NCBI GenBank assembly: GCA_015296075.1
Contig: DVDV01000375.1
Span: 1 to 64,000, forward strand
Length of the DNA stretch: 64,000 bases
Direction: 5' to 3'
From: Leptolyngbyaceae cyanobacterium M33_DOE_097
Lineage (GTDB): Bacteria; Cyanobacteriota; Cyanobacteriia; Leptolyngbyales; Leptolyngbyaceae
Shown here: positions 1 to 64,000 of the stretch, piece by piece
Position numbering within the stretch: the stretch's first letter is position 1
How the letters are laid out: every line of letters starts with the position of its first letter
Position numbers and translations under genes: made by a program
The notes under the pieces: generated by a model
What the model saw: the letters and a program-made list of their open reading frames with translations, nothing else
Databases searched by the model: none
Told to the model about the DNA's origin: nothing

Positions 1-106
1 GAAACATTTGTACTGTAGCCAGAGTGTCTAAAGACTTGTGCACTCAATGTTATAAACGGCAGAATGCGGGTTTCAGCCATTCATAAACGTTAAAACCGGA
101 CGTTTT

Positions 107-125
107 TATGAGAATCATTCTCATA
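107..125. promoter_or_regulatory. Fur-box-like palindrome upstream of petN
   Basis: TATGAGAATCATTCTCATA is a perfect 9-1-9 inverted repeat. Its core TGAGAATCATTCTCA fits the Fur 7-1-7 pattern TGATAATNATTATCA with one symmetric substitution in each arm. It lies about 95 bases before the petN start. It could equally serve a leftward gene beyond the window edge. Binding by Fur is inferred from the motif only. Confidence 0.55.
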
Positions 126-219
126 TCGAGAATTGCTGATCAGACATGCTTCTATGTACTGCCAGTTTTAAATTATGATCAGGTAGGTAAAGTTACTGTG
201 CTGCGGTTAGTAAAGGCTC

Positions 220-309
220 ATGGACATTTTGACATTAGGCTGGGTTGGCTTACTAGTTGTGTTTACATTCTCAATTTCCCTCGTTGTTTGGGGTCGTAAC
301 GGTTTTTAA
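220..309 (+). CDS. petN: Cytochrome b6-f complex subunit PetN (29 aa)
   Basis: This tiny gene encodes subunit VIII of the cytochrome b6-f complex, which carries electrons between photosystem II and photosystem I in the thylakoid membrane. The product starts [17 protein letters not shown] and ends WGRNGF, which is the PetN sequence almost residue for residue, with one membrane helix over about residues 5-23 and a short charged tail. At 29 residues it has the normal family length. A Fur-like palindrome lies about 95 bases upstream, and TATGAT at 174-179 could be its -10 box. It appears monocistronic. Confidence 0.96.
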
Positions 310-394
310 TTAAACCCTTACGGATGTTTTTTGTTTTTTAGAAAAAACATAGGCTGTTGGGGATTGGCTCAGCAGCCATCTGTTTTTCAAAGAA

Positions 395-577
395 TTGATT
401 GAATTAGCCGTGGAAACTTCAGCGTTTAACGTACTTGTTTTAGCCGCCTTTGGACTCCTCATTTTAGTCAGTGGCGGTATCGCTTATTTAACCGTAATCG
501 AGTGGCGCGATCGCCGTCGTCGCGAAAATGATCGCAAGCAACAAAGCACGATTCGAGGGAAAACTCGCCGTTCATAA
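395..577 (+). CDS. Small single-pass membrane protein, function unknown
   Basis: A 60-residue product with one hydrophobic helix (about residues 12-34, VLVLAAFGLLILVSGGIAYL) followed by a highly basic tail rich in Arg and Lys (WRDRRRRENDRK). The tail should lie on the cytoplasmic or stromal side by the positive-inside rule. I do not recognise the family, though it has the look of a conserved cyanobacterial small membrane protein. The start is uncertain: TTG at 395 gives the longest frame and GTG at 410 is as likely; neither has a clear ribosome binding site. It lies 85 bases after petN on the same strand. Confidence 0.6.
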   Translation: MIELAVETSAFNVLVLAAFGLLILVSGGIAYLTVIEWRDRRRRENDRKQQSTIRGKTRRS

Positions 578-656
578 CAAGAGGCCAAGTTCGCTTTCCT
601 CCGTAGAAGAGTAGGTTACGCTATCGGTAGCCATAGCTGAGCATAGGAGGAAATTT

Positions 657-1208
657 GTGAAAACAGCACGGGCAAAACGACAACTGCCCCTGATGTCTCT
701 ATTTTTGCTGCTCGTCACTTACATCAGTTTTGGGTGGTATTTGATCGGGCCAGATGCCCCGCGATCGCGCTGGCTAGAGCGGGTTTGTTCGCTACTCAAT
801 CCACATATCGCCTTTTACAGCCCTTCGCAAGAAATGCTCTACTGTCAGCATTTCATCCAAAGCAACTGGTTTGCAGTTGTACTCACCGTCATCTGGATTT
901 TTCTTTCGTCGCTTGCTTTTCGCTCTCCCCTCACAAGCATCATACGGATCATTAGCCGCACGTTTCACTCAGATACTGTGGCGTTTTTGGCGATTTTCAT
1001 GTTTGCAGCGATGGGCGCAATCATCCTGTTTTGGCTGCATGTATTTCTCTTTATCATCACCATTTTGGCCACAGAAGCCTTAGCCCGCATTGATATTCAA
1101 CTAGCAGGTTATGGCGTCGGTGAAGCGTTTTGGATGTTGTTATGCGTCTGTATGGCGGGTCTTGCTATGGGGGTCAGTGCCCATTACCTTTACGGCTTGT
1201 ATTACTAA
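657..1208 (+). CDS. Polytopic membrane protein, function unknown
   Basis: A 183-residue protein with about four hydrophobic spans (near residues 13-31, 72-91, 108-135 and 153-178) and a soluble loop holding two Cys residues between the first two. The start is a GTG chosen because a strong AGGAGG site sits six bases upstream; no ATG fits. I cannot assign a family. It follows the 60-residue membrane protein on the same strand after 79 bases and ends only 32 bases from the convergent argB, leaving little room for a terminator. Confidence 0.65.
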   Translation: MKTARAKRQLPLMSLFLLLVTYISFGWYLIGPDAPRSRWLERVCSLLNPHIAFYSPSQEMLYCQHFIQSNWFAVVLTVIWIFLSSLAFRSPLTSIIRIISRTFHSDTVAFLAIFMFAAMGAIILFWLHVFLFIITILATEALARIDIQLAGYGVGEAFWMLLCVCMAGLAMGVSAHYLYGLYY

Positions 1209-1240
1209 GCGATCAACGTCTCACTGGTTCAATTTAGAGA

Positions 1241-2134
1241 CTACTTGAGAAACTCTGACGCCACGATCATCGAACCAATCCCCGCGTCGGTAAAAATCTC
1301 AAGTAGCAACGCATGCGGCACCCGCCCATCAATAATATGTGATGCTTTCACCCCTTGCGCCAGCGATCGCACACAGCAATTGACCTTGGGGATCATGCCA
1401 CCCGACACAATGCCAGACTCAATTAACTGTCGCGCTTCAGCAATATCGACTTTTGGAATCAGGGTCGAAGGGTCTTTGTAATCACGTAGAATGCCAGCCG
1501 TATCGGTCAAGAGAATCATTTTTTCGGCTCCGAGAGCAGCCGCAATTTCGCCTGCGACCGTATCGGCATTAATGTTGTAAGCTTGCCCCTCGTTATCAGC
1601 CGCAACACTTGACACAACGGGGATGTAACCATTCTGCACAAGCGACTCCAAGATACTGGTGTCAACGCTCGTCACCTCGCCGACAAACCCAACCCCCTCT
1701 GCATCCGTCGGGCGAGCCTTGATTAAGTTGGCATCCTTACCGCACAAACCAACTGCCTTGCCGCCAGCCTGGTTAATCAACGCCACCAGTTCTTTATTGA
1801 CTTTGCCAACCAAAACCATTTCCACAACTTCCATCGTGGCCGCATCGGTCACCCGCAACCCGTCTTTAAACTGAGGCTCAATGTTGAGTTTGCCTAGCCA
1901 GGTATTGATCTCAGGCCCACCCCCATGCACCAAAACCGGACGCAAGCCAACGCAGGCCATAAAGACCACATCCCGAATCACCTTATCTTTGAGGTTGCTG
2001 TCTTTCATCGCAGCCCCCCCGTACTTGATCACAATCGTTCTGCCTGCAAACTGCTGGATGTAAGGTAATGCCTCGCTTAAGACACGCACACGAGTTGCTT
2101 CAGCTTTTTGGATGTAATCGGCTTCAACGGTCAT
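1241..2134 (-). CDS. argB: Acetylglutamate kinase (NAGK)
   Basis: Phosphorylates N-acetyl-L-glutamate with ATP, the second step of arginine synthesis. The 297-residue product has the kinase glycine motif [10 protein letters not shown] (34-43), the substrate loop [10 protein letters not shown] (67-76) and a C-terminal ATP site around [10 protein letters not shown] chose ATG at 2134 ([12 protein letters not shown]) because it gives the usual cyanobacterial length; the open frame continues 46 codons upstream but that part does not look like NAGK. In cyanobacteria this enzyme is arginine-sensitive and is relieved by the nitrogen signal protein PII; the extended N-terminal helix of arginine-sensitive NAGKs is present. 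It is transcribed alone. Confidence 0.96.
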
Positions 2135-2451
2135 GGTTAACGTTATTGGCTTGAGTGAATAAAAATGTGATCGGCCATTCTCCAAAGAGTAACCCTGGAG
2201 CGTCGTCTTTTGTACAAGACTTTGGAAAATTATCAGCAGTCTAAGGGAGAGCGATCGTTTCAGCAATGGCAAACGCGACAGTTTTACAGCTCCAAGTATG
2301 CTTGGGATCGTGTATTAAATAAGATCGGCTGTGTTTCCGTCGAAAGGGGCAAACGGCCCTTTGCCCATCCAAAGAAGTGTCGAAGTTGCTTAATTCACGT
2401 TCCCTGGTAGAGTGTGGGCTAAGATAAATAGTACGTTTACACCAGTCATCC
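2135..2451. other. Intergenic region with a small hairpin
   Basis: Divergent spacer between argB and the gene at 2452, so it should hold both promoters. The only structure I see is a hairpin with arms GGGCAAA (2347-2353) and TTTGCCC (2360-2366). The same GGGGCAAACGGC core occurs inside the MITE copies at 29527 and 44681, so it is probably a dispersed palindromic repeat rather than a local control element. Confidence 0.5.
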
Positions 2452-2748
2452 ATGCGAGCCAGACTAGACAAGGAGATTCTATTCATCCATCACGAAGATG
2501 TACCACCTTACAAAAAAGGGGGGTCGATTGTGCGCAACAGCTATTTTTGGGCGCTGAAGTCGATCGCCGCAATGGCCAAGCGCGATCGCGACTGGGAATT
2601 TGACGCTGAGGTTTGGGTGGCGTTGCAGCGCATGCTATTGTCGTTTGGCGAGTCTGGCTATTTGGGGTTAAGCGAAACGATTTTAGAATTTCCGGCAGCA
2701 GAAACCAGCATTCCACCTGCGTTGAGAGCAGTCTCTACCTGGGAGTGA
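2452..2748 (+). CDS. Hypothetical protein, 98 aa
   Basis: A soluble 98-residue protein with no signal peptide or membrane span. It starts MRARLDKEILFIHHEDVPP and is rich in aromatic and charged residues (NSYFWALKSI, WEFDAEVWVALQRM). I recognise no domain. Codon use and the HIP1-like GCGATCGC inside the frame resemble the neighbouring real genes, which argues that it is expressed. It stands alone between divergent argB and the ABC ATPase 142 bases downstream. No strong Shine-Dalgarno sequence precedes the ATG. Confidence 0.6.
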   Translation: MRARLDKEILFIHHEDVPPYKKGGSIVRNSYFWALKSIAAMAKRDRDWEFDAEVWVALQRMLLSFGESGYLGLSETILEFPAAETSIPPALRAVSTWE

Positions 2749-2890
2749 GGACTCAAGACGATGAAATAGGGTACTTTTCCTAGAAAATAAGAATTGGCGA
2801 TCGCGCAAGCGCAACGAATGTCGTTCGCTCCTCAATCGACCAATTTTACCCACGGTGATTAATTCCCCTTAGAGTCGGGATCTCGAACCC

Positions 2891-3742
2891 ATGAGTGTTG
2901 CTGTCTCGTTGCAAAACGTTTGTAAGACTTACGATAAAACGCCTGTTGTCGATGATTTATCGTTTGATATTCGGTCAGGAGAGATGTTTGGGTTATTAGG
3001 CCCCAACGGTGCTGGTAAATCGACTACCATTCGCATGATTACGACGCTGACTAGACCCAGTAGCGGTCGCATTGAGGTTGCAGGTTGTGACACAGTTCGC
3101 TATCGGGGGCAAGTCAAACGGCGGATTGGGGTTGTGCTGCAACAAATTAGTGTTGATAGCGACCTCACCGTTTGGGAAAACATGGAGTTTCACGGACGTT
3201 TACACCACATCCCCAGTCCCTATCGCCAAAAAGAAATTGATCGCTGGCTCGATTATGTCGAGTTAGGCGATCGCCGCGATAGTCTGGCAAAAACCCTTTC
3301 CGGTGGGATGAAGCGCCGCCTTCAAATCGCGCGCGCACTCCTCCACGAACCCGAAATTCTCTTTCTTGATGAGCCAACGGTCGGTCTGGATCCGCAAACG
3401 CGCCGCCGACTCTGGGAAATCATTCGCGATCTCAATAAGCAGGGCATGACGATGCTGCTCACCACCCACTACATGGACGAGGTGGAATATCTCTGCGATC
3501 GCATTGGCATTATGGACGGTGGCAAGCTGATTGAGTTGGGCACCTTGCAAGACCTGAAACACCGCCACGGCGAAGGGCTAGTGATGAAGCAAACGGGCGA
3601 TCGCTGGCAATATCAATTCTTCCCGACAGTGGAGGAGGCAAACTCTCACCTGGCAAGTTTGTCGGATCGGACTGGCATGATGGCACGCCCCACTAACCTG
3701 GAAGACATCTTCGTTGAGTTGACCGGGCGCGAGCTGAATTAA
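2891..3742 (+). CDS. ABC transporter ATP-binding protein, ABC-2/DrrA type
   Basis: The ATPase subunit of an ABC-2 type exporter, of the family that includes daunorubicin-resistance DrrA and NatA. The 283-residue protein has Walker A GPNGAGKST (37-45), the signature LSGGM (136-140), Walker B FLDEPT (158-163) and the switch histidine in LTTHYMDE, plus a C-terminal extension typical of this group. The substrate cannot be told from the ATPase. No ABC-2 permease lies beside it, which is unusual because these ATPases normally pair with one downstream; the partner must be elsewhere. It is closed by a strong hairpin terminator. Confidence 0.88.
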   Translation: MSVAVSLQNVCKTYDKTPVVDDLSFDIRSGEMFGLLGPNGAGKSTTIRMITTLTRPSSGRIEVAGCDTVRYRGQVKRRIGVVLQQISVDSDLTVWENMEFHGRLHHIPSPYRQKEIDRWLDYVELGDRRDSLAKTLSGGMKRRLQIARALLHEPEILFLDEPTVGLDPQTRRRLWEIIRDLNKQGMTMLLTTHYMDEVEYLCDRIGIMDGGKLIELGTLQDLKHRHGEGLVMKQTGDRWQYQFFPTVEEANSHLASLSDRTGMMARPTNLEDIFVELTGRELN

Positions 3743-3749
3743 GCCATAA

Positions 3750-3780
3750 AAAAGGATGCATGGACTGTATGCATCCTTTT
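3750..3780. terminator. Bidirectional terminator between the ABC ATPase and clpP
   Basis: Perfect 12-bp stem AAAAGGATGCAT / ATGCATCCTTTT with the 7-base loop GGACTGT. The A-rich left flank and T-rich right arm let it work on both strands, as expected between two convergent genes. Confidence 0.85.
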
Positions 3781-3800
3781 CAAATGAGTAGAGTTTGTTT

Positions 3801-4412
3801 CTACACAGGCGAAACCGCAGAGGGGCGGCGATCGATCACTTTGTCGATCAAGCCATAGTCTTTTGCATCCTCAGCGGACATGAAGAAATCGCGTTCGGTA
3901 TCTTCCTGGATCCGCTCTAGTGGTTGACCTGTGTGGTCTGCCAACAACTCATTTAAGCGACGTTTGTGGTGCAAAATTTCGCGCGCCTGGATTTCGATAT
4001 CCGTTGCTTGCCCCTGAGCGCCCCCTAGAGGTTGGTGAATCATAATGCGAGAGTGGGGTAGGCTCATCCGCTTGCCTTTGGTGCCTGCACTCAGGAGAAA
4101 AGCGCCCATGCTGGCAGCTAGACCCATACAAACGGTGCAAACATCGGGGCGAATGTGCTTCATCGTGTCATAGATCCCCATACCAGAGTGAACCGAGCCA
4201 CCTGGCGAATTGATGTAGAGATAGATATCTTTCTCAGAGTCTTCTGCATCGAGAAACAGAAGCTGGGCAACGATTAGATTAGCAATATCTGAATCAACCG
4301 GCTGCCCTAAAAAGACGATGCGCTCGCGCAGCAGGCGAGAGTAAATATCAAAGGCGCGTTCACCGCGTCCAGACTGTTCGATAACCGTAGGGATCATGGC
4401 TCGTCTCAGCAT
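3801..4412 (-). CDS. clpP: ATP-dependent Clp protease proteolytic subunit
   Basis: Serine protease subunit that forms the tetradecameric Clp chamber and degrades proteins fed by ClpX or ClpC. The 203-residue protein keeps the triad Ser101 (GLAASMGA), His126 (MIHQPLGG) and Asp175 (DTERD), offset exactly ten from the E. coli precursor numbering (111/136/185), so it is a catalytically competent ClpP and not the inactive ClpR. Cyanobacteria carry several ClpP paralogues and I cannot say which this is; no clpX or clpR is adjacent in this window. ATG at 4412 and an ATG five codons later are both possible starts. Confidence 0.95.
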
Positions 4413-4544
4413 AAGGTTATTCCTTATTCTACTGGGTTGGTTCCAGCGTGGGGGGTTGGGTCGAAGTTCGGTTCTAACTGTTTTTTTCTCTAGAAACAGC
4501 CGTTACTATTGATGAAGCTATGTAAACAAACGAGTTAAATTGCT

Positions 4545-5429
4545 GTGGTTATTGAATCGCTTGCGAAACAATCTCTTGAAAAACACTTTTGGAACTGGCA
4601 AGGTCATCAAATCTGCTACACCACGGCTGGAGCAGGTCAGCCGATCGTTTTAATTCATGGATTTGGCGCTTCAATCGGGCACTGGCGTAAGAATATCCCC
4701 GTTTTAGCAGCAGCCGGATATCAGGTTTACGCTCTTGATTTGTTAGGTTTGGGTGCATCTGATAAGCCACTCGTGCCCTACTCGGTTGAGTTGTGGCAGG
4801 CGTTACTCAGCGATTTTTATCAAACTCATATCAATACTCCGGCTATTTGGGTTGGCAACTCAATTGGTGGTTTATTAGCACTGTCGATGCTGGCTGATTT
4901 TCCTGAAATGGCGCAGGGTGGGGTACTTCTCAATGCTGCGGGTGGGCTGAGTCACCGTCCTGATGAGCTAAATTTGCCGTTGCGGTTGATGATGGGGGCG
5001 TTTAACCAGGCGGTGCGATCGCCCTTTGGAGCCTTAGTCTTTAACCAAGTCCGCCGCAAATCAAATATTCGTCGCAGTCTGCGGCAAGTATATCGAGATG
5101 CTGCCGCTGTCACCGATGAGTTGGTCGATATGCTCTACGAACCGTCTTGCCATCCGGGTGCAGCGAAGGTGTTTGCGTCGATCATCACCGCCCCACCTGG
5201 CCCTTCACCAATTGAGTTACTACCTAAAGTCAAGTCGCCACTCCTCGTGATCTGGGGCGAGGCTGACCCCTGGACGCCGATTGATGGAGCCAAAGTTTAC
5301 CAGGAGTTTGCCCAACAACACCCCGTCAAAGTGGTAGGGATCCCTGATACGGGGCATTGCCCTCACGATGAGCGACCCGAAGCGGTGAATGCGCTGATTT
5401 TAGAGTGGTTAGAAGAATTAAACAGCTAG
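4545..5429 (+). CDS. Alpha/beta hydrolase, pheophytinase/dephytylase-like
   Basis: A 294-residue alpha/beta-hydrolase with the oxyanion motif LIHGFGAS, nucleophile elbow GNSIGG (Ser106), an acid in WGEADPWTP and the catalytic His in TGHCPHDERPE. The elbow GNS(I/L)GG, instead of the common GHSxGG, is a mark of the plant pheophytinase/chlorophyll dephytylase group and its cyanobacterial relatives, so removal of phytol from chlorophyll derivatives is a reasonable guess but is inferred. The start is GTG at 4545; no better ATG exists. It is divergent from clpP and convergent with the GNAT gene. Confidence 0.8.
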   Translation: MVIESLAKQSLEKHFWNWQGHQICYTTAGAGQPIVLIHGFGASIGHWRKNIPVLAAAGYQVYALDLLGLGASDKPLVPYSVELWQALLSDFYQTHINTPAIWVGNSIGGLLALSMLADFPEMAQGGVLLNAAGGLSHRPDELNLPLRLMMGAFNQAVRSPFGALVFNQVRRKSNIRRSLRQVYRDAAAVTDELVDMLYEPSCHPGAAKVFASIITAPPGPSPIELLPKVKSPLLVIWGEADPWTPIDGAKVYQEFAQQHPVKVVGIPDTGHCPHDERPEAVNALILEWLEELNS

Positions 5430-5544
5430 GAAGAACAGAAGTAAGGCGGAGACGGGAAAAGGTCGTTTACTTAAGAAAGAGTCTGTGGCACTGTTTTTTT
5501 TGGATGAGACTTGCAAAGGTTCAGCGATTGGTGCTGCTGAAAGG

Positions 5545-6054
5545 TCAAGTTTTGGCTAATGCCTTCTCCATGAAAACAGTGCAGAGGCCGTTGTTGTAGC
5601 GATCGATGGGGTAAAAGCCAAGCTTTTGATAAAAGTTGAGCGCGGGGGCTTGTCTTTGCGCGTCGGCTAAGTCAAGGCGCACTTTTTGATAGCCCGCTTG
5701 GTAAGCAAAATCAAGGAGCTGATCTGCAAGTTGCTGGCCCCATCCTCGGCCTCGATAGGCTTGTAGCAGCCACATCCGTTTCAGCTCACAGATTGCATCG
5801 TCAAGTTTGCGAATGGCACCGGTGCCAACAACTTGCTCAGCCTCCAGCAAGACTAAAAATGTGCCACCGTTGTCGAAATAGTGCGATCGCGCGTGGTTAA
5901 TATCCTGCATGTCATCCAGTTCTCGAATCTCGGCTGGTGTCAAAACGTCGCCCCAAATTTCAGACCAAACCGTCATAATCATTTGCTTGACGGCGGCGAT
6001 TTGCTCAGACTGAAGTGGTTGAATCGTAAGCACTGCACTGGGTGAATGATGCAT
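5545..6054 (-). CDS. GNAT-family N-acetyltransferase
   Basis: A 169-residue acetyl-CoA-dependent acetyltransferase. The GNAT core is visible: a beta strand with VGTGAIRKL, then CELKRMWLLQAYRGRGWG, in which RGRGWG is the acetyl-CoA pyrophosphate loop (motif A), and the terminal ALNFYQKLGFYP motif B. The acceptor substrate is unknown. It stands alone, convergent with the hydrolase; the 115-base gap between them shows no clear terminator. Confidence 0.85.
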   Translation of the reverse strand: MHHSPSAVLTIQPLQSEQIAAVKQMIMTVWSEIWGDVLTPAEIRELDDMQDINHARSHYFDNGGTFLVLLEAEQVVGTGAIRKLDDAICELKRMWLLQAYRGRGWGQQLADQLLDFAYQAGYQKVRLDLADAQRQAPALNFYQKLGFYPIDRYNNGLCTVFMEKALAKT

Positions 6055-6197
6055 TTTTTACAGATTTTAATCTGACATTTGTTAAATCTTCTTACCAAGG
6101 CTAGAAAACGCTAAAGCTCTATGGTTGAGTCCCGCGAAGCGCAGCTAGACAAGGTAAAATCGACGCTTGACACCCTAAAAAGACGACTTTTCCCGCT

Positions 6198-7250
6198 ATG
6201 GCTTCTGAAACAATCGAATCGGCTGTTTGGTCTGAGATGTTGCAGCAACTCTTAAACCGCGAATCGCTCTCGGCTGAGCAAGCGGCTGATTTGATGCAAG
6301 GTTGGTTACAAGAAGCGATCCCACCTGTGTTATCTGGTGCGATTTTGGCAGCGTTGCAAGCCAAAGGGGTATCCGCCAACGAGTTAGCAGGCATGGCGCG
6401 CGTTTTACAAGCGCAGGCAACCCAGGTGCAGGCAGAAGCGGCTGTTGGGGCGATCGATACCTGCGGTACCGGAGGCGATGGAGCTGGCACATTCAACATC
6501 TCAACCGCTGTGGCATTTGTGGGTGCCGCTGCTGGCATTCCCGTTGCGAAGCATGGCAACCGCTCCGCGTCGAGTCGGGTTGGCTCGGCGGACGTACTGG
6601 AGTTTTTAGGAGTCAACCTGAGCGCCCCTCCTGACAAGATCCATGCAGCTCTCTCTGAAGTGGGAATTACCTTTTTGTTTGCACCCGGTTGGCACCCCGC
6701 GATGAAAGCAGTTGCCCCCATCCGTAAAACGATGAAGGTACGGACGGTGTTTAACTTGCTTGGCCCTTTGGTGAACCCGCTCAAACCAGAAGGACAGGTG
6801 ATGGGTGTCTACGACAGCAGCCTGATTGAGACGATCGCCCAGGCGATGTCACAGTTAGGCACCCAAAAGGCGATCGTGCTGCACGGGCGAGAGCGGTTAG
6901 ATGAAGCAGGTCTGGGCGATTTAACCGATATGGCCGTGTTGTGCGAGGGTGTTGTTAAGCGAGAAGTATTAAATCCAGAAACCGTGGGGTTACAATCAGC
7001 GCCAATTACAGAGCTGGCAGGCGGAGATGTCAAAGAAAATGCCGAGATTTTGACTGCCGTTCTCAAGGGCAAAGGCACGCAAGCCCAACAAGATGTCGTA
7101 GCACTGAACGCTGCCCTTGCGCTTTGGGTAGGTGGTGCCGTCAAGGATACGGAGCATCCCTACAAAGCAGGGGTCGCTTTGGCACAGGAGATTCTCAACA
7201 GTGGTGCCGCGTGGGATAAGGTTGAGCAGTTAGTCGCGTTCTTGCGCTAA
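6198..7250 (+). CDS. trpD: Anthranilate phosphoribosyltransferase
   Basis: Joins anthranilate and PRPP to give phosphoribosyl-anthranilate, the second step of tryptophan synthesis. The 350-residue protein has the PRPP-binding CGTGGD motif (89-94), KHGNRS (118-123) and the downstream NLLGPLVNP segment, all diagnostic. Length is normal. The ATG at 6198 begins [11 protein letters not shown]. No other trp gene lies in this window, in keeping with the scattered trp genes of cyanobacteria. Confidence 0.96.
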
Positions 7251-7259
7251 GGAATGAAG

Positions 7260-7361
7260 ATTCAATCAGTTCGATATTTGGTAGGGGTGGGTTTTGCTAC
7301 TTAATCATTGTAGGGTGCAGATGGGTCTGCTAAACCTGCTCCTACAGTTTGCGGATTGAAT
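7260..7361 (+). repeat. Dispersed miniature repeat, family B, copy 1
   Basis: A 102-base non-coding block ending in the inverted repeat ATTCAATC / GATTGAAT. A second copy in reverse orientation lies at 47658-47768, with long shared stretches such as TTTGGTAGGGGTGGGTTTTGC and GGTCTGCTAAACC. It sits between the ends of trpD and coaX. It looks like a miniature mobile element or extragenic palindromic repeat; mobility is inferred. Confidence 0.75.
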
Positions 7362-7370
7362 TCGTGGCTC

Positions 7371-8135
7371 TCAAGGATTGCCAGTGCGAGAGCGGTTGAG
7401 TATTGCACTACGAACCGCCTGGATCCCCGCAAAGATGAGGGTCGGCTGCACGTTCAGAAATGGGGTTAACTCAGGCGCAACAGAGCGTAGAGCCGCCGCC
7501 AATCGATCGCCATCGCCCCCAGTCAACACAACTGGACTCGCTGGATATTGACGGTGCCAGTCAGCGATAAAAGCTTGAATCCCCGCTAACAGCGTGTAAA
7601 ACACACCGCTCGCGATCGCGCCTTTGGTATCCGTTGCCCATTGCATCGGCAAATCCGTATCAGTAGTTGCGAACAACACTTCTGGCAAGGCTGCCGTTCC
7701 CTGGTTCAGGGCTTGCAGTTGCAGGCGCAATCCTGGGGCGATCGCGCCACCCACTAAACGGCGATCGGCATCAGCCCCCGTAAAGGTGAGAGCTGTCCCC
7801 GCGTCAATCACGAGTACTGGAGCCGCTATTGTCTGAATCGCTCCCCAGAGTGCCAGTGCCCGATCCACCCCAAATGTCGGATACATCCCACTTAAGGGGA
7901 TATCCTCTAGCGTGATGAAACGGCTACGAGAATAGGTGCGCCAGCGATCGCTCTGAGGTGGAACGACGGACGCAATCCACACATCGACAGGCGTATGGCT
8001 GGGTAACGGGGCAGATTCAGCCTCACTGAGATGAGGCGCATCCCAGTGTTTAACCAACTGATCACCCTGAAACTCTGCCCAGTGCGATCGTGAGTTACCG
8101 ATCGCCAGAGCCAGCCAGGTTTGTGCGCCAGTCAT
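7371..8135 (-). CDS. coaX: Type III pantothenate kinase
   Basis: Phosphorylates pantothenate, the first step of coenzyme A synthesis. The 254-residue product has the ASKHA ATPase motifs of the type III enzyme: IGNSR (12-16), the GVDRALALWGA segment (89-99), VIDAGTALTF (109-118) and GGAIAPG (129-135). Type III kinases escape CoA feedback and usually need a monovalent cation. Its start is three bases after the hemA stop, so the two are almost certainly one transcript, hemA first. Confidence 0.94.
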   Translation of the reverse strand: MTGAQTWLALAIGNSRSHWAEFQGDQLVKHWDAPHLSEAESAPLPSHTPVDVWIASVVPPQSDRWRTYSRSRFITLEDIPLSGMYPTFGVDRALALWGAIQTIAAPVLVIDAGTALTFTGADADRRLVGGAIAPGLRLQLQALNQGTAALPEVLFATTDTDLPMQWATDTKGAIASGVFYTLLAGIQAFIADWHRQYPASPVVLTGGDGDRLAAALRSVAPELTPFLNVQPTLIFAGIQAVRSAILNRSRTGNP

Positions 8136-8138
8136 TTT

Positions 8139-9431
8139 CTAACCAAACTGCTTCTCAGATGTGGTTTCTAAGTTAAATAACGTGACCAGCGTTTGCATCG
8201 CTCGGCGTCTCGCTTCAATATCTTGCTGAGCGCGAAGCTGCACCATCGGGTCATGCAAAATCTTATTCACAATCCCACGGGTTAAGGCCTCGATCACTTC
8301 CTGATGCTTCTCACCAAACTCGCTGCCCAAACGTGACAGAGCTTTCTCTAGCTCCTGCACCCGAATCGCCTCTACCTTATCGCGCAGGCTGCTGATGGTT
8401 GAGACAGTTTCGAGCGATCGCAACCAGGCTTCAAACGCTTCAATCTCCTCGTCGAGCAAGGCTTCTGCTTCCATCGCCATCTGCCGCCGGGCTTGCTGGT
8501 TTTGGGCTACAACCGCTTTCAGGTCGTCTACGTTATATGCCTGAACGTGAGGCACATCGCTGACATCTGCCGCAACGTTACGGGGCACCGAGATGTCAAT
8601 CAGCATTAACGGTTGCCCTGGTTCGAGAGCCATTTCAAGCTTGGCTCGATCAATCAGGGGGTCAGTCGCCGCAGTGCTGGTAAAGACAATATTGGAGTGA
8701 GAAATCACGCTCATCATGTCCGCCATCGTATGCAAATGCAGGGTTGCATCGGGGAACTGATTCGCGAGTTCCTGCGCTCGCTCAAGCGAACGGTTCACAA
8801 TTGAAATATCGATCGCCCCCTTGGAGAGCAGGTGTTGCACCAACAAGCGCGACATCTTACCCGCTCCAATGATGGCAATCCGGTGAGGAGCCAGGTTTTG
8901 CACCTTCATTTGAGCCAGCTCAACGGCAGCAGAACTGATCGAAACCGCACCAGTGCCAATGCTGGTTTCGGTACGAACGCGCTTACCCGCTGCGATCGAT
9001 TGCTTAAATAACTGATTCAGAGTCCGCCCAATGCCACTGTGTTGTTGGCCCAACTTATGGCAGTGCTTCACCTGCGCCAAGATTTGACCTTCTCCCAAAA
9101 CAAGGCTGTCTAGCCCACTTGAAACGCGCATTAGATGCATCACCGCATCTGCATGGAGCAATGTGAAAAGATAGGGGCGCAAGTGTCCCACGGGGAGTTT
9201 GCTGTGGTCTGATAAAAACTGAGTCACCTCGCGAATTCCATGTTCGGTTTCGCTGGTAACAAGGTAGATTTCCAGGCGGTTACAGGTGCTAAGAATGGAA
9301 ACTTCCTCAATGTGGGGATAGCTCTTCAGTTGTGAAATTGCCCACTCACAGTTAGTTTCGGGGATGCTTAGCTTTTCGCGGACTTCTACAGGAGCAGTTT
9401 TATGGCTCAGCCCTACAACAGCAATGTTCAT
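8139..9431 (-). CDS. hemA: Glutamyl-tRNA reductase
   Basis: NADPH-dependent reduction of glutamyl-tRNA(Glu) to glutamate-1-semialdehyde, the committed and regulated step of heme, chlorophyll and bilin synthesis. The 430-residue protein shows the catalytic Cys50 in STCNRLEIY, the [15 protein letters not shown] segment, the NADPH-binding Rossmann stretch ([10 protein letters not shown]) and the C-terminal dimerisation helices. HemL, the next enzyme in the pathway, is at 50068. It is followed at once by coaX and preceded by glpX on the same strand (91-base gap). Confidence 0.97.
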
Positions 9432-9521
9432 GTTTAAATCGGCTCTTTATTATGATTCAGCATCTAATCTCATTATGGTGACAGGTTGCCAGCATTTTGC
9501 CAGCAACCTGTATGGAGTTCG

Positions 9522-10556
9522 TTACAAGGAAACGATCTTGGGTTGCTCGTAGAGGTGAACGGTGTCTACAGAGCGCACGGTTTTGGTCTGGCTGGAGATA
9601 ATCAGCGAGTTTGTCTTAGCGCCACCCTTGAAGAACTGAACGCCCTTCATCAAGGCTCCAGTCGTGATACCAGAGGCCGCAAACATCATGCTGTTACCCG
9701 ACGCCAACTCTTCGGTGCCATACACCCGATCAGGATCGGTGATATTCATTTCCTTCAGACGCGCCAGGTTGTCTTCCTTGGTCTTGTCAGCCCATTCTTT
9801 GGTCATCACGATCGCCGGATCGTAGACCAACTGACCCTGGAAGTGACCACCCAGGCAACGGTGAGCCGCAGCTGACAAAACACCTTCGGGAGCCGCACCA
9901 ATGCCCATCAGCGCATGGATATTGGTACCTTCAAAGGCACAGCACAGCGCCGCAGAAACGTCGCCATCGGTAATCAACGCAACACGCGCACCTGCCGCCC
10001 GAATTTCTTTGATCAACTCATTGTGGCGATCGCGCTTCATGACCACAACCGTCAATTCATCAATCGGCTTCTCTAGACACTCAGAGAGAATCTTGAGGTT
10101 TTCGGTGGCTGATTTGGTGATGTCTACCTTGCCTTTCGCCGCCGGTGGTGCCGCCAACTTCTTCATGTAAAAGTCGGGTGCATTAAATAACCCACCCTTT
10201 TCTGAAATTGCCAATACAGCCATTGAGCCAGGTTGGGCATAGGCGCAGAGGTTGGTGCCTTCGCAAGGGTCAACCGCGATGTCGATCTCAGGGTAGGTGC
10301 CAGCCGCCCCTGTCTTTTCACCGCCAGAGCGATACATACCGACTTCTTCGCCGATATACAGCATGGGAGCTTCGTCCCGTTCACCTTCACCAATCACGAT
10401 GCGGCCAAGCATGGGGATCTTATTCATGCGTTCCCGCATCGCTTCCACTGCCGCCTGGTCAGCAGCGTTTTTGTCCCCCTTCCCTGTCCACATTGCGGAG
10501 GCGATCGCTGCCTGCTCAACAACTTCAATAATTTCTAAACCAAGCGTAGTTTCCAC
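9522..10556 (-). CDS. glpX: Class II fructose-1,6-/sedoheptulose-1,7-bisphosphatase
   Basis: In cyanobacteria the GlpX-type phosphatase hydrolyses both fructose-1,6-bisphosphate and sedoheptulose-1,7-bisphosphate, two irreversible steps of the Calvin cycle. The 344-residue protein begins [20 protein letters not shown] and has [14 protein letters not shown], the metal site [10 protein letters not shown] and the sugar-phosphate region [14 protein letters not shown]. Length fits. It is upstream of hemA on the same strand, a gene order common in cyanobacteria, and is divergent from cp12, whose product controls the same cycle. Confidence 0.96.
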
Positions 10557-10879
10557 GAGATTAAACCCTCCAACTGCTGATTTTGCGGCTTTTTTGTGGT
10601 TCCAGCTTTACATCGTACCAAACAGCGGAGTCGCCCTAATAGGCAATCCTCGCTAGCACACCTGTTAAGATTTGCTGCGGAGAAATGTTTATAAAGCTTT
10701 AATCAAGCTCTCCAAATGGAGATAGCGAGTCGCTCTCTGACGGATTTACCAACCCATTAGGTAGAGTTACTCCCACTGCACATCAAGGGTAGCAACGCTA
10801 AATTGAAAGAGTAAGAAGTCAGTTTTCTCAAACGCTTCACGAAAACTTCTTGTTGTAATCTCAAAGGACCACAATCAGA
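10557..10879. promoter_or_regulatory. Divergent promoter region glpX / cp12
   Basis: A 323-base spacer between two divergent Calvin-cycle genes. It must hold both promoters. I see no confident -35/-10 pair, no tRNA and no large repeat. An AAGGA ribosome site precedes cp12. Confidence 0.4.
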
Positions 10880-11116
10880 ATGGCTCAATTAATCGATCGC
10901 GCTACGTTGGAAATGGAACTGAATCGGGTACTTGAACAAGCTCGCTCTGCTTGTGCTGTCAATGGCGACCAATCAAACGAGTGTGCAGCAGCCTGGGACA
11001 TCGTTGAAGAACTACAGGCAGCCCTCTCCCACCGCAAAACGGCTCAAAAGAGTTCTTTAGAAATCTACTGTGACCAAAACCCTGGTGCGGCTGAGTGTCG
11101 CATCTACGATGTGTAA
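10880..11116 (+). CDS. cp12: Calvin cycle regulator CP12
   Basis: An intrinsically flexible 78-residue protein that in the dark, when oxidised, ties GAPDH and phosphoribulokinase into an inactive complex. Both redox Cys pairs are present (Cys25/Cys35 and Cys64/Cys73), together with the core AWDIVEEL (38-45) and the C-terminal YCDQNPGAAECRIYDV that inserts into the GAPDH active site. Length is normal for a stand-alone CP12. Gap2, its partner, is encoded 2.6 kb away at 13704. It is monocistronic and followed by a perfect terminator. Confidence 0.96.
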   Translation: MAQLIDRATLEMELNRVLEQARSACAVNGDQSNECAAAWDIVEELQAALSHRKTAQKSSLEIYCDQNPGAAECRIYDV

Positions 11117-11148
11117 ACTTTTCGCAACGGTACCCATGATTGCTTGTC

Positions 11149-11174
11149 ACCTCTGCCGCGGCAGAGGTTTTTTT
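11149..11174 (+). terminator. Rho-independent terminator of cp12
   Basis: Perfect 20-base palindrome ACCTCTGCCGCGGCAGAGGT followed by a run of seven T. Confidence 0.92.
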
Positions 11175-11353
11175 GTGTGTTGAAACCATTTCACTTTCTA
11201 ACAATCTAGAGGGTGATCGCCTTTCAATATTTTGTTCTGCAGCATACTGAAATAATTTGTTGACGCTATTGCGGTTGCACCCTCTTCAAGTTTTGAGTGC
11301 AACGGTGGTTGTCGTCATTCAGCCCGCTGTCGTCTTTCACCCCCACCATCTCC

Positions 11354-12433
11354 ATGTCCAAGCTTGAATTACGCCATTTAAACAAAACCTTTAGCCCCAA
11401 AGTTGTCCCCGTTAAGGATCTCAGCATCACGGTCGAAGACGGTGAATTTTTAAGCCTACTTGGGCCTTCTGGATGTGGCAAATCAACGGTGTTGCGCATG
11501 ATAGCGGGATTAGAAGAACCAACCAAAGGGCAAATTTTGATTGGCGATCGCGACGTTACGAATACCCGACCGGGCGATCGCAACATTGCCATGGTGTTTC
11601 AGAGCTACGCGCTTTACCCCCACTTAAACGTCTATGAAAACCTGAGTGCTGGCTTAAAGCTAAAAAAAGTACCAGCCGCCGAAATTCAACAGCGGATCCA
11701 GCAAGTGTCTCAAATTCTGGGGCTAGACGACCTGATGCAACGCAAACCCGCTCAACTATCGGGTGGACAACGCCAGCGTGTGGCCGTTGGACGCGCCCTG
11801 GTACGCCGCTCCGACGTGTTTTTGCTCGACGAACCGCTGAGCAACTTAGATGCCCTCTTACGTGAACGAGTCCGCGCTGACCTGAAACAGATTTTCGCGA
11901 ATGAGCAAGCCCCCGTTGTCTACGTCACCCACGACCAAACCGAAGCGATGACGCTCTCAAGCAAAGTTGCCGTACTCAACAATGGCTACCTGCAACAGCT
12001 CGATCGCCCCGAACGGATCTACACCCATCCTGCAAACCAATTTGTTGCAGGATTTGTCGGCAGTCCTCAAATGAACCTGCTCACCCTCCCCTGTCAGGAT
12101 CATTATGCGCTGTTGGGCGATTCCAAAATTCCCCTCCCAAAACTCCCATCCGTACCCGCCGAGGTTGTCTTTGGCGTACGCCCCGAACACATTCGCCTCA
12201 CTGAACCAGGCGAGACACCCACCACCAGCGGCAAAGTCTTCTTAGTAGAAAACTTAGGGATGCATAGCCTCGTCAGTGTGCGAATTCCCTCGCCCCACAG
12301 CGAACCCCTGATTCTGCGCGTATTGCTCAACCCCAACCAAAACTGGAATAACCAGGAACTCCCCCTCGTTATCTCACCAGAAGTAACCCACTGGTTCGAC
12401 ATTGCCACCGGAGAGGCGATCGCCCGCCCATAA
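11354..12433 (+). CDS. Carbohydrate ABC transporter ATP-binding protein (UgpC/MalK-like)
   Basis: ATPase of the MalK/UgpC (CUT1) importer family, which powers uptake of oligosaccharides or polyols such as glycerol-3-phosphate, glucosylglycerol or trehalose. The 359-residue protein has Walker A GPSGCGKST (37-45), LSGGQRQR (135-142), Walker B FLLDEP (156-161), and a C-terminal regulatory TOBE domain with GVRPEHIRL. The start is taken as ATG at 11354 (MSKLELRHLN); 19 upstream codons remain open but look non-coding. No permease or binding protein is nearby, so it may be a shared ATPase; the substrate cannot be assigned. Confidence 0.9.
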   Translation: MSKLELRHLNKTFSPKVVPVKDLSITVEDGEFLSLLGPSGCGKSTVLRMIAGLEEPTKGQILIGDRDVTNTRPGDRNIAMVFQSYALYPHLNVYENLSAGLKLKKVPAAEIQQRIQQVSQILGLDDLMQRKPAQLSGGQRQRVAVGRALVRRSDVFLLDEPLSNLDALLRERVRADLKQIFANEQAPVVYVTHDQTEAMTLSSKVAVLNNGYLQQLDRPERIYTHPANQFVAGFVGSPQMNLLTLPCQDHYALLGDSKIPLPKLPSVPAEVVFGVRPEHIRLTEPGETPTTSGKVFLVENLGMHSLVSVRIPSPHSEPLILRVLLNPNQNWNNQELPLVISPEVTHWFDIATGEAIARP

Positions 12434-12463
12434 CTCCCCACTCCCCACTCCCCCACTCCCCCA
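12434..12463. repeat. CCCCACT-type heptamer tandem repeat
   Basis: About four units of CTCCCCA with small length slips, starting right after the stop codon of the preceding gene. It resembles the short tandemly repeated repetitive (STRR) sequences of filamentous cyanobacteria. A longer tract of the same unit lies at 57683-57739. Confidence 0.8.
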
Positions 12464-12542
12464 ACTGTTTCCAAGCATTACGGTTACAGAATTTTCCTCA
12501 ACTCCCCTCTAAGCTAGAACTAAAAGGCTCTGTGAGGTGCAG

Positions 12543-13628
12543 ATGGAAGTTGGCGTCCCCAAGGAAACAAAGGATCAAGAGTATCGGGTTGGGTTAAGTC
12601 CAGGAAGTGTGCGCGGGTTAGTTGAGCAAGGGCACCGTGTATTTGTTGAAATGAATGCTGGAACCGGGGCAGGCTTTAGCGACGCAGAATACGCGCAGAT
12701 GGGTGCAACGATAGTTCAAACGGCCAAGGAAGCCTGGGATCGCGAATTAATCGTTAAAGTCAAAGAGCCACTACCCAATGAATATGACTTCTTGCAAAAA
12801 GGGAAGCTGCTGTTTACCTACCTCCATCTCGCTGCCGATCGCCGCTTAACCGAATGCTTGCTCAACTCTGGCATCACCGCGATCGCCTATGAAACAGTAG
12901 AGTCACCCGATTTGCGTTTGCCGCTCCTCGCACCCATGAGCATTATTGCGGGTCGCCTCGCAACTCAGTTTGGGGCACGCTACCTGGAACGGCAGCAGGG
13001 CGGACGGGGTGTACTCTTAGGCGGTGTGCCAGGGGTCAAACCCGGACGAGTTGTGGTCTTAGGGGGTGGAGTCGTCGGCACCGAAGCTGCTCGTATCGCC
13101 GTTGGGATGGGTGCCCAAGTTCAAATTTTAGATGTCAGTGTCGATCGCCTCTCCTACCTGGAAAGTTTGTTTGGCTCCCGCGTTGAGCTGCTATTTAGTA
13201 CCACCGCCCAGATTGAGGCCGTCGTGCCAGAAGCCGATTTGCTTGTGGGGGCTGTGTTGGTCTTAGCGAGACGGGCACCAACATTGGTTTCGCGCGATTT
13301 GGTGAGCAAGATGCGGTCTGGTTCTGTAATTGTTGATGTAGCAGTTGACCAGGGAGGCTGCATTGAAACCGTCCGTCCAACGTCGCACAGTCACCCCACC
13401 TATATCGAAGCAGGGGTGGTTCACTATGGGGTGCCTAATATGCCGGGAGCCGTTCCCTGGACGGCAACGCAGGCGTTGAACAACAGCACCTTCCCCTACG
13501 TGACGAAACTCGCTAACTACGGACTGGCTGCCCTCGATCGCGACCCGTCTTTAGCCAAGGGGTTAAACGTGCAAAACAACCATCTGATCCATCCGGCTGT
13601 GCAAGAGGTCTTTCCTGATCTGGTCTGA
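12543..13628 (+). CDS. ald: Alanine dehydrogenase
   Basis: NAD-dependent interconversion of L-alanine and pyruvate plus ammonia. The product begins [18 protein letters not shown], the standard N-terminus, has the [13 protein letters not shown] segment, the nucleotide-binding fingerprint [14 protein letters not shown] and the active-site region ending [16 protein letters not shown] place the start at ATG 12543 because GAGG lies six bases before it; a GTG two codons upstream is also open. Length of 361 is normal. It is a single gene closed by a bidirectional terminator shared with gap2. Confidence 0.95.
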
Positions 13629-13644
13629 CCTGAACTGCAACAAA

Positions 13645-13672
13645 AAACCCTGCTTCCAGAGAGGCAGGGTTT
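13645..13672. terminator. Bidirectional terminator between ald and gap2
   Basis: Stem AAACCCTGC / GCAGGGTTT with a ten-base loop, preceded by A6 and carrying T3 on the right arm. It lies between two convergent genes. Confidence 0.85.
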
Positions 13673-13703
13673 AAAGGTTTACAATTCTGGAGTTTTAATC
13701 AAA

Positions 13704-14720
13704 CTAGGCCGCCCACTTCTTGGCAACCACTTCAGCCAGGTCAACCACCCGCTGGCTATAACCCCACTCGTTGTCATACCAGGCAATAACTTTCACCATA
13801 TCACCACCCATTACCAGGGTCAGAGCCGCGTCAATGATCGAAGACTCGTCAGTACCCGCGTGGTCACTTGAAACCAGAGGCAGATCGCAGTACTTGAGAA
13901 TGCCCTTCATAGAAGTCTCAGCCGCTGTCTTCAACACTTCGTTGACTTGCTCAGCGATCGTGCTTTTCTCAACCTGAACCACCAGGTCAACCACGGACAC
14001 GTTAGGAGTGGGCACGCGCAGAGCGATACCATTGAGCTTGCCTTGCAGCTCTGGTAAAACCAGAGCAACCGCCTTAGCCGCACCCGTCGAGGTCGGCACG
14101 ATGTTCATTGCCGCAGCACGGGCACGACGCAGGTCACGGTGGCTGGCATCGAGCAGACGCTGGTCGCCAGTGTAACTGTGAGTCGTCGTCATGGTGCCCT
14201 TGATAATGCCAAAGTTGTCATGCAGAACCTTGGCGATCGGTGCGAGACAGTTGGTGGTGCAGCTTGCGTTGCTGATCACATCGAACTTGCTGGGGTCGTA
14301 TTCATGATCGTTAACACCAACCACAAAGGTACCAACATCAGCACCCTTACCAGGTGCCGTGATCAAAACTTTCTTCGCGCCAGCATTGATATGCTTAGAA
14401 GCCCCTTCTTTGCTGGTGAATACGCCCGTTGCTTCGATGATGAGATCGACTTCCCAGTCTCTCCAGGGCAGGTTTTCAGGGTTGCGATCGGAGACACACT
14501 TAACCGTGTTGCCATTAACGGTAATGGTGTTCTCATCAGCGGAAATATCAGCGTTAAACTTGCCCAACATGGAGTCATATTGCAGCAAGTGAGCATTTGT
14601 TCTTGGGTCTGAGGTGTCATTGATTGCAACAACCTGGAAGTTGCTGCTCTCTCTGCTTGCCCAGCAGCGCATAAAGTTGCGCCCGATCCGTCCAAATCCG
14701 TTAATTGCTACTCTAATCAC
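13704..14720 (-). CDS. gap2: Glyceraldehyde-3-phosphate dehydrogenase, photosynthetic (Gap2)
   Basis: Reduces 1,3-bisphosphoglycerate with NADPH or NADH in the Calvin cycle. The 338-residue protein has the N-terminal fingerprint [12 protein letters not shown], catalytic Cys154 in [12 protein letters not shown] and the C-terminal [15 protein letters not shown]. The segment [20 protein letters not shown] is typical of the plastid GapA/Gap2 type rather than glycolytic Gap1, and [17 protein letters not shown] agrees. This is the form bound by CP12, encoded at 10880. It appears monocistronic. Confidence 0.95.
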
Positions 14721-15112
14721 TGCGCCTTGCCCTCTGTCTTACTAAATTTAGATACCTGGTAGTCAGGATGATCATAAGCTTGCAGGTGATCCCTGTGCAA
14801 TCACAAAATATTGCGATCGCAAATGACTTTCACCAAACCAGGAGAACGGCTGCCAAAGCCAGAAGCAAGCGGCAAAAAAGATATCTTTAAATAAAAAGGT
14901 CAAAGCAGCAGATCATGATTGTCCGATTAACTGACGCCCAAAGTTAGGACACAATTAATTCGTTTGGCGATGCCAGCTCAAACCAACTTTTATCGAACGA
15001 CACTTTTTACCACTTACGGCAGCGAACCATTTGACAGCACCAGCCAAAGAATCTGCCTGAAGCTCGTCAATGTCTCAGCCTATGACTCGATTACTTTGAT
15101 AGGTATTTTAAC
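14721..15112. other. Intergenic region upstream of gap2
   Basis: 392 bases that include the gap2 promoter and the 3' flank of nadD. One HIP1-like site is present. I see no convincing gene, RNA or repeat; a 60-codon open frame inside has no coding character. Confidence 0.4.
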
Positions 15113-15703
15113 TTATTTGGTGTACAGTTTTTGCGACTCTATGTAAAGTCGTACAGATTCGGGGACGAGATAGCGAATCGACTTTTGCTGCGCCACGCGA
15201 TCGCGCACCTGACTCGAAGAAACCCCAATCTGCGGCATTTTCAACCACATCTGACGCACATTTGAGTTCAGTGCAACGGTGCTAGCTGGATGAGCCAACT
15301 CGGTAACACGGGGGGCGATCAGCCAGGTACATTGTTCAATCAGTTGGTGTGCCTGCCGCCAGCGAGGCAACGATTTGAAGGCATCATCCCCCAGAATCCA
15401 GTACCAATCTGACTGAGGGTAGTGCTGCTGAAGTTGCACCAGTGTCTCGATCGCGTAAGACCGTCCCGCCTGATGCTGATCAATATCCGAAGCGATAAAG
15501 GCAGGTTGATCGGCGATCGCTCGGCGCACCATTTCTAACCGTTGCGCAAAACTCTCGCATAACTCAGGCTTGTGAGGTGGATTGGCGGCAGGCACCCAAA
15601 TGACTTGATCTAATTCAGCTTGCTCCCAAGCGGTCTCTGCAATCAGCAAATGCCCCCAGTGAACTGGGTCAAAAGTTCCCCCAAAAATTGCAAGCTTTCG
15701 CAT
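15113..15703 (-). CDS. nadD: Nicotinate-nucleotide adenylyltransferase
   Basis: Adenylates nicotinate mononucleotide to deamido-NAD, the penultimate step of NAD synthesis. The product begins MRKLAIFGGTFDPVHWGH, holding the nucleotidyltransferase GGTFDPVHxGH signature at residues 8-18, and ends with the SSSQVRDRV phosphate-binding motif (ISSTxIR type). About 196 residues is usual. ATG at 15703 is chosen because the fold begins there; an ATG at 15709 and GTG at 15718 also fit. It is a single gene with a long spacer upstream. Confidence 0.92.
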   Translation of the reverse strand: MRKLAIFGGTFDPVHWGHLLIAETAWEQAELDQVIWVPAANPPHKPELCESFAQRLEMVRRAIADQPAFIASDIDQHQAGRSYAIETLVQLQQHYPQSDWYWILGDDAFKSLPRWRQAHQLIEQCTWLIAPRVTELAHPASTVALNSNVRQMWLKMPQIGVSSSQVRDRVAQQKSIRYLVPESVRLYIESQKLYTK

Positions 15704-16332
15704 GCTCATGCCACTCACACGCCATCTCCCACCTCACAATAACTGAGAGCCATGAGATTTGATGGATTTCGTCGTCACCATACCCACTCTTGAGCAGACA
15801 AACCACCCCAAACCAGAACGCTCGGTTTATTGCCAGGGTTTTGTGTGGCAAGAGACATCAGTATGGCTCAAGCAGAATCTTTAACGTAGAAATAGTCAGT
15901 TTAATGGCAAGCAGTTCCGCTTTATTCACTCGCTTCCCTCCGACTGAATCATCAGGCTCGAACAAAGCGCAACACCTCATCGAGTCGGCATCTTGCTGAT
16001 CGCCAGGTGTAATCATTTTGTTAGCTCAAGCTCTGTCAAGTGAGCGGAAAAACTTCCCGGAAATCCTGACAAATCAGGAGTATCTGCTACATATTGCTGA
16101 AAAGTGGCTCTGAACTATCACAGCAACACGTCTTGATTGAATTCACCTTAACTCTTTTGGCCAATTTTTTTTGGCAAGAAAGCTTTATTGAGGCGAAGAG
16201 AACAAATTAATTCGTGGTGGTGAAGGTCGAGAACAACTCAATTTCAACCAGGAAATTCTACGTCGAATTACTGATTTTTCTAATCTGCTACTTTAATTTG
16301 TGAAAAGCGTAGCCCTGCTAGCAAAACATTCC

Positions 16333-16377
16333 AGATAAGTTGTGTCATAAGCCGCTTGGCTTGCGACACAAGATAAG
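16333..16377. repeat. Hairpin flanked by AGATAAG direct repeats
   Basis: Arms TTGTGTC..AAGCC (16340-16353) and GGCTT..GACACAA (16358-16371) pair over 12 of 14 positions around a GCTT loop. AGATAAG occurs immediately before (16333-16339) and at the right end (16371-16377). It could be a tiny insertion with a target duplication or a structured RNA; no second copy was seen here. Confidence 0.45.
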
Positions 16378-16567
16378 CATTCTTGTTTATTGGAGTGTTT
16401 TATTCAAGTTTCAACAAATTACAAAAGATACAGGCAGCAATTAAAGAAAAAAACGGTTGTTTCTTAAGTCCAGTGGTATAACTCTGAGAACACTTTTAGT
16501 GAGAGACTTGATGGCAGGTTGTGTATCTTACGTGCAGATTTTAACTCTGTACCTTCAAAAGTGATTC

Positions 16568-16613
16568 TGGTATGATGACGCGAGACATCCGGTGTGGTGT
16601 TGCGTGTGAGGAG
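16568..16613 (+). promoter_or_regulatory. murC: Possible extended -10 promoter and ribosome site of murC
   Basis: TGGTATGAT at 16568-16576 fits an extended -10 element, and GAGGAG at 16608-16613 is a good Shine-Dalgarno five bases before the murC ATG. The -35 is not clear. Confidence 0.4.
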
Positions 16614-16618
16614 CAAAG

Positions 16619-18160
16619 ATGATAAAAGCTGTCGATTTGAATGGCAGACCATTCCACTTTATTGGAGTTGGTGGGATTGGAATGTCTGCTCTCGCTTATA
16701 TTCTAGCGAGGCGTGGGCTAACGGTTTCTGGTTCTGATTTACGTCTGACTCATATTACTCAAAAGCTGCAAGACGAAGGAGTTCATATCTTCTGGAATCA
16801 AGCAGCAAGTAACCTAGAGTTTTTCCAAAAGAAAGCAATTGAATCACAGTTAGAACGACGGCCAATCGCCGCTACAAATGGAGCAGCCGTGGCTGATGTT
16901 ACTACATCTAAACAGCAAACTGCTCCGAGTGGTTGGGATGACCCGTTTTTACCACAAGTTATTTGTTCGACAGCTATCCATCCAGAAAATCTTGAATATC
17001 GCGCCGCCATCGAATTAGGTTGCCCGATTTTTCATCGGTCAGATGTTTTAGCTGCATTGATGAATGAGTATCGCGGCATTGCTGTTGCAGGTACTCACGG
17101 TAAAACGACCACTAGCAGCATGATCTCATACCTCTTGCTTGAAGCCGGGGTTGACCCAACCGTTGTGGTGGGTGGAGAGGTCAATGCCTGGGGTGGTAAT
17201 GCGCGGGTTGGCGAAGGCCCCTGGCTTGTAGCCGAAGCAGATGAATCAGACGGCTCTCTTGTCAAACTCACATCAGAAATTGGGATTGTCACCAACGTTG
17301 AGCTTGACCACCCTGACCACTACAACAGTCTCGATGAAGTCGTTGACATCTTTCATACGTTTGCTGATCGCTGCAAAGTTTTGATTGGCAGCATTGACTG
17401 CGAAACGGTGCGCGATCGCTTGCGCCCGTCAATTAGCTATAGCCTCAACCGCGAATCACAAGCCGACTACACCGTTGATGATGTAGTTTACAGTGCCAAT
17501 GGGACAACCGCTCATGTGTGGGAGCGGGGTCAACTTTTGGGCACTCTTAGCATCAAGCTCTTAGGTCGTCACAACCTGAGTAACGCACTCGCAACTGTTG
17601 CTGTGGGTCGTTTAGTCGGTTTAGAGTTTGCTGTGATTGCGCAGGCGATCGCCTCCTTTGAGGGAGCGCGGCGGCGGTTTGAGCGGCGCGGCGAATACGG
17701 CGATGTTCTTTTTGTGGATGATTACGCTCACCATCCCAGTGAGGTACAAGCCACGTTGGCAGCCGCAAAACTTCAGACTCAAGGTTCCGGAGCAACCCGT
17801 AAAAGGGTTGTAGCTATCTTTCAACCCCATCGCTATAGTCGGACACAAGCCTTCTTAAAGGAGTTTTCGACTGCTTTTGGTGATGCGGATGTTGTAGTCA
17901 CAACTGACATCTACAGTGCCGGAGAACCCAATCCTGGAACGATTGATGGTGAGCAGTTTGCTCAAGAGATTGCAAAACACAGTCGCGCTCTGTTCTATAC
18001 TCCATCGCTGCAAGCTGTGAGCGATCGCCTCAAAGAAATTTTGCAACCAGGGGATATTGCGCTCTTCTTAGGTGCTGGCAATCTCAATCAGGTCATTCCT
18101 GACTTGATGCAGTTCTACCAGCAGCAAGAGCAAACAGCGACTTCTCCTGTTTGTGCTTAG
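16619..18160 (+). CDS. murC: UDP-N-acetylmuramate--L-alanine ligase
   Basis: Adds L-alanine to UDP-MurNAc in cytoplasmic peptidoglycan synthesis, using ATP. The 513-residue protein has the N-terminal UDP-binding GVGGIGMS (16-23), the ATP loop GTHGKTT (158-164), the HPDHYNS metal-site region and the C-terminal FQPHRYSRT. Between about residues 66 and 111 there is an extra stretch of roughly 40 residues before VICSTAI compared with the compact bacterial enzyme; it is low in conserved motifs and may be a cyanobacterial loop. A GAGGAG site precedes the ATG. murB follows after 95 bases. Confidence 0.96.
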   Translation: MIKAVDLNGRPFHFIGVGGIGMSALAYILARRGLTVSGSDLRLTHITQKLQDEGVHIFWNQAASNLEFFQKKAIESQLERRPIAATNGAAVADVTTSKQQTAPSGWDDPFLPQVICSTAIHPENLEYRAAIELGCPIFHRSDVLAALMNEYRGIAVAGTHGKTTTSSMISYLLLEAGVDPTVVVGGEVNAWGGNARVGEGPWLVAEADESDGSLVKLTSEIGIVTNVELDHPDHYNSLDEVVDIFHTFADRCKVLIGSIDCETVRDRLRPSISYSLNRESQADYTVDDVVYSANGTTAHVWERGQLLGTLSIKLLGRHNLSNALATVAVGRLVGLEFAVIAQAIASFEGARRRFERRGEYGDVLFVDDYAHHPSEVQATLAAAKLQTQGSGATRKRVVAIFQPHRYSRTQAFLKEFSTAFGDADVVVTTDIYSAGEPNPGTIDGEQFAQEIAKHSRALFYTPSLQAVSDRLKEILQPGDIALFLGAGNLNQVIPDLMQFYQQQEQTATSPVCA

Positions 18161-18255
18161 TGAACTCTGACTAAGAGACGTGGCTGGATGAAAAGTTGTA
18201 CTTTTTGCAGGTGCATCAATATTCGCTTCTGGGATTTATTTGAAAACTTCTGCTT

Positions 18256-19257
18256 ATGACGCTCTCATTTGACCCCCCTAAGTTAGCCGTTGGAGACTCT
18301 GAGCATTCCCGCAAATCGAGCCAATGCTCTCTCCCTGAAGCAAGTCATCAGGCTGTTCCTGTGAGTCAGGACTGTTTAATCAAGCCGGATGTTTCCTTAG
18401 CCCCGTTTACTTCTTTTCGTGTGGGTGGTGCGGCTGAATGGTACGTTGCCCCCCGAACAATTGATGACCTTGCTGTTAGCCTTAGCTGGGCCAATCAGCA
18501 AAACCTACCGATTACGGTGCTGGGTTCAGGTTCAAATTTGTTGATTAGCGATCGCGGTCTACCAGGTCTGGTGGTTGGCACTCGCCGACTCCGTTATAAC
18601 CAATTTGATGCTGAGACTGGTCTTGTAACTGTTGGCGCGGGTGAGCCATTACCCAAGCTGGCATGGCAAGCCGCTGATCGAGGCATGAAAGGGTTAGAGT
18701 GGGCGGTTGGCATCCCCGGTACAGTTGGTGGCGCAGTTGTGATGAACGCTGGCGCACATGGTGGCTGCATTGCAGAACGCCTGGTTAGTGTTGACGTCCT
18801 TTTACCCAACGGCAGCATCAAAACGTTTGCCGCATCGGAGTTAAACTTCCGCTACCGCACGTCTATGTTGCAAGGGCAAAAGGGCTGGTTGGTGACACGT
18901 GCTACTTTCCAGTTACAGCCAGGTTTTGACCCAGCCGCAATGAATACGATGACTGGGCAACATCTAGAGCATCGCCGCACAACCCAACCCTACCACTTGC
19001 CAAGTTGTGGCAGCGTCTTCCGCAACCCCTCTGAATACAAGGCAGGTTGGTTAATTGAGCAAGCAGGCTTAAAAGGCCATCGGATTGGTGGGGCCGAAGT
19101 GGCACAGCGTCATGCCAATTTCATTTTGAATTGTGGCAATGCAACTGCAACCGACATTTTCCGTCTGATCTACCATGTGCAACAGCACGTACAAGATCAA
19201 TGGTCGCTTTTGTTAGAGCCTGAGGTAAAAATTTTGGGTGAGTTTCAACCCGCGTAA
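18256..19257 (+). CDS. murB: UDP-N-acetylenolpyruvoylglucosamine reductase
   Basis: FAD enzyme that reduces enolpyruvyl-UDP-GlcNAc to UDP-MurNAc, the substrate consumed by MurC. The 333-residue protein has the FAD-binding segment [10 protein letters not shown], then [23 protein letters not shown], the YRTSMLQ loop with its active Tyr/Arg, and the catalytic Ser in CGSVFRNP. A poorly conserved N-terminal stretch of about 40 residues precedes the fold, so the start could lie slightly downstream. It follows murC on the same strand and is closed by a terminator. Confidence 0.95.
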
Positions 19258-19276
19258 AATTTCTAAAACCTCATCT

Positions 19277-19310
19277 AGCTAGGGGCACTGAGCTTAGTCC
19301 CTAGCTTTTT
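19277..19310 (+). terminator. Terminator of murC-murB
   Basis: Stem AGCTAGGG (19277-19284) / CCCTAGCT (19299-19306) followed by TTTT. Confidence 0.85.
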
Positions 19311-19471
19311 GCATGGCTAAGTTAGCCACTGAAGCAAACGTTGAGTGGGCTACCCTGTTGCAACAATGGCATAATGAAGCAACTGAAAAGTGAAGGGCAT
19401 TGAAGCTTTTTCCACTTTTCGGCAATCCATGCTTTCATGGAATCTGTACAAATTAAATTTGGGCGATCGCT

Positions 19472-19813
19472 ATGTCAGGACAAGGATTTGGCTTTGGCTT
19501 AGGCAAGATGAAAGAGCTTACCGAAGCCTTCAAAAAAGCACAACAAGTGCAGGAAGGGGCTAAGCGCCTGCAAGAAGAACTAGAGCAAATGGAAGTCGAA
19601 GGCGAAGCTGGTGGTGGCCTCGTCAAGGTCGCTCTCAGTGGGAACCAAGAGCCTGTACGGGTCACCATTTCTCCTGATGTGATGGGTGAAGGCGCAGAGG
19701 TTGTCTCTGATCTGGTGCTGGCAGCGATGAAAGATGCCTACACCCGCTCGACAACAATCATGCGTGAAAAGATGGAAGAGCTAACTGGCGGATTGAATCT
19801 ACCCGGTTTGTAG
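19472..19813 (+). CDS. YbaB/EbfC family nucleoid-associated protein
   Basis: A 113-residue DNA-binding nucleoid protein that works as a dimer and may affect chromosome structure or gene expression. The N-terminal part ([20 protein letters not shown] and on) forms the long charged helix, followed by the conserved sheet with [20 protein letters not shown], then the C-terminal helix. Length is typical. A HIP1 octamer lies just before the ATG. It is 214 bases after murB, separated by a terminator, so it has its own promoter. Confidence 0.9.
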
Positions 19814-19968
19814 CCTGCGTTCAGCCGTAACACGTTTTTATCACCTTGTAGGTTGCCTCGGAAGAAGTGGCCTGCAAAATTTTTGGATTCGCACCTGTGT
19901 GTGGGACGATGTTGTCGCGATCGCCCACACAGGTCTAAAGTAGACTAGCAGCTAGATTGGTCTTATCC

Positions 19969-20466
19969 ATGCCTTACAAGTTATTGTTTGTCTGTTTAGG
20001 TAATATCTGCCGATCACCTGCTGCTGAAAACATCATGAATCATTTGATTCAGCAAGAAGGTTTGAGCGGCCAAATCGTCTGTGACTCGGCAGGCACTTCG
20101 AGCTACCACATCGGTAGCCCACCTGATCGCCGTATGATGATAGCTGCGGGCGATCGTGGCATTCCGATGCAAGGGCAAGCGCGACAATTTTCCCCACATG
20201 ATTTCAAAGAGTTTGACCTGATCTTGGCAATGGATCGGGAGAATTACGCCAATATTTGCTCACTTGACCCAACGGGTAAGTTCAAGGGCAAAACCCGCTT
20301 AATGTGCGACTTTTGCACCGAACACTCGCTGCGAGAAGTGCCAGATCCTTACTATGGTGGGGCGCAAGGATTTACCCATGTGATTGATCTGCTAATGGAT
20401 GCCTGTAATGGCTTGCTTAACCACGTTAAACAAGAGTTAGCAACCAAAACAGACGGTCTGAGATAA
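19969..20466 (+). CDS. Low-molecular-weight protein-tyrosine phosphatase
   Basis: A 165-residue phosphotyrosine phosphatase of the LMW/arsenate-reductase fold. The P-loop VCLGNICRS gives catalytic Cys9 and Arg15, and the general acid is the Asp in VPDPYYGG. Bacterial relatives often act on tyrosine kinases of polysaccharide export, but no such kinase lies nearby. The start is ATG at 19969 (MPYKLLFVC); an upstream TTG at 19957 is open but less likely. Confidence 0.92.
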   Translation: MPYKLLFVCLGNICRSPAAENIMNHLIQQEGLSGQIVCDSAGTSSYHIGSPPDRRMMIAAGDRGIPMQGQARQFSPHDFKEFDLILAMDRENYANICSLDPTGKFKGKTRLMCDFCTEHSLREVPDPYYGGAQGFTHVIDLLMDACNGLLNHVKQELATKTDGLR

Positions 20467-20992
20467 TCCACTCAAAAAAGCTTTTTCTTGAGTCAACTCA
20501 GTTCGAGCCAGCAAACCTTGGGAGCGTTGCCCCCACCCCCACGAGAAAACGCTTCCCCTCGCCTCGCCTCCAGAAGGTTGTGGTATGTAGGGTTTGACAA
20601 AAGGGGAGACAGGTAGAGTAGGAACCCTACTGCGCAGGCTTAAACAACATCTCGCCTGCTGCACAAAAAACAATTCGACATCTCAGACCGCTGTTACCAC
20701 GGCGATCGCCTTCGTAACCTCCGCCTCACGTCACCCGTCCCTCTATCAGCGATCGAAGTGCGGATCTTGTTACCCTCAAACTCTGGATAGCTGACCATTC
20801 AACACTCACTGACAACACCTTGCGGGGGTCGTAGGGGAGTGAGTCCCCTACACAGCGGGGGCGCGGGGGGAAGTCCCCCGATCTGGCGGCTCCGCCGCCC
20901 CCAAAATCATCACTGCACCCCGTAAACCAAATGACTTTGGTTGATAGAAATGTTGTGGTTGAGATAAAACAAACAGCCCTAAGTTCTATCAA
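20467..20992. other. Repeat-rich spacer with a cluster of G/C hairpins
   Basis: No credible gene. Three adjacent hairpins stand out: GTAGGGGA/TCCCCTAC (20831-20851), CGGGGGG AAGT CCCCCG (20864-20880) and GGCGGC TCC GCCGCC (20885-20899). The region is much richer in G and C than its flanks and resembles a pile-up of extragenic palindromic repeats. Confidence 0.6.
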
Positions 20993-21142
20993 CTGGAGTT
21001 TGAACTAATTCAAAAAATACACCATGTTTAGGAGAGGCGCTAGCGCAGCCCTAGCGAAGCCATGCCAAAGGCTATTGCCACAAGGCTATACGGCTGTTCG
21101 CCCTTACATATAGTGGAAAATCGCGTTTAGTCTAAAGTCCAA
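20993..21142 (+). mobile_element. MITE family A, copy 1, with an internal insertion
   Basis: Terminal inverted repeats CTGGAGTTTGAACTAA and TTAGTCTAAAGTCCAA, flanked on both sides by TATCAA (20987-20992 and 21143-21148), a likely target duplication. The 150-base element matches the 101- and 100-base copies at 29527 and 44681 except for about 50 extra bases in the middle, near 21035-21089, that contain GCGCTAGCGCAGCCCTAGCG. It has no coding capacity. Confidence 0.82.
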
Positions 21143-21158
21143 TATCAACCTAAAACCG

Positions 21159-22079
21159 CTAAAACATCCACTCGACAGAGATTCCGACCCGGCTATCTTT
21201 ACGAAACCGGGAATTTTGTTTTTGAAAGTCAGTCGAAAGCCGCAAATTGCGAGTCAGCGCATAGCCCACCGATAACGTGGTCAGACCCACTTCCTCATCA
21301 CCACCAGGATTGACCCACGTTTGCGTCAACGCCAGATCAACCGCTCCCGTGCGAGATGGCACCAGCAACAATTTAGCGCCCAGATTCACACCATCAGTTG
21401 TGTATTGAGGCGTTTCTAGCCGTCGATAGCCGACTTGGGGCGCGATATTGATAACGCTACCTAAAGGCAAGACATAGTAACGCAGATCAGCTCCCCAACT
21501 CTCGCGATCGCCATTAAAAGCCGCTTGATAATCGGCACTCAGGGTAAAGCGAGAGCGCGCGAGCATCACATCCTCAATGCCAATTTGCCAACCAGCTGCC
21601 TGATCCGTCGAGGGATACTGGACATAGCCCAGCCGCAAGCGGGTTCGAAAGCTGGGGTCATTGCGAATATCCTCGGCAAGATCAGGCGGATTGGTGAGCC
21701 AACGCTGCAAAACAGGGCTATCTTGAATCAGCTTTGGATCCAGATCAAGCTGACTGGGAGACGTTGGTGCCGGAGTTATCGGTGCGGCGTTGGGGGCTGA
21801 GTTTGGCCCTGGTACTGCCTGAGTCTCTGGAGCAGGTGCCGTCGGAGAAGGAGTCTGCGATCGCACAGATGGGGTAAGACTGACATTCGCGATCGCCATC
21901 AATAAGGCTGCGATCGCCCAACTTCGCCCATTCCACAACTGAAGAACGAGAATTAGAGAACTTTGATCATTTCTTAGACGAGCAAATGACCGTTTGCCCC
22001 GTTTAGCGACAAACCATCCGAGTTGATTTAATCCTTGATCCTGAGCATTCCAATCTTGGGAATTACCTTGATTCCTCAT
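21159..22079 (-). CDS. Probable secreted or outer-membrane beta-barrel-like protein
   Basis: The C-terminal part (over 150 residues) alternates hydrophobic and polar residues in repeated strands (RLRLGYVQYP, FTLSADYQAAF, WGADLRYYVLP, IAPQVGYRRL, LSVGYALTRN) and ends in VGISVEWMF, a terminal aromatic typical of outer-membrane barrels. A Pro/Ala/Thr-rich linker and a signal-peptide-like stretch (NGRSWAIAALLMAIANVSL) precede it. The true start is unclear: ATG at 22079 is listed, but the signal peptide suggests TTG at 21938 or ATG at 21899. An upstream open frame to 22175 would begin at a terminator and is unlikely. Function unknown. Confidence 0.7.
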   Translation of the reverse strand: MRNQGNSQDWNAQDQGLNQLGWFVAKRGKRSFARLRNDQSSLILVLQLWNGRSWAIAALLMAIANVSLTPSVRSQTPSPTAPAPETQAVPGPNSAPNAAPITPAPTSPSQLDLDPKLIQDSPVLQRWLTNPPDLAEDIRNDPSFRTRLRLGYVQYPSTDQAAGWQIGIEDVMLARSRFTLSADYQAAFNGDRESWGADLRYYVLPLGSVINIAPQVGYRRLETPQYTTDGVNLGAKLLLVPSRTGAVDLALTQTWVNPGGDEEVGLTTLSVGYALTRNLRLSTDFQKQNSRFRKDSRVGISVEWMF

Positions 22080-22175
22080 CCTCAAACACCACGCAACCCC
22101 TGCAGATTTTTTGCCAACCAGAGATTGCTCAATGGCGTGATCTGCAAGTCTTTGTTTCCGAACCCAGTTTGGCAC

Positions 22176-22205
22176 AAAAAAAAAGGCCCTGTCTGAGACA
22201 GAGCC
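22176..22205 (-). terminator. Rho-independent terminator of acsF
   Basis: On the minus strand the stem GGCTCTGTCT / AGACAGGGCC (one mismatch) is followed by T9. It lies 27 bases past the acsF stop codon. Confidence 0.9.
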
Positions 22206-22231
22206 AAAAGAGACTGAAACCAGCCAAAGAA

Positions 22232-23308
22232 TTAACGGATAGGTGCCAGAGCCTTGCTGACATCAATCGGCTTCATGAAATAGAGCTTCACGAGGTTAAT
22301 GCCATTTGACAGATAGTGAGGCAGCTTTTGCACAAACTGAATTGGCTTCGGTGCGCTAGAGCTAGCGATCGCGCTCAGCTTCTCGTTGGTCTTAACGCAC
22401 GCTTCCAGATATTCATAGAACTTAGGATTCTGCACGTCAAGGATGACCGGAAACACCTTCGCAGAAGTTTCGTTGGTCTTCTCAATCACGTACTTGTCAT
22501 ACTCCCGCGCATCTAAACCGAGAGACGCGTAGAAATCTTTGCGCTGGACATCGTTCAGGTACATCGTCGCAAAGACTGACAGCAAGAAAAAGCGGCACCA
22601 CAGCTTTGCTTTCCAGTCATTTAAGAACTGGGGTTGAGCCCGCATAATGGCATCAAAGAAATCGCCGTGGCGGTTTTCATCCTGACACCAGTTCTCAAAG
22701 AACCGGAAGATGGGATAGATGCGGTTTTCGGGGTGAGACTCAAGGTGACGGAAAATAGTGATGTAACGCCAGTAGCCAATCTTCTCAGACAGGTAGGTTG
22801 CGTAGAAGATGAACTTGGGCTTAAAGAAGGTGTACTTACGGCTCTTGGTCAAGAAACCAAGGTCGAGCTGCAAGTTAAAGTCTGACATGGCTTTGTTGAG
22901 GAAGCCAGCATGACGCGCTTCATCACGCGACATCAGGTTAAAGCATTCTGCCAGCAAAGGGCTTTTATTTTTTAAACGACGGCCCAACTCTTTATAGAGC
23001 AAGAAGCCAGAAAATTCGGCTGTACAAGAACGCTCTAAAAACTCAATGAATAACTGACGGGTTTCACCATCAATATGATCCCAGGACTGCTCAAACTCGC
23101 CATCACGCACAAAGTGATGCCGGTTATAGTCGGCCCGGAATTCTTCCAGAATGGCTTGCAACTCGTCTTCGTTAACAGAGATGTCCATCCGCTCCATCTC
23201 ATCAAAGTCGGTGGTGTAGAAGCGGGGAGTTAGAATCGTTTCCTTTGCGGGGATTTTGACCCCTGGACGCATTTCTTCAAAACCGGGCTTTTTAAGGGAA
23301 TCTACCAT
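22232..23308 (-). CDS. acsF: Mg-protoporphyrin IX monomethyl ester oxidative cyclase (aerobic)
   Basis: Diiron monooxygenase that closes the isocyclic ring E of chlorophyll using O2. The 358-residue protein begins [18 protein letters not shown] and carries ferritin-like diiron ligands, including the ExxH pairs in [10 protein letters not shown] and [11 protein letters not shown]. This is the aerobic AcsF type (ChlA/CycI), not the radical-SAM BchE. Cyanobacteria may hold two paralogues for high and low oxygen; I cannot tell which this is. It is transcribed alone, with a strong terminator, and diverges from the TM2 gene. Confidence 0.96.
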
Positions 23309-23566
23309 GAGTCAATCTTTAGTCTCTTGATACCGTGTGCGGCATGAATTCTGCGATCGCCTAACCCAAAAGCAAAGAGCGATCGCCTTCTCAGTCTACC
23401 AAGCCCCTTCGTGGGTTTTGTCACACTAACTGTTAAGAGTTGCAACAACCTGTATGGGTTTATAACGGTTTTGTCCCGTTTTATCAAGAACTGCACCACT
23501 GAGCCTGACCAAAATCGTTTGGAATCCTTATCATATGAAGCACAACGCTCTTCACGCATTCACTGT

Positions 23567-24235
23567 ATGAATAACGCTGGTACTGCCTACATTCTGTGGT
23601 TAGGAATCTTGCTGGGTGTGGGTGGTTTACATCGCCTTTACAACGGCAAGATTTTAACAGGCATTATTTGGCTCTTTACTTATGGCTTTTTTGGGTTTGG
23701 GCAGTTGTTTGACTTGCTGCTCATTCCCAACATGACGGAAGAGCACAACGCCAGATGGCGGCTCAGACACGGTTTGCCCGCTGCGGATGCGGCTAATCTG
23801 CAACCTGCTGTGCAACGAGTGGTCACTGACGCACCGAATGAAGACTTAATGCTGCGGTTGCTACAAGCATCGGAATCACGCGGCGGCAAAATCTCCGTTA
23901 CCCAAGGGGTGATTGATACAGGCTCAACTTTTACCGAGGTTGAGCTAGCACTCAAAGAAATGGTGCGGCGCAAGTACATTTACTTTGCTGGAGATGGCTC
24001 TAAAACCCTGATTGTGCCTGAGTTTCAGAAGCAGCCAGACAGCTTGATGCACCAACTGATTCGGGCGGCTGCCGAAAAAGGCGGAAAACTCTCTGTGACG
24101 CAAGGGGTGCTAGCGACAGGAGCCGGGTTTGAAGCCGTTGAGGTGACGTTGAAAAAAATGGTGCAAACGGGGCATGTGGATGTTATGAATGACCCTGAAA
24201 CCGGAGTTGTTATCTACGACTTCCATGAACTGTAG
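23567..24235 (+). CDS. TM2-domain protein with two tandem repeats
   Basis: A 222-residue protein. Residues 5-60 form a TM2 domain: two membrane helices joined by a GLHRLYNGK turn. The soluble part has two similar units, about 93-139 and 160-206, each reading as a helix, GGK(I/L)SVTQGV, a TG-x-F turn and a second helix (VELALKEMV / VEVTLKKMV). The units look like small winged-helix-like modules facing the cytoplasm. The function is unknown. Start chosen at ATG 23567 (MNNAGTAY); the upstream open frame does not look coding. Divergent from acsF. Confidence 0.82.
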
Positions 24236-24324
24236 CCGCCTGCGCCACCCCTAAAAGGCCAGCATCGCAGCCTGCTTGTTACAGCCTGAAAGTGCAGCAC
24301 AGCCTTCCTCCAAAGCAGGTTCCT

Positions 24325-24348
24325 GCATGAGAAAGCGGTTTCTCATGC
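24325..24348. terminator. Hairpin between convergent TM2 and lpxD genes
   Basis: Perfect 10-bp stem GCATGAGAAA / TTTCTCATGC with loop GCGG. There is no long T tract, so termination is possible but not certain. Confidence 0.5.
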
Positions 24349-24364
24349 CATGCAAAATTGAAAG

Positions 24365-25447
24365 TCAAGCCTGCTCAGCGTCTGTCGGCTCGTTATCAGG
24401 TGGGCTGAGCTGATCAACCCGACGCTTTAGATCGCGGAGCGTTCTTCTCATCTCAGGCAAACGCGGGAAGATAGTGGCAGCGCGGAGAAAAATCTCGTGG
24501 TCGATCGCGGGTGATCCTGACACAATCTTATTTGCGGCAATACTGCTAAGCACCCCTGCTTGCGCTGAGATCTGAGTGTTATCACCCACTGAAAACTGGT
24601 TGGCAATGCCGACTTGACCACCCAGCAACACCCGATTGCCCAGCTTCACACCACCTGCTAAGCCAACCTGAGCTGCCATTGCGCAGTTTTGCCCAATCCG
24701 GCAACCGTGCGCGATGTGAATCAAGTTGTCGAGTTTGGTATTACGACCGAGTCGCGTTTCGCCCACAGCCGGACGATCAATCGTTGAATTACAACCGATC
24801 TCCACCCCGTCTTCTAGAACCACAATGCCCGACTGCTCCATCTTGTACCAGCCATCGGGAATCGGCACAAACCCAAACCCTTCAGAACCGACTACCGCCC
24901 CCGCGTGAATCACGCAATCGGCACCGATTTGAGTCCGTTCTTGAATCACACAGTTTGCGTGCAGGGTCGTGCGATCGCCAATCTGCACCCCTGGATAAAT
25001 CACCACATTGGGATGAATGCAAACGTTGTCCCCAATCGTCACGCTCGCCTGAATCACGACATGCGCCCCAATCGAAACGGCTTCGCCAATCGTAGCCGAG
25101 GGGTCAATCACCGCTGAGGGGTGAATCCTGGGGGCTGGCTTAAAAGGCTGGTAAAACAGGGCGATCGTCTGCGCAAACATCAACCGGGGAAATGGAGCCT
25201 CAACCCAGGTAATATTGCGTGCATTAGCCCTGGCAGCAAACTCATCGCCGCGTGGCAAGATTAAAGCACTTGCTTGCGTTGTATCGATTTGCGCAGCAAA
25301 TTTTTGCCCTTCAACGTAGCTAACAGTACCGGGCGATGCTTCATTAATTGCGGCCACACCCACAATATCAATGCTTTGATTGCCGCCCGTTTTTAATGCT
25401 CTGCCAGTTGCGGCACTGAGTTTTTCTACCAGTTCGCTAAATTTCAT
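24365..25447 (-). CDS. lpxD: UDP-3-O-acyl-glucosamine N-acyltransferase
   Basis: Adds the N-linked acyl chain to UDP-3-O-acylglucosamine in lipid A synthesis. The 360-residue protein has the N-terminal uridine-binding domain (MKFSELVEKLSAATG), a long left-handed beta-helix of hexapeptide repeats (VSIGAHVVIQ, VCIHPNVVI and so on), the catalytic His region HAGAVVGSEGFGFVP and a C-terminal helix. Start at ATG 25447; thirteen upstream codons remain open. The ATG overlaps the stop of a possible small gene at 25444-25635 as ATGA. No other lpx genes lie here. Confidence 0.93.
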   Translation of the reverse strand: MKFSELVEKLSAATGRALKTGGNQSIDIVGVAAINEASPGTVSYVEGQKFAAQIDTTQASALILPRGDEFAARANARNITWVEAPFPRLMFAQTIALFYQPFKPAPRIHPSAVIDPSATIGEAVSIGAHVVIQASVTIGDNVCIHPNVVIYPGVQIGDRTTLHANCVIQERTQIGADCVIHAGAVVGSEGFGFVPIPDGWYKMEQSGIVVLEDGVEIGCNSTIDRPAVGETRLGRNTKLDNLIHIAHGCRIGQNCAMAAQVGLAGGVKLGNRVLLGGQVGIANQFSVGDNTQISAQAGVLSSIAANKIVSGSPAIDHEIFLRAATIFPRLPEMRRTLRDLKRRVDQLSPPDNEPTDAEQA

Positions 25448-25635
25448 GCTGCTACACCAATTCTGAACAATACGTGAGGCACCCAAATGATTTGCCGCTC
25501 AGCCTGCAATAGCAAACATTGGTGTTTAAACGTTTCAGATTCTGCCATTGAAACCAAACATTGTCCGATAAGCGGATTGACCAAATCATTCTGAATCACC
25601 CCAACCCCCTCAATTGCTCGACGCAATCCTTTCAC
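25444..25635 (-). CDS. Possible small gene coupled to lpxD, function unknown
   Basis: A 63-codon frame starting with GTG and ending in TGA that overlaps the lpxD ATG as ATGA, the arrangement of translationally coupled genes. The product (MKGLRRAIEGVGVIQNDL at the start, ending VPHVLFRIGVAA) has mixed helix-forming residues and no recognised domain. No strong ribosome site is visible. It may be a real short gene or a chance frame. Confidence 0.35.
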   Translation of the reverse strand: MKGLRRAIEGVGVIQNDLVNPLIGQCLVSMAESETFKHQCLLLQAERQIIWVPHVLFRIGVAA

Positions 25636-25724
25636 ACAAATGTTGCGCGATCGCGCCTACCCCATCCCAAAGGTTAGAAAACCAAACCGTTGAGAAAGAT
25701 ACGAGAGATTTTACGATGAAAGTG

Positions 25725-27116
25725 TTATCGCACGAGATAAGCAACACACTCAACGTGTGCCGTTTGTGCAAAAAAGTCTGCTGGTTGAACGCGGGTGAGG
25801 CGGTAGCCGCCCGTTTGACACAGCACTTTCAAGTCGCGTGCTAAGGTTGCCGGGTTACAACTCATATACGCGATTTGCGCCGGAGACTGGGCAATCAACG
25901 TAGACAGCACATTGGGGCTACAACCTTTGCGGGGTGGGTCAAGCACTATTACATCTGGCAGTTCGCCTAAACCGGGTAGAACCTGCTCGACATCGCCCAC
26001 CCTAAACTCGGCATTGGTGATGTGGTTAATTGCGGCGTTTTGTTGAGCCTGCGCGATCGCAACCGATTGGATCTCAAACCCAATCGCCCGCTTGACCTGT
26101 TGGGCCAGAGGCAGCGTCAACGTCCCAATGCCACAGTAGGCATCAACCAGCAACTCATGCCCCTGTAAGTCAAGCGTTCGTTGCATGTCGTGCAGCAAGG
26201 CTTCAGCCGCTTCAGTGTTTACCTGAAAAAACGTCTCTGGCGCAATCTGAAAGGTTAACCCTGCAAAAATTTCATGCAGATAGTCTCGCCCTGAGACACA
26301 CCGCATTTCGGCACCAAAAATGGCATTGGTGCGATCGCGGTTGAGGTTGAGACAAACACCCACCAAGTCAGGATAGCGATCGCGCCAGGTTTGAATTTGC
26401 TCCTCCAGGCCGAGTAAATTCCAGTCTGTAGTCACCAGAGTCAATAGCTGCTCACCTGTACGTCGCCCAATCCGCAGGGCAAGATGGCGAAGTTTGCCGC
26501 GATGCTGGGCCTCGTTATAGATGCTCCAGCCGCGATCGTGCAGATCTTGCTTGATTTCTGCCAATAAAGGATTAAGCCGCGCATCTTGAATTGGGCACTG
26601 GTTCAAGTTAACCAGGTGATGACTGCCTTTCTGGTAATAACCAGCTTGCACTTGCCCTGTAGACGATCGCGCCAGCGGAAACGTTGCCTTGTTTCGATAA
26701 GCAAAAGGATTACCAGCACTTAGAACTGGCTCAACAGGCGGTTCAGCAAAACCACCAATTCGCTGCAAAGCCTGAATGACCTGGTTGCGTTTCGCCTCAA
26801 GCTGGTAGTCATACCGCACGTGTTGCCATTGACACCCACCGCACTTGTCTGCCACAAAACAAGGGGGGCGATCGCGGTACGGGGATGGCTCTAAAATTTC
26901 TTGTAACTTGCCAAATGCATACTCCGGCTTGACATGCACGAGCCGCACGCGCACACGATCTCCAGTCACCGTATCAGGCACAAACACAACCCGTTGATCA
27001 GCCCGCCCGACCCCATCGCCGCGATCGCTCAGATCAGTAATCACAACTTCGATTAAAGCGCCTTGCTGCCACTGATAAGCTGACTCGGTCGCAGTTGGAG
27101 AAAAAGATGAAGGCAT
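25725..27116 (-). CDS. rlmD: 23S rRNA (uracil-C5)-methyltransferase, RlmD/TrmA family
   Basis: S-adenosylmethionine-dependent m5U methyltransferase acting on rRNA or tRNA. The 463-residue protein has an N-terminal TRAM RNA-binding domain (VVITDLSDRGDGVGRADQRV), an iron-sulfur-type Cys cluster (CFVADKCGGCQW), the SAM-binding DAYCGIGTLTLPLA, the DPPRKGCSP motif and the catalytic Cys in AYMSCNPATLARDL. The Fe-S cluster supports the RlmD/RumA group, but the precise target base cannot be proven from sequence. It is a single gene with the sugar transferase downstream. Confidence 0.88.
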   Translation of the reverse strand: MPSSFSPTATESAYQWQQGALIEVVITDLSDRGDGVGRADQRVVFVPDTVTGDRVRVRLVHVKPEYAFGKLQEILEPSPYRDRPPCFVADKCGGCQWQHVRYDYQLEAKRNQVIQALQRIGGFAEPPVEPVLSAGNPFAYRNKATFPLARSSTGQVQAGYYQKGSHHLVNLNQCPIQDARLNPLLAEIKQDLHDRGWSIYNEAQHRGKLRHLALRIGRRTGEQLLTLVTTDWNLLGLEEQIQTWRDRYPDLVGVCLNLNRDRTNAIFGAEMRCVSGRDYLHEIFAGLTFQIAPETFFQVNTEAAEALLHDMQRTLDLQGHELLVDAYCGIGTLTLPLAQQVKRAIGFEIQSVAIAQAQQNAAINHITNAEFRVGDVEQVLPGLGELPDVIVLDPPRKGCSPNVLSTLIAQSPAQIAYMSCNPATLARDLKVLCQTGGYRLTRVQPADFFAQTAHVECVAYLVR

Positions 27117-27302
27117 TGGCCGATTGGTTGAGAAACACAGTTCAGTATAGCGATCTCACCCAGGAGATGCAGAACCGTTGCGACCTCGTCTCACCCAGCA
27201 AAAGCCCCAGACTCTAACGAACCTGGGACTCTGGGGGATAGCAAACACAGAAATGAAAAATATGTCACCTTACTAATCTTAAAAATAAGGGTATTGATTC
27301 TT

Positions 27303-27977
27303 CTAAAAAGCGCCAGTCTTGCTGAGGATAACTTGAATCGTCTTAAAGATTAAGTGAACGTCATAGAACGGGTTCCACTGCGTTTGATATTGCAAGTCTA
27401 GCCGCACAATATCCTCAAAATCTTTAATCGTAGAGCGCCCACTCACTTGCCAAACCCCAGTCAAACCAGGCTTCACCAGCAGTCGTTGCCAGTGATGGTC
27501 TTCGTACTTAGCCACCTCATCTTGCGTTGGCGGACGGGTGCCCACCAGGCTCATATCCCCCTTGAGAACATTCCAGAATTGAGGAAATTCATCCAGACTG
27601 GTACGGCGCAAAAACTTGCCTACCCGTGTCACGCGAGGATCATCCTGATTTTTAAAGATCAGACCTTTTGCCTCGTTTTTTACTGAATCTTTTAACTGGT
27701 CTGCGTTTTGCACCATTGAACGAAATTTGTAGATTCGAAATGGGCGACCCATCAAACCGTAACGAACTTGCGAATAAAAAATCGGCCCCCGACTATCGAG
27801 CTTGATGGCGATCGCGACTGGCAGAAACAGAACTGCAAAAATCGCGAGGCCGACTAAACTACCAACAATATCAAGCGATCGCTTGATAATTGATAAAGCA
27901 GAAGGATGCGGCTCCGCTATCTGACAGGGGACATTAACGGCATCAGATGAATCTATGAGAGAAGTCAAATATTGCAT
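27303..27977 (-). CDS. Undecaprenyl-phosphate sugar transferase (WbaP/HepC-like)
   Basis: Bacterial sugar transferase family: moves a sugar-1-phosphate onto undecaprenyl phosphate, the first step in building exopolysaccharide or glycan repeat units. The 224-residue protein has one membrane helix (about 37-60) followed by the catalytic domain with KFRSM, RVGKFLRRTSLDEFPQFWNV, the GTRPP motif and KPGLTGVWQVSGR. It is the short form that lacks the N-terminal multi-helix region of WbaP; HepC of heterocyst envelope synthesis has this form. No polysaccharide cluster surrounds it. Confidence 0.9.
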   Translation of the reverse strand: MQYLTSLIDSSDAVNVPCQIAEPHPSALSIIKRSLDIVGSLVGLAIFAVLFLPVAIAIKLDSRGPIFYSQVRYGLMGRPFRIYKFRSMVQNADQLKDSVKNEAKGLIFKNQDDPRVTRVGKFLRRTSLDEFPQFWNVLKGDMSLVGTRPPTQDEVAKYEDHHWQRLLVKPGLTGVWQVSGRSTIKDFEDIVRLDLQYQTQWNPFYDVHLIFKTIQVILSKTGAF

Positions 27978-28323
27978 GATGCAGCTTCAGCAAAAACACG
28001 TAGACGCTTTGAATCAAATATTAAGGTAAACAACTTGGGTGCCGACAGTTTCAGCAGATACCGATCACCAAATTTTTCTCTACCTTAAAGAATTTCAGGT
28101 ATTTATGTAATTTCTGTGAATTTCCTGAGTTTGGCTTGACTTCAAAGTTGCTTTCTAAAGGGCGACGAGGCTGTCTTTTTAGGCTTAATCCGTAATTTTG
28201 CGGTTAAACATGCTCTTTTGCCTACAGACGTAAATTGCAAAAAAGTGTTTCCTGAAAAACCAGAGTAATTGTAAAGGAAGGGTGTAGTTTAGATAAGAGA
28301 AGCGGAACACATTTGAGAAAGTT
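27978..28323. other. Divergent spacer, sugar transferase / raf1
   Basis: 346 AT-rich bases that should hold both promoters. I see no repeat, RNA or short gene here. A weak AGGAAG-type site lies near 28276, too far from the raf1 ATG to be its ribosome site. Confidence 0.4.
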
Positions 28324-29406
28324 ATGTCTGACGAAGCGACAAACACAGAACCAGGAAGCGAGCCAAACGCCCAATTTGCTGAACTGTTGCAGTCACTTCG
28401 GCGGAAGCAAGGAAATTGGGTAGAGTGGGGTCAAGCCTGTCAAACACTGCAAAAAGCAGGATATAACCCTCAAGCAATTTTTGAAGAGACGGGGTTTGAG
28501 CCGATTCACCAAAATCAGGTGATTGTTGGCTCTCAAGTTTTTCTCAGTATTTCAAGCGCAGGCTTGTCTGAGGCAGCCAAAACGCACTTCACCCAGCGGG
28601 GCAGTGATGTTTTGTATGAGTTGCGGGTCTTAAACCAGGCTGAACGGGTTGCTTTAGCCGAGATGGCTGCTGCCAAGCAACTCAATCTTGAAGAAGCGCG
28701 CGATATCGCTAAGGCCATGAAAGAGCTATCGCTGTTGCGGCAGGTGCCCGAAGGGTTTAGCACCCATCCCGGTGACGCGATCGCCTACCAATCCTGGAAG
28801 CTGGCTCGTCAACAGGCCGACTTGCAAGAGCGATCGCGCCTGATTGCCAAAGGGTTACGTTACGCCGAAACAGCCTCTGCTCGTAAGCAAATTGAGCTAC
28901 TGTTAACCGACTTTACTGTTGCAACCGCGGCGATCGCCCCACGTTTGCCGCTCTACCGCTTAGACGAAGCCGAGCAAATGCCCCGTGTGCTGCCCGTTGT
29001 TGGCAAGCTACCTTTTACAAAAGCGGATTTGCAAGCGGTGCCCATCGTCGAAGAGGTTGCGCCTTTCAATCTCGTCACGTTTTCAGGCACAGGAGCCTGG
29101 GTTGCGATTCCGGGTTGGCAGGTGATTTTGAGTGCGGAAGACCCCGTGGTTGCCCTGGTGCAAAGTGACCAACTGCCGACCCCCTTACCGGGGACACCCC
29201 AAGAAGTGTTGTTAGTAATTGATCGCGCTCAACGTGAATGGGCGGGCGATCGCTACTTTTTGGTTGAGCAGGGTGAGCAACTCACCGTTCAATGGTTTGA
29301 GCAATCTCCCAATGTGCCCTTGCTGGGTCAAGTCGTTCTCGTTCTACGTCCCAAAAAGGTGCTTGACGAGGAGTACACCAAAGAACTCTGGCAGATTGAC
29401 GAATAA
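28324..29406 (+). CDS. raf1: RuBisCO accumulation factor 1
   Basis: Assembly chaperone that holds folded RbcL dimers and brings them together into the RbcL8 core before RbcS binds. The 360-residue protein has the N-terminal helical domain (LLQSLRRKQGNWVEWGQACQ, then NPQAIFEETGFEP), a flexible linker, and the C-terminal beta dimerisation domain with PLYRLDEAEQMPRVLPVVG. Length and order match cyanobacterial Raf1. The Rubisco genes are not in this window. It is monocistronic with its own terminator. Confidence 0.93.
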   Translation: MSDEATNTEPGSEPNAQFAELLQSLRRKQGNWVEWGQACQTLQKAGYNPQAIFEETGFEPIHQNQVIVGSQVFLSISSAGLSEAAKTHFTQRGSDVLYELRVLNQAERVALAEMAAAKQLNLEEARDIAKAMKELSLLRQVPEGFSTHPGDAIAYQSWKLARQQADLQERSRLIAKGLRYAETASARKQIELLLTDFTVATAAIAPRLPLYRLDEAEQMPRVLPVVGKLPFTKADLQAVPIVEEVAPFNLVTFSGTGAWVAIPGWQVILSAEDPVVALVQSDQLPTPLPGTPQEVLLVIDRAQREWAGDRYFLVEQGEQLTVQWFEQSPNVPLLGQVVLVLRPKKVLDEEYTKELWQIDE

Positions 29407-29425
29407 TCCTTTCTTGAAACAAGAA

Positions 29426-29455
29426 ACTCCGAAGCTATTACACTTCGGAGTCTTA
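29426..29455 (+). terminator. Terminator of raf1
   Basis: Perfect 9-bp stem ACTCCGAAG / CTTCGGAGT with an eight-base loop, followed by a T-rich tail. Confidence 0.85.
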
Positions 29456-29526
29456 TTTGCAGAAACCGAATGAGGGCCTAACTCGGTCTAGTAAGACTAA
29501 CAAGTTGTTTAGACTTTTCTATAGAT

Positions 29527-29627
29527 CTGGAGTTTAGACTAATTCCAAAAATACACCCCATTTAGGAGGGGCAAACGGCTGTGTGCCCTTACATAGAGTG
29601 GAAAATTGCGTTTAGTCTAAAGTCCAA
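29527..29627 (+). mobile_element. MITE family A, copy 2
   Basis: 101 bases with terminal inverted repeats CTGGAGTTTAGACTAA and TTAGTCTAAAGTCCAA (14 of 16 paired). TATAGAT flanks both sides (29520-29526 and 29628-29634), a likely 7-base target duplication. The centre carries GGGGCAAACGGC...GCCC, a short hairpin. There is no open frame. Confidence 0.85.
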
Positions 29628-29704
29628 TATAGATAGTGGGTTGAAGCAATTAGATTGCACCTTTGACACTACCCAAGCTTCACTTTAGGCCAAGCTCTCA
29701 GCCA

Positions 29705-29887
29705 CTAGCGAAACTTGATGTAAGGCGTACCTCGGTACGATAATCGAACAACTGAGTTAGGGACTGTGACTGACTCTGAATCACTCAGCCGCCAGCGATC
29801 GCGTTGTTTAAGTAAGTTTAAATCGTTGGATGGCTCATCGGGTGGGGGCGTAGAGTCGTAGGCAATGCCTCGATAAATGAATCTCAT
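29705..29887 (-). CDS. DUF4278-type small protein
   Basis: A 60-residue protein beginning MRFIYRGIAYDSTPPP and ending VVRLSYRGTPYIKFR. The YRGxxY motif at both ends is typical of the small DUF4278 proteins common in cyanobacteria, whose role is unknown. The start at 29887 is supported by AAGGAGC about eight bases upstream; a longer frame to 29950 has no such signal. It is the leftmost of four similar frames on the same strand (30001, 30240 and 30460). Confidence 0.75.
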   Translation of the reverse strand: MRFIYRGIAYDSTPPPDEPSNDLNLLKQRDRWRLSDSESVTVPNSVVRLSYRGTPYIKFR

Positions 29888-30000
29888 TTTTTGGGGCTCC
29901 TTAAAAAATTTATGGCAGTCAGAACAGGATGTGTAGAACAGATTGAGCAATAGAGCTTGAGCAACAGATTCACTTGGGGCTAGTCAAGTGAAGACTGACG

Positions 30001-30187
30001 TTAGTGAAGCTGCACGCAAGGATCACCACGTTGGAACTGCTTAATAAAGGTTTGACCAATGCCACTTTTCGTAGGCTGGCTCAAACGGATCGCTGCACCT
30101 CGGTGGCATCCAATTTTGGGATGCTCTCGTACCTCTAAAGTAGTTGGCGCAGCTTGATAGTTAATACCGCGATAGGCTTAATTTCAT
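30001..30187 (-). pseudogene. DUF4278-type gene broken by a frameshift
   Basis: After a good GGAGG site, ATG at 30187 opens MKLS and then stops within nine codons. Removing one C at about 30175-30176 restores YRGINYQAAPTTLEV, a GCHRGAAI middle and a C-terminal FQRGDPCVQLH, ending at TAA 30001-30003. This matches the layout of the intact neighbours. Either the gene is dead by a one-base insertion or the sequence has an error; no start exists in the shifted frame. Confidence 0.7.
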
Positions 30188-30239
30188 AGTCCTCCATTGG
30201 GATGAGTGAATCGATTTGGGCAAGCAGCGAGTCAAACGA

Positions 30240-30407
30240 TTAACGCAAATAGGAAGCACCGCAATACAAAAAATCTGCATCAAACGACAATTCACTAGAA
30301 ATTGATGCATTTAGCAACTTAAACCAGCGTGATTGTAGGTTTGCTTGGTCTTGTTTTGCTGGTTGAGATTTAGTTGTTTTGGAGTTGATGGTTTTGGGAA
30401 GGATCAT
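30240..30407 (-). CDS. Small protein in the DUF4278 array, divergent
   Basis: A 55-codon frame, MILPKTINSKTTKSQP at the start and FLYCGASYLR at the end, preceded by AGGA. The last residues echo the C-terminal YRGxxY of its neighbours, but the N-terminal YRG unit is missing. It may be a decayed or strongly diverged member of the family. Confidence 0.4.
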   Translation of the reverse strand: MILPKTINSKTTKSQPAKQDQANLQSRWFKLLNASISSELSFDADFLYCGASYLR

Positions 30408-30459
30408 TAGTCTTATTCCTGCAAATCTAAGAGATCAAACAATGAATCTTTAAAAGCAA

Positions 30460-30639
30460 CTAGCGGCGATAATTAATACCACGGTAAGACAGACGAACAG
30501 ATGGATCAGCGGAACTCAATGGTTGAGGTTGGGAAAAGTACACCTTAACACCTCGATAATGACCACTAATTTCTTGTAGTTCCGTTGCTGCGACGTTGTT
30601 AACAGCAGCATAACGCTGACCGCGATAAGTGAGATTCAT
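30460..30639 (-). CDS. DUF4278-type small protein
   Basis: A 59-residue protein starting MNLTYRGQRYAAV, with a middle GHYRGVKVYF and ending RLSYRGINYRR, so all three motif positions of the family are intact. AAAAGGAG lies about nine bases before the ATG. It is the first of the four-frame array when read on the minus strand, 52 bases before the next one. Function unknown. Confidence 0.78.
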   Translation of the reverse strand: MNLTYRGQRYAAVNNVAATELQEISGHYRGVKVYFSQPQPLSSADPSVRLSYRGINYRR

Positions 30640-31044
30640 TTTCGGAACTCCTTTTGTTTAAGGGCTTACATAATTCATAATGCCTGTCTTTTTTCCTTTG
30701 CGATGTGATAGTTAGGTACCTCAAAAGGTGAGTTGTCGCAGCTTGTCAATTGATCCAAACCCGACCCATGAGTGAGCCATTTCGCTATCAATGGGGAATA
30801 GAAATCACATCAGCTTCAGTGTGAGATCACACGCCAAAGTGGCACAACAAACCCAAGTGAGTCTGATTGTGGGTTGTGATAGCAATTGATGTTGACCGGA
30901 TACCTGCCGTTAAAAGACCCAATTTCTGCATAGAAAAGGCGATCGCATGACTTCGGTTAGCCTTTCACAGTAGACACTACTGAAGCTTAGACCGAGACAA
31001 TGCGCAGTTTTCAAACAGTTAACAGAGCTGCAACTCAACGTTTG
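30640..31044. other. Spacer upstream of the DUF4278 array
   Basis: 405 bases with no credible gene. It should hold the promoter of the leftward small-gene array and the 3' end of the membrane protein at 31045. One HIP1-like site is near 30940. I see no terminator or RNA fold. Confidence 0.4.
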
Positions 31045-31356
31045 CTAGCGCTGACGCCGACGCACCGCATAACGTTGGCTGATTCGTCTACCTGCCAGGT
31101 CAAAAATTCTGCCGATCACAAACGTGTAGATAAAGGAGAAGAGAATTGCGAGGAGCAGAATCAACCCGAAAAAAACAACACGGAAAACTCCGTTATCTGT
31201 GTTTAGAATTTTGAGAAGGCCATATGCAATAAATGCGGTCGTCAAAAAGGCAGCCGCGATCGCGCCGACACTGTGCAAACAGGCAACCACAACTGCAAAT
31301 GTCCTCTGCCCCAAGATTTTGCGAGGCCGTGTAGCAAACTCTCTTGGCTCAGTCAT
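31045..31356 (-). CDS. Small two-helix membrane protein, function unknown
   Basis: A 103-residue protein with two hydrophobic spans, about residues 20-48 and 58-86, and a very basic C-terminus (RRISQRYAVRRRQR). The N-terminal MTEPREFATRPRKILG is charged. I recognise no family. It lies on the same strand as, and upstream of, the DUF4278 array, separated by about 400 bases, so a shared transcript is not evident. Confidence 0.6.
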   Translation of the reverse strand: MTEPREFATRPRKILGQRTFAVVVACLHSVGAIAAAFLTTAFIAYGLLKILNTDNGVFRVVFFGLILLLAILFSFIYTFVIGRIFDLAGRRISQRYAVRRRQR

Positions 31357-31437
31357 GAGGTGTCACAGGTTTAGAATTTTGCATAGTTTCTCATTATTAA
31401 ATTGATTCAGCAACCACCCATTTGCATAAGCAGATTT

Positions 31438-32478
31438 ATGACTTCTCAAACGCATACCCAACTTCCTATCCCTAGTTTTTTTGAAGCACAACGCGTGGGT
31501 GAAGTTTGGCGGGTGCCTTACCAGATGCGGGCTGAGCAGGCAAAGGCATGGGCAAAAGAATACGCGATCGCACCCGCCGCACAGGATCAAACGCGGATTT
31601 GCTTGCTGCTGATCGATGTGCAAAACACCTTTTGTCTACCCGATTTTGAGTTGTTTGTCGGGGGTCGCTCTGGCCTGGAAGCCGTTGCAGATAATCAGCG
31701 GTTGTGTGCGTTTATCTACCGCAACTTGCCACTGATCACGAGCATTGTTCCCACACTGGACACGCACACGGCGATGCAAATCTTTCATCCCATTTTTTGG
31801 GTAGATGCGGCAGGAGCGAATCCCGCGCCGATGACGATGATTCAGCTGGAGGAAGTTATCTCTGGGCAATGGCACGTCAACCCGGCGATCGCTCCCAGCC
31901 TGGGAATTGCTGACGACACGTTGCAGACCTATGCCCTGCACTACGCCAAACAACTCAGTCAGGATGGCAAATATCCCCTCACGATCTGGCCTTACCACTC
32001 GATGTTAGGCGGCATTGGGCACGCCCTCGTTGCAGCTGTCGAAGAAGCCTGCTTTTTCCACGCGATCGCGCGTCAAACAGCAACCCAGTTTGAACTCAAG
32101 GGCAGCAATCCCCTGACGGAAAACTACTCGGTGCTGCGTCCTGAAGTGCTGGTGGATGCAGGGGGGCGAGCGATCGCGCAGAAGAATGAGTCCTTGATTC
32201 AAACGTTACTCGCCTTTGATGCAGTGATTATTGCAGGGCAGGCCAAGAGTCACTGCGTCGCCTGGACAATTGATGATCTGCTCACAGAAATTCAAGCGCA
32301 AGATCCAGCTCTCGCGCAAAAAGTGTATTTGCTGGAAGATTGCACGTCTCCGGTTGTTGTGCCAGGAGTAGTTGACTTTACTGAGTCAGCTGATGCAGCC
32401 TTTCAGCGATTTGCCCAGGCTGGAATGCACCTCGTCCAATCGGGCGATCGCATGGATGACTGGCTTCATCTTAGATAA
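31438..32478 (+). CDS. Isochorismatase-like cysteine hydrolase
   Basis: A 346-residue enzyme of the isochorismatase/nicotinamidase family. The catalytic Asp lies in LLLIDVQNTFC, and the nucleophile Cys in GQAKSHCVAWTIDDL; the central TIWPYHSMLGG fits the metal or substrate loop seen in nicotinamidases. It is longer than typical members (about 180-220 residues), with an N-terminal extension and inserts. The substrate is unknown. Start at ATG 31438 (MTSQTHTQL); a TTG 36 bases upstream is possible. It stands alone. Confidence 0.82.
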   Translation: MTSQTHTQLPIPSFFEAQRVGEVWRVPYQMRAEQAKAWAKEYAIAPAAQDQTRICLLLIDVQNTFCLPDFELFVGGRSGLEAVADNQRLCAFIYRNLPLITSIVPTLDTHTAMQIFHPIFWVDAAGANPAPMTMIQLEEVISGQWHVNPAIAPSLGIADDTLQTYALHYAKQLSQDGKYPLTIWPYHSMLGGIGHALVAAVEEACFFHAIARQTATQFELKGSNPLTENYSVLRPEVLVDAGGRAIAQKNESLIQTLLAFDAVIIAGQAKSHCVAWTIDDLLTEIQAQDPALAQKVYLLEDCTSPVVVPGVVDFTESADAAFQRFAQAGMHLVQSGDRMDDWLHLR

Positions 32479-32518
32479 GCGGATTCTTGAGCGCGGCTAA
32501 TTCTGGCAAACCTTTGCA

Positions 32519-32643
32519 ATACCAATTCTTCAAAACTAGGCTACAGATGATTATTTGTAAGGGCAGTATTTCCTTCGGAAACGCTACACGAACGCGAACC
32601 GCCCCCTACGAGGATCTGTAAATGGGATTTAGAGAATTGGTAT
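32519..32643. mobile_element. Miniature element, family C, with 11-bp inverted ends
   Basis: Perfect terminal inverted repeats ATACCAATTCT (32519-32529) and AGAATTGGTAT (32633-32643) enclose 125 bases without a gene. The inside contains TTGTAAGGGC and an ACGCTACACGAACGCG stretch, both of a type often found in cyanobacterial miniature repeats. Only one copy is in this window. Confidence 0.65.
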
Positions 32644-32899
32644 AACAAGGTGATTCATAAGGTTTACAGCTAGCCTGACTGAACAATGCTGCGCTTTGCT
32701 TGAGTTGAAGACTCACTTAACTGAAGTTTGCTGAATTGAGAAAGTAGGGCAGATTTGAGATTCTAAATTTAGCCAAATCGTCGTTTAGACAAGCGACACC
32801 ATTTCAATTGATAGCTGTCATCAGGTGACTTAGGTCGTTGGAAAGGGAAGCGGGATTTGGGGGCTAAATCTGACATTTTTAGAACAAGCTGCATACACT

Positions 32900-32920
32900 G
32901 GGGCGAGTACGCCCCTTTTT
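32900..32920 (+). terminator. Strong terminator upstream of surE, with no obvious gene before it
   Basis: Stem GGGGCG / CGCCCC with loop AGTA and T5. It lies 420 bases past the isochorismatase-like gene and only about 100 bases before surE. It may close read-through from that gene or the end of an unrecognised small RNA between 32644 and 32900. Confidence 0.75.
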
Positions 32921-33018
32921 CTTGGCGAAAGAAAAGTGGCTTTATTTGTTTTGTCGAGTCTTGGTAACAAGATGTTACGCTGCTAGAGGATACGCGACCC
33001 TTTACTCCCAATCGACCA

Positions 33019-33705
33019 ATGACTCTGGTGCTGACTAACGACGATGGTATCGGTGCTCCGGGCATCCGGGCACTTTGGCAAACCGCGCGATCGCTCCAGC
33101 AGTCCGCCGTGATCATCGCCCCTTTCGAGCAACATTCGGGCTGCGGCCACCAGGTAACAACAACGACTCCGATCTCAATCGAACGCTGGGCAGAATACGA
33201 ATGGGCTGTAAAAGGCACCCCGGTTGATTGCACCCGCTTAGCCCTGAGCCACCTTTGCCCAAATGTGAAATGGGTCATCTCAGGCATCAATGCTGGGGGT
33301 AACTTGGGCGTTGATGCTTACATTTCAGGCACCGTCGCCGCTGCTAGGGAAGCCGCCTTTCACCGCATCCCCGCGATCGCGATCTCCCATTATCGTCACG
33401 GTAAACGCCCAATTGATTGGCAACTTGCCACTCGCCTCAGCCAAAAAGTGCTGCACCTGCTGTTTCAGCGACCCGTGACACCTGGCACTTACTGGAATGT
33501 CAATCTGCCACACGTTGAGGCAAACACTCCCGACCCCGAAATCATTTTTTGCAAGCCCTGCACACAACCGCTGCCTGCGACCTATCAACTGGATGGCGAA
33601 TTTTTTGTTTATGCTGGCGAGTATGGCAAACGGCAGCGTGACCCTGGTGGGGATGTTGATATCTGCTTTTCGGGGCAAATTTCGGTGACTCAAATCTCGG
33701 TTTGA
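33019..33705 (+). CDS. surE: 5'/3'-nucleotidase SurE
   Basis: Metal-dependent phosphatase that removes phosphate from nucleoside monophosphates. The 228-residue protein shows the family signature LTNDDGIGAPG with Asp8 and Asp9 as metal ligands, the HSGCGHQVT serine loop, SGINAGGNLGVDAYISGTV and AAREAAFHRIPAIAIS. Length is a little short of the usual 250. It has a single promoter region after the terminator at 32900. Confidence 0.93.
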   Translation: MTLVLTNDDGIGAPGIRALWQTARSLQQSAVIIAPFEQHSGCGHQVTTTTPISIERWAEYEWAVKGTPVDCTRLALSHLCPNVKWVISGINAGGNLGVDAYISGTVAAAREAAFHRIPAIAISHYRHGKRPIDWQLATRLSQKVLHLLFQRPVTPGTYWNVNLPHVEANTPDPEIIFCKPCTQPLPATYQLDGEFFVYAGEYGKRQRDPGGDVDICFSGQISVTQISV

Positions 33706-33872
33706 ACGCAAGATCAATCGAATCCTCATGTAGAGGGTTTTGCAAAACGCCGCTGCAGAATTCATATCCAATCCGCAACGTCGAAAATCGTTCTGTCTTA
33801 AAAGATTGGCTAGACTGATGTTGGTTTGCTTCGCCCCTCTGACCAACCCATACAAGCTTGGGAGATTGACCG

Positions 33873-35264
33873 ATGATTGCCCCTCCTAGTGTGAAACGCA
33901 ACTCCAGTTACCAAATGTTTTGGTGGATTGTGCAACCCCTTAACTACCTGGATACCTTCTCAAAAAAATTAGGTGACTGCTTCACAGCCAGATTAGGTCA
34001 ATATCGCAACTTTGTCTTCGTCAGTGACCCAGAGTTAGTGGCTCAAATCTTCACGGCTGACCCAGCCATATTTGAAACTGGGCGTTCAAATCGCATCTTA
34101 TTGCCGACCTTGGGGGAAAACTCCGTGTTGCTGCTAGATGGCGATCGCCACCAACGTCAGCGCCAACTATTGATGCCCCCCTTTCATGGCGATCGCATGA
34201 AAACCTATGGTCACGTGATTTGCAACACTACGAGCCAAGTCACCGCTAGCTGGAAACCTGGCGAAACGTTTATCATGCGTCCCTGCATGCAGCAGATTTC
34301 ACTGCGGGTGATTTTACAAACCGTTTTTGGTCTAGAAGACAGTCCCCGTTACCAACAGTTGCAAGTTGCCCTGGAACAACTGATTTCGTTTACGACCTCA
34401 CGCCTCTGGTTTGGGCTGGCTTTCTTTCCCCAATTGCATCGCGACTTTGGAGCCTGGAGTCCGTGGGCGCGTTTTATGCGAATGCGGCAACAGGTGGATG
34501 ATCTGCTCTATGCCGAGATTCGCGATCGCCGCCAGGCACCTACTGAGAACCGCAGTGATATTCTCAGCCTCTTGCTTGCCGCCCGCGATGAAGCCGGACA
34601 ACCCATGACCGATGAAGAACTGCGGGATGAGTTGATCACGCTCTTAATCGCTGGACATGAAACGACTGCCACCGCCCTAACCTGGGCTTTTTACTGGCTC
34701 TACCGCTTTCCCGCAGCACGAGCCAAGCTCTTAGCGGAGTTAGACGGTGTGGATATAACTGAACCTGGTGCGATCGCGCGGCTGCCTTACCTCAATGCGG
34801 TTTGTTCAGAGACGCTGCGCATCTACCCTGTCGCTTTTGTGGCTGCCCCTCGCATTCTGCGGAAACGCACGCAGTTTGGCAAATACGAGTTTGCGCCTGA
34901 GACGTATATGGTGCCGTGCATCTACCTGACCCATCACCGCGAAGATCTCTACCCCAACTCGTTTGAGTTTCAGCCCGAACGCTTTTTAGAGCGGCAGTTT
35001 TCACCCTTTGAGTTCTTCCCCTTTGGTGGCAGCAACCGTCGTTGTATCGGCGCGGCCTTTGCTCTGTATGAAATGAAGCTCGTCCTTGCGACCGTCCTGC
35101 AGCAGTACGAACTCGAACTCCGTGAAACGGCTCCGGTCATCCCAGTGCGACGGGGGGTGACGATCGCTCCCAAAGGTGGCATCAAAATGGCAATGGTACA
35201 GCCGCGATCGCGCCAAGCTGCTTCCAGCCAGAGCGAAAGCACAATCGGTACCGCCAGCCCCTAG
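33873..35264 (+). CDS. Cytochrome P450, CYP110-like
   Basis: A 463-residue heme monooxygenase. The I-helix LLIAGHETTATAL, the K-helix ExxR in SETLRIYP, the PERF motif (QPERFLERQF) and the heme loop FPFGGSNRRCIGAAFA (Cys391 as heme ligand) are all intact. Sequence style resembles the cyanobacterial CYP110 family, which oxidises fatty acids, alkanes or terpenes; the true substrate is unknown. No ferredoxin or terpene synthase gene lies beside it. It converges with the methylase gene. Confidence 0.93.
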   Translation: MIAPPSVKRNSSYQMFWWIVQPLNYLDTFSKKLGDCFTARLGQYRNFVFVSDPELVAQIFTADPAIFETGRSNRILLPTLGENSVLLLDGDRHQRQRQLLMPPFHGDRMKTYGHVICNTTSQVTASWKPGETFIMRPCMQQISLRVILQTVFGLEDSPRYQQLQVALEQLISFTTSRLWFGLAFFPQLHRDFGAWSPWARFMRMRQQVDDLLYAEIRDRRQAPTENRSDILSLLLAARDEAGQPMTDEELRDELITLLIAGHETTATALTWAFYWLYRFPAARAKLLAELDGVDITEPGAIARLPYLNAVCSETLRIYPVAFVAAPRILRKRTQFGKYEFAPETYMVPCIYLTHHREDLYPNSFEFQPERFLERQFSPFEFFPFGGSNRRCIGAAFALYEMKLVLATVLQQYELELRETAPVIPVRRGVTIAPKGGIKMAMVQPRSRQAASSQSESTIGTASP

Positions 35265-35283
35265 CCTGAGAAGATCCGCTCCA

Positions 35284-35343
35284 TCCAATCGCGCGCTGAT
35301 TGGAACTAATCCGTTCACGCATTCAACCATTTTCAAAAAATGG
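35284..35343. terminator. Weak hairpins between convergent P450 and Dam genes
   Basis: TCCAATC / GATTGGA (35284-35304) and CCATTTT / AAAATGG (35327-35343) could form two small hairpins, the second with A/T flanks. Terminator role is a guess. Confidence 0.3.
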
Positions 35344-35350
35344 AATTCTC

Positions 35351-36175
35351 CTAGTAGCTTGTCACCAAAATTTCAGTGATCTTTCCTCGTTTTTCGGCCT
35401 TGGAGTTGATCGACCGCGAGGCCAAAATCGTGTGAATTTCAAACTCTTGATAGAGGTCACGAATAAAAGGACAATCTGAGTTTGAAAGCATCACCTTTAC
35501 CCCTCGTGCAGCTAATACTTGAAACACATCGCGTAAGCGAATTTGATCAGCTTCTGTAAATGCATATCGATTGTAAGAAGTGAATTTGCTGGTCGCACTA
35601 ATCGGATGGTAGGGCGGATCAAAATAAACAAAATCGGCTGGGGTGGCATACTCTAAAACCGCCTCAAAGGGATATTGGCAAACCTGCGCCGATTGCAGGC
35701 TACGAGCGACAGAGCGAAGCAATTCGGCATCGCAAATCATCGGATTTTTGTACCGTCCCATTGGCACGTTAAATCGTCCTTGAGAATTCTCACGGTAAAG
35801 GCCGTTAAAACAGGTTTTATTTAAGTAAATTAAGCGGGCCGCCCGCTCAATTTCACTGCCATTTTGGGAGGCTCGAATGTGATAGTAATATTCTTGCGAA
35901 TGGCGATCGCGATGCTGCTCCAATTGTTGAATGACTTCCTCAACGCGATCGCGAATGCATTGATAAACATTGACCAACTCCGCATTAATATCCATCAAGA
36001 AAGCGTGGGTTGGACGTAGATAAAAAAAGATGGCACCACCCCCTAAAAAAGGCTCATAGTAGGTGGCAAAGTGCTTTGGAAGATGAGGTTCGTATTGAGG
36101 AATGAGTTGTGCTTTGCCCCCAGCCCACTTGAGAAACGGTCGGGGAGGCACGGCCTTCTTGACTTGGAGTTGCAT
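35351..36175 (-). CDS. dam: DNA adenine methylase, Dam/D12 class
   Basis: N6-adenine DNA methyltransferase of class D12 (Dam, DpnII). The 274-residue protein has the SAM motif PFLKWAGGK (13-21) with YEPFLGGGAIFF, the catalytic DPPY in FVYFDPPYHP and the recognition region between. Relatives methylate GATC. No restriction enzyme is beside it, so it is an orphan methylase. This genome is rich in HIP1 (GCGATCGC), which contains GATC; a link is suggested but not shown. Start at ATG 36175 (MQLQVKKAVPP); 12 more codons remain open upstream. Confidence 0.9.
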   Translation of the reverse strand: MQLQVKKAVPPRPFLKWAGGKAQLIPQYEPHLPKHFATYYEPFLGGGAIFFYLRPTHAFLMDINAELVNVYQCIRDRVEEVIQQLEQHRDRHSQEYYYHIRASQNGSEIERAARLIYLNKTCFNGLYRENSQGRFNVPMGRYKNPMICDAELLRSVARSLQSAQVCQYPFEAVLEYATPADFVYFDPPYHPISATSKFTSYNRYAFTEADQIRLRDVFQVLAARGVKVMLSNSDCPFIRDLYQEFEIHTILASRSINSKAEKRGKITEILVTSY

Positions 36176-36345
36176 GGCTCCATCATAGAAGGGAAAATCA
36201 AGATGACACACAATTCTTTGCGGAGCGCTTAGTCAGCGGCCAAACTTTTGAAATCGTTCTCTCAATGCTCCGGTTGTTCTTTAGAATGAAGAAAGTTTGA
36301 AAAAGTTCGATCAGCGTTTCTTTGTTTCTATCAAAGTAGTTAAAG

Positions 36346-36549
36346 ATGCAAAGTTTTTGGAATACGGTTTCTAAATACCCGCTTTTTATCGTTGGCGCAA
36401 TTGCTGGGGTGCTGTTGAATGCCGCAAAACCGCTTGCCCCCATGCTAAAGCGTCCCGTGACTGCGATCGCCCTGATTTCTGCAGTGGTTGCAGGGTTTAC
36501 CTTTTTAAGCCTGACCTTACGCGCCATGTTAGGGCTTGATGCCGTTTAG
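36346..36549 (+). CDS. DUF751 (Ycf33) family membrane protein
   Basis: A 67-residue protein, MQSFWNTVSKYPLFIVGAIAG at the start, with two hydrophobic spans (about 11-28 and 38-60) joined by a PMLKRPVT loop, and ending LTLRAMLGLDAV. This pattern matches the DUF751/Ycf33 family found in cyanobacteria and some plastids; its role is unknown. rbfA follows after 36 bases on the same strand, a recurring neighbour. Confidence 0.85.
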   Translation: MQSFWNTVSKYPLFIVGAIAGVLLNAAKPLAPMLKRPVTAIALISAVVAGFTFLSLTLRAMLGLDAV

Positions 36550-36585
36550 CGAGTTCTAACTCACTCATAGATAAGGAGGAGTGTG

Positions 36586-36981
36586 ATGGCAACCGATCGC
36601 CGAGTTGCAAGAGTTGCAGAGCAAATCAGACGCGAAGTGAGTCAGATGTTGCTGTCTGAAATTAAAGATGATCGCGTTGGTGCAGGTATGGTCAGCGTCA
36701 CAGATGTCGCTGTATCGAACGACTTACAACACGCCAAAATTTTCGTCAGCATCTATGGTTCAGAAGATGCCAAAGCCGAAACAATGGAAGGGTTGCGATC
36801 GGCAACGGGCTTCATTCGGAGTGAGTTGGGCCAGCGGGTGCGGCTCCGGAGGACCCCAGAAGTCATTTTCTTAGAAGATCACTCGATTGAGCGGGGCAAC
36901 CGCGTCCTTTCGCTGCTCAACCAACTTAACCAAGAGCGTCAAGCCCACTCAGAAGAAGACGATTTAGACGCTCAAGAATAG
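36586..36981 (+). CDS. rbfA: Ribosome-binding factor A
   Basis: Binds the 30S subunit and helps 16S rRNA 5' end maturation, notably in the cold. The 131-residue protein has the KH-like fold with [18 protein letters not shown], the [21 protein letters not shown] core and [26 protein letters not shown] precedes ATG 36586 by about five bases; a GTG one codon upstream is too close to it. An acidic tail ends the protein. It follows the DUF751 gene in a probable operon. Confidence 0.95.
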
Positions 36982-37174
36982 ACAAGTTGCTTCAATGTTT
37001 CTGATATTTAGGAACGGGAATTAAACAAATTCACGTTGGCTAACGAAATATACAGAGAATTCATGCCAAATTTCGTTGTCTGTGCTACTCGTATTGTCCG
37101 GATGTGGTCTGGTCGGCATCGAATCATTTTATGGGCGTCATCCCACCTCATTTACTTGCAAGGGAGAGAGCAGC

Positions 37175-38170
37175 GTGACGCAAGCAACGGTCAATGCCAA
37201 CTACAACAACAGTCTTAATCAACTAAACACGACTGACGAGTTACAAGCAGTTCTGGGTCAAATCGAAGCTGAGCTATGTAACAGTGAGATTTACCAGCGT
37301 GTTGTTGCAAATTTGCAGGCACTTCCCACTGAGATTGGGCAACGTGTACAGCGAATGATGCGTGCAATTGCCCGCGAAGCCATTTGCACAACCGCACGTA
37401 ATCTCTCAACGCAATTGCCAGCACCGATTGAGCCACAATCTGTTAGTGCCGTTTCAGAGGCGATCGCCAACACACCGATCGCAACTGCTGAGCCAAAGGT
37501 TAAGCACATCACTCATCCCAAACCGCCTGCACCACCGCTAAAGAGGGCAACAGTCGCCACTAAAAAAGCGAAACCACTGAGCAAAAAAGAGAAAGCCGCG
37601 ATCTCCGCTCGTCAAGCGTGGGAAGAACAGTTGCAGGAGATTGTGGGTCAACTGCGAGAAGCACGATTAGCCAAATCACTCTCGCTCGATCATGTCCACC
37701 TCCGCACTCAAATTCCCGTTTACCAACTAGAAGCCCTCGAATTAGGCGATCTTCATCGGTTGCCTGAGCCAATCTATATTCGCGGATTTATTCGCCAGAT
37801 TGGCAATGTACTGGGGTTAAATGGCGTCGATTTAGCGAACCGCTTGAGTTTGCCAGACACGATGCAAACCGTATTACCCAGTTGGCAAACGCCTTCAAAG
37901 ATAAAAACGGGTGGTGTTCACCTACACCCTGCCCACTTATATGTCGGCTATGCCGCACTCATGGCTGGTGGAATGGGTTGGGTGTCTTATCAAATGGCCC
38001 CGAAGATGACCCCACAGTCAACCCCTGGTGGGTCGCTCACAGCCCCCAGTGAGGTACAACCCGCTGACAAGGCAGCTCAGAGCGATCGCGGTCAGTCGCA
38101 AGTGTCACAGGCAGGCGGAACGTTGCCAGTCAATATCGCCCCCCCGGAAAATGCCTCGGCCTTACGATAA
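37175..38170 (+). CDS. RodZ-like helix-turn-helix membrane protein
   Basis: A 331-residue protein. The middle has a RodZ-type HTH domain (LREARLAKSLSLDHVHLRTQ, then YQLEALELGDLHRLPEPIYIRGFIRQI), followed by a single membrane span (HLYVGYAALMAGGMGWVSYQ) and a Pro/Ser/Gln-rich C-terminal tail. The N-terminal part (about 100 residues) is helical and of unknown role. RodZ links MreB to the wall in rods. GTG at 37175 is preferred because AGGGAG precedes it; an open frame reaches TTG 37076. It lies between rbfA and a NagZ-type gene. Confidence 0.78.
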   Translation: MTQATVNANYNNSLNQLNTTDELQAVLGQIEAELCNSEIYQRVVANLQALPTEIGQRVQRMMRAIAREAICTTARNLSTQLPAPIEPQSVSAVSEAIANTPIATAEPKVKHITHPKPPAPPLKRATVATKKAKPLSKKEKAAISARQAWEEQLQEIVGQLREARLAKSLSLDHVHLRTQIPVYQLEALELGDLHRLPEPIYIRGFIRQIGNVLGLNGVDLANRLSLPDTMQTVLPSWQTPSKIKTGGVHLHPAHLYVGYAALMAGGMGWVSYQMAPKMTPQSTPGGSLTAPSEVQPADKAAQSDRGQSQVSQAGGTLPVNIAPPENASALR

Positions 38171-38190
38171 GTCTGGCGCAATCAACAGTT

Positions 38191-38209
38191 GGGGGCTACA
38201 GCCCCCTTT
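38191..38209 (+). terminator. Hairpin terminator after the RodZ-like gene
   Basis: Stem GGGGGC / GCCCCC with loop TACA, followed by TTT only. Strong stem, short tail. Confidence 0.6.
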
Positions 38210-38315
38210 GAGACTGCCTTTCGATAGGCACACGATCTCAAACCACACCTGCCTCTGGGAAATCGAGCCATTACTCGGTACGCTAGACCATGTCACTTAA
38301 TTGTGCGAACCACCG

Positions 38316-39950
38316 ATGCTAACGGATATTGACTCGCTTTCGCTGGCTCAGCAGGTTGCTCAAATGGTCATCGTGCGAGCTTCAGGCTACCTGTTTGATC
38401 ATCAGATCCAATACCCTGCGTGGGAACCTCCAGCGGCGATTTTGCATGACTGGATTGCCAACCGGGGCGTTGGGGGAGTCATTCTCTTAGGCGGTAGTGC
38501 CGCCGAGCTGGCTTTAAGAAATCAGCAGTTACAGGCGTGGGCACCGATCCCGCTCTTGATTTCTGCGGATATCGAAGAAGGGGTCGGACAACGGTTTAGC
38601 GGCGCGACCTGGTTTGCCCCACCGATGGCACTTTCAGACATTGCCAAGACCGATTTAGCCAAAGCAATCGATTATGCTCGCCAGATGGGTGCGACGATCG
38701 CCCAGGAAGCCCTTGCGATCGGCATCAATTGGGTTCTTGCTCCCGTTGTGGATGTCAACAATAATCCGGCGAATCCGGTGATTAACGTACGGGCATTTGG
38801 GCGATCGCCAGAGCAGGTCAGCCAACTCACAACGGCCTTCATTCAAGGTGCGCAACAATACCCGGTTCTAACAGCGGCAAAACATTTTCCGGGGCATGGC
38901 GACACAGCGGTTGACTCCCACCTTGAGTTGCCTGTGTTGCAGCACAGTCTAGCGCGGCTTGAGAGTGTCGAGTTGCCACCCTTTAAGGCAGCGATCGCGG
39001 CGGGTGTAGATGCGGTGATGAGCGCGCACCTGCAAATCCCCGTGTGGGATGCTGACTTTCCGGCAACGCTGTCGGCCCCAATTTTGACAGAAGAGTTACG
39101 TCACAAGCTGGGGTTTGAAGGTTTGATTGTGACGGATGCTTTAATTATGGGAGCTGTCGCAAATCGCTATGGTGCCAACGAAGCGCCCGTTTTGGCGGTT
39201 AAAGCCGGGGCAGACGTTTTAATGATGCCCATCGATCCGGTCGGCGCAATTGCAGCGGTGTGTGCGGCGGTTGAAGCCGGGGAGATTGCACCAGAACGGA
39301 TTCGTGCGTCGGTTGAGCGGATCTGGCGAGCCAAGCAAAAGGTCTGTGGCAACGCTCCTGTGGAAAGTAGCCCTCATGCCTGGGAAGCGATCGCCCCGCA
39401 CGTTACGGCTGAGCACCTGACCAGCCACCTGGCCCAACCGGTAACGCGCACCCTCGCAGCCGATATTTTAGAGACTTCACAACAAGTCCACTTGCCCATC
39501 ATCTCTCGGTTACATCAGCCTAAATGGACTGAGCAGTCGCGCAACCTGATCTTGATTGATCGGGCAACCGATTGTGATTACTTAACCCATAGCACCCCCG
39601 CGATCGCACTTCCCAAATCGCAAGGTTATCAGCTCCAGTTGATCGATAGCTGCACGCCCGACTTTCCCTTTGGCATGGTCGATGCTCAACACTGGCAACC
39701 CACGCTGATGCAACTCTTTATTCGAGGCAATCCCTTTCGGGGCAGCGCTGGCTTAAACGACACCGCCCGTGCCTGGTTTCAGTTTTTACTCCAATCTGAT
39801 CAACTGCAGGCGTTAGTGATTTATGGCAGTCCCTACGTGGTGGATGCGTTCTTGCCAGAACTCCCTGCTGACGTGCCTTACGTGTTTACCTATGGCCAAA
39901 TGCCAGAAGCCCAAGCGATCGCCCTCACAGCCCTTGGTCTAAAGGCATAG
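38316..39950 (+). CDS. nagZ: Glycoside hydrolase family 3, beta-N-acetylhexosaminidase (NagZ-like)
   Basis: GH3 enzyme that removes N-acetylglucosamine from muropeptides in wall recycling. The 544-residue protein has the NagZ-type catalytic loop AAKHFPGHGDT and the nucleophile in GLIVTDALIMGA, with an INWVLAPVVDVNNN substrate segment. It is longer than compact NagZ (about 340): an extra C-terminal domain of about 200 residues (with SRNLILIDRATDCDY) is present, as in several cyanobacterial GH3 proteins. Start at ATG 38316; a TTG at 38301 is open. It follows the RodZ-like gene after a terminator. Confidence 0.87.
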   Translation: MLTDIDSLSLAQQVAQMVIVRASGYLFDHQIQYPAWEPPAAILHDWIANRGVGGVILLGGSAAELALRNQQLQAWAPIPLLISADIEEGVGQRFSGATWFAPPMALSDIAKTDLAKAIDYARQMGATIAQEALAIGINWVLAPVVDVNNNPANPVINVRAFGRSPEQVSQLTTAFIQGAQQYPVLTAAKHFPGHGDTAVDSHLELPVLQHSLARLESVELPPFKAAIAAGVDAVMSAHLQIPVWDADFPATLSAPILTEELRHKLGFEGLIVTDALIMGAVANRYGANEAPVLAVKAGADVLMMPIDPVGAIAAVCAAVEAGEIAPERIRASVERIWRAKQKVCGNAPVESSPHAWEAIAPHVTAEHLTSHLAQPVTRTLAADILETSQQVHLPIISRLHQPKWTEQSRNLILIDRATDCDYLTHSTPAIALPKSQGYQLQLIDSCTPDFPFGMVDAQHWQPTLMQLFIRGNPFRGSAGLNDTARAWFQFLLQSDQLQALVIYGSPYVVDAFLPELPADVPYVFTYGQMPEAQAIALTALGLKA

Positions 39951-40097
39951 TCGCAAATTTCTCTAGACTTCACTCTGGTTTTGCAGCGTCTTCTCTACCT
40001 GGCAGAGTTAGCTTGGCAAACCATTAGGCGAGATCGCCCCTGGTGCTGACACAACCGTACAAGAGAAGAGGCTTTACAAGCGCGATCGCCACTCAAC

Positions 40098-41297
40098 CTA
40101 GATCAAGCCTTTCTCCTTCATCAGCGGGATAAGCAATGACTTCAGATTTGCTCCCCAGCTATGAGAAGAATCGAGAAACTTTTCGCGCAGTTCCAAACTA
40201 CCTTGCCGTTTTTGAGCAAAAAACTCGGGGTCATTCTTCAACTTTAAAAACGCGTTGTAGTAGCCATCCACATCATTTGGCTCAATTGCGATGACTCCCG
40301 CTTCCATAATTGGCAAATCATTACACACCGTTGAAGCCACAACAGGCCGCCCTGCTAGCAACCCTTCCACCACCACCTTGTTAAACCCTTCCACAAAATC
40401 GCTTCGGGTTGGAGCTGTCACCACATGGCTTTGGCGGAAAAAGTCTCGCATTTGAGCCTTGTTGCAATGCCCATGACACACAAAAAAGGAATCAACCCCA
40501 GCCGCGATCGCGGCCTTTCGTAGAGCCTCTAGCTCAGTACCATTGCCACACAGATCAATTCGCACATCGTCAATACCTGCATTGGCAAAGCGTTTTGCAA
40601 TCTCTAGCAGGTCGTAAACACCTTTGTTCGTTTCGATCCGCCCAACATAGAGAATGCGAAAGGGCGATCGCGCTGAATCCATCACTTCTACGCCTTCAAA
40701 CTGGCTGCGACGGTAGTAGGGAAAACAGCGTAACACCGGACGGTTATGGTGATTGGTCAGCTCAATCACCTGCTGGCGAATCTCTTCTGAGACAGCGAGA
40801 CTGGCAATACAGTCTTTAATGAAAAGGTCGCGCCCTAAATGCAGTAGGGTCTTGTGAATTTTCTTCTGCGGTTCATACTTTAGCCACAGAACACAGTGCA
40901 AGGTCGGAACAATTTGAATGCCAAAAAACCGAAGCCAGCGATAAATAAACCAGGGAACCGCTGTGCTGACAACGGCCACATCAGCTCGATGGCGTATGGC
41001 TGAGCCAATAAACCGGAGGCCATAAATCAATCGCCCCAGGTAATACAGCAGAGCAGAGGCCTTTTGATAGGGAATCTTACGATGCTCAATCGTAAAAGCA
41101 CCTTGCTTTAACGTGCCATACCGATGGTTATAAGAAATGACATACGCTTCTGCCCCTAGTTCTTTGCAGACCTCATAAAACTGAGCAGAGTAAGCAACTG
41201 AAACCTGAATTGGGTCATCGATACCGCTTGCCCACTGCTTGTAGGTTTCCATTACGTTGCCACAACCCGCCTCGTAGATAATTCTGAGAGGTCTCAT
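40098..41297 (-). CDS. Glycosyltransferase family 4
   Basis: A 399-residue GT4 enzyme with two Rossmann-like halves. The donor-binding half is clear: FRILYVGRIETNKGVYDLLEIAKRF, IDLCGNGTELEAL, and the EGFNKVVVEGLLAGRPVVAS motif with its E-x7-E pattern. It probably transfers a sugar in surface polysaccharide synthesis. No other glycan genes are nearby, so the product cannot be named. A long AT-rich spacer lies upstream. Confidence 0.88.
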   Translation of the reverse strand: MRPLRIIYEAGCGNVMETYKQWASGIDDPIQVSVAYSAQFYEVCKELGAEAYVISYNHRYGTLKQGAFTIEHRKIPYQKASALLYYLGRLIYGLRFIGSAIRHRADVAVVSTAVPWFIYRWLRFFGIQIVPTLHCVLWLKYEPQKKIHKTLLHLGRDLFIKDCIASLAVSEEIRQQVIELTNHHNRPVLRCFPYYRRSQFEGVEVMDSARSPFRILYVGRIETNKGVYDLLEIAKRFANAGIDDVRIDLCGNGTELEALRKAAIAAGVDSFFVCHGHCNKAQMRDFFRQSHVVTAPTRSDFVEGFNKVVVEGLLAGRPVVASTVCNDLPIMEAGVIAIEPNDVDGYYNAFLKLKNDPEFFAQKRQGSLELREKFLDSSHSWGANLKSLLIPLMKEKGLI

Positions 41298-41892
41298 TCA
41301 TGCACTCCAGAAAAGTAGGTTCAGACAAAACTCTTAACAGTAACCAAAAGTATAACCAGCTAATTGCTGCCCCATTGCTGAGTTGGCAGAAAAGACAGGC
41401 TGGAAACATCAAGACTTCACAAAATCCCCCCAATTAATATTTTTTCAATACGATATTTACATCACCTAAATACTCTGACTGATTAAATTTTCTCTGCAAA
41501 TAAAACCATAAGAGTATCTGCTAATTGTGGGCATTCTGAGCTAAAATTCCTGCACCAGCATAGACTTCTAAAGTAAAGCCCTCTGGGAGTTAGAGGATTT
41601 AAGCAGAGAACTATTTTGGCTCTCACACTTTTCAACCATCTCTCCAAAGCCCCGCTCAAAATTTGTCGTTGAAAGAATATTATTTCAATAGATTTCTTCT
41701 AGCTTCAACCTCCTCTCAAAAACATCTTTATTGAGTCATTCTGGGCATACTCATTTGAGAAAGATCAGAGCGTCTGGCAGGTTGAAATTACTTCTTGAAA
41801 CTCTTTTGCAAAGTCAATCCGTAAGCTCAAAGAGTTTCCGTACTGCAGAAAAAGACGTTGTATCAATCTTCAGTAGCCAGTGAGTAGTGACA
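41298..41892. other. Long AT-rich spacer upstream of the GT4 gene
   Basis: 595 bases between divergent genes, clearly more AT-rich than the flanks. It should hold both promoters. I find no gene, tRNA, strong hairpin or repeat matching the other families in this window. Confidence 0.5.
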
Positions 41893-42087
41893 ATGCAACA
41901 AACATATACTCCGCCTGCTTATCACTGGAACCGATCGCGAGGAGTGCGTTACGTGTCCTCAATCCGCGTTATTCCCCCACAGCAGCCCCACGATCAGACA
42001 GAGCTACGACCCGTGGCCTTAGGCCTTACCCAGCAACGGCTTGAAATCATTTCCTTTAGGCTCACTCATCGCATTCAAATCCTATGA
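41893..42087 (+). CDS. Small protein coupled to the PH-like gene, function unknown
   Basis: A 64-residue protein starting MQQTYTPPAYHWNRSRGVRY, with mixed basic and hydrophobic residues and no membrane span or recognised domain. A GTG two codons upstream is an alternative start. Its TGA stop overlaps the ATG of the next gene as ATGA, indicating translational coupling, which makes it more likely to be a true gene. I know of no family for it. Confidence 0.55.
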   Translation: MQQTYTPPAYHWNRSRGVRYVSSIRVIPPQQPHDQTELRPVALGLTQQRLEIISFRLTHRIQIL

Positions 42088-42869
42088 AAATCGTTGAGAA
42101 CACGGCTTCTACACTCAAGTTAAAAGCTCAATTTCAAACTCTAGGAACATTTGGCGTACTCTTTGGTCTGCCTTTTTTGGTTGGCGGCATCATTGCAGCA
42201 TTGACCATTGGGCAGCGTTCCCTACTAACGTGCGATCGCCTCGAACCTAAACAAGTTGAGTGTGAGTTAAAGACAAACAGCTTTTTGGCAGAACGGACAA
42301 TGCGAATTCCAGTTGGGCATTTGCAAGGGGCAGAGGTCGAAGTCAATGATGGGGATGACGGGGATACCTACCGGGTGGCTTTAATCACCCAGGGAGGACG
42401 AGTGCCGTTAACTGAGGTTTACAGCGCTGGAATTGGCTTTAACCACCGGGGTAAAGTTGAGCAGATTAACGCCTTTTTGCAAAATCCAGAGCAGATGACC
42501 CTGACGGTGCAAGAAGATTACCGTTGGTTTGCGTACCTCTTTGGTGGCATCTTTGTGATTGTAGGGGGTGTCATTGTTTTCGCATCACTCACAGCGCCCT
42601 TTCCGGTTGATTGCACCTTCGATAAACGCAGTGGACAGGCAAAGCTGAGACAACGAAGCCTGATCGCAACCCACGTGCAAGAGTATCGACTTCATGAAGT
42701 CAAAGAAGCACGATTAGTAGAATCAACCGACAGCGATGGCGATACAGTCTATCGCGCCCAACTTGTACTGCGATCGGGCAAGGAAATTTCCATCGACTTT
42801 TTGGGAGCGGTGGCTGACAAACAAAACATTGTCGATGTCATCAATACGTTTCTGAATCCGCGACGTTGA
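42084..42869 (+). CDS. Membrane protein with two PH-like repeats, function unknown
   Basis: A 261-residue protein made of two similar halves. Each has a membrane helix (about 20-43 and 149-171) followed by a beta-rich domain that contains DGDTYRVALITQGG or DGDTVYRAQLVLRSGK and ends in a helix QINAFLQNP or VINTFLNP. The beta domain plus C-terminal helix resembles a bacterial PH-like fold, but this is inferred from the pattern. It is translationally coupled to the 64-residue protein upstream. No enzyme motif is visible. Confidence 0.68.
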   Translation: MKIVENTASTLKLKAQFQTLGTFGVLFGLPFLVGGIIAALTIGQRSLLTCDRLEPKQVECELKTNSFLAERTMRIPVGHLQGAEVEVNDGDDGDTYRVALITQGGRVPLTEVYSAGIGFNHRGKVEQINAFLQNPEQMTLTVQEDYRWFAYLFGGIFVIVGGVIVFASLTAPFPVDCTFDKRSGQAKLRQRSLIATHVQEYRLHEVKEARLVESTDSDGDTVYRAQLVLRSGKEISIDFLGAVADKQNIVDVINTFLNPRR

Positions 42870-42959
42870 GCCAACCGCCTCAATCTCTCCTCTAAGGGTC
42901 TGAGCCGGTTGAGCAGACAGTAGCCAGTCAATACCGAGGTGGGAATGCAAAACCTATAC

Positions 42960-44507
42960 CTACTCAGCTTGAATTGATGATTGACTAGGCGAGGTCTGTC
43001 TCAACGGCTTGTCTTGTTCATAAACAAACTCAGGATGTTTGAGACTCAGTTCTGCTTTTTGCAGTTCTGCACCGAGATAGAGGGCATGCTCGACCTGTAG
43101 GCCAGGGCTAGCTGTTGCAATTTGCTGGTAAAGTTGCTGCGCCGTTTTACCAGAGTGGCAGTTGACGACTTCACCCGACCCTGGCGTCATGTGCTCAACC
43201 AAAATTTCGTCAGCCTGAAGTGTGATCACAAAACTCCCCGATGGGTCGCTGTAGTCTCGCTGTTGACAAATTTTGGGATATTGCGTGGCAATGATGCGAT
43301 CGGCATTTTCCCAGCAGTCATCGTAAATGTGGGCACTTTGACTGACGGTAATTAATGGCCCCAAGGTGAGCGATCGCCCAGACCGCTCTTGAATTTTGTC
43401 GCGCAAGTGCTGTTGCAAAGCCCGTAGACCAATCGCATTCGCAACCCAGGCTGAGAACATATCATTGCTACGAAAGGTCGCCGTTAAGGACAACTCACCA
43501 TCTACAATCCGCGTCCAAATGTGGTTTAAGCAGGGGGGATTCGCCGCTTCCGCATCTTCTTGCGGATCCCACAGTGACATCACTGCCCGCGCCGAGTTGG
43601 GGTCTGCCGTCAACTTGTGAATCACCTGTTTAATCTGGTCTCGGTGAAACCACGATCGCAGTCGTTGCCCATAAGTGTATTTCACCCCCTCTTCGGGATG
43701 GGCATCATCGAGAATTTGGGCGACGTACTGCTCCACAAACGGGCGATCGACGGGCAGATAGTTCGGCTCTGGAAAGTAGAAATTCTCAGGTTCATGGGTG
43801 ACGATCGCGGTCAGGTCGATCAACTCTTGCCAGTGCCCGTCATACCCATTCGGGCGAATCGTGCCAGTTGTCTTAATCCGATGAATGATTTTGACCCAGG
43901 TTTCGGCGATCGTCCGCCCTTCGATGCGATGTCCATAGCGTGGCCCTGGCAACACGGTTGGCTGTACCTGGTGCAGTGGCAGTCTAAGTTGAGGTTCGCC
44001 CCAAGGCTCTAAACCAGGACGCTGAGCCAACTCTTTGACCAGCCGCACCGCTTCACGGCCAGAGGTGGCTTCGTAAGTCGCGATCGCCTGTCGGAGTTGC
44101 TCTAAAACCGCCTTTGGAATTTCGGCATCAATGTAGCCAGTGATTTCTGAGTTCACGACCCAACAGGGTTGTCCGGTATCGCTTATCCCTTCTCGAAACC
44201 CCTCTGCAAAGAAATCGAGCAAACAACGACTCGCGCCTGCATTGCGATCTTCGCGGGTGCCATTCATCACCACCAGGTAGCGCACGTGAGGGTTAGCCAG
44301 CAAATTTCGCAATAAGAAGCTAATGCCACGGGTCGGGCTGTAGAGTTGCCCGATCGCGGCAAACTCGCATGGTTCTAAGTGTCGGGCTACTGCTTGTTTT
44401 AACGTCCAACCTGTAACAATTGCCGTCTGCCCCGTACCACAAACAATCTGATTGTTCTTAAACAGAGGCTTATATTGAAATTCAAGCGCAGGTTTTGCCG
44501 TTACCAT
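42960..44507 (-). CDS. MtrA-like domain fused to thymidylate synthase-like domain
   Basis: A 515-residue two-domain protein. Residues about 10-160 resemble the MtrA/DUF4346-type domain (methanogen methyltransferase subunit A and relatives), with LYSPTRGISFLLRNLLANPHVRYLVV. The rest matches thymidylate synthase ThyA: YTYGQRLR (277-284), RAVMSLWDP, the active Cys326 in NPPCLNHIW, DGELSLTATFRSNDMF and the following helix. It may make dTMP from dUMP with methylene-tetrahydrofolate; the role of the first domain is not known. Similar fusions are annotated as thymidylate synthase in other cyanobacteria, as far as I recall. Confidence 0.82.
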   Translation of the reverse strand: MVTAKPALEFQYKPLFKNNQIVCGTGQTAIVTGWTLKQAVARHLEPCEFAAIGQLYSPTRGISFLLRNLLANPHVRYLVVMNGTREDRNAGASRCLLDFFAEGFREGISDTGQPCWVVNSEITGYIDAEIPKAVLEQLRQAIATYEATSGREAVRLVKELAQRPGLEPWGEPQLRLPLHQVQPTVLPGPRYGHRIEGRTIAETWVKIIHRIKTTGTIRPNGYDGHWQELIDLTAIVTHEPENFYFPEPNYLPVDRPFVEQYVAQILDDAHPEEGVKYTYGQRLRSWFHRDQIKQVIHKLTADPNSARAVMSLWDPQEDAEAANPPCLNHIWTRIVDGELSLTATFRSNDMFSAWVANAIGLRALQQHLRDKIQERSGRSLTLGPLITVSQSAHIYDDCWENADRIIATQYPKICQQRDYSDPSGSFVITLQADEILVEHMTPGSGEVVNCHSGKTAQQLYQQIATASPGLQVEHALYLGAELQKAELSLKHPEFVYEQDKPLRQTSPSQSSIQAE

Positions 44508-44680
44508 TCACTTTGCCGTTACCACTCTTAAACAAGACGAAAAACAAAAGATAAATTTGCCGTCACAAGTCTAGTAGATACAAAGATTTAAGTCCAGAAA
44601 GCCAACCTCAAAAAAATTGAAGTGATTGCTGCTTGCTCCCATATTTTCACTAGCGATTAATACTACATGGAGTGTTGTAA

Positions 44681-44780
44681 CTGGAGTTTAGACTAATCCA
44701 AAAAATACGTCACATTTAGAGGTGCAAACAGCCGTTCGCCCTTACGTATAGTGGAAAAGTGCATTTAGTCTAAAGTCCAA
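44681..44780 (+). mobile_element. MITE family A, copy 3
   Basis: 100 bases with ends CTGGAGTTTAGACTAA and TTAGTCTAAAGTCCAA. By eye it is about 85 percent identical to copy 2 at 29527. No obvious target duplication remains. It lies between the thymidylate-synthase-like gene and a hydrolase gene. Confidence 0.85.
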
Positions 44781-44898
44781 ATTGGAAAGTACCTGGCTTT
44801 TTGCAAGTTTTTTGACAAATTTTAAAAACCTCTCTCTAGCTAGCTAAACTCTTGGGTAGCAGCTAGATCTTGCACACGGGATTATCTGAGTCTAGATA

Positions 44899-45783
44899 CT
44901 AATCGGCACAATCAACCGCTTCCGGGATAAATTTGCCAGCCACCATGCGATCAATAATTTCGGCAACCTGCTCCGTTTGCTCTAGCATCGCCAGATGTCC
45001 ACAAACGGAAATCTCCGCCACATTAAAGCCACACTCACCAAACGAAGGATGAAAACTCGCCAGGTGATGCACGTAGCGCAGTTCCATAATGCGATCGTTC
45101 GCACCCGCAATGAAATAGACAGGCTGCTTGAGTTGGCTCACCACCAAAGGCAACTGGTGTACCTCCGCTTCGGTTGTTGATTCGAGCAGGGCACCCAGCG
45201 CCGCATCGGGATGAGCCGTGACAAAATCCATCAACCGTTGCTTGCCCCACTTACGGTGGATCTTTTGCGTCACACTCGCTCGCGCAAACATAACATCCAG
45301 TAAGGGCACATAGCCTAACCAACGGGGGCGCAGCTTGACAAGTTGTTGACCCGCCGAACGAAAGCGCTCAAACTCTTCTTTGAGATAAATGCCACCGCCT
45401 GCATTCAGGCAAATCACCCCTTTGACCAGTTGCGGAAATTGGCTGGCGGCCCACAGCGCAATGCTGCCCCCCAAGGAATGCCCAACTAACCAGGCATTTT
45501 TAATTTGTAATGCTTCTAATAAAAGCCCCAGGTCTTCGGCGTAATCTTGAAGACGATAACCGCGCAGAATGGAGTTGCCTGACGAGGCTGTGGGTTGCGA
45601 TCGCCCAAACCCACGCAAGTCATAAGTTAAACATGAATAATGAGGGGTCAACTGCTGCACCAACGGTTGCCAGTAACACTGGCTCAGCAACCAACCATGC
45701 ACAAACACGAGGGTGACAGGAGCGCCAGGTGTCTCCGTCAGGTCGTAATCGTGCGAAACTCCCTTTACATCAATGCTCGGCAT
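44899..45783 (-). CDS. Alpha/beta hydrolase
   Basis: A 294-residue alpha/beta-hydrolase with the oxyanion motif FVHGWLLSQCYW, nucleophile elbow GHSLGGS, an acid near AGANDRIMEL and the catalytic His in VCGHLAMLEQ. There is a lid region between strands 6 and 7. The elbow is the ordinary GHSLGG, unlike the GNSIGG enzyme at 4545. The substrate is unknown. No partner gene is adjacent. Confidence 0.85.
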   Translation of the reverse strand: MPSIDVKGVSHDYDLTETPGAPVTLVFVHGWLLSQCYWQPLVQQLTPHYSCLTYDLRGFGRSQPTASSGNSILRGYRLQDYAEDLGLLLEALQIKNAWLVGHSLGGSIALWAASQFPQLVKGVICLNAGGGIYLKEEFERFRSAGQQLVKLRPRWLGYVPLLDVMFARASVTQKIHRKWGKQRLMDFVTAHPDAALGALLESTTEAEVHQLPLVVSQLKQPVYFIAGANDRIMELRYVHHLASFHPSFGECGFNVAEISVCGHLAMLEQTEQVAEIIDRMVAGKFIPEAVDCAD

Positions 45784-45942
45784 ATCTCTATCCTAGCTTG
45801 AGACGGGAGGAGGCTCATACTAACAAATGAAATTTTGCTCCTAACATTGATTGAACGGGCAATCTTAGCCCCGCATGAGCTACACAGCTCGGAGAAAATT
45901 TCTTGCCCAAAAACTACGAAGCCTGCAATCTAGTAGGGATGA

Positions 45943-46671
45943 TCAATATTGTCGTCGGCCTAAAAGGCGTTGTCTGACACCTTCCGCAATTTTGGGACCC
46001 AAATAATCAGGAATCGTCACCTCATTGGGGCCTAAAAGATAAAGGATCAATCGCGTTCGTCCGCGCCAAACCAGTAAGTTGGCATTCACCACAAGTAGGT
46101 CTTCTTGCCAGATAGCATACATCACCTTGTAAAACAAGCCGGGTTGGTTATCTGCCTCAATTAGCAACGCCGGGAGGTGAAACACAGGATCCACATAAAA
46201 TTCGGTTTCAACCTGCTCCAACCCGGCATCCAGGTTAAACTCCACAGCCAGCATTTCTTCAACTTCAAATCGTCCGGCCAGGGCTTCACGAATCGCACGG
46301 CAAACATTTTCGGCTGTTTTTTCAGTCAGGGCTTTGCCGCTGCGCGACACTATCAGCTTAATAAATACCAGCATGGGCGGGTAAATCTGCCCATACAAGC
46401 TCAAGCTATGGATCGTCAGACCATAGGCCGCCAACACCCCAAAGATGTCACTTAACAAAAAAGATTGGTTACGATAAGCAAAATGGAGGGCGCTCTTCGT
46501 GCCTTCTGGTTTCAACTCAATCACAGCCTGTCGCGTCTTATAGAGCTGATAGGCAAGCCGCAAATTTTGCAGTTGGATCTCACTACTGACAAACTGCTCA
46601 TAAAATTGTGGAAACGCCCGGTTGAAACGTTTCAACAACTCAATTGTGGATGACTTTAAGCCCAAAGCCAT
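45943..46671 (-). CDS. Protein with two ACT-like domains
   Basis: A 242-residue soluble protein. Two beta-alpha-beta units of ACT type are visible: about 62-135 (ALHFAYRNQSFLLSDIFGVL) and about 165-230 (LLIEADNQPGLFYKVMYAIW, then VVNANLLVWRGR). The second has the usual ACT phrase for effector binding, like the C-terminal part of GlnD. No catalytic domain is attached. It may sense an amino acid or control an enzyme, but this is inferred. The family is annotated as ACT-domain protein in cyanobacteria. Confidence 0.72.
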   Translation of the reverse strand: MALGLKSSTIELLKRFNRAFPQFYEQFVSSEIQLQNLRLAYQLYKTRQAVIELKPEGTKSALHFAYRNQSFLLSDIFGVLAAYGLTIHSLSLYGQIYPPMLVFIKLIVSRSGKALTEKTAENVCRAIREALAGRFEVEEMLAVEFNLDAGLEQVETEFYVDPVFHLPALLIEADNQPGLFYKVMYAIWQEDLLVVNANLLVWRGRTRLILYLLGPNEVTIPDYLGPKIAEGVRQRLLGRRQY

Positions 46672-46856
46672 GGCAAAAATTATTTAGTGACGTTAAGAGC
46701 TTGTTTTTTGATCCGCGATCGCGATGCAAGTAACAAGCTATCAGGTTAATGTAGTCTATCGGTCTTTCAACCATTATGACGGGGTCTGACGATTGAAAAC
46801 GCTTTTCTCGGCGATCGCTCAAGTCAGCACTCAAATTTCATAGACTGGACAAAGCG

Positions 46857-46862
46857 TATACT
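46857..46862 (+). promoter_or_regulatory. Possible -10 box of the Ycf52-type gene
   Basis: TATACT about 40 bases before the ATG at 46904. The -35 region is weak. Confidence 0.3.
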
Positions 46863-46903
46863 ATCTACTGTTATCTAGTACTCTCTACCTTAGCGGCTCT
46901 TAC

Positions 46904-47425
46904 ATGGGTTTTTGGAAAAGCCTATTTAGTAGTTCTGATGTCCCTTCCACCGCAAAATCAGAGCAAGTGGAAGCATTGACGGCAAACCCTGCCGACGAAC
47001 GTGCTTCTACGCGCATCTATTTCAGTACAGATCGGGACATTGATTTATATGAACTGGAAGAATTATGCGATGCGGTTGGCTGGTCGCGTCGTCCTTTACG
47101 AAAAGTAAAGAAAGCAATTCAACACAGTTTTTTGGTTGTCTCCATGTGGGAGCAACGTGGCAACAGCAAACGCCTGATTGGTTTTTTGCGGGCCACTTCT
47201 GACCACGCTTTTAACGCCACCATTTGGGATGTTGTTGTGCATCCTGACTTTCAGGGAAAGGGTTTAGGCAAAGCTTTGATGAAGCAAGTCATCAAAAAGT
47301 TAAGGAGTGAAGACATCAGCAACATTACTTTATTTGCTGACCCCCAGGTAGTCGATTTTTATCGAGGGCTGGGGTTTATGTCTGACCCAGAAGGGATCAA
47401 AGGCATGTTTTGGTATCCTGATTAA
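46904..47425 (+). CDS. GNAT acetyltransferase, Ycf52/NSI type
   Basis: A 173-residue acetyltransferase whose N-terminal [10 protein letters not shown] and core [29 protein letters not shown], with FQGKGLGKA as the acetyl-CoA loop, match the Ycf52 group. Plastid homologues (NSI/SNAT) acetylate lysines or the N-terminus of chloroplast proteins and serotonin; the cyanobacterial role is less clear. [22 protein letters not shown] precedes the core as in that group. Single gene, with a hairpin terminator some 140 bases after it. Confidence 0.85.
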
Positions 47426-47566
47426 TCGGTTTAAGCGAGTCTGGTAGGCAACCCTGTTATTCTCTATCGCGTAGAAATAGCTGGGAAATCAGATTTTTTT
47501 GGGTGCAGAAAAACTTCTTCAAGCAAACTTCACTCAAACCCTGCTTAAGAATTTGTTCTTACAAAG

Positions 47567-47599
47567 ATCCCCGACTTCTTTAAGAGGCCGGGGATTTTG
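47567..47599 (+). terminator. Hairpin after the Ycf52-type gene, REP-like
   Basis: Arms ATCCCCG and CGGGGAT with further inner pairing (CTTC/GAGG), followed by a short T tract. It resembles the TCCCCGACTTCTT palindromes dispersed in cyanobacterial genomes, so it may be both repeat and terminator. Confidence 0.65.
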
Positions 47600-47657
47600 C
47601 TGATGAAAAGTGGTACGTGAGAATGGCCACTTCTCGACTTCAACAGCTAAGGATCAC

Positions 47658-47768
47658 GAATTTAATAAATTTGCAAACTGTACGGGCGGGTTTAGCAGAC
47701 CGATCTGCACCCTGGAATGGATTGAACGGCAAAACCCACCCCTACCAAACATCAAACTTATTTAATTC
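47658..47768 (-). repeat. Dispersed miniature repeat, family B, copy 2
   Basis: Reverse-orientation copy of the block at 7260-7361. Ends GAATTTAATAA and TTATTTAATTC are near-inverted. It ends inside the stop-side spacer of dxs. Confidence 0.75.
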
Positions 47769-47774
47769 CCATTC

Positions 47775-49691
47775 CTAAGCAAGGCTTTCTGCCGAAGAAA
47801 CAACGGATGGCTTTGTCATGGTTTTGAGGATTCGCTCTGCCATTTGAGGCGGCGTTAGCCCCAAATCAGCTTTCGACTCGTCGGGAGTAGCGTGATCCAC
47901 CAAAATGTCAGGCACCCCGATCCGCTGCATGGAGACGGTTAGGCCTGCATCGAGAATTGCTTCTGCAACGGCTGAGCCAAACCCACCAGGCAGGCAGCCC
48001 TCTTCGAGCGTGACCACACGACCAATTTTCTCAGCCAAAGGTAAAATCAGCTCCGTGTCAAGCGGTTTGGCAAAACGGGCATTGACTACAGTGGCTTCGA
48101 TACTGTGTTCATGCAGAATTTCGGCCACTTGCAGAGCGGGATAAACCAGCGAACCGTAGGCAACCAGCAGAATGTCATCGCCCTGGCGCAACACTTCACC
48201 CTTACCAATTTCGAGAGGTTCCCAGCCTTCTTCCATAAGGGGCACACCGTAGCCGTTGCCACGCGGGTAACGCATCGAGATCGGGCCATTGTGCTCAATC
48301 CCCGTCACAACCATGCGCTGTAACTCAGCTTCATCTTTGGGTGCCATCAACACCAGATTGGGGATGCAGCGTAAGTAAGCAATGTCATACATCCCCTGGT
48401 GCGTCGGGCCATCAGCCCCCACAATTCCGGCGCGATCGAGGCAGAAAAAGACGGGCAGATTTTGAATGCAAACGTCGTGAATGATCTGGTCAAAGGCTCG
48501 TTGCAAAAAGGTCGAGTAAATCGCCGCAACTGGACGCATGCCCTCACAGGCTAAGCCTGCTGCCAGAGTCACCGCATGTTGCTCAGCAATGCCTACGTCG
48601 ATGTACTGATTGGGCACCCGCTTTTGCAGAATATCCAGCCCCGTACCCGTTGCCATCGCGGCAGTAATGCCAATCACGCGGGGATCGTTTTCGGCCAGGG
48701 TTGACAGGGTTTCGCCAAAGACTTTGCTGTAGCCGGGGGGCTTGGGCTTGCTAGACGGAATCGCCTTCCCCGTTGCCAGGTTAAAAGGGGATTGCGCGTG
48801 GTAGCCAACCTGATCTTGCTCGGCCACTTCGTAGCCTTTGCCCTTAGTAGTCGCAACGTGAAGCAACACTGGACCTGGCGTTTTATGGGCTTGCTGAACG
48901 GTATGGAGCAGTTCTTCTAAATTGTGTCCATCGACCGGACCAATATATGTAAAGCCTAATTCTTCAAATACAGCACCCACTTTAGGCACAGCCAGCCGTT
49001 TCATCCCTTCTTTAATGCGCCCTAGCTCCGGAGAGAGAGAGTCGCCGACAAATGGTAAATGCTTAAATTGTTCTTCTAAATTGTCGGAAATAAATTGCAT
49101 GGGCGGGCTAAGGCGCAACTTGTTGAGATAGCGCGGGATCGCACCCACGTTAGGCGAAATTGACATTTCATTGTCATTTAAGACCACCAGGAGGTTAGTT
49201 TTTGGCAGATGCCCCGCATGGTTAATTGCTTCTAGGGCCATGCCGCCCGTCAAAGCACCGTCACCAATCACCGCCACGACTTTATATTTTTCGCCTTGCA
49301 TATCACGGGCGATCGCCATTCCAAGGGCGGCTGAGATACTGGTCGAAGCATGGCCTGCCCCAAAATGGTCAAAGCGGCTTTCGCAACGTTTTAGATAACC
49401 CGCTACTCCGTTTTTTTGACGCAGCGTGTGAAAGCGTGAGTAGCGACCAGTGATGAGTTTATGGGGGTACGCCTGGTGGCCGACATCCCAGATCACCTTG
49501 TCGCGATCGAGATCAAGCGTTTGATAGAGAGCCAGAGTTAGCTCAACAACGCCCAAACCGGGGCCGAGGTGACCTCCACTCGCGGCGACCGTTTCTAAAT
49601 GTTTTTCACGAATTTGGCGAGCAATCTGTTGAAGCTGGTAGACTGACAAGCCGTGGAGTTGGTTAGGGTGAGTAATTTCACTCAGATGCAT
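47775..49691 (-). CDS. dxs: 1-deoxy-D-xylulose-5-phosphate synthase
   Basis: Thiamine-diphosphate enzyme joining pyruvate and glyceraldehyde-3-phosphate, the first step of the MEP isoprenoid pathway that feeds chlorophyll phytol, carotenoids and quinones. The 638-residue protein has the [16 protein letters not shown] start region, the TPP motif [18 protein letters not shown]...NDNEMSI, the HDVCIQ helix and the Glu in [11 protein letters not shown]. Start at ATG 49691 ([10 protein letters not shown]); an upstream TTG frame to 49715 is less likely. Single gene. Confidence 0.96.
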
Positions 49692-50067
49692 ACAGGGGAT
49701 ATCCTCACGGAACAAGTGGGTTTTGCTTTACCTTTATCAATTTAGTGAATTTCGTCACTCTAAAGTTTTTAAGAAGCATTGAGCAACTGGTGAAAAGTTT
49801 AGAAAACACCGAGTAGGTTTAGCTCCTAAACATTTTGCCTGTTTTTGCAGAATTTCTTATGCTTGAGGGTGGGCGATCGCTCGATTGATCCAGGCGATCG
49901 CGTTAACGCGGATTGTTCAAAGCCAGCGCACGATTCATTTAAGCGGCAGATACAATGACAGCCAAAATGAGATAATGGCAAAAGCCAATCGCCGCAACTC
50001 TTGCCTCCGTCTTTCATGCTGGAGCTTTTAACCCCCTTCACCGCAAAGGAATTTTAAGGAGTTTACG
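49692..50067. promoter_or_regulatory. Divergent spacer, dxs / hemL
   Basis: 376 bases that should hold both promoters for two pigment-pathway genes. HIP1-like sites are present near 49872 and 49893. A TAAGGAG ribosome site (50055-50061) fixes the hemL start. No hairpin repeat or RNA was seen. Confidence 0.45.
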
Positions 50068-51366
50068 TTGATTACCACCCGCTTAAAAACAACAAAATCA
50101 GAAGAAATTTTTGCCGCCGCACAAAAATTAATGCCTGGCGGCGTTAGTTCACCTGTAAGAGCATTCAAGTCTGTTGGGGGGCAGCCAATCGTCTTCGATC
50201 GCGTGCAGGGTGCCTATGCCTGGGATGTCGATGGCAACCAGTACATCGACTACGTTGGCACCTGGGGACCTGCGATTTGTGGGCATGCCCACCCTGAAGT
50301 CATCAAAGCCTTACATGAAGCTCTCGAAAAAGGTACAAGCTTTGGCGCACCTTGCCAATTAGAGAACGTGCTTGCCGAAATGGTGATTGATGCCGTGCCT
50401 AGCATTGAGATGGTGCGGTTTGTGAATTCTGGTACCGAAGCTTGTATGGCGGTTTTGCGCCTGATGCGCGCCTTCACTGGGCGCGAGAAGGTGATCAAGT
50501 TTGAGGGCTGCTACCACGGTCACGCCGACATGTTTCTTGTGAAGGCTGGCTCTGGGGTCGCAACGTTGGGTCTGCCTGACTCACCTGGTGTTCCCAAATC
50601 TGCTACAGCTAGCACTCTGACTGCGCCCTTCAACAATCTCGAAGCGGTTAAAGCATTGTTTGAAGAAAATCCCGGTGAGATTGCCGGGGTAATTCTTGAA
50701 CCAATCGTGGGCAATGCCGGGTTTATCCCCCCTGATGCTGGCTTCTTGGCGGGTCTGCGTGAACTAACTCAAGAGCATGGTGCCCTGCTCGTCTTTGATG
50801 AGGTGATGACTGGCTTTCGGATTGCTTATGGGGGTGTGCAAGAAAAATTTGGCATCACGCCTGACCTGACAACTCTGGGCAAAATTATTGGTGGTGGCTT
50901 GCCTGTTGGTGCTTACGGGGGTCGCAAAGAGATTATGCAAATGGTGGCACCCGCTGGTTCGATGTACCAGGCTGGCACCCTGTCTGGCAACCCACTCGCG
51001 ATGACGGCTGGCATCAAAACGCTGCAACTGCTGCGTCAACCTGGTACTTATGAGTACCTCGATCGCATCACCAAGCGCTTAGCCAACGGTATGTTAGCGA
51101 TCGCCAAAGAAACCGGGCACGCGGGTTGCGGTGGTTCGATCAGCGGCATGTTTGGCTTCTTCTTCGCTGAAGGTCCGGTTCACAACTACGAAGACGCTAA
51201 AAAGTCAGACTTGCAGAAGTTCAGCCGCTTCCACCGAGGCATGTTAGAGCATGGCGTTTATCTCGCTCCGTCTCAGTTTGAGGCAGGTTTCACTTCGCTG
51301 GCGCATACCGACGAAGATATCGACAAGACCCTAGAAGCGGCACGAGCTGTGATGTCGAGTCTTTAG
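50068..51366 (+). CDS. hemL: Glutamate-1-semialdehyde 2,1-aminomutase
   Basis: PLP enzyme that turns glutamate-1-semialdehyde into 5-aminolevulinate, the step after HemA (8139) in tetrapyrrole synthesis. The 432-residue protein has the conserved [31 protein letters not shown], the DEVMTGFR loop and the PLP Lys in [19 protein letters not shown]. It starts with an uncommon TTG, supported by AAGGAG six bases upstream and by the fit to the family N-terminus ([14 protein letters not shown]). Single gene closed by a terminator. Confidence 0.96.
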
Positions 51367-51817
51367 TCCGCAAGAGCGGCGGCGCGACCTTTGGTCTGCC
51401 CTCACCTGCTTCAACCTCTACAGAGGTTTGCTTACAACACTGGGACTTGAGGGAGTTCGTCGCGGCATCAATGTTATCAGCCATCAGGTTGCAAAAAGCC
51501 CTAGCCTTCAAAAGCCAGGGCTTTTTGGCATTTAGGGGCCATTTGTCTGACATACCGAACATTCTTTAGTTCATCTTAAAGTTAGCTGTCATTCTCAAAA
51601 TGCCTCTCTAAGATAAGAAGAACAGGCAGCTAAGCCCCAATGCCCTAAAGTCAAGGTCAAACAGATTCAGTCTCCAGAGAATTTTTTAGGGTTTCTGCTG
51701 GTTGCTAATCTTGTCCGTTTTGTTTATCGCTTCAGATTGATTGACTGGTAGTTGGGGCGAGTTGCTAACTGAGATCGCGCCCTTGCGATCGCTGCACACT
51801 CAAACCAGGAGTCACCC
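51367..51817. other. Spacer hemL / tal
   Basis: 451 bases with the hemL terminator at 51493-51526 and the tal promoter region. A GC-rich, HIP1-like site is at 51785. Apart from these I see no gene or repeat. Confidence 0.45.
51493..51530 (+). terminator. Terminator of hemL
   Basis: Perfect 10-bp stem AAAAAGCCCT / AGGGCTTTTT around a 14-base loop. Its A/T ends could serve both strands. Confidence 0.85.
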
Positions 51818-52987
51818 ATGACTACTACACAAAACCCGTTAGGTCAGATCGGGCAACTCGGTCAAAGTATCTGGATGGATAACTTGACCCGTGACTTAGT
51901 TCAATCGGGTGAGTTGACGCATCTGATTGAAACCCGTAACATTCGCGGGATCACTTCAAACCCGGCCATTTTTGAAAAAGCAATTGTCGGTAACAAAATC
52001 TATGACGAGGCGATCGCGGCAGGCGCACGCTCTGGCAAATCGCTGCTTGAAATTTATGAATCCCTCATTTTTGATGACATTCGCAATGCGTGTGACTTGC
52101 TGCTGCCTATTTACGAATCCAGCAACGGTTTAGATGGCTACGTCAGTATTGAAGTGCCCCCCACGATCGCCCTCGACACTGAGCAGACCATTCTCGAAGC
52201 GCGGCGGTATTATGCGGCGATCGGTCACCCGAATGTGATGATCAAGATTCCGGGAACAGCAGCTGGCTTACCAGCCGTTGAGCAAGCGATCAGCGAAGGC
52301 ATTAACGTTAATGTCACATTGCTTTTCTCGGTGCAGAGCTATGTTGATACCGCTTGGGCTTACATCCGTGGCTTAGAGCGGCGCGCTGCAGCGGGGCAGG
52401 ATGTCAGCAAAATTGCCTCAGTTGCGAGCTTCTTTCTCAGCCGGATTGATACCAAAGTAGATGGCTTGCTCGACAAAAAACTGGAGACTGCGACTGACCC
52501 AGCTGTGCGCAGCAAGCTAGAGGCGATCAAGGGCAAAATCGCGATCGCCAATGCTAAGGTTGCTTACCAAAAATATAAGGAAATCTTCCAATCAGGTAGC
52601 GACACCCCAGAAGCGAGTCGTTGGCAAGCCCTCGCCGAAAAGGGGGCTAAAGTGCAGCGGTTGTTATGGGCCAGCACGGGCACCAAAAATCCGAACTACA
52701 GTGATGTGATGTATGTCGATGAGTTGGTAGGGCGCGATACAGTCAATACGCTCCCACCCTCTACAATCGAAGCGTGCGCCGATCACTGCAACGTGGGCGA
52801 TCGCATTGAGTTAGATGTGCAGGCAGCCTACGCCGTGATCGAGCAGCTCAAGGATCCGGATGTTGGCATCAACCTCGACACCGTTATGGAGGAACTACTC
52901 GACGATGGAATTGACAAATTCATCCAACCCTTTAACTCGTTGATGAAATCGTTAGAAGACAAAGTTAGTCAGCTCGCTACGGTATAG
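51818..52987 (+). CDS. tal: Transaldolase
   Basis: Moves a dihydroxyacetone unit between sugar phosphates in the pentose phosphate pathway. The 389-residue protein has the N-terminal SIWMDNLTRDL, the GITSNPAIFEKAI segment, the Schiff-base Lys in VMIKIPGTAAG, and the C-terminal TVNTLPPSTIEA of the long cyanobacterial/actinobacterial type. zwf and opcA follow on the same strand, the usual cyanobacterial order, although 247 bases and a hairpin separate tal from zwf, so zwf may also have its own promoter. Confidence 0.95.
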   Translation: MTTTQNPLGQIGQLGQSIWMDNLTRDLVQSGELTHLIETRNIRGITSNPAIFEKAIVGNKIYDEAIAAGARSGKSLLEIYESLIFDDIRNACDLLLPIYESSNGLDGYVSIEVPPTIALDTEQTILEARRYYAAIGHPNVMIKIPGTAAGLPAVEQAISEGINVNVTLLFSVQSYVDTAWAYIRGLERRAAAGQDVSKIASVASFFLSRIDTKVDGLLDKKLETATDPAVRSKLEAIKGKIAIANAKVAYQKYKEIFQSGSDTPEASRWQALAEKGAKVQRLLWASTGTKNPNYSDVMYVDELVGRDTVNTLPPSTIEACADHCNVGDRIELDVQAAYAVIEQLKDPDVGINLDTVMEELLDDGIDKFIQPFNSLMKSLEDKVSQLATV

Positions 52988-53018
52988 CGATCCCAGCGGA
53001 GCCAAATCGTATGCTGAC

Positions 53019-53057
53019 CAGAGTGTAAGGTTAGCCTTTACGTTTCCTTGCACTCTG
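53019..53057. terminator. Hairpin after tal
   Basis: CAGAGTGTAAGG pairs with CCTTGCACTCTG over 12 positions (one wobble) around a 15-base loop. There is no T tract after it. It may reduce read-through from tal into zwf or stabilise the tal mRNA. Confidence 0.5.
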
Positions 53058-53234
53058 AACTTCTAAAAATTAAATCTTCCCAGTGAAATGCCCCCTCACT
53101 GACGAAATTGGGCAGAAATTAGGCAAAGAGCGGTTGACTCAAATTGGGCGATCGCATCGCTCCTGACAATTGCCCGACTTTCCTAGCCGATCCCGATTCA
53201 CTCCTGCTGTTGTTGCTCCCCTAAAAAGTCGCCT

Positions 53235-54764
53235 ATGGTTGCCCTGATCGAAAACCCCTTCCGCGTTGGTCTTCAGCAAGACCGCATCCCAGAACCTCAG
53301 ATTATTGTCATTTTTGGCGCATCGGGTGATCTCACCCAGCGCAAGCTCGTGCCAGCACTTTACCAAATGAAGCGTGAGCGCCGCCTTCCCCCAGAAATCA
53401 CGATTGTTGGTGTCGCTCGGCGTGATTGGAGCCACGACTACTTTCGTGAGCAGATGCGCGAAGGGGTGGAGCAATTTGGCAGCGGTCTAGGGCATGAATC
53501 CACCTGGAACGAGTTTGCCAGAGGGCTTTATTACTGTTCAGCGGATATGGATAATCCCGACAGTTACCAGAAGCTCAAGCATTTTCTGGAAACCCTTGAT
53601 GAGCAACGCAACACACGAGGAAATCGCGTTTTCTACCTCTCTGTTGCCCCCCGCTTCTTTGCCGAAGCGATTCTACAACTGGGCGCGGCAGGCATGATTC
53701 AAGATCCAAAACGGCAACGGCTGGTGATCGAAAAGCCGTTTGGACGCGACCTCAACTCAGCTCAAGCCCTCAACCGAGTCGTGCAAAAAGCCTGCGACGA
53801 ACGGCAAGTCTACCGCATTGACCACTATCTTGGTAAAGAAACCGTTCAAAACCTGATGGTGTTCCGGTTTGCGAATGCGATCTTTGAGCCACTGTGGAAT
53901 CGGCAGTACGTTGACCATGTTCAAATTACAGTAGCCGAGACAGTTGGGCTAGAAGGTCGCGCCGGGTACTACGAAACGTCAGGGGCGTTGCGCGACATGG
54001 TGCAAAATCACCTGATGCAACTGTTTTGCTTGACTGCAATGGAGCCACCGATCGCCCTGGATGCCGATAGCATTCGCAGTGAGAAAGTAAAAGCCTTGCA
54101 AGCGACCCGTCTAGCTGACCTTGAGAACCTCTACAACTCTGCCATTCGCGGTCAGTACACATCTGGTTGGATGAAAGGCCAAGCGATTCCCAGCTACCGC
54201 GAAGAAGAAGGGGCTTCTCCCGAATCCACCACCCCAACCTACGCCGCGCTGAAGTTTCACGTCGATAACTGGCGCTGGCAGGGGGTGCCCTTCTACATGC
54301 GTACAGGCAAACGGATGCCCAAAAAGGTTTCTGAGATTGCGATTCAATTCAAAGAAGTGCCTTTCTTAATGTTTCAATCGGCGGCGAAACAGGTCAACCC
54401 CAATATACTTGCCCTGCGTATTCAGCCTGACGAAGGAATTTCCCTTCGATTTGATGTCAAAACTCCAGGTAACTCGTTACGCACCCGTCCAGTAGATATG
54501 GACTTTCGCTATGATTCGGCCTTTGGTCAGCCAAATACTGACGCTTATGCCCGCCTCTTAGTGGATTGCATGTTGGGCGATCAAACGCTCTTCACACGCG
54601 GCGATGAAGTTGAAGCGTCCTGGCGCATTCTGACCCCACTGCTGCAAGTGTGGGATGCACCAGCGGCACCTGACTCAATTCCTATGTATGAGGCGGGCAC
54701 CTGGGGGCCTGTTGAGGCCGAGTTACTCCTCAATCGCGATGGTCGGAAGTGGCGCAGGCTTTAA
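53235..54764 (+). CDS. zwf: Glucose-6-phosphate dehydrogenase
   Basis: Oxidises glucose-6-phosphate to 6-phosphogluconolactone with NADP, the entry to the oxidative pentose phosphate pathway and the main NADPH source in the dark. The 509-residue protein has the coenzyme fingerprint [14 protein letters not shown], the substrate motif [10 protein letters not shown] and a full C-terminal domain. In cyanobacteria its activity depends on OpcA, encoded 96 bases downstream, and on thioredoxin. Confidence 0.97.
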
Positions 54765-54860
54765 TCGTGCGTTGCAAGTCGTGAAATCACTTGCGTTGTC
54801 TGGTTTATCACTTTGATTGCAGTGTCAACCCAACTCCACAACTACATCTAAAGCTTATCT

Positions 54861-56198
54861 ATGACTACAACACCAATTGCGCCTCTGCAACAACCCAAAG
54901 ATGTTAGCCTGCACGAGATTGAGGAAGAACTCAACTCAATTTGGAATAGTCAAAGCGGCGACATGGCGACGCTAATCGCGACCCGCGCTTCAACCTTCTG
55001 CATGATCGTGTACGAGCCAGAAGAGTTTCAGCAGTTATTGGCGATCTTAGGCTTCTACTCAGGCCCGGTCGATGGCATTCATGGCCCCCTCACTAAAACG
55101 GCTGTCAATGAAGCGCAGCGGAAGTATGGGCTACACATTACCGGGCGAGTCGATCCAGATACGCTGGCCCGCTTGCGGGAAGAGGTTGCCAAACTGCCAC
55201 CGGAGCAGATGAAGATTGCTAACCCAAACTTACGTGGGTTTAGTATCAATGACGCGATCTCGGCTCAAAACCCTCGCCGCATTATCACCATCTGTCCCAT
55301 GTTGGGTGAAGACAAGGGTGTTACTGCAGAAGTATCTGCTTACTGTCCGGTGCAAAAAACCGTTGGCGATCACTTGATCTGCTCAGAGTACATCACGCTG
55401 CGCGGCACCAAAGAAGCACTCAATCGGATTGGCGACTTGGTGACATCGCTCTATATCCAAAATCTGCCTAAGTTTCTCTGGTGGAAGGCGACCCCTAACC
55501 CTGAGCAAGAGCTATTTCGGCACGTTGTTGCTGCTTGCAACTGCATCATTATGGACTCAAGCTACTTCAGCGACCCAGAGTCAGAGTTCATCAAGATTCA
55601 GGAGTTAATCGGGCCTGAAACGTCAGTGGCAGACCTCAACTGGCACCGCTTGCTGCCCTGGCAAGAGCTGACCGCTGAGACATTTGACCCACCTGAGCGG
55701 CGTTTGGCCATTTCTGAGATCGATCGCGTCACAATTGACTACGAAAAGGGAAACTCAGCGCAAGCCCTGATGTTTTTAGGGTGGATGGCAAGCCGTTTGA
55801 GCTGGGAGCCAATTTCTTACGTCGAGGAGACCGACACCTACGAGTTGAAGCACATCAAGTTTGTGAACCCTCACGGTCGCGAGATTGAGGCCGAGTTAGC
55901 CGCAATTCCGACCGCCGACTCAGGTGAAATCGTGGGTGACTTGATTGGTTTACGCTTAGCTTCGACAAACAAGGAAGCCAATTGCGGTACAATCCTATGC
56001 TCGGAGACAACGGGCTGTATGCGCATGGAGGCTGGTGGTGCGGCACAGGCCATTCGCACTGAAATGGTAACGGCCATTAACGACCAAAAAGCCGAATTCT
56101 TACTCAGTCAGCAACTGCAACGCTGGGGTCGAGAAGTTCTGTACGAAGAAAGCCTTGCTGTTGCCGTCAAAATTTTGAAATTGGCGCAGCCCCAATAG
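54861..56198 (+). CDS. opcA: OxPPCycle protein OpcA
   Basis: Allosteric partner needed for full G6PDH activity; it binds Zwf and is redox-controlled. The 445-residue protein has the OpcA middle and C-terminal part (LRGTKEALNRIGDLVTSLYI, FLWWKATPNPEQELF, ISEIDRVTIDYEKGN). Residues about 52-108 look like a peptidoglycan-binding-type module (QQLLAILGFYSGPVDGIHGP, then TKTAVNEAQRKYGL, TGRVDPDTLARL), here presumably a structural insert in a cytoplasmic protein. It follows zwf, and cobB follows after only eight bases. Confidence 0.95.
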   Translation: MTTTPIAPLQQPKDVSLHEIEEELNSIWNSQSGDMATLIATRASTFCMIVYEPEEFQQLLAILGFYSGPVDGIHGPLTKTAVNEAQRKYGLHITGRVDPDTLARLREEVAKLPPEQMKIANPNLRGFSINDAISAQNPRRIITICPMLGEDKGVTAEVSAYCPVQKTVGDHLICSEYITLRGTKEALNRIGDLVTSLYIQNLPKFLWWKATPNPEQELFRHVVAACNCIIMDSSYFSDPESEFIKIQELIGPETSVADLNWHRLLPWQELTAETFDPPERRLAISEIDRVTIDYEKGNSAQALMFLGWMASRLSWEPISYVEETDTYELKHIKFVNPHGREIEAELAAIPTADSGEIVGDLIGLRLASTNKEANCGTILCSETTGCMRMEAGGAAQAIRTEMVTAINDQKAEFLLSQQLQRWGREVLYEESLAVAVKILKLAQPQ

Positions 56199-56206
56199 CA
56201 ATTTGA

Positions 56207-57661
56207 ATGGCGCTTGTAATCGCGGGCGAGCGGAGTGGAGTTGGCAAGACAACCATCACCCTCGCTCTACTTTCTTATCTTTATAAACAAGGGTTTGCAG
56301 TGCAATCCTTTAAAGTCGGACCTGATTACATCGATCCGATGTTTCACCAGGCAGCTACAGGTCGGGCCTGTCGCAATCTTGATCCGGTGCTGACTTCTGA
56401 GGCGTATGTGCAACACTGCTTTGTCAAGCACAGTCAGACCGCTGATTACACGCTGGTCGAAGGGGTGATGGGCTTATTTGATGGGGCAGCAGCCGAGGTG
56501 CAAGCGGCTAAACAATCCCATTTCGCCCAAGAAAACGTCACGATCGCCCCAACCGCTGCCTGGGGTAGCACAGCCCACGTCGCCAAGCTGTTGCAATGTC
56601 CGATCGCCCTGGTTGTTGATTGCAGTCGCCTGTCGCACTCGGTAGCGGCGATCGTGCAGGGATATCGCTATTTTGACTCTCAGTTGCAGGTGGTGGGCGT
56701 CATCTTAAATCGGGTCGGAAGCGATCGCCATCTCGATCTGCTCCGTTCTGCGCTGGATGAGATTGGGGTACCCGTTTTGGGAGTGGTGCGGCGACAGACT
56801 GCGATCGCGATTCCGGATCGACACTTGGGGTTAGTCCCTACCGATGAACTGCCCCAACTCACAGCCCTTTTCACCGAACTCGCAGAATTAGCCGCCACCA
56901 GTTTTGATTGGGATGCTTTACTGCCGCTTTTGGCTGTCCCTCCCAAGGCGGCTACACAAGCTGAGAGTGACCAACTAGAGCTTCCGCTATTGTCAGAGCC
57001 GCCCCAACCGCCCCGTGTGCGAATTGCGATCGCCCGTGATGCGGCGTTTAACTTCTACTACCCCGATAATTTGGACTGGCTGACGCAGTTGGGAGCCGAG
57101 CTAGTTTTCTGGAGTCCGCTTACGGACTGTGAATTGCCCAATGTCGATGGGCTTTACTTAGGGGGCGGTTTCCCTGAAATGTTTGCAGCGCAACTCGCCG
57201 CGAACAAAAACGTGCGTACCCAGGTCAGGCAGGCGATTTTAGCAGGTCTTCCAACCTACGCCGAGTGTGGTGGGCTGATGTATCTGTGCGACAGCCTGAC
57301 CACCTTTGCGGGCGAGGCCTTTCCAATGGTGGGGGTGTTGCCAACCCAGGTTGTGATGGGGCAGAAGCTAACTCTCGGCTATCGACAGGCGATCGCCACC
57401 ACAAACACCAGCCTGATTACTCAGAACCAATCCCTCTGGGGCCACGAATTTCATCACTCGCACCTGACCCAACCACCTCAAGCACCGATCTTTCGCTTTA
57501 CTCACCCCCCATCCCTAACGGAAGGCTGGCAGCTCCTCAACTTACATGCGTCTTACCTGCATCTTCACTGGGGCGCAACCCCCGAAATTCCACGCCGCTT
57601 TCTGGCACAGTGCCAACAATTTCAAGCAACTCGTTTATATAACCATAGTCATCCTAGTTAG
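56207..57661 (+). CDS. cobB: Cobyrinate a,c-diamide synthase
   Basis: ATP-dependent amidation of the a and c side chains of cobyrinic acid (CobB/CbiA) in B12-type corrinoid synthesis, using glutamine. The 484-residue protein has the P-loop GERSGVGKTT near the N-terminus, DPMFHQAATGR, and a C-terminal class I glutamine amidotransferase domain with the nucleophile Cys354 in TYAECGGLMYL and a late His in LWGHEFHHS. It begins eight bases after opcA, so it is probably co-transcribed with the pentose phosphate genes, although it has no known link to them. Confidence 0.93.
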   Translation: MALVIAGERSGVGKTTITLALLSYLYKQGFAVQSFKVGPDYIDPMFHQAATGRACRNLDPVLTSEAYVQHCFVKHSQTADYTLVEGVMGLFDGAAAEVQAAKQSHFAQENVTIAPTAAWGSTAHVAKLLQCPIALVVDCSRLSHSVAAIVQGYRYFDSQLQVVGVILNRVGSDRHLDLLRSALDEIGVPVLGVVRRQTAIAIPDRHLGLVPTDELPQLTALFTELAELAATSFDWDALLPLLAVPPKAATQAESDQLELPLLSEPPQPPRVRIAIARDAAFNFYYPDNLDWLTQLGAELVFWSPLTDCELPNVDGLYLGGGFPEMFAAQLAANKNVRTQVRQAILAGLPTYAECGGLMYLCDSLTTFAGEAFPMVGVLPTQVVMGQKLTLGYRQAIATTNTSLITQNQSLWGHEFHHSHLTQPPQAPIFRFTHPPSLTEGWQLLNLHASYLHLHWGATPEIPRRFLAQCQQFQATRLYNHSHPS

Positions 57662-57682
57662 GACGAGAGCTGGCTGGGGCGC

Positions 57683-57739
57683 TCCCCACTCCCCACTCCC
57701 CTACTCCCCACGCCCCTACTCCCCACTCCCCCACTCCCA
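57683..57739. repeat. CCCCACT/CCCCTACT heptamer-type tract
   Basis: About eight units of CTCCCCA or close variants (CTCCCCT, CGCCCCT) right after the cobB stop. Same unit as the tract at 12434, and likewise just behind a stop codon. STRR-like; function unknown. Confidence 0.8.
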
Positions 57740-57769
57740 ACCTCCTAAGTCACCCGGCGACAGCTATAA

Positions 57770-59497
57770 CTAACGCAACGATCGCCGCGCCACCTGACTC
57801 AACCAATCCACCACAAAGGTCAACATCACAAAGCCCGTTAGGGTCACGGTAAGCCCCCGATAATCAAAACTGCTCAGTTGCTCGGTTAACACCCGTCCCA
57901 AACCTCCAGCACCGACTAGACCGACAATCACCGTTTCTCGCATACAAACCTCCCAACGGTAAAAACCGTAGGCAAGAAAGCGTGGCAAGGTAAGCGGCAA
58001 CACGCCATAAAGAAACACGAGAGAGGCAGGGGCACCTTGAGCTTTCAGCGCTTCCAACGGTCGCACATCCAGGTTTTCAACCACTTCCGCCTGGAGGCGA
58101 CCCAGAATACCGAGATTATGGATCCCCAGCGCGATCGCTCCTGGCAAAATTCCCGGAAAGACGAGATACAAAATCACAAGTGCCCACACTGGCGCAGGAA
58201 TGGCGCGACACACCAGCAAAATGAGCCGACTGGCGACGACTCCAGCCCAAGCACTCACTTTGTTTCCACGCGGGTTCCGATTTAGGATTCCTCCCGGTAG
58301 AAAGAAGTTTTGAGCGGCTAAAAACGACAGTACGGTGCCGCCCATTGCAGCCAGCGCGATCGCCAAGATAGACATCGCCACCGTATCCACGGCTAACCCC
58401 GGCAGTTGGGGCAACAGTGACACATCTGGTGGCCAGCCTGCCCGCCCAATTGCTTGTAGCCGTTGTCCTGTGCGAGGCGACCAGAGCTGTGTGAAATCAG
58501 CCTTGATATACCAAAAACATAGGCCACACAGCCCCAAAAAGAGCGCGATCGGCCAGCCTGCCAATAAAGGATTTTCTTGTCCGCGCGATCGCGACTCCTG
58601 CTGCAAAGGTGGCCGTTGCCGGATTGTCTGAGACTGGCGCGCCAGGTTTAAGTCGAGCCGACTGGTGCAGCCCCAGCGATGCCGTAGCCACGAGCTTGTG
58701 AAATCGACACAACCATTCAACACAATCAGCGCATAGAAAAACGTCCACAACTCCTCGTAGCGCAACGATTCCAAACTGATGCGAATTTCATTACCGAGGC
58801 CACCCGCGCCAATAAAACCCAGCAACGCCGAAGACCGGATTGAGCATTCAAATCGGTAAAAGGCGTAAGAGACTAAATTGAGCAATGCCTGGGGCAAAAG
58901 TCCGTAGAGAAAGGCACTGGCAGGCACAACACCACTATTGAGCAAGTTATGTAAAGGTTGTCGGGGCGTTTCATCGAGCAATTCGGCAAAGACTTTGGCG
59001 GTAATCGCACCAAACGGCAGGGCGATCGCCAGCACCCCCACCAGAGGATCCAGACCAAACAGCCGCACAAACAGCAGCCCCCAAATCACCTCATGAATCG
59101 CACGCGGAACGGCTAACAGACCTCGGATTCCCACCCAACTTAGGGGCATCCTACTGTCACCCCGTTGGGGAGAGACCGCCGACCACCACACTTCTGAGCA
59201 AAAAATGCCACCGATAAAACCCAGCAGCAAGGCCAGAGTTGTACCACACACCGCATAAGCCAGGGTCTTAAACGTTGCCTCCCAGGTTAAGCGCAAAATC
59301 TCGGTCGATAGAGCTGGGTGCAGGCTCGCGATCGCAAACCGCTGAAATTGCTCCCACCCGCCTGGGTTAAATAAGGACTGCCGCAAAATCCCTGCTTGCC
59401 ACAGAGCCGCCGCGATCGCGCCAAACAACAGCAAGCCCCAGCGCACAACTGGGCTAGCAAAAGGTGACATGGGTTTGGTCAATCCAGGCTGTGACAT
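57770..59497 (-). CDS. Fused PhnE-like ABC permease (phosphonate/phosphite type)
   Basis: A 575-residue membrane protein made of two PhnE-type permease halves in one chain, each with several helices and an EAA-like loop. The first half carries LRLTWEATFKTLAYAVCGTTLAL and ALLGFIGAGGLGNEIRI, and the second mirrors it with VDTVAMSILAIALAAMGGTVL and VIVGLVGAGGLGRVL. Fusion of the two permease chains is seen in some phosphonate, phosphite or phosphate-analogue importers. No PhnC ATPase or PhnD binding protein is within this window, so the system is incomplete here. Start at ATG 59497 or ATG 59470. Confidence 0.82.
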   Translation of the reverse strand: MSQPGLTKPMSPFASPVVRWGLLLFGAIAAALWQAGILRQSLFNPGGWEQFQRFAIASLHPALSTEILRLTWEATFKTLAYAVCGTTLALLLGFIGGIFCSEVWWSAVSPQRGDSRMPLSWVGIRGLLAVPRAIHEVIWGLLFVRLFGLDPLVGVLAIALPFGAITAKVFAELLDETPRQPLHNLLNSGVVPASAFLYGLLPQALLNLVSYAFYRFECSIRSSALLGFIGAGGLGNEIRISLESLRYEELWTFFYALIVLNGCVDFTSSWLRHRWGCTSRLDLNLARQSQTIRQRPPLQQESRSRGQENPLLAGWPIALFLGLCGLCFWYIKADFTQLWSPRTGQRLQAIGRAGWPPDVSLLPQLPGLAVDTVAMSILAIALAAMGGTVLSFLAAQNFFLPGGILNRNPRGNKVSAWAGVVASRLILLVCRAIPAPVWALVILYLVFPGILPGAIALGIHNLGILGRLQAEVVENLDVRPLEALKAQGAPASLVFLYGVLPLTLPRFLAYGFYRWEVCMRETVIVGLVGAGGLGRVLTEQLSSFDYRGLTVTLTGFVMLTFVVDWLSQVARRSLR

Positions 59498-59649
59498 ACG
59501 TTTGAACTGGCAAGCCCTTAAATATATCGCAGTCCAGATAGAAAGGCAGAGCGAGCGTCTTCTTTATCTTTGCTTTTTATTTGCTATGCGATCGCACCCG
59601 CTAAGCCTTAAAATTCCTGAATGGCGCGTAGAAAAACTGACGAGTAGCA

Positions 59650-60375
59650 GTGCGAAAAAAAATAATTGCTGGAAACTGGAAAATGTACAAGACTCAGGCA
59701 GAGGCACGCATGTTTCTGCACGAGTTTCGAGCTTTTTTAGAGGACACTCCTGAAGATCGCGAGGTTGTCTTGTGTGCCCCCTACACCGCTCTCATGAGCA
59801 TGTCTCAAGGGCTACACGGTAGTCGCGTGCAGCTAGGTGCCCAAAACGTTCACTGGGAAGAATGTGGTGCTTACACAGGTGAAATTTCCGCCCCAATGCT
59901 AACGGAGATTGGCGTGCGGTATGTCATCGTCGGGCACAGTGAGCGTCGGCAGTTTTTTGGTGAAACCGATGAAACGGTCAATCTGAGGCTAAAAGCCGCC
60001 CAAGCAGCGGGCATGATTCCAATTCTGTGTGTGGGCGAAACCAAAGAACAGCGCGATACAGGTGAAACCGAGTCCGTCATTTACAACCAGCTTGAAAAAG
60101 ACCTGGTTGATGTGAAGCAATCTCACTTAGTCATTGCCTATGAACCGATTTGGGCGATTGGTACGGGTGACACCTGCGACGCCAAAGAAGCCAACCGCTT
60201 GATTAAGTTGATTCGGCAACAACTTGACGATAGTAGTGTGCCGATTCAATACGGAGGTTCCGTCAAACCGAATAACATTGACGAAATTATGTCGATGCCT
60301 GAGATTGATGGTGCGCTGGTCGGGGGCGCTAGTCTCTCAGCCGAAGGCTTTTCCCGCATTGTCAACTATCAGTAA
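59650..60375 (+). CDS. tpiA: Triosephosphate isomerase
   Basis: Interconverts glyceraldehyde-3-phosphate and dihydroxyacetone phosphate for the Calvin cycle and glycolysis. The 241-residue protein has Asn9 and Lys11 ([10 protein letters not shown]), His96 (VIVGHSERR), the base Glu165 ([11 protein letters not shown]) and the phosphate loop YGGSVKPNN. It starts with GTG at 59650; the family N-terminus fits exactly there. Single gene. Confidence 0.97.
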
Positions 60376-60451
60376 TGCCAGCCAACAACGTCTCGTAAAT
60401 TGCTTTAGTACACTGAGGCGCAAATTTGCATACCATTTCTGTGCTTTGCTG

Positions 60452-60488
60452 GTCATTTGTCATTCGCAAATCACTAATGACCAATGAC
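60452..60488. repeat. Hairpin of short repeats after tpiA
   Basis: GTCATTTGTCATT pairs with AATGACCAATGAC in 12 of 13 positions around an 11-base loop. The arms themselves are tandem copies of GTCATT / AATGAC. It could act as a terminator of tpiA, but it lacks a T tract. Confidence 0.6.
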
Positions 60489-60653
60489 TGAAGCTGCAAA
60501 GGATAGACAAACTTACGCCGTAAACTACTAGCCGTTTTCTAGCGGTTTGCTGAGTTTTCCTCAATCGGCCATCTTTCTTGCCAAAGCCTACCATTCTTAA
60601 AATAGGCTCTATGGCAAGCTAGTTGGCAGGTATTGAAGCGGGAGACTTAGACC

Positions 60654-63600
60654 ATGACATCTTCAACTGGTCGTTGGCAATTTTGGATCGATCGCGGCGG
60701 CACGTTTACCGATATTGTGGCGCGTCGCCCCGATGGTTCACTCCAGGTTCACAAACTCCTCTCCGAGAACCCAGAACGCTATCGCGATGCGGCTATTCAG
60801 GGAATTCGCGAAATTCTGGGAATCCCATCCCACGCACCGCTGCCCCAAGCGCAAATCGAAGCCGTCAAAATGGGGACAACGGTAGCCACCAACGCCTTAC
60901 TGGAGCGCAAGGGCGATCGCGTTGTTTTCGTTACTACCCAAGGGTTTCGCGATGCCTTGCGGATCGGCTATCAAAATCGGCCTAATATTTTTGCACGTCA
61001 CATCGTGCTGCCAGAGCTGTTGTATGAGCGCGTTGTGGAAGTGGCAGAACGCTACACCGCTCACGGCAAAGAACTGTGCCCTGTTAATTTAGAGTTAGCC
61101 CAAACAGAGCTACAAGTCGCTTATGAGGCTGGGATCCGAGCTTGCGCGATCGCGTTTTTGCATGGCTATCGCTATCCCAAGCATGAGCAGCAAGTGGCAG
61201 AATTAGCCCGGGCGATCGGGTTTACTCAAATCTCGGTCTCACACCAGGTCAGTCCGTTGATTAAGTTCGTCAGCCGGGGCGATACGACGGTTGTTGATGC
61301 CTACCTGTCGCCCATTTTGCGGCGGTACGTCAATCAAGTCACCGCTGAGTTAAATCACAATTCTGACGCATCGGCAGCATCGGCTCGGCTATTTTTCATG
61401 CAGTCTAATGGCGGGCTGACCGACGCCCACGCCTTTCAAGGCAAAGATAGCATCCTCTCAGGGCCAGCCGGGGGCATTGTGGGGGCCGCACAAACGAGCA
61501 AAATCGCGGGTATCGAAAACATTATCAGCTTTGACATGGGTGGCACCTCAACAGACGTTGCCCACTACGCCGGAGCCTACGAACGCACATTTGAGACTGA
61601 GGTGGCCGGGGTACGCCTGCGATCGCCCATGATGTCGATTCACACGGTTGCGGCGGGAGGTGGCTCGATCTTGCAGTTTGACGGTAGCCGTTATCGAGTC
61701 GGGCCTGAATCAGCCGGGGCCAATCCGGGGCCAGCGTGCTATCGGCGCGGGGGGCCGCTGACGGTGACAGACTGTAATGTGATGCTAGGGCGAATTCAGC
61801 CAGATTTCTTTCCAGCGGTGTTTGGCTTAGAAGGTAACGAACCGCTCGACAAAGCTGTAGTTGAGCAGCAATTTTCTCAATTAGCCAGCGAGATCGCGCA
61901 TGCCACAGGTGACAATCGATCGTCCGAACAGGTTGCGGCTGGGTTTCTGGCGATCGCGGTCGAAAAAATGGCGAGTGCGATCAAAAAAATCTCAGTCCAA
62001 CGGGGCTACGATGTCACGGAATACACGCTCTGTTGTTTTGGCGGTGCCGGAGGTCAACATGCCTGCGCGATCGCCGATGCGTTGGGGATGCAGCAAATTT
62101 TGATTCATCCCTATGCGGGTGTCTTGTCGGCCTACGGCATGGGTCTTGCCGACCAGCGGTTGCTGCGCGAACGTTCGGTTGAAGCCCGACTGACAGATGC
62201 CCTCTTACCGGAACTATCCGGCTTGCTGCAAAACCTTTCTGAGGAAGCTCAGGCGAACTTAGAACAACAGGCTGGCGAAGCACTCCAGATTGAAGTTTTA
62301 CAAAAAGTTCACCTCAAATATGAAGGCACTGACTCATCCCTCGCGGTTGATTTTGGGGCGATCGCAGCGATGCAAGCCGCTTTTCGTCAGGCTCACGACC
62401 AGCGTTATGGCTTTGTCGCTGACGATAAAGCCCTCGTTGTCGAAACGATTTCGGTCGAGGTGATTGGGGTCAGCCATCCGATCAATGAGCCGACGTTACC
62501 AACTCAACGCCTCGCTCCGCTGGCACCCGTCGCAACTACTCCGGTCTACTGGGGCGATCGCTGGTTACCTACACCGATTTACCGCCGCACCGACCTCTTA
62601 CCAGGCGATCAGATTTCAGCCCCCGCGCTGATTGTCGAAGCCATTGGCACCAATGTGATCGAACCGGGTTGGCAAGCGCAGTTGAATGAATATGGTCATT
62701 TACTCGTTGTCAAAGCGGCAGATGCAACCACCACTGAATCAACGTCCACACCCACCGTTGCAGCCGCATCTCTGTCTCTCTTTGAGCAAGCCCCTGATCC
62801 GGTTTTGCTGGAGATTTTCAACCATCTGTTCATGGCGATCGCGGAGCAAATGGGCTTCACGCTACAAAACACAAGCTACTCGGTCAACATTAAAGAACGG
62901 CTCGACTTTTCCTGTGCGATTTTTGATGGTCAGGGGCAGTTGGTGGCGAATGCGCCGCATATCCCGGTTCACTTGGGGTCGATGGGCGAAAGCGTGCAAA
63001 GCTTAATTCGCGCGAAAGGCAACACACTGAAACCGGGCGATGTTTATGTTTCAAATAATCCTTACAACGGAGGCACCCATCTCCCCGATATCACCGTAAT
63101 TTCGCCTGTTTTTGCCACGGCTCAAGCCTCGGAAACTGCAACCCCACTCTTTTATGTGGCATCGCGAGGGCACCATGCTGACATCGGCGGCATCACACCC
63201 GGTTCCATGCCACCCAACAGCACCACCATTCAGCAAGAAGGGATTTTGCTGGATAACTTTCAACTGATTCAGGACGGACGTTTTCGAGTAGCGGAGTTGC
63301 TGGCGTTGCTGACCGCAGGTGAGTACCCCGTCAGAAATCCTGAGCAAAATTTGGCAGATCTGAAAGCGCAAATTGCTGCCAACGAAAAAGGAATTCAAGA
63401 ACTTCAACGCATGGTGCAACACTTTGGGCTAACTACGGTGCAAGCTTACATGCATCATGTCCAGGCAAATGCCGAAGCCGCCGTGCGTCAGGTAATCGCG
63501 ACGCTTCCAGAGGGGAGTTTTCGCTATCCAATGGATGACGGCACCCAAATCGTGGTTCATGTTTCGATTAACCGAAGCGATCGCTCAGCCACGATTGACT

Positions 63601-64000
63601 TTACGGGCACCTCACCCCAACAAGCAGGAAACGCAAATGCCCCACTTGCCATCTGTAAAGCGGCCGTTCTCTACGTGTTTCGCACGTTGGTCGAAGCCGA
63701 CATTCCCCTCAATGCTGGCTGTCTCAAGCCCTTGACGATCATCGCTCCCACAGGCTGTTTGCTCAACCCGACCTACCCTGCTGCGGTGGTGGCAGGAAAC
63801 GTAGAAACCTCACAAGCCATTACAAATGCTCTCTACGGGGCTTTAGGAGTGCTGGCGGCAGGCCAGGGCACAATGAATAACTTCACCTTTGGCAACGAGC
63901 AATATCAGTATTACGAAACCATTTGTGGGGGTTCGGGGGCAGCAGCCACCTTTGATGGCACTGATGCGGTTCATACCCACATGACCAACTCTCGCCTCAC
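60654..64000 (+). CDS. oplAH: 5-oxoprolinase (ATP-hydrolysing), fused HyuA-HyuB type, cut by window end
   Basis: Cleaves 5-oxoproline to glutamate with ATP, recovering glutathione breakdown products and spontaneous pyroglutamate. The frame is open from ATG 60654 to the last base (1115 codons and counting). The N-terminal part is HyuA-like: [34 protein letters not shown], and the ATP-binding [13 protein letters not shown]. From about residue 705 the HyuB-like part begins ([17 protein letters not shown]), with [15 protein letters not shown] and the [10 protein letters not shown] metal site. The fusion and length agree with eukaryote-type OplAH of about 1200-1250 residues, so only about 100 residues are missing. 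Confidence 0.93.

Follow-up and report, generated by a model that had tools for sequence, protein, structure and literature searches.

The DUF4278 array and its neighbourhood

The window, i.e., the whole 64-kb stretch of DNA that was analysed, belongs to contig C154 of a 6.96 Mb cyanobacterial genome in 437 contigs. Four small frames lie between raf1 and a 103-aa frame, all on the minus strand, at the positions and in the single direction that an earlier note on this DNA had given. The features of the locus, in order of position, are:

28324-29406, plus strand: raf1 (Rubisco accumulation factor 1), from a Pfam search
29424-29453: terminator-like hairpin with a 12-pair stem on the minus strand, separating the array from raf1, which converges on it, from a consensus scan
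29705-29887, minus strand: last gene of the array, an intact 60-aa DUF4278 protein with motifs 1 and 3, ending in IKFR (Pfam 29.2 bits, scored on the frame 29705-29950)
30001-30187, minus strand: DUF4278 pseudogene, referred to as the 30001 copy (26.6 bits over profile positions 5-41)
30240-30407, minus strand: 55-aa frame, a candidate divergent or decayed relative recognised by its tail FLYCGASYLR, motifs 1 and 2 being absent
30460-30639, minus strand: head gene, intact and coding for a DUF4278 protein of 59 aa that has YRG motifs 1 to 3 (Pfam 54.0 bits)
30677-30775, minus strand: iteron promoter of the head gene, from the sequence
31045-31356: small 103-aa frame resembling a membrane protein

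The hairpin at 29424-29453 is weak evidence when taken alone, because the consensus scan returned 3 sites against 1.8 expected in shuffles. The Pfam cut-off for DUF4278 (PF14105), 25.3 bits, is passed by three of the four frames, i.e., the head gene, the last gene and, as a partial match, the 30001 copy, and the length and motif layout of the passing frames agree with PF14105. A profile built from relatives, run unfiltered and with stop codons translated as X, recovered the same three domains and no further remnants. A plain Shine-Dalgarno sequence is found a few bases 5' of the ATG of the head gene (AAAAGGAG), the last gene and the 30001 copy, but not of the 30240 frame. Three of the frames thus belong to the DUF4278 family at a level that chance comes nowhere near explaining, and the fourth probably belongs to it as well. 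The genome-wide profile search that the earlier note had called for confirmed the family in these three frames and found 17 copies above the cut-off in the genome, including the three in the array, while an 18th DUF4278 stretch shares its frame with one of the 17.

An imperfect, MITE-like inverted repeat of ~100 bp is found in the window at 29515-29640, 44681-44780 and 20984-21145 and has 44 matches in the genome, with one copy ~190 bp past a DUF4278 gene on contig C11. The inverted repeat at 29528-29626, considered as a part of the array, was rejected as it belongs to this interspersed repeat. Similarly, no link between the array and raf1 is claimed: a DUF4278 gene lies near raf1 in one other genome (G006) and at none of the other 19 of the 20 raf1 loci scanned.

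A conserved pair and two middle frames

At the heart of the array are two conserved DUF4278 genes, its core, accompanied by two decayed or divergent copies. The core consists of the head and last genes, the two frames that the earlier note had called intact. The last gene lacks motif 2, and its true start is probably the ATG at 29887 and not the TTG at 29950, since AAGGAG lies just upstream of the former. In a genome of the same genus (G001), locus L140 carries two tandem DUF4278 genes ~100 bp apart, the first being the ortholog of the head gene (49% identity) and the second that of the last gene (about 42% identity). The second gene likewise lacks motif 2 and ends in RFR where the last gene of the array ends in KFR. 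Comparison with the orthologs gave a dN of 0.55 and a dS of 2.41 for the head gene, and a dN of 0.5 with saturated dS for the last gene, figures that are only an indication of purifying selection because the sequences are short and divergent. The G001 pair occupies a different site with different surroundings, on a contig separate from raf1, and no counterpart of the two middle frames lies between its genes. The comparison with a sister strain that the earlier note had proposed therefore shows the intact pair to be kept and the middle frames to be without counterpart. In the same way, the rapid change it suggested applies only to the two middle frames, which are decayed or divergent, and not to the intact pair, which is conserved in G001 with dN well below dS.

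The 30001 copy starts at an ATG (30187) that is preceded by the Shine-Dalgarno sequence GGAG and is out of frame with the domain, as expected from the frameshift described earlier. The DUF4278 frame itself runs from about 30174 to 30004, immediately preceded by a stop, and retains motif 1, a weakened or altered motif 2 and no motif 3. Taken together, its sequence marks the 30001 copy as a pseudogene. The YRGxxY-type end said to be shared by all four frames is thus missing from the 30001 copy, in which the third motif is absent.

The 30240 frame had been described as lacking its first motif, and it lacks the second as well. Neither Pfam DUF4278 nor the profile built from relatives matches it, and a search of 96 other genomes gave nothing at E < 0.01 (best 0.017), so that its tie to DUF4278 is solely the C-terminal tail. 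Among 7157 distinct ORFs in the collected loci, each 35 aa or longer, 43 finish with this tail, written as [LIVFM].Y.G..Y followed by 0-5 residues, and by inspection only one of the 43 (L074) falls outside DUF4278, the 30240 frame itself and two further loci, L217 and L218. The latter are micro-genes of the same genome with tails like that of the 30240 frame, and they carry the TCAC-iteron promoter described below. Within the window, a looser form of the tail occurs in 3 of 534 ORFs, all in the array. With some doubt, the 30240 frame may therefore be regarded as a divergent or decayed DUF4278 copy. The local duplication with decay proposed in the earlier note accordingly holds, with three DUF4278 frames, one of them broken, and one divergent or decayed frame.

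For the head protein, AlphaFold2 gave a model of low confidence (mean pLDDT 61, pTM 0.22), which places the RG of each motif at the turn of one of three hairpins. No relative was found among solved structures.

A phased iteron promoter upstream of the head gene

Nothing else in the locus tells as much as the iterons of the promoter, on which the earlier note is silent. Upstream of the head gene, TCAC repeats are found at 30775-30772, 30731-30728 and 30708-30705, with a TCA(A) at 30753-30751, giving offsets of 22, 22 and 23 bp, and a -10 box, CATTAT, lies at 30682-30677. A composite pattern, TCACN{18,19}TCACN{21,24}AYKAT, has a single match in the window (30677-30731) and none in 100 shuffles, and it is found 16 times in the own genome compared with once for a reversed control. 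As the iteron promoter has no -35 hexamer, a scan with the sigma-70 consensus returned no promoter on the minus strand. The TCAC-iteron regulon is defined here by at least two TCAC words spaced 22-23 bp apart, a -10 box 22-23 bp past the last repeat and a tiny gene downstream, all of which are present at the array.

Across DUF4278 genes, TCAC pairs at 22-23 bp precede 15 of 51 short but 0 of 28 long frames, whereas 200 rounds of shuffled upstream regions averaged 0.35 and never exceeded 4. This test is not independent, because it uses the sequences that first drew attention to the motif; the composite-pattern counts above and those that follow are independent of it. A stricter pattern, applied to 58 genomes, gave 161 matches versus 28 for the control, and part of the 161 we take, by sequence, to be 23S rRNA. 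Among the relatives' matches listed, leaving out those of the 23S rRNA type and those of the own genome, the last gap is 22 in 78 of 112 and 21 in 34 of 112, both gaps being allowed by the pattern. From these 112, 40 sites were chosen by hand according to the matched strings and not the DNA further upstream, and 51 of the 56 further TCAC words upstream of them lie at 22-23, 44-45 or 66-68 bp. This 22-bp phasing was not created by the selection, since the pattern did not require upstream TCAC words. The promoter alignment comprises 43 sites, drawn from the 40 chosen sites and earlier loci. The second genes of tandem pairs lack the iteron promoter in the upstream regions scanned, including that of the last gene of the array, and this absence fits an operon.

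Other upstream words were also seen among short DUF4278 genes. Some of those without TCAC iterons (L035, L059, L040 and L056) have the word TGACATTTA in common, and two genomes (G057 and G006, loci L038, L052, L060 and L125) have a different word around AAAGTTAAG and AACTTTTC. A near-constant GGAGAAAGCCCCC lies immediately 5' of the ATG of many short DUF4278 genes (e.g., L007, L008, L009 and L035), and GTAAGCCC follows the -10 box in several promoters.

Genes behind the promoter elsewhere

Half of the 16 matches in the own genome precede DUF4278 head genes (C11, C88, C116, C154, C326, C380, C393 and C435) and five precede other tiny genes. These comprise a 90-aa frame (C16), a tandem run of four genes from the 43-aa RHQLRY...RNRIDFW family on C246 (array at L216, 1501-2400), a single gene of the 43-aa type (C391) and tail-type genes (C252 and C290). 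The first of the four C246 genes is divergent, and this array parallels that of the window. No evident micro-gene lies behind the remaining three matches (C177, C243 and C425). Among the collected loci, 15 distinct DUF4278 head genes with the promoter were found in eight genomes, eight of them in the own genome and seven elsewhere.

In relatives, the products of the tiny genes behind the promoter include forms of DUF4278 and YRG proteins that carry RAINWRYQ-type repeats, of which G013 has four nearly alike. Others are short MQRSSEFPLF-type membrane peptides, whose genes stand in tandem at L265 and L276, and peptides with KWEKVDGKLSCKW or RWEVVNGKLVCKW forms at their ends. Larger proteins are also found, as the promoter lies at least 130 bp upstream of a conserved ~465-aa protein at L271, L272 and L285, the first 90 residues of which have no convincing Pfam match, and precedes a 713-aa protein at L274. 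Some of the relatives' sites precede nothing clear. The micro-proteins other than DUF4278 received no convincing Pfam or NCBIfam name, and four micro-proteins searched in plasmids gave no match.

DUF4278, IF17 and the glutamine riboswitch

In the literature searched, DUF4278 appears mainly in connection with glutamine riboswitches and IF17. As described in PMC6316151, DUF4278 forms the N-terminal half of IF17 (gifB), a glutamine-synthetase inactivating factor, and aids its stability and the strength of inhibition, while the IF7-like C-terminal half holds the arginine whose loss matters most. The array resembles IF17 in this DUF4278 module but differs from it in three respects. Since the array proteins end 1-4 residues past the domain, the IF7-like part with the key arginine is missing. 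Between 27000 and 33000, a search for the glutamine riboswitch (RF01739) came up empty even with a permissive threshold, and no other known Rfam leader was found at the array. Finally, a site resembling that of NtcA, the core of which is GTAN8TAC, is absent near the array, the nearest of five exact matches in the window being at 32368.

Among the 150 DUF4278 matches listed from 58 genomes, the riboswitch lies at most 350 bp upstream, on the same strand, in at least 57 of the 74 long frames and at least 16 of the 76 short ones. At least 71 of the 90 riboswitches in these genomes precede a DUF4278 frame among the matches listed, and in the own genome 3 of the 17 copies have one upstream. The counts therefore point to a long, IF17-like class with the riboswitch and a short class mostly without it. 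The array resembles the small PF14105 proteins in that three of its frames score above the family cut-off and differs from them in its unmatched fourth frame, in the last gene without the middle motif and in a head gene with an iteron promoter in place of the riboswitch.

A comparable tandem is found in another genome (G046), where L144 (3600-4470) carries three DUF4278 micro-genes. Both loci are local tandems of DUF4278 micro-genes, yet each G046 gene has its own glutamine riboswitch, whereas the array has one iteron promoter at its head. At L141 and L150, short DUF4278 genes adjoin tRNA genes.

As to distribution, a scan of named genomes with A3 gave four loci, in Leptolyngbyaceae and an unclassified cyanobacterium, all in metagenome genomes, and the same kind of scan with the head protein gave no match. 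The head protein was likewise without match in viral contigs, phages or plasmids, as were the A2 and A3 profiles in viral contigs. An IF17-like query found one DUF4278 on a plasmid, in Acaryochloris, and none in phages.

Proposed mechanism and alternative readings

We hold with reasonable confidence that the array probably encodes small regulatory DUF4278 proteins, expressed as an operon from one leftward promoter within an activator-controlled micro-protein regulon. For this reading we infer activator binding to the repeats, a single transcript, binding of protein partners and an inducing condition. The promoter at 30677-30775 would drive leftward transcription of the whole array, although co-transcription is not certain, because a 572-bp gap separates the head gene from the last gene, for which no promoter of its own was seen. 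An activator would recognise the TCAC repeats, which recur every two helical turns (22-23 bp), and bring RNA polymerase to the -10 box CATTAT, the -35 position being that of the last repeat. As the last TCAC sits at the -35 place and the repeats are two turns apart, the activator units would be expected on one face of the DNA beside the polymerase. Functional proteins would come from the head and last genes, and the middle frames would be surplus copies, of which one is broken and the other divergent. The operon would be one member of a genome-wide micro-protein regulon with a common promoter and members that are sometimes tandemly duplicated. By analogy with the DUF4278 half of IF17 in glutamine-synthetase inactivation, the proteins may act as small binding partners, and we read DUF4278 as a row of short partner-binding hairpins, i.e., beta-hairpin units that would dock on, stabilise or tune another protein. 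The trigger would not be glutamine acting through a riboswitch.

The TCAC repeats could instead be the site of a described cyanobacterial regulator and the regulon a known one under another name, which we consider unlikely. In favour of it, the promoters of the MQRSSEFPLF type (ten loci) contain TC(C/A)GGA-like words just past the last TCAC, resembling the DIF1 motif TCCGGA, which depends on HetZ in Anabaena according to PMC7377430. Both kinds of promoter occur in filamentous cyanobacteria and place a short element close to -35, and one micro-gene family that shares the iterons has the TCCGGA-like words. However, no such words occur in the DUF4278 promoters tested, which have phased TCAC repeats, and the resemblance to HetZ/DIF1, seen at the level of short words, is a lead only. 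Nor do the motifs of RpaB (KTTACAWW-N2-KTTACAWW), RppA and Rre1 (GTNCGGK), as given in PMC13421787, or the J-box of SigJ (GGGaAtacT; PMC6495340) fit the repeats, and the sources searched, mostly outside subscription journals, held nothing fitting on a TCAC motif. A second reading, that the array is mostly genetic debris in which 30460 is the one useful gene and its duplicates decay without function, seems decidedly improbable. The frameshift and lost motif 3 of the 30001 copy, the isolation of the 30240 frame in profile and relative searches and the interspersed repeat in the surroundings would all suit it. Yet, G001 has a conserved ortholog of the last gene, with the tandem order kept, and the last gene shows a good Shine-Dalgarno sequence and a dN of about half a substitution per site against saturated dS. 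The two middle frames could still be debris.

It could also be argued that the array proteins inactivate glutamine synthetase in the manner of IF17 (gifB) and are produced under nitrogen-rich conditions, as the Pfam domain is common to the array and the N-terminal half of IF17 (PMC6316151) and the riboswitch accompanies other DUF4278 genes of this genome and, in the counts above, most long and some short frames. The lack of a riboswitch, a GTAN8TAC core and an IF7-like part at the array makes this very doubtful. A toxin-antitoxin or phage-defence locus, which genes that are tiny, tandem, multi-copy and unevenly spread among genomes might bring to mind, is barely credible: none of the four frames matches PADLOC, the window's ORF list holds no toxin-like partner gene, and the head protein is absent from the phages and plasmids searched. 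Of the roles suggested in the earlier note, toxin-antitoxin thus found no support, and neither did adhesion, while that of regulatory small proteins stands in a broad sense, because DUF4278 makes up IF17's N-terminal half (PMC6316151).

Implications for DUF4278 and cyanobacterial micro-proteins

The preferred reading, small regulatory proteins under an iteron promoter, extends to the other genes behind that promoter. On balance, it appears likely that they form an undescribed regulon of filamentous cyanobacteria, composed of largely unannotated micro-proteins of unrelated families under one activator that would bind the TCAC iterons at 22 bp, with DUF4278 placed in two circuits, the glutamine riboswitch and the TCAC iteron. 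The families would include DUF4278 and its YRG...RAINWRYQ variants, the ~50-aa MQRSSEFPLF membrane peptides, the 43-aa RHQLRY...RNRIDFW proteins and the WEVVNGKLVCKW peptides. No description of such a promoter or micro-protein regulon was found in the literature searched, mostly outside subscription journals. The promoter offers a handle that predicts and groups tiny genes missed by annotation and could serve as bait for the regulator. If true, a riboswitch-free DUF4278 set under a common iteron promoter would make DUF4278 a general small-protein module, with a reach beyond nitrogen control.
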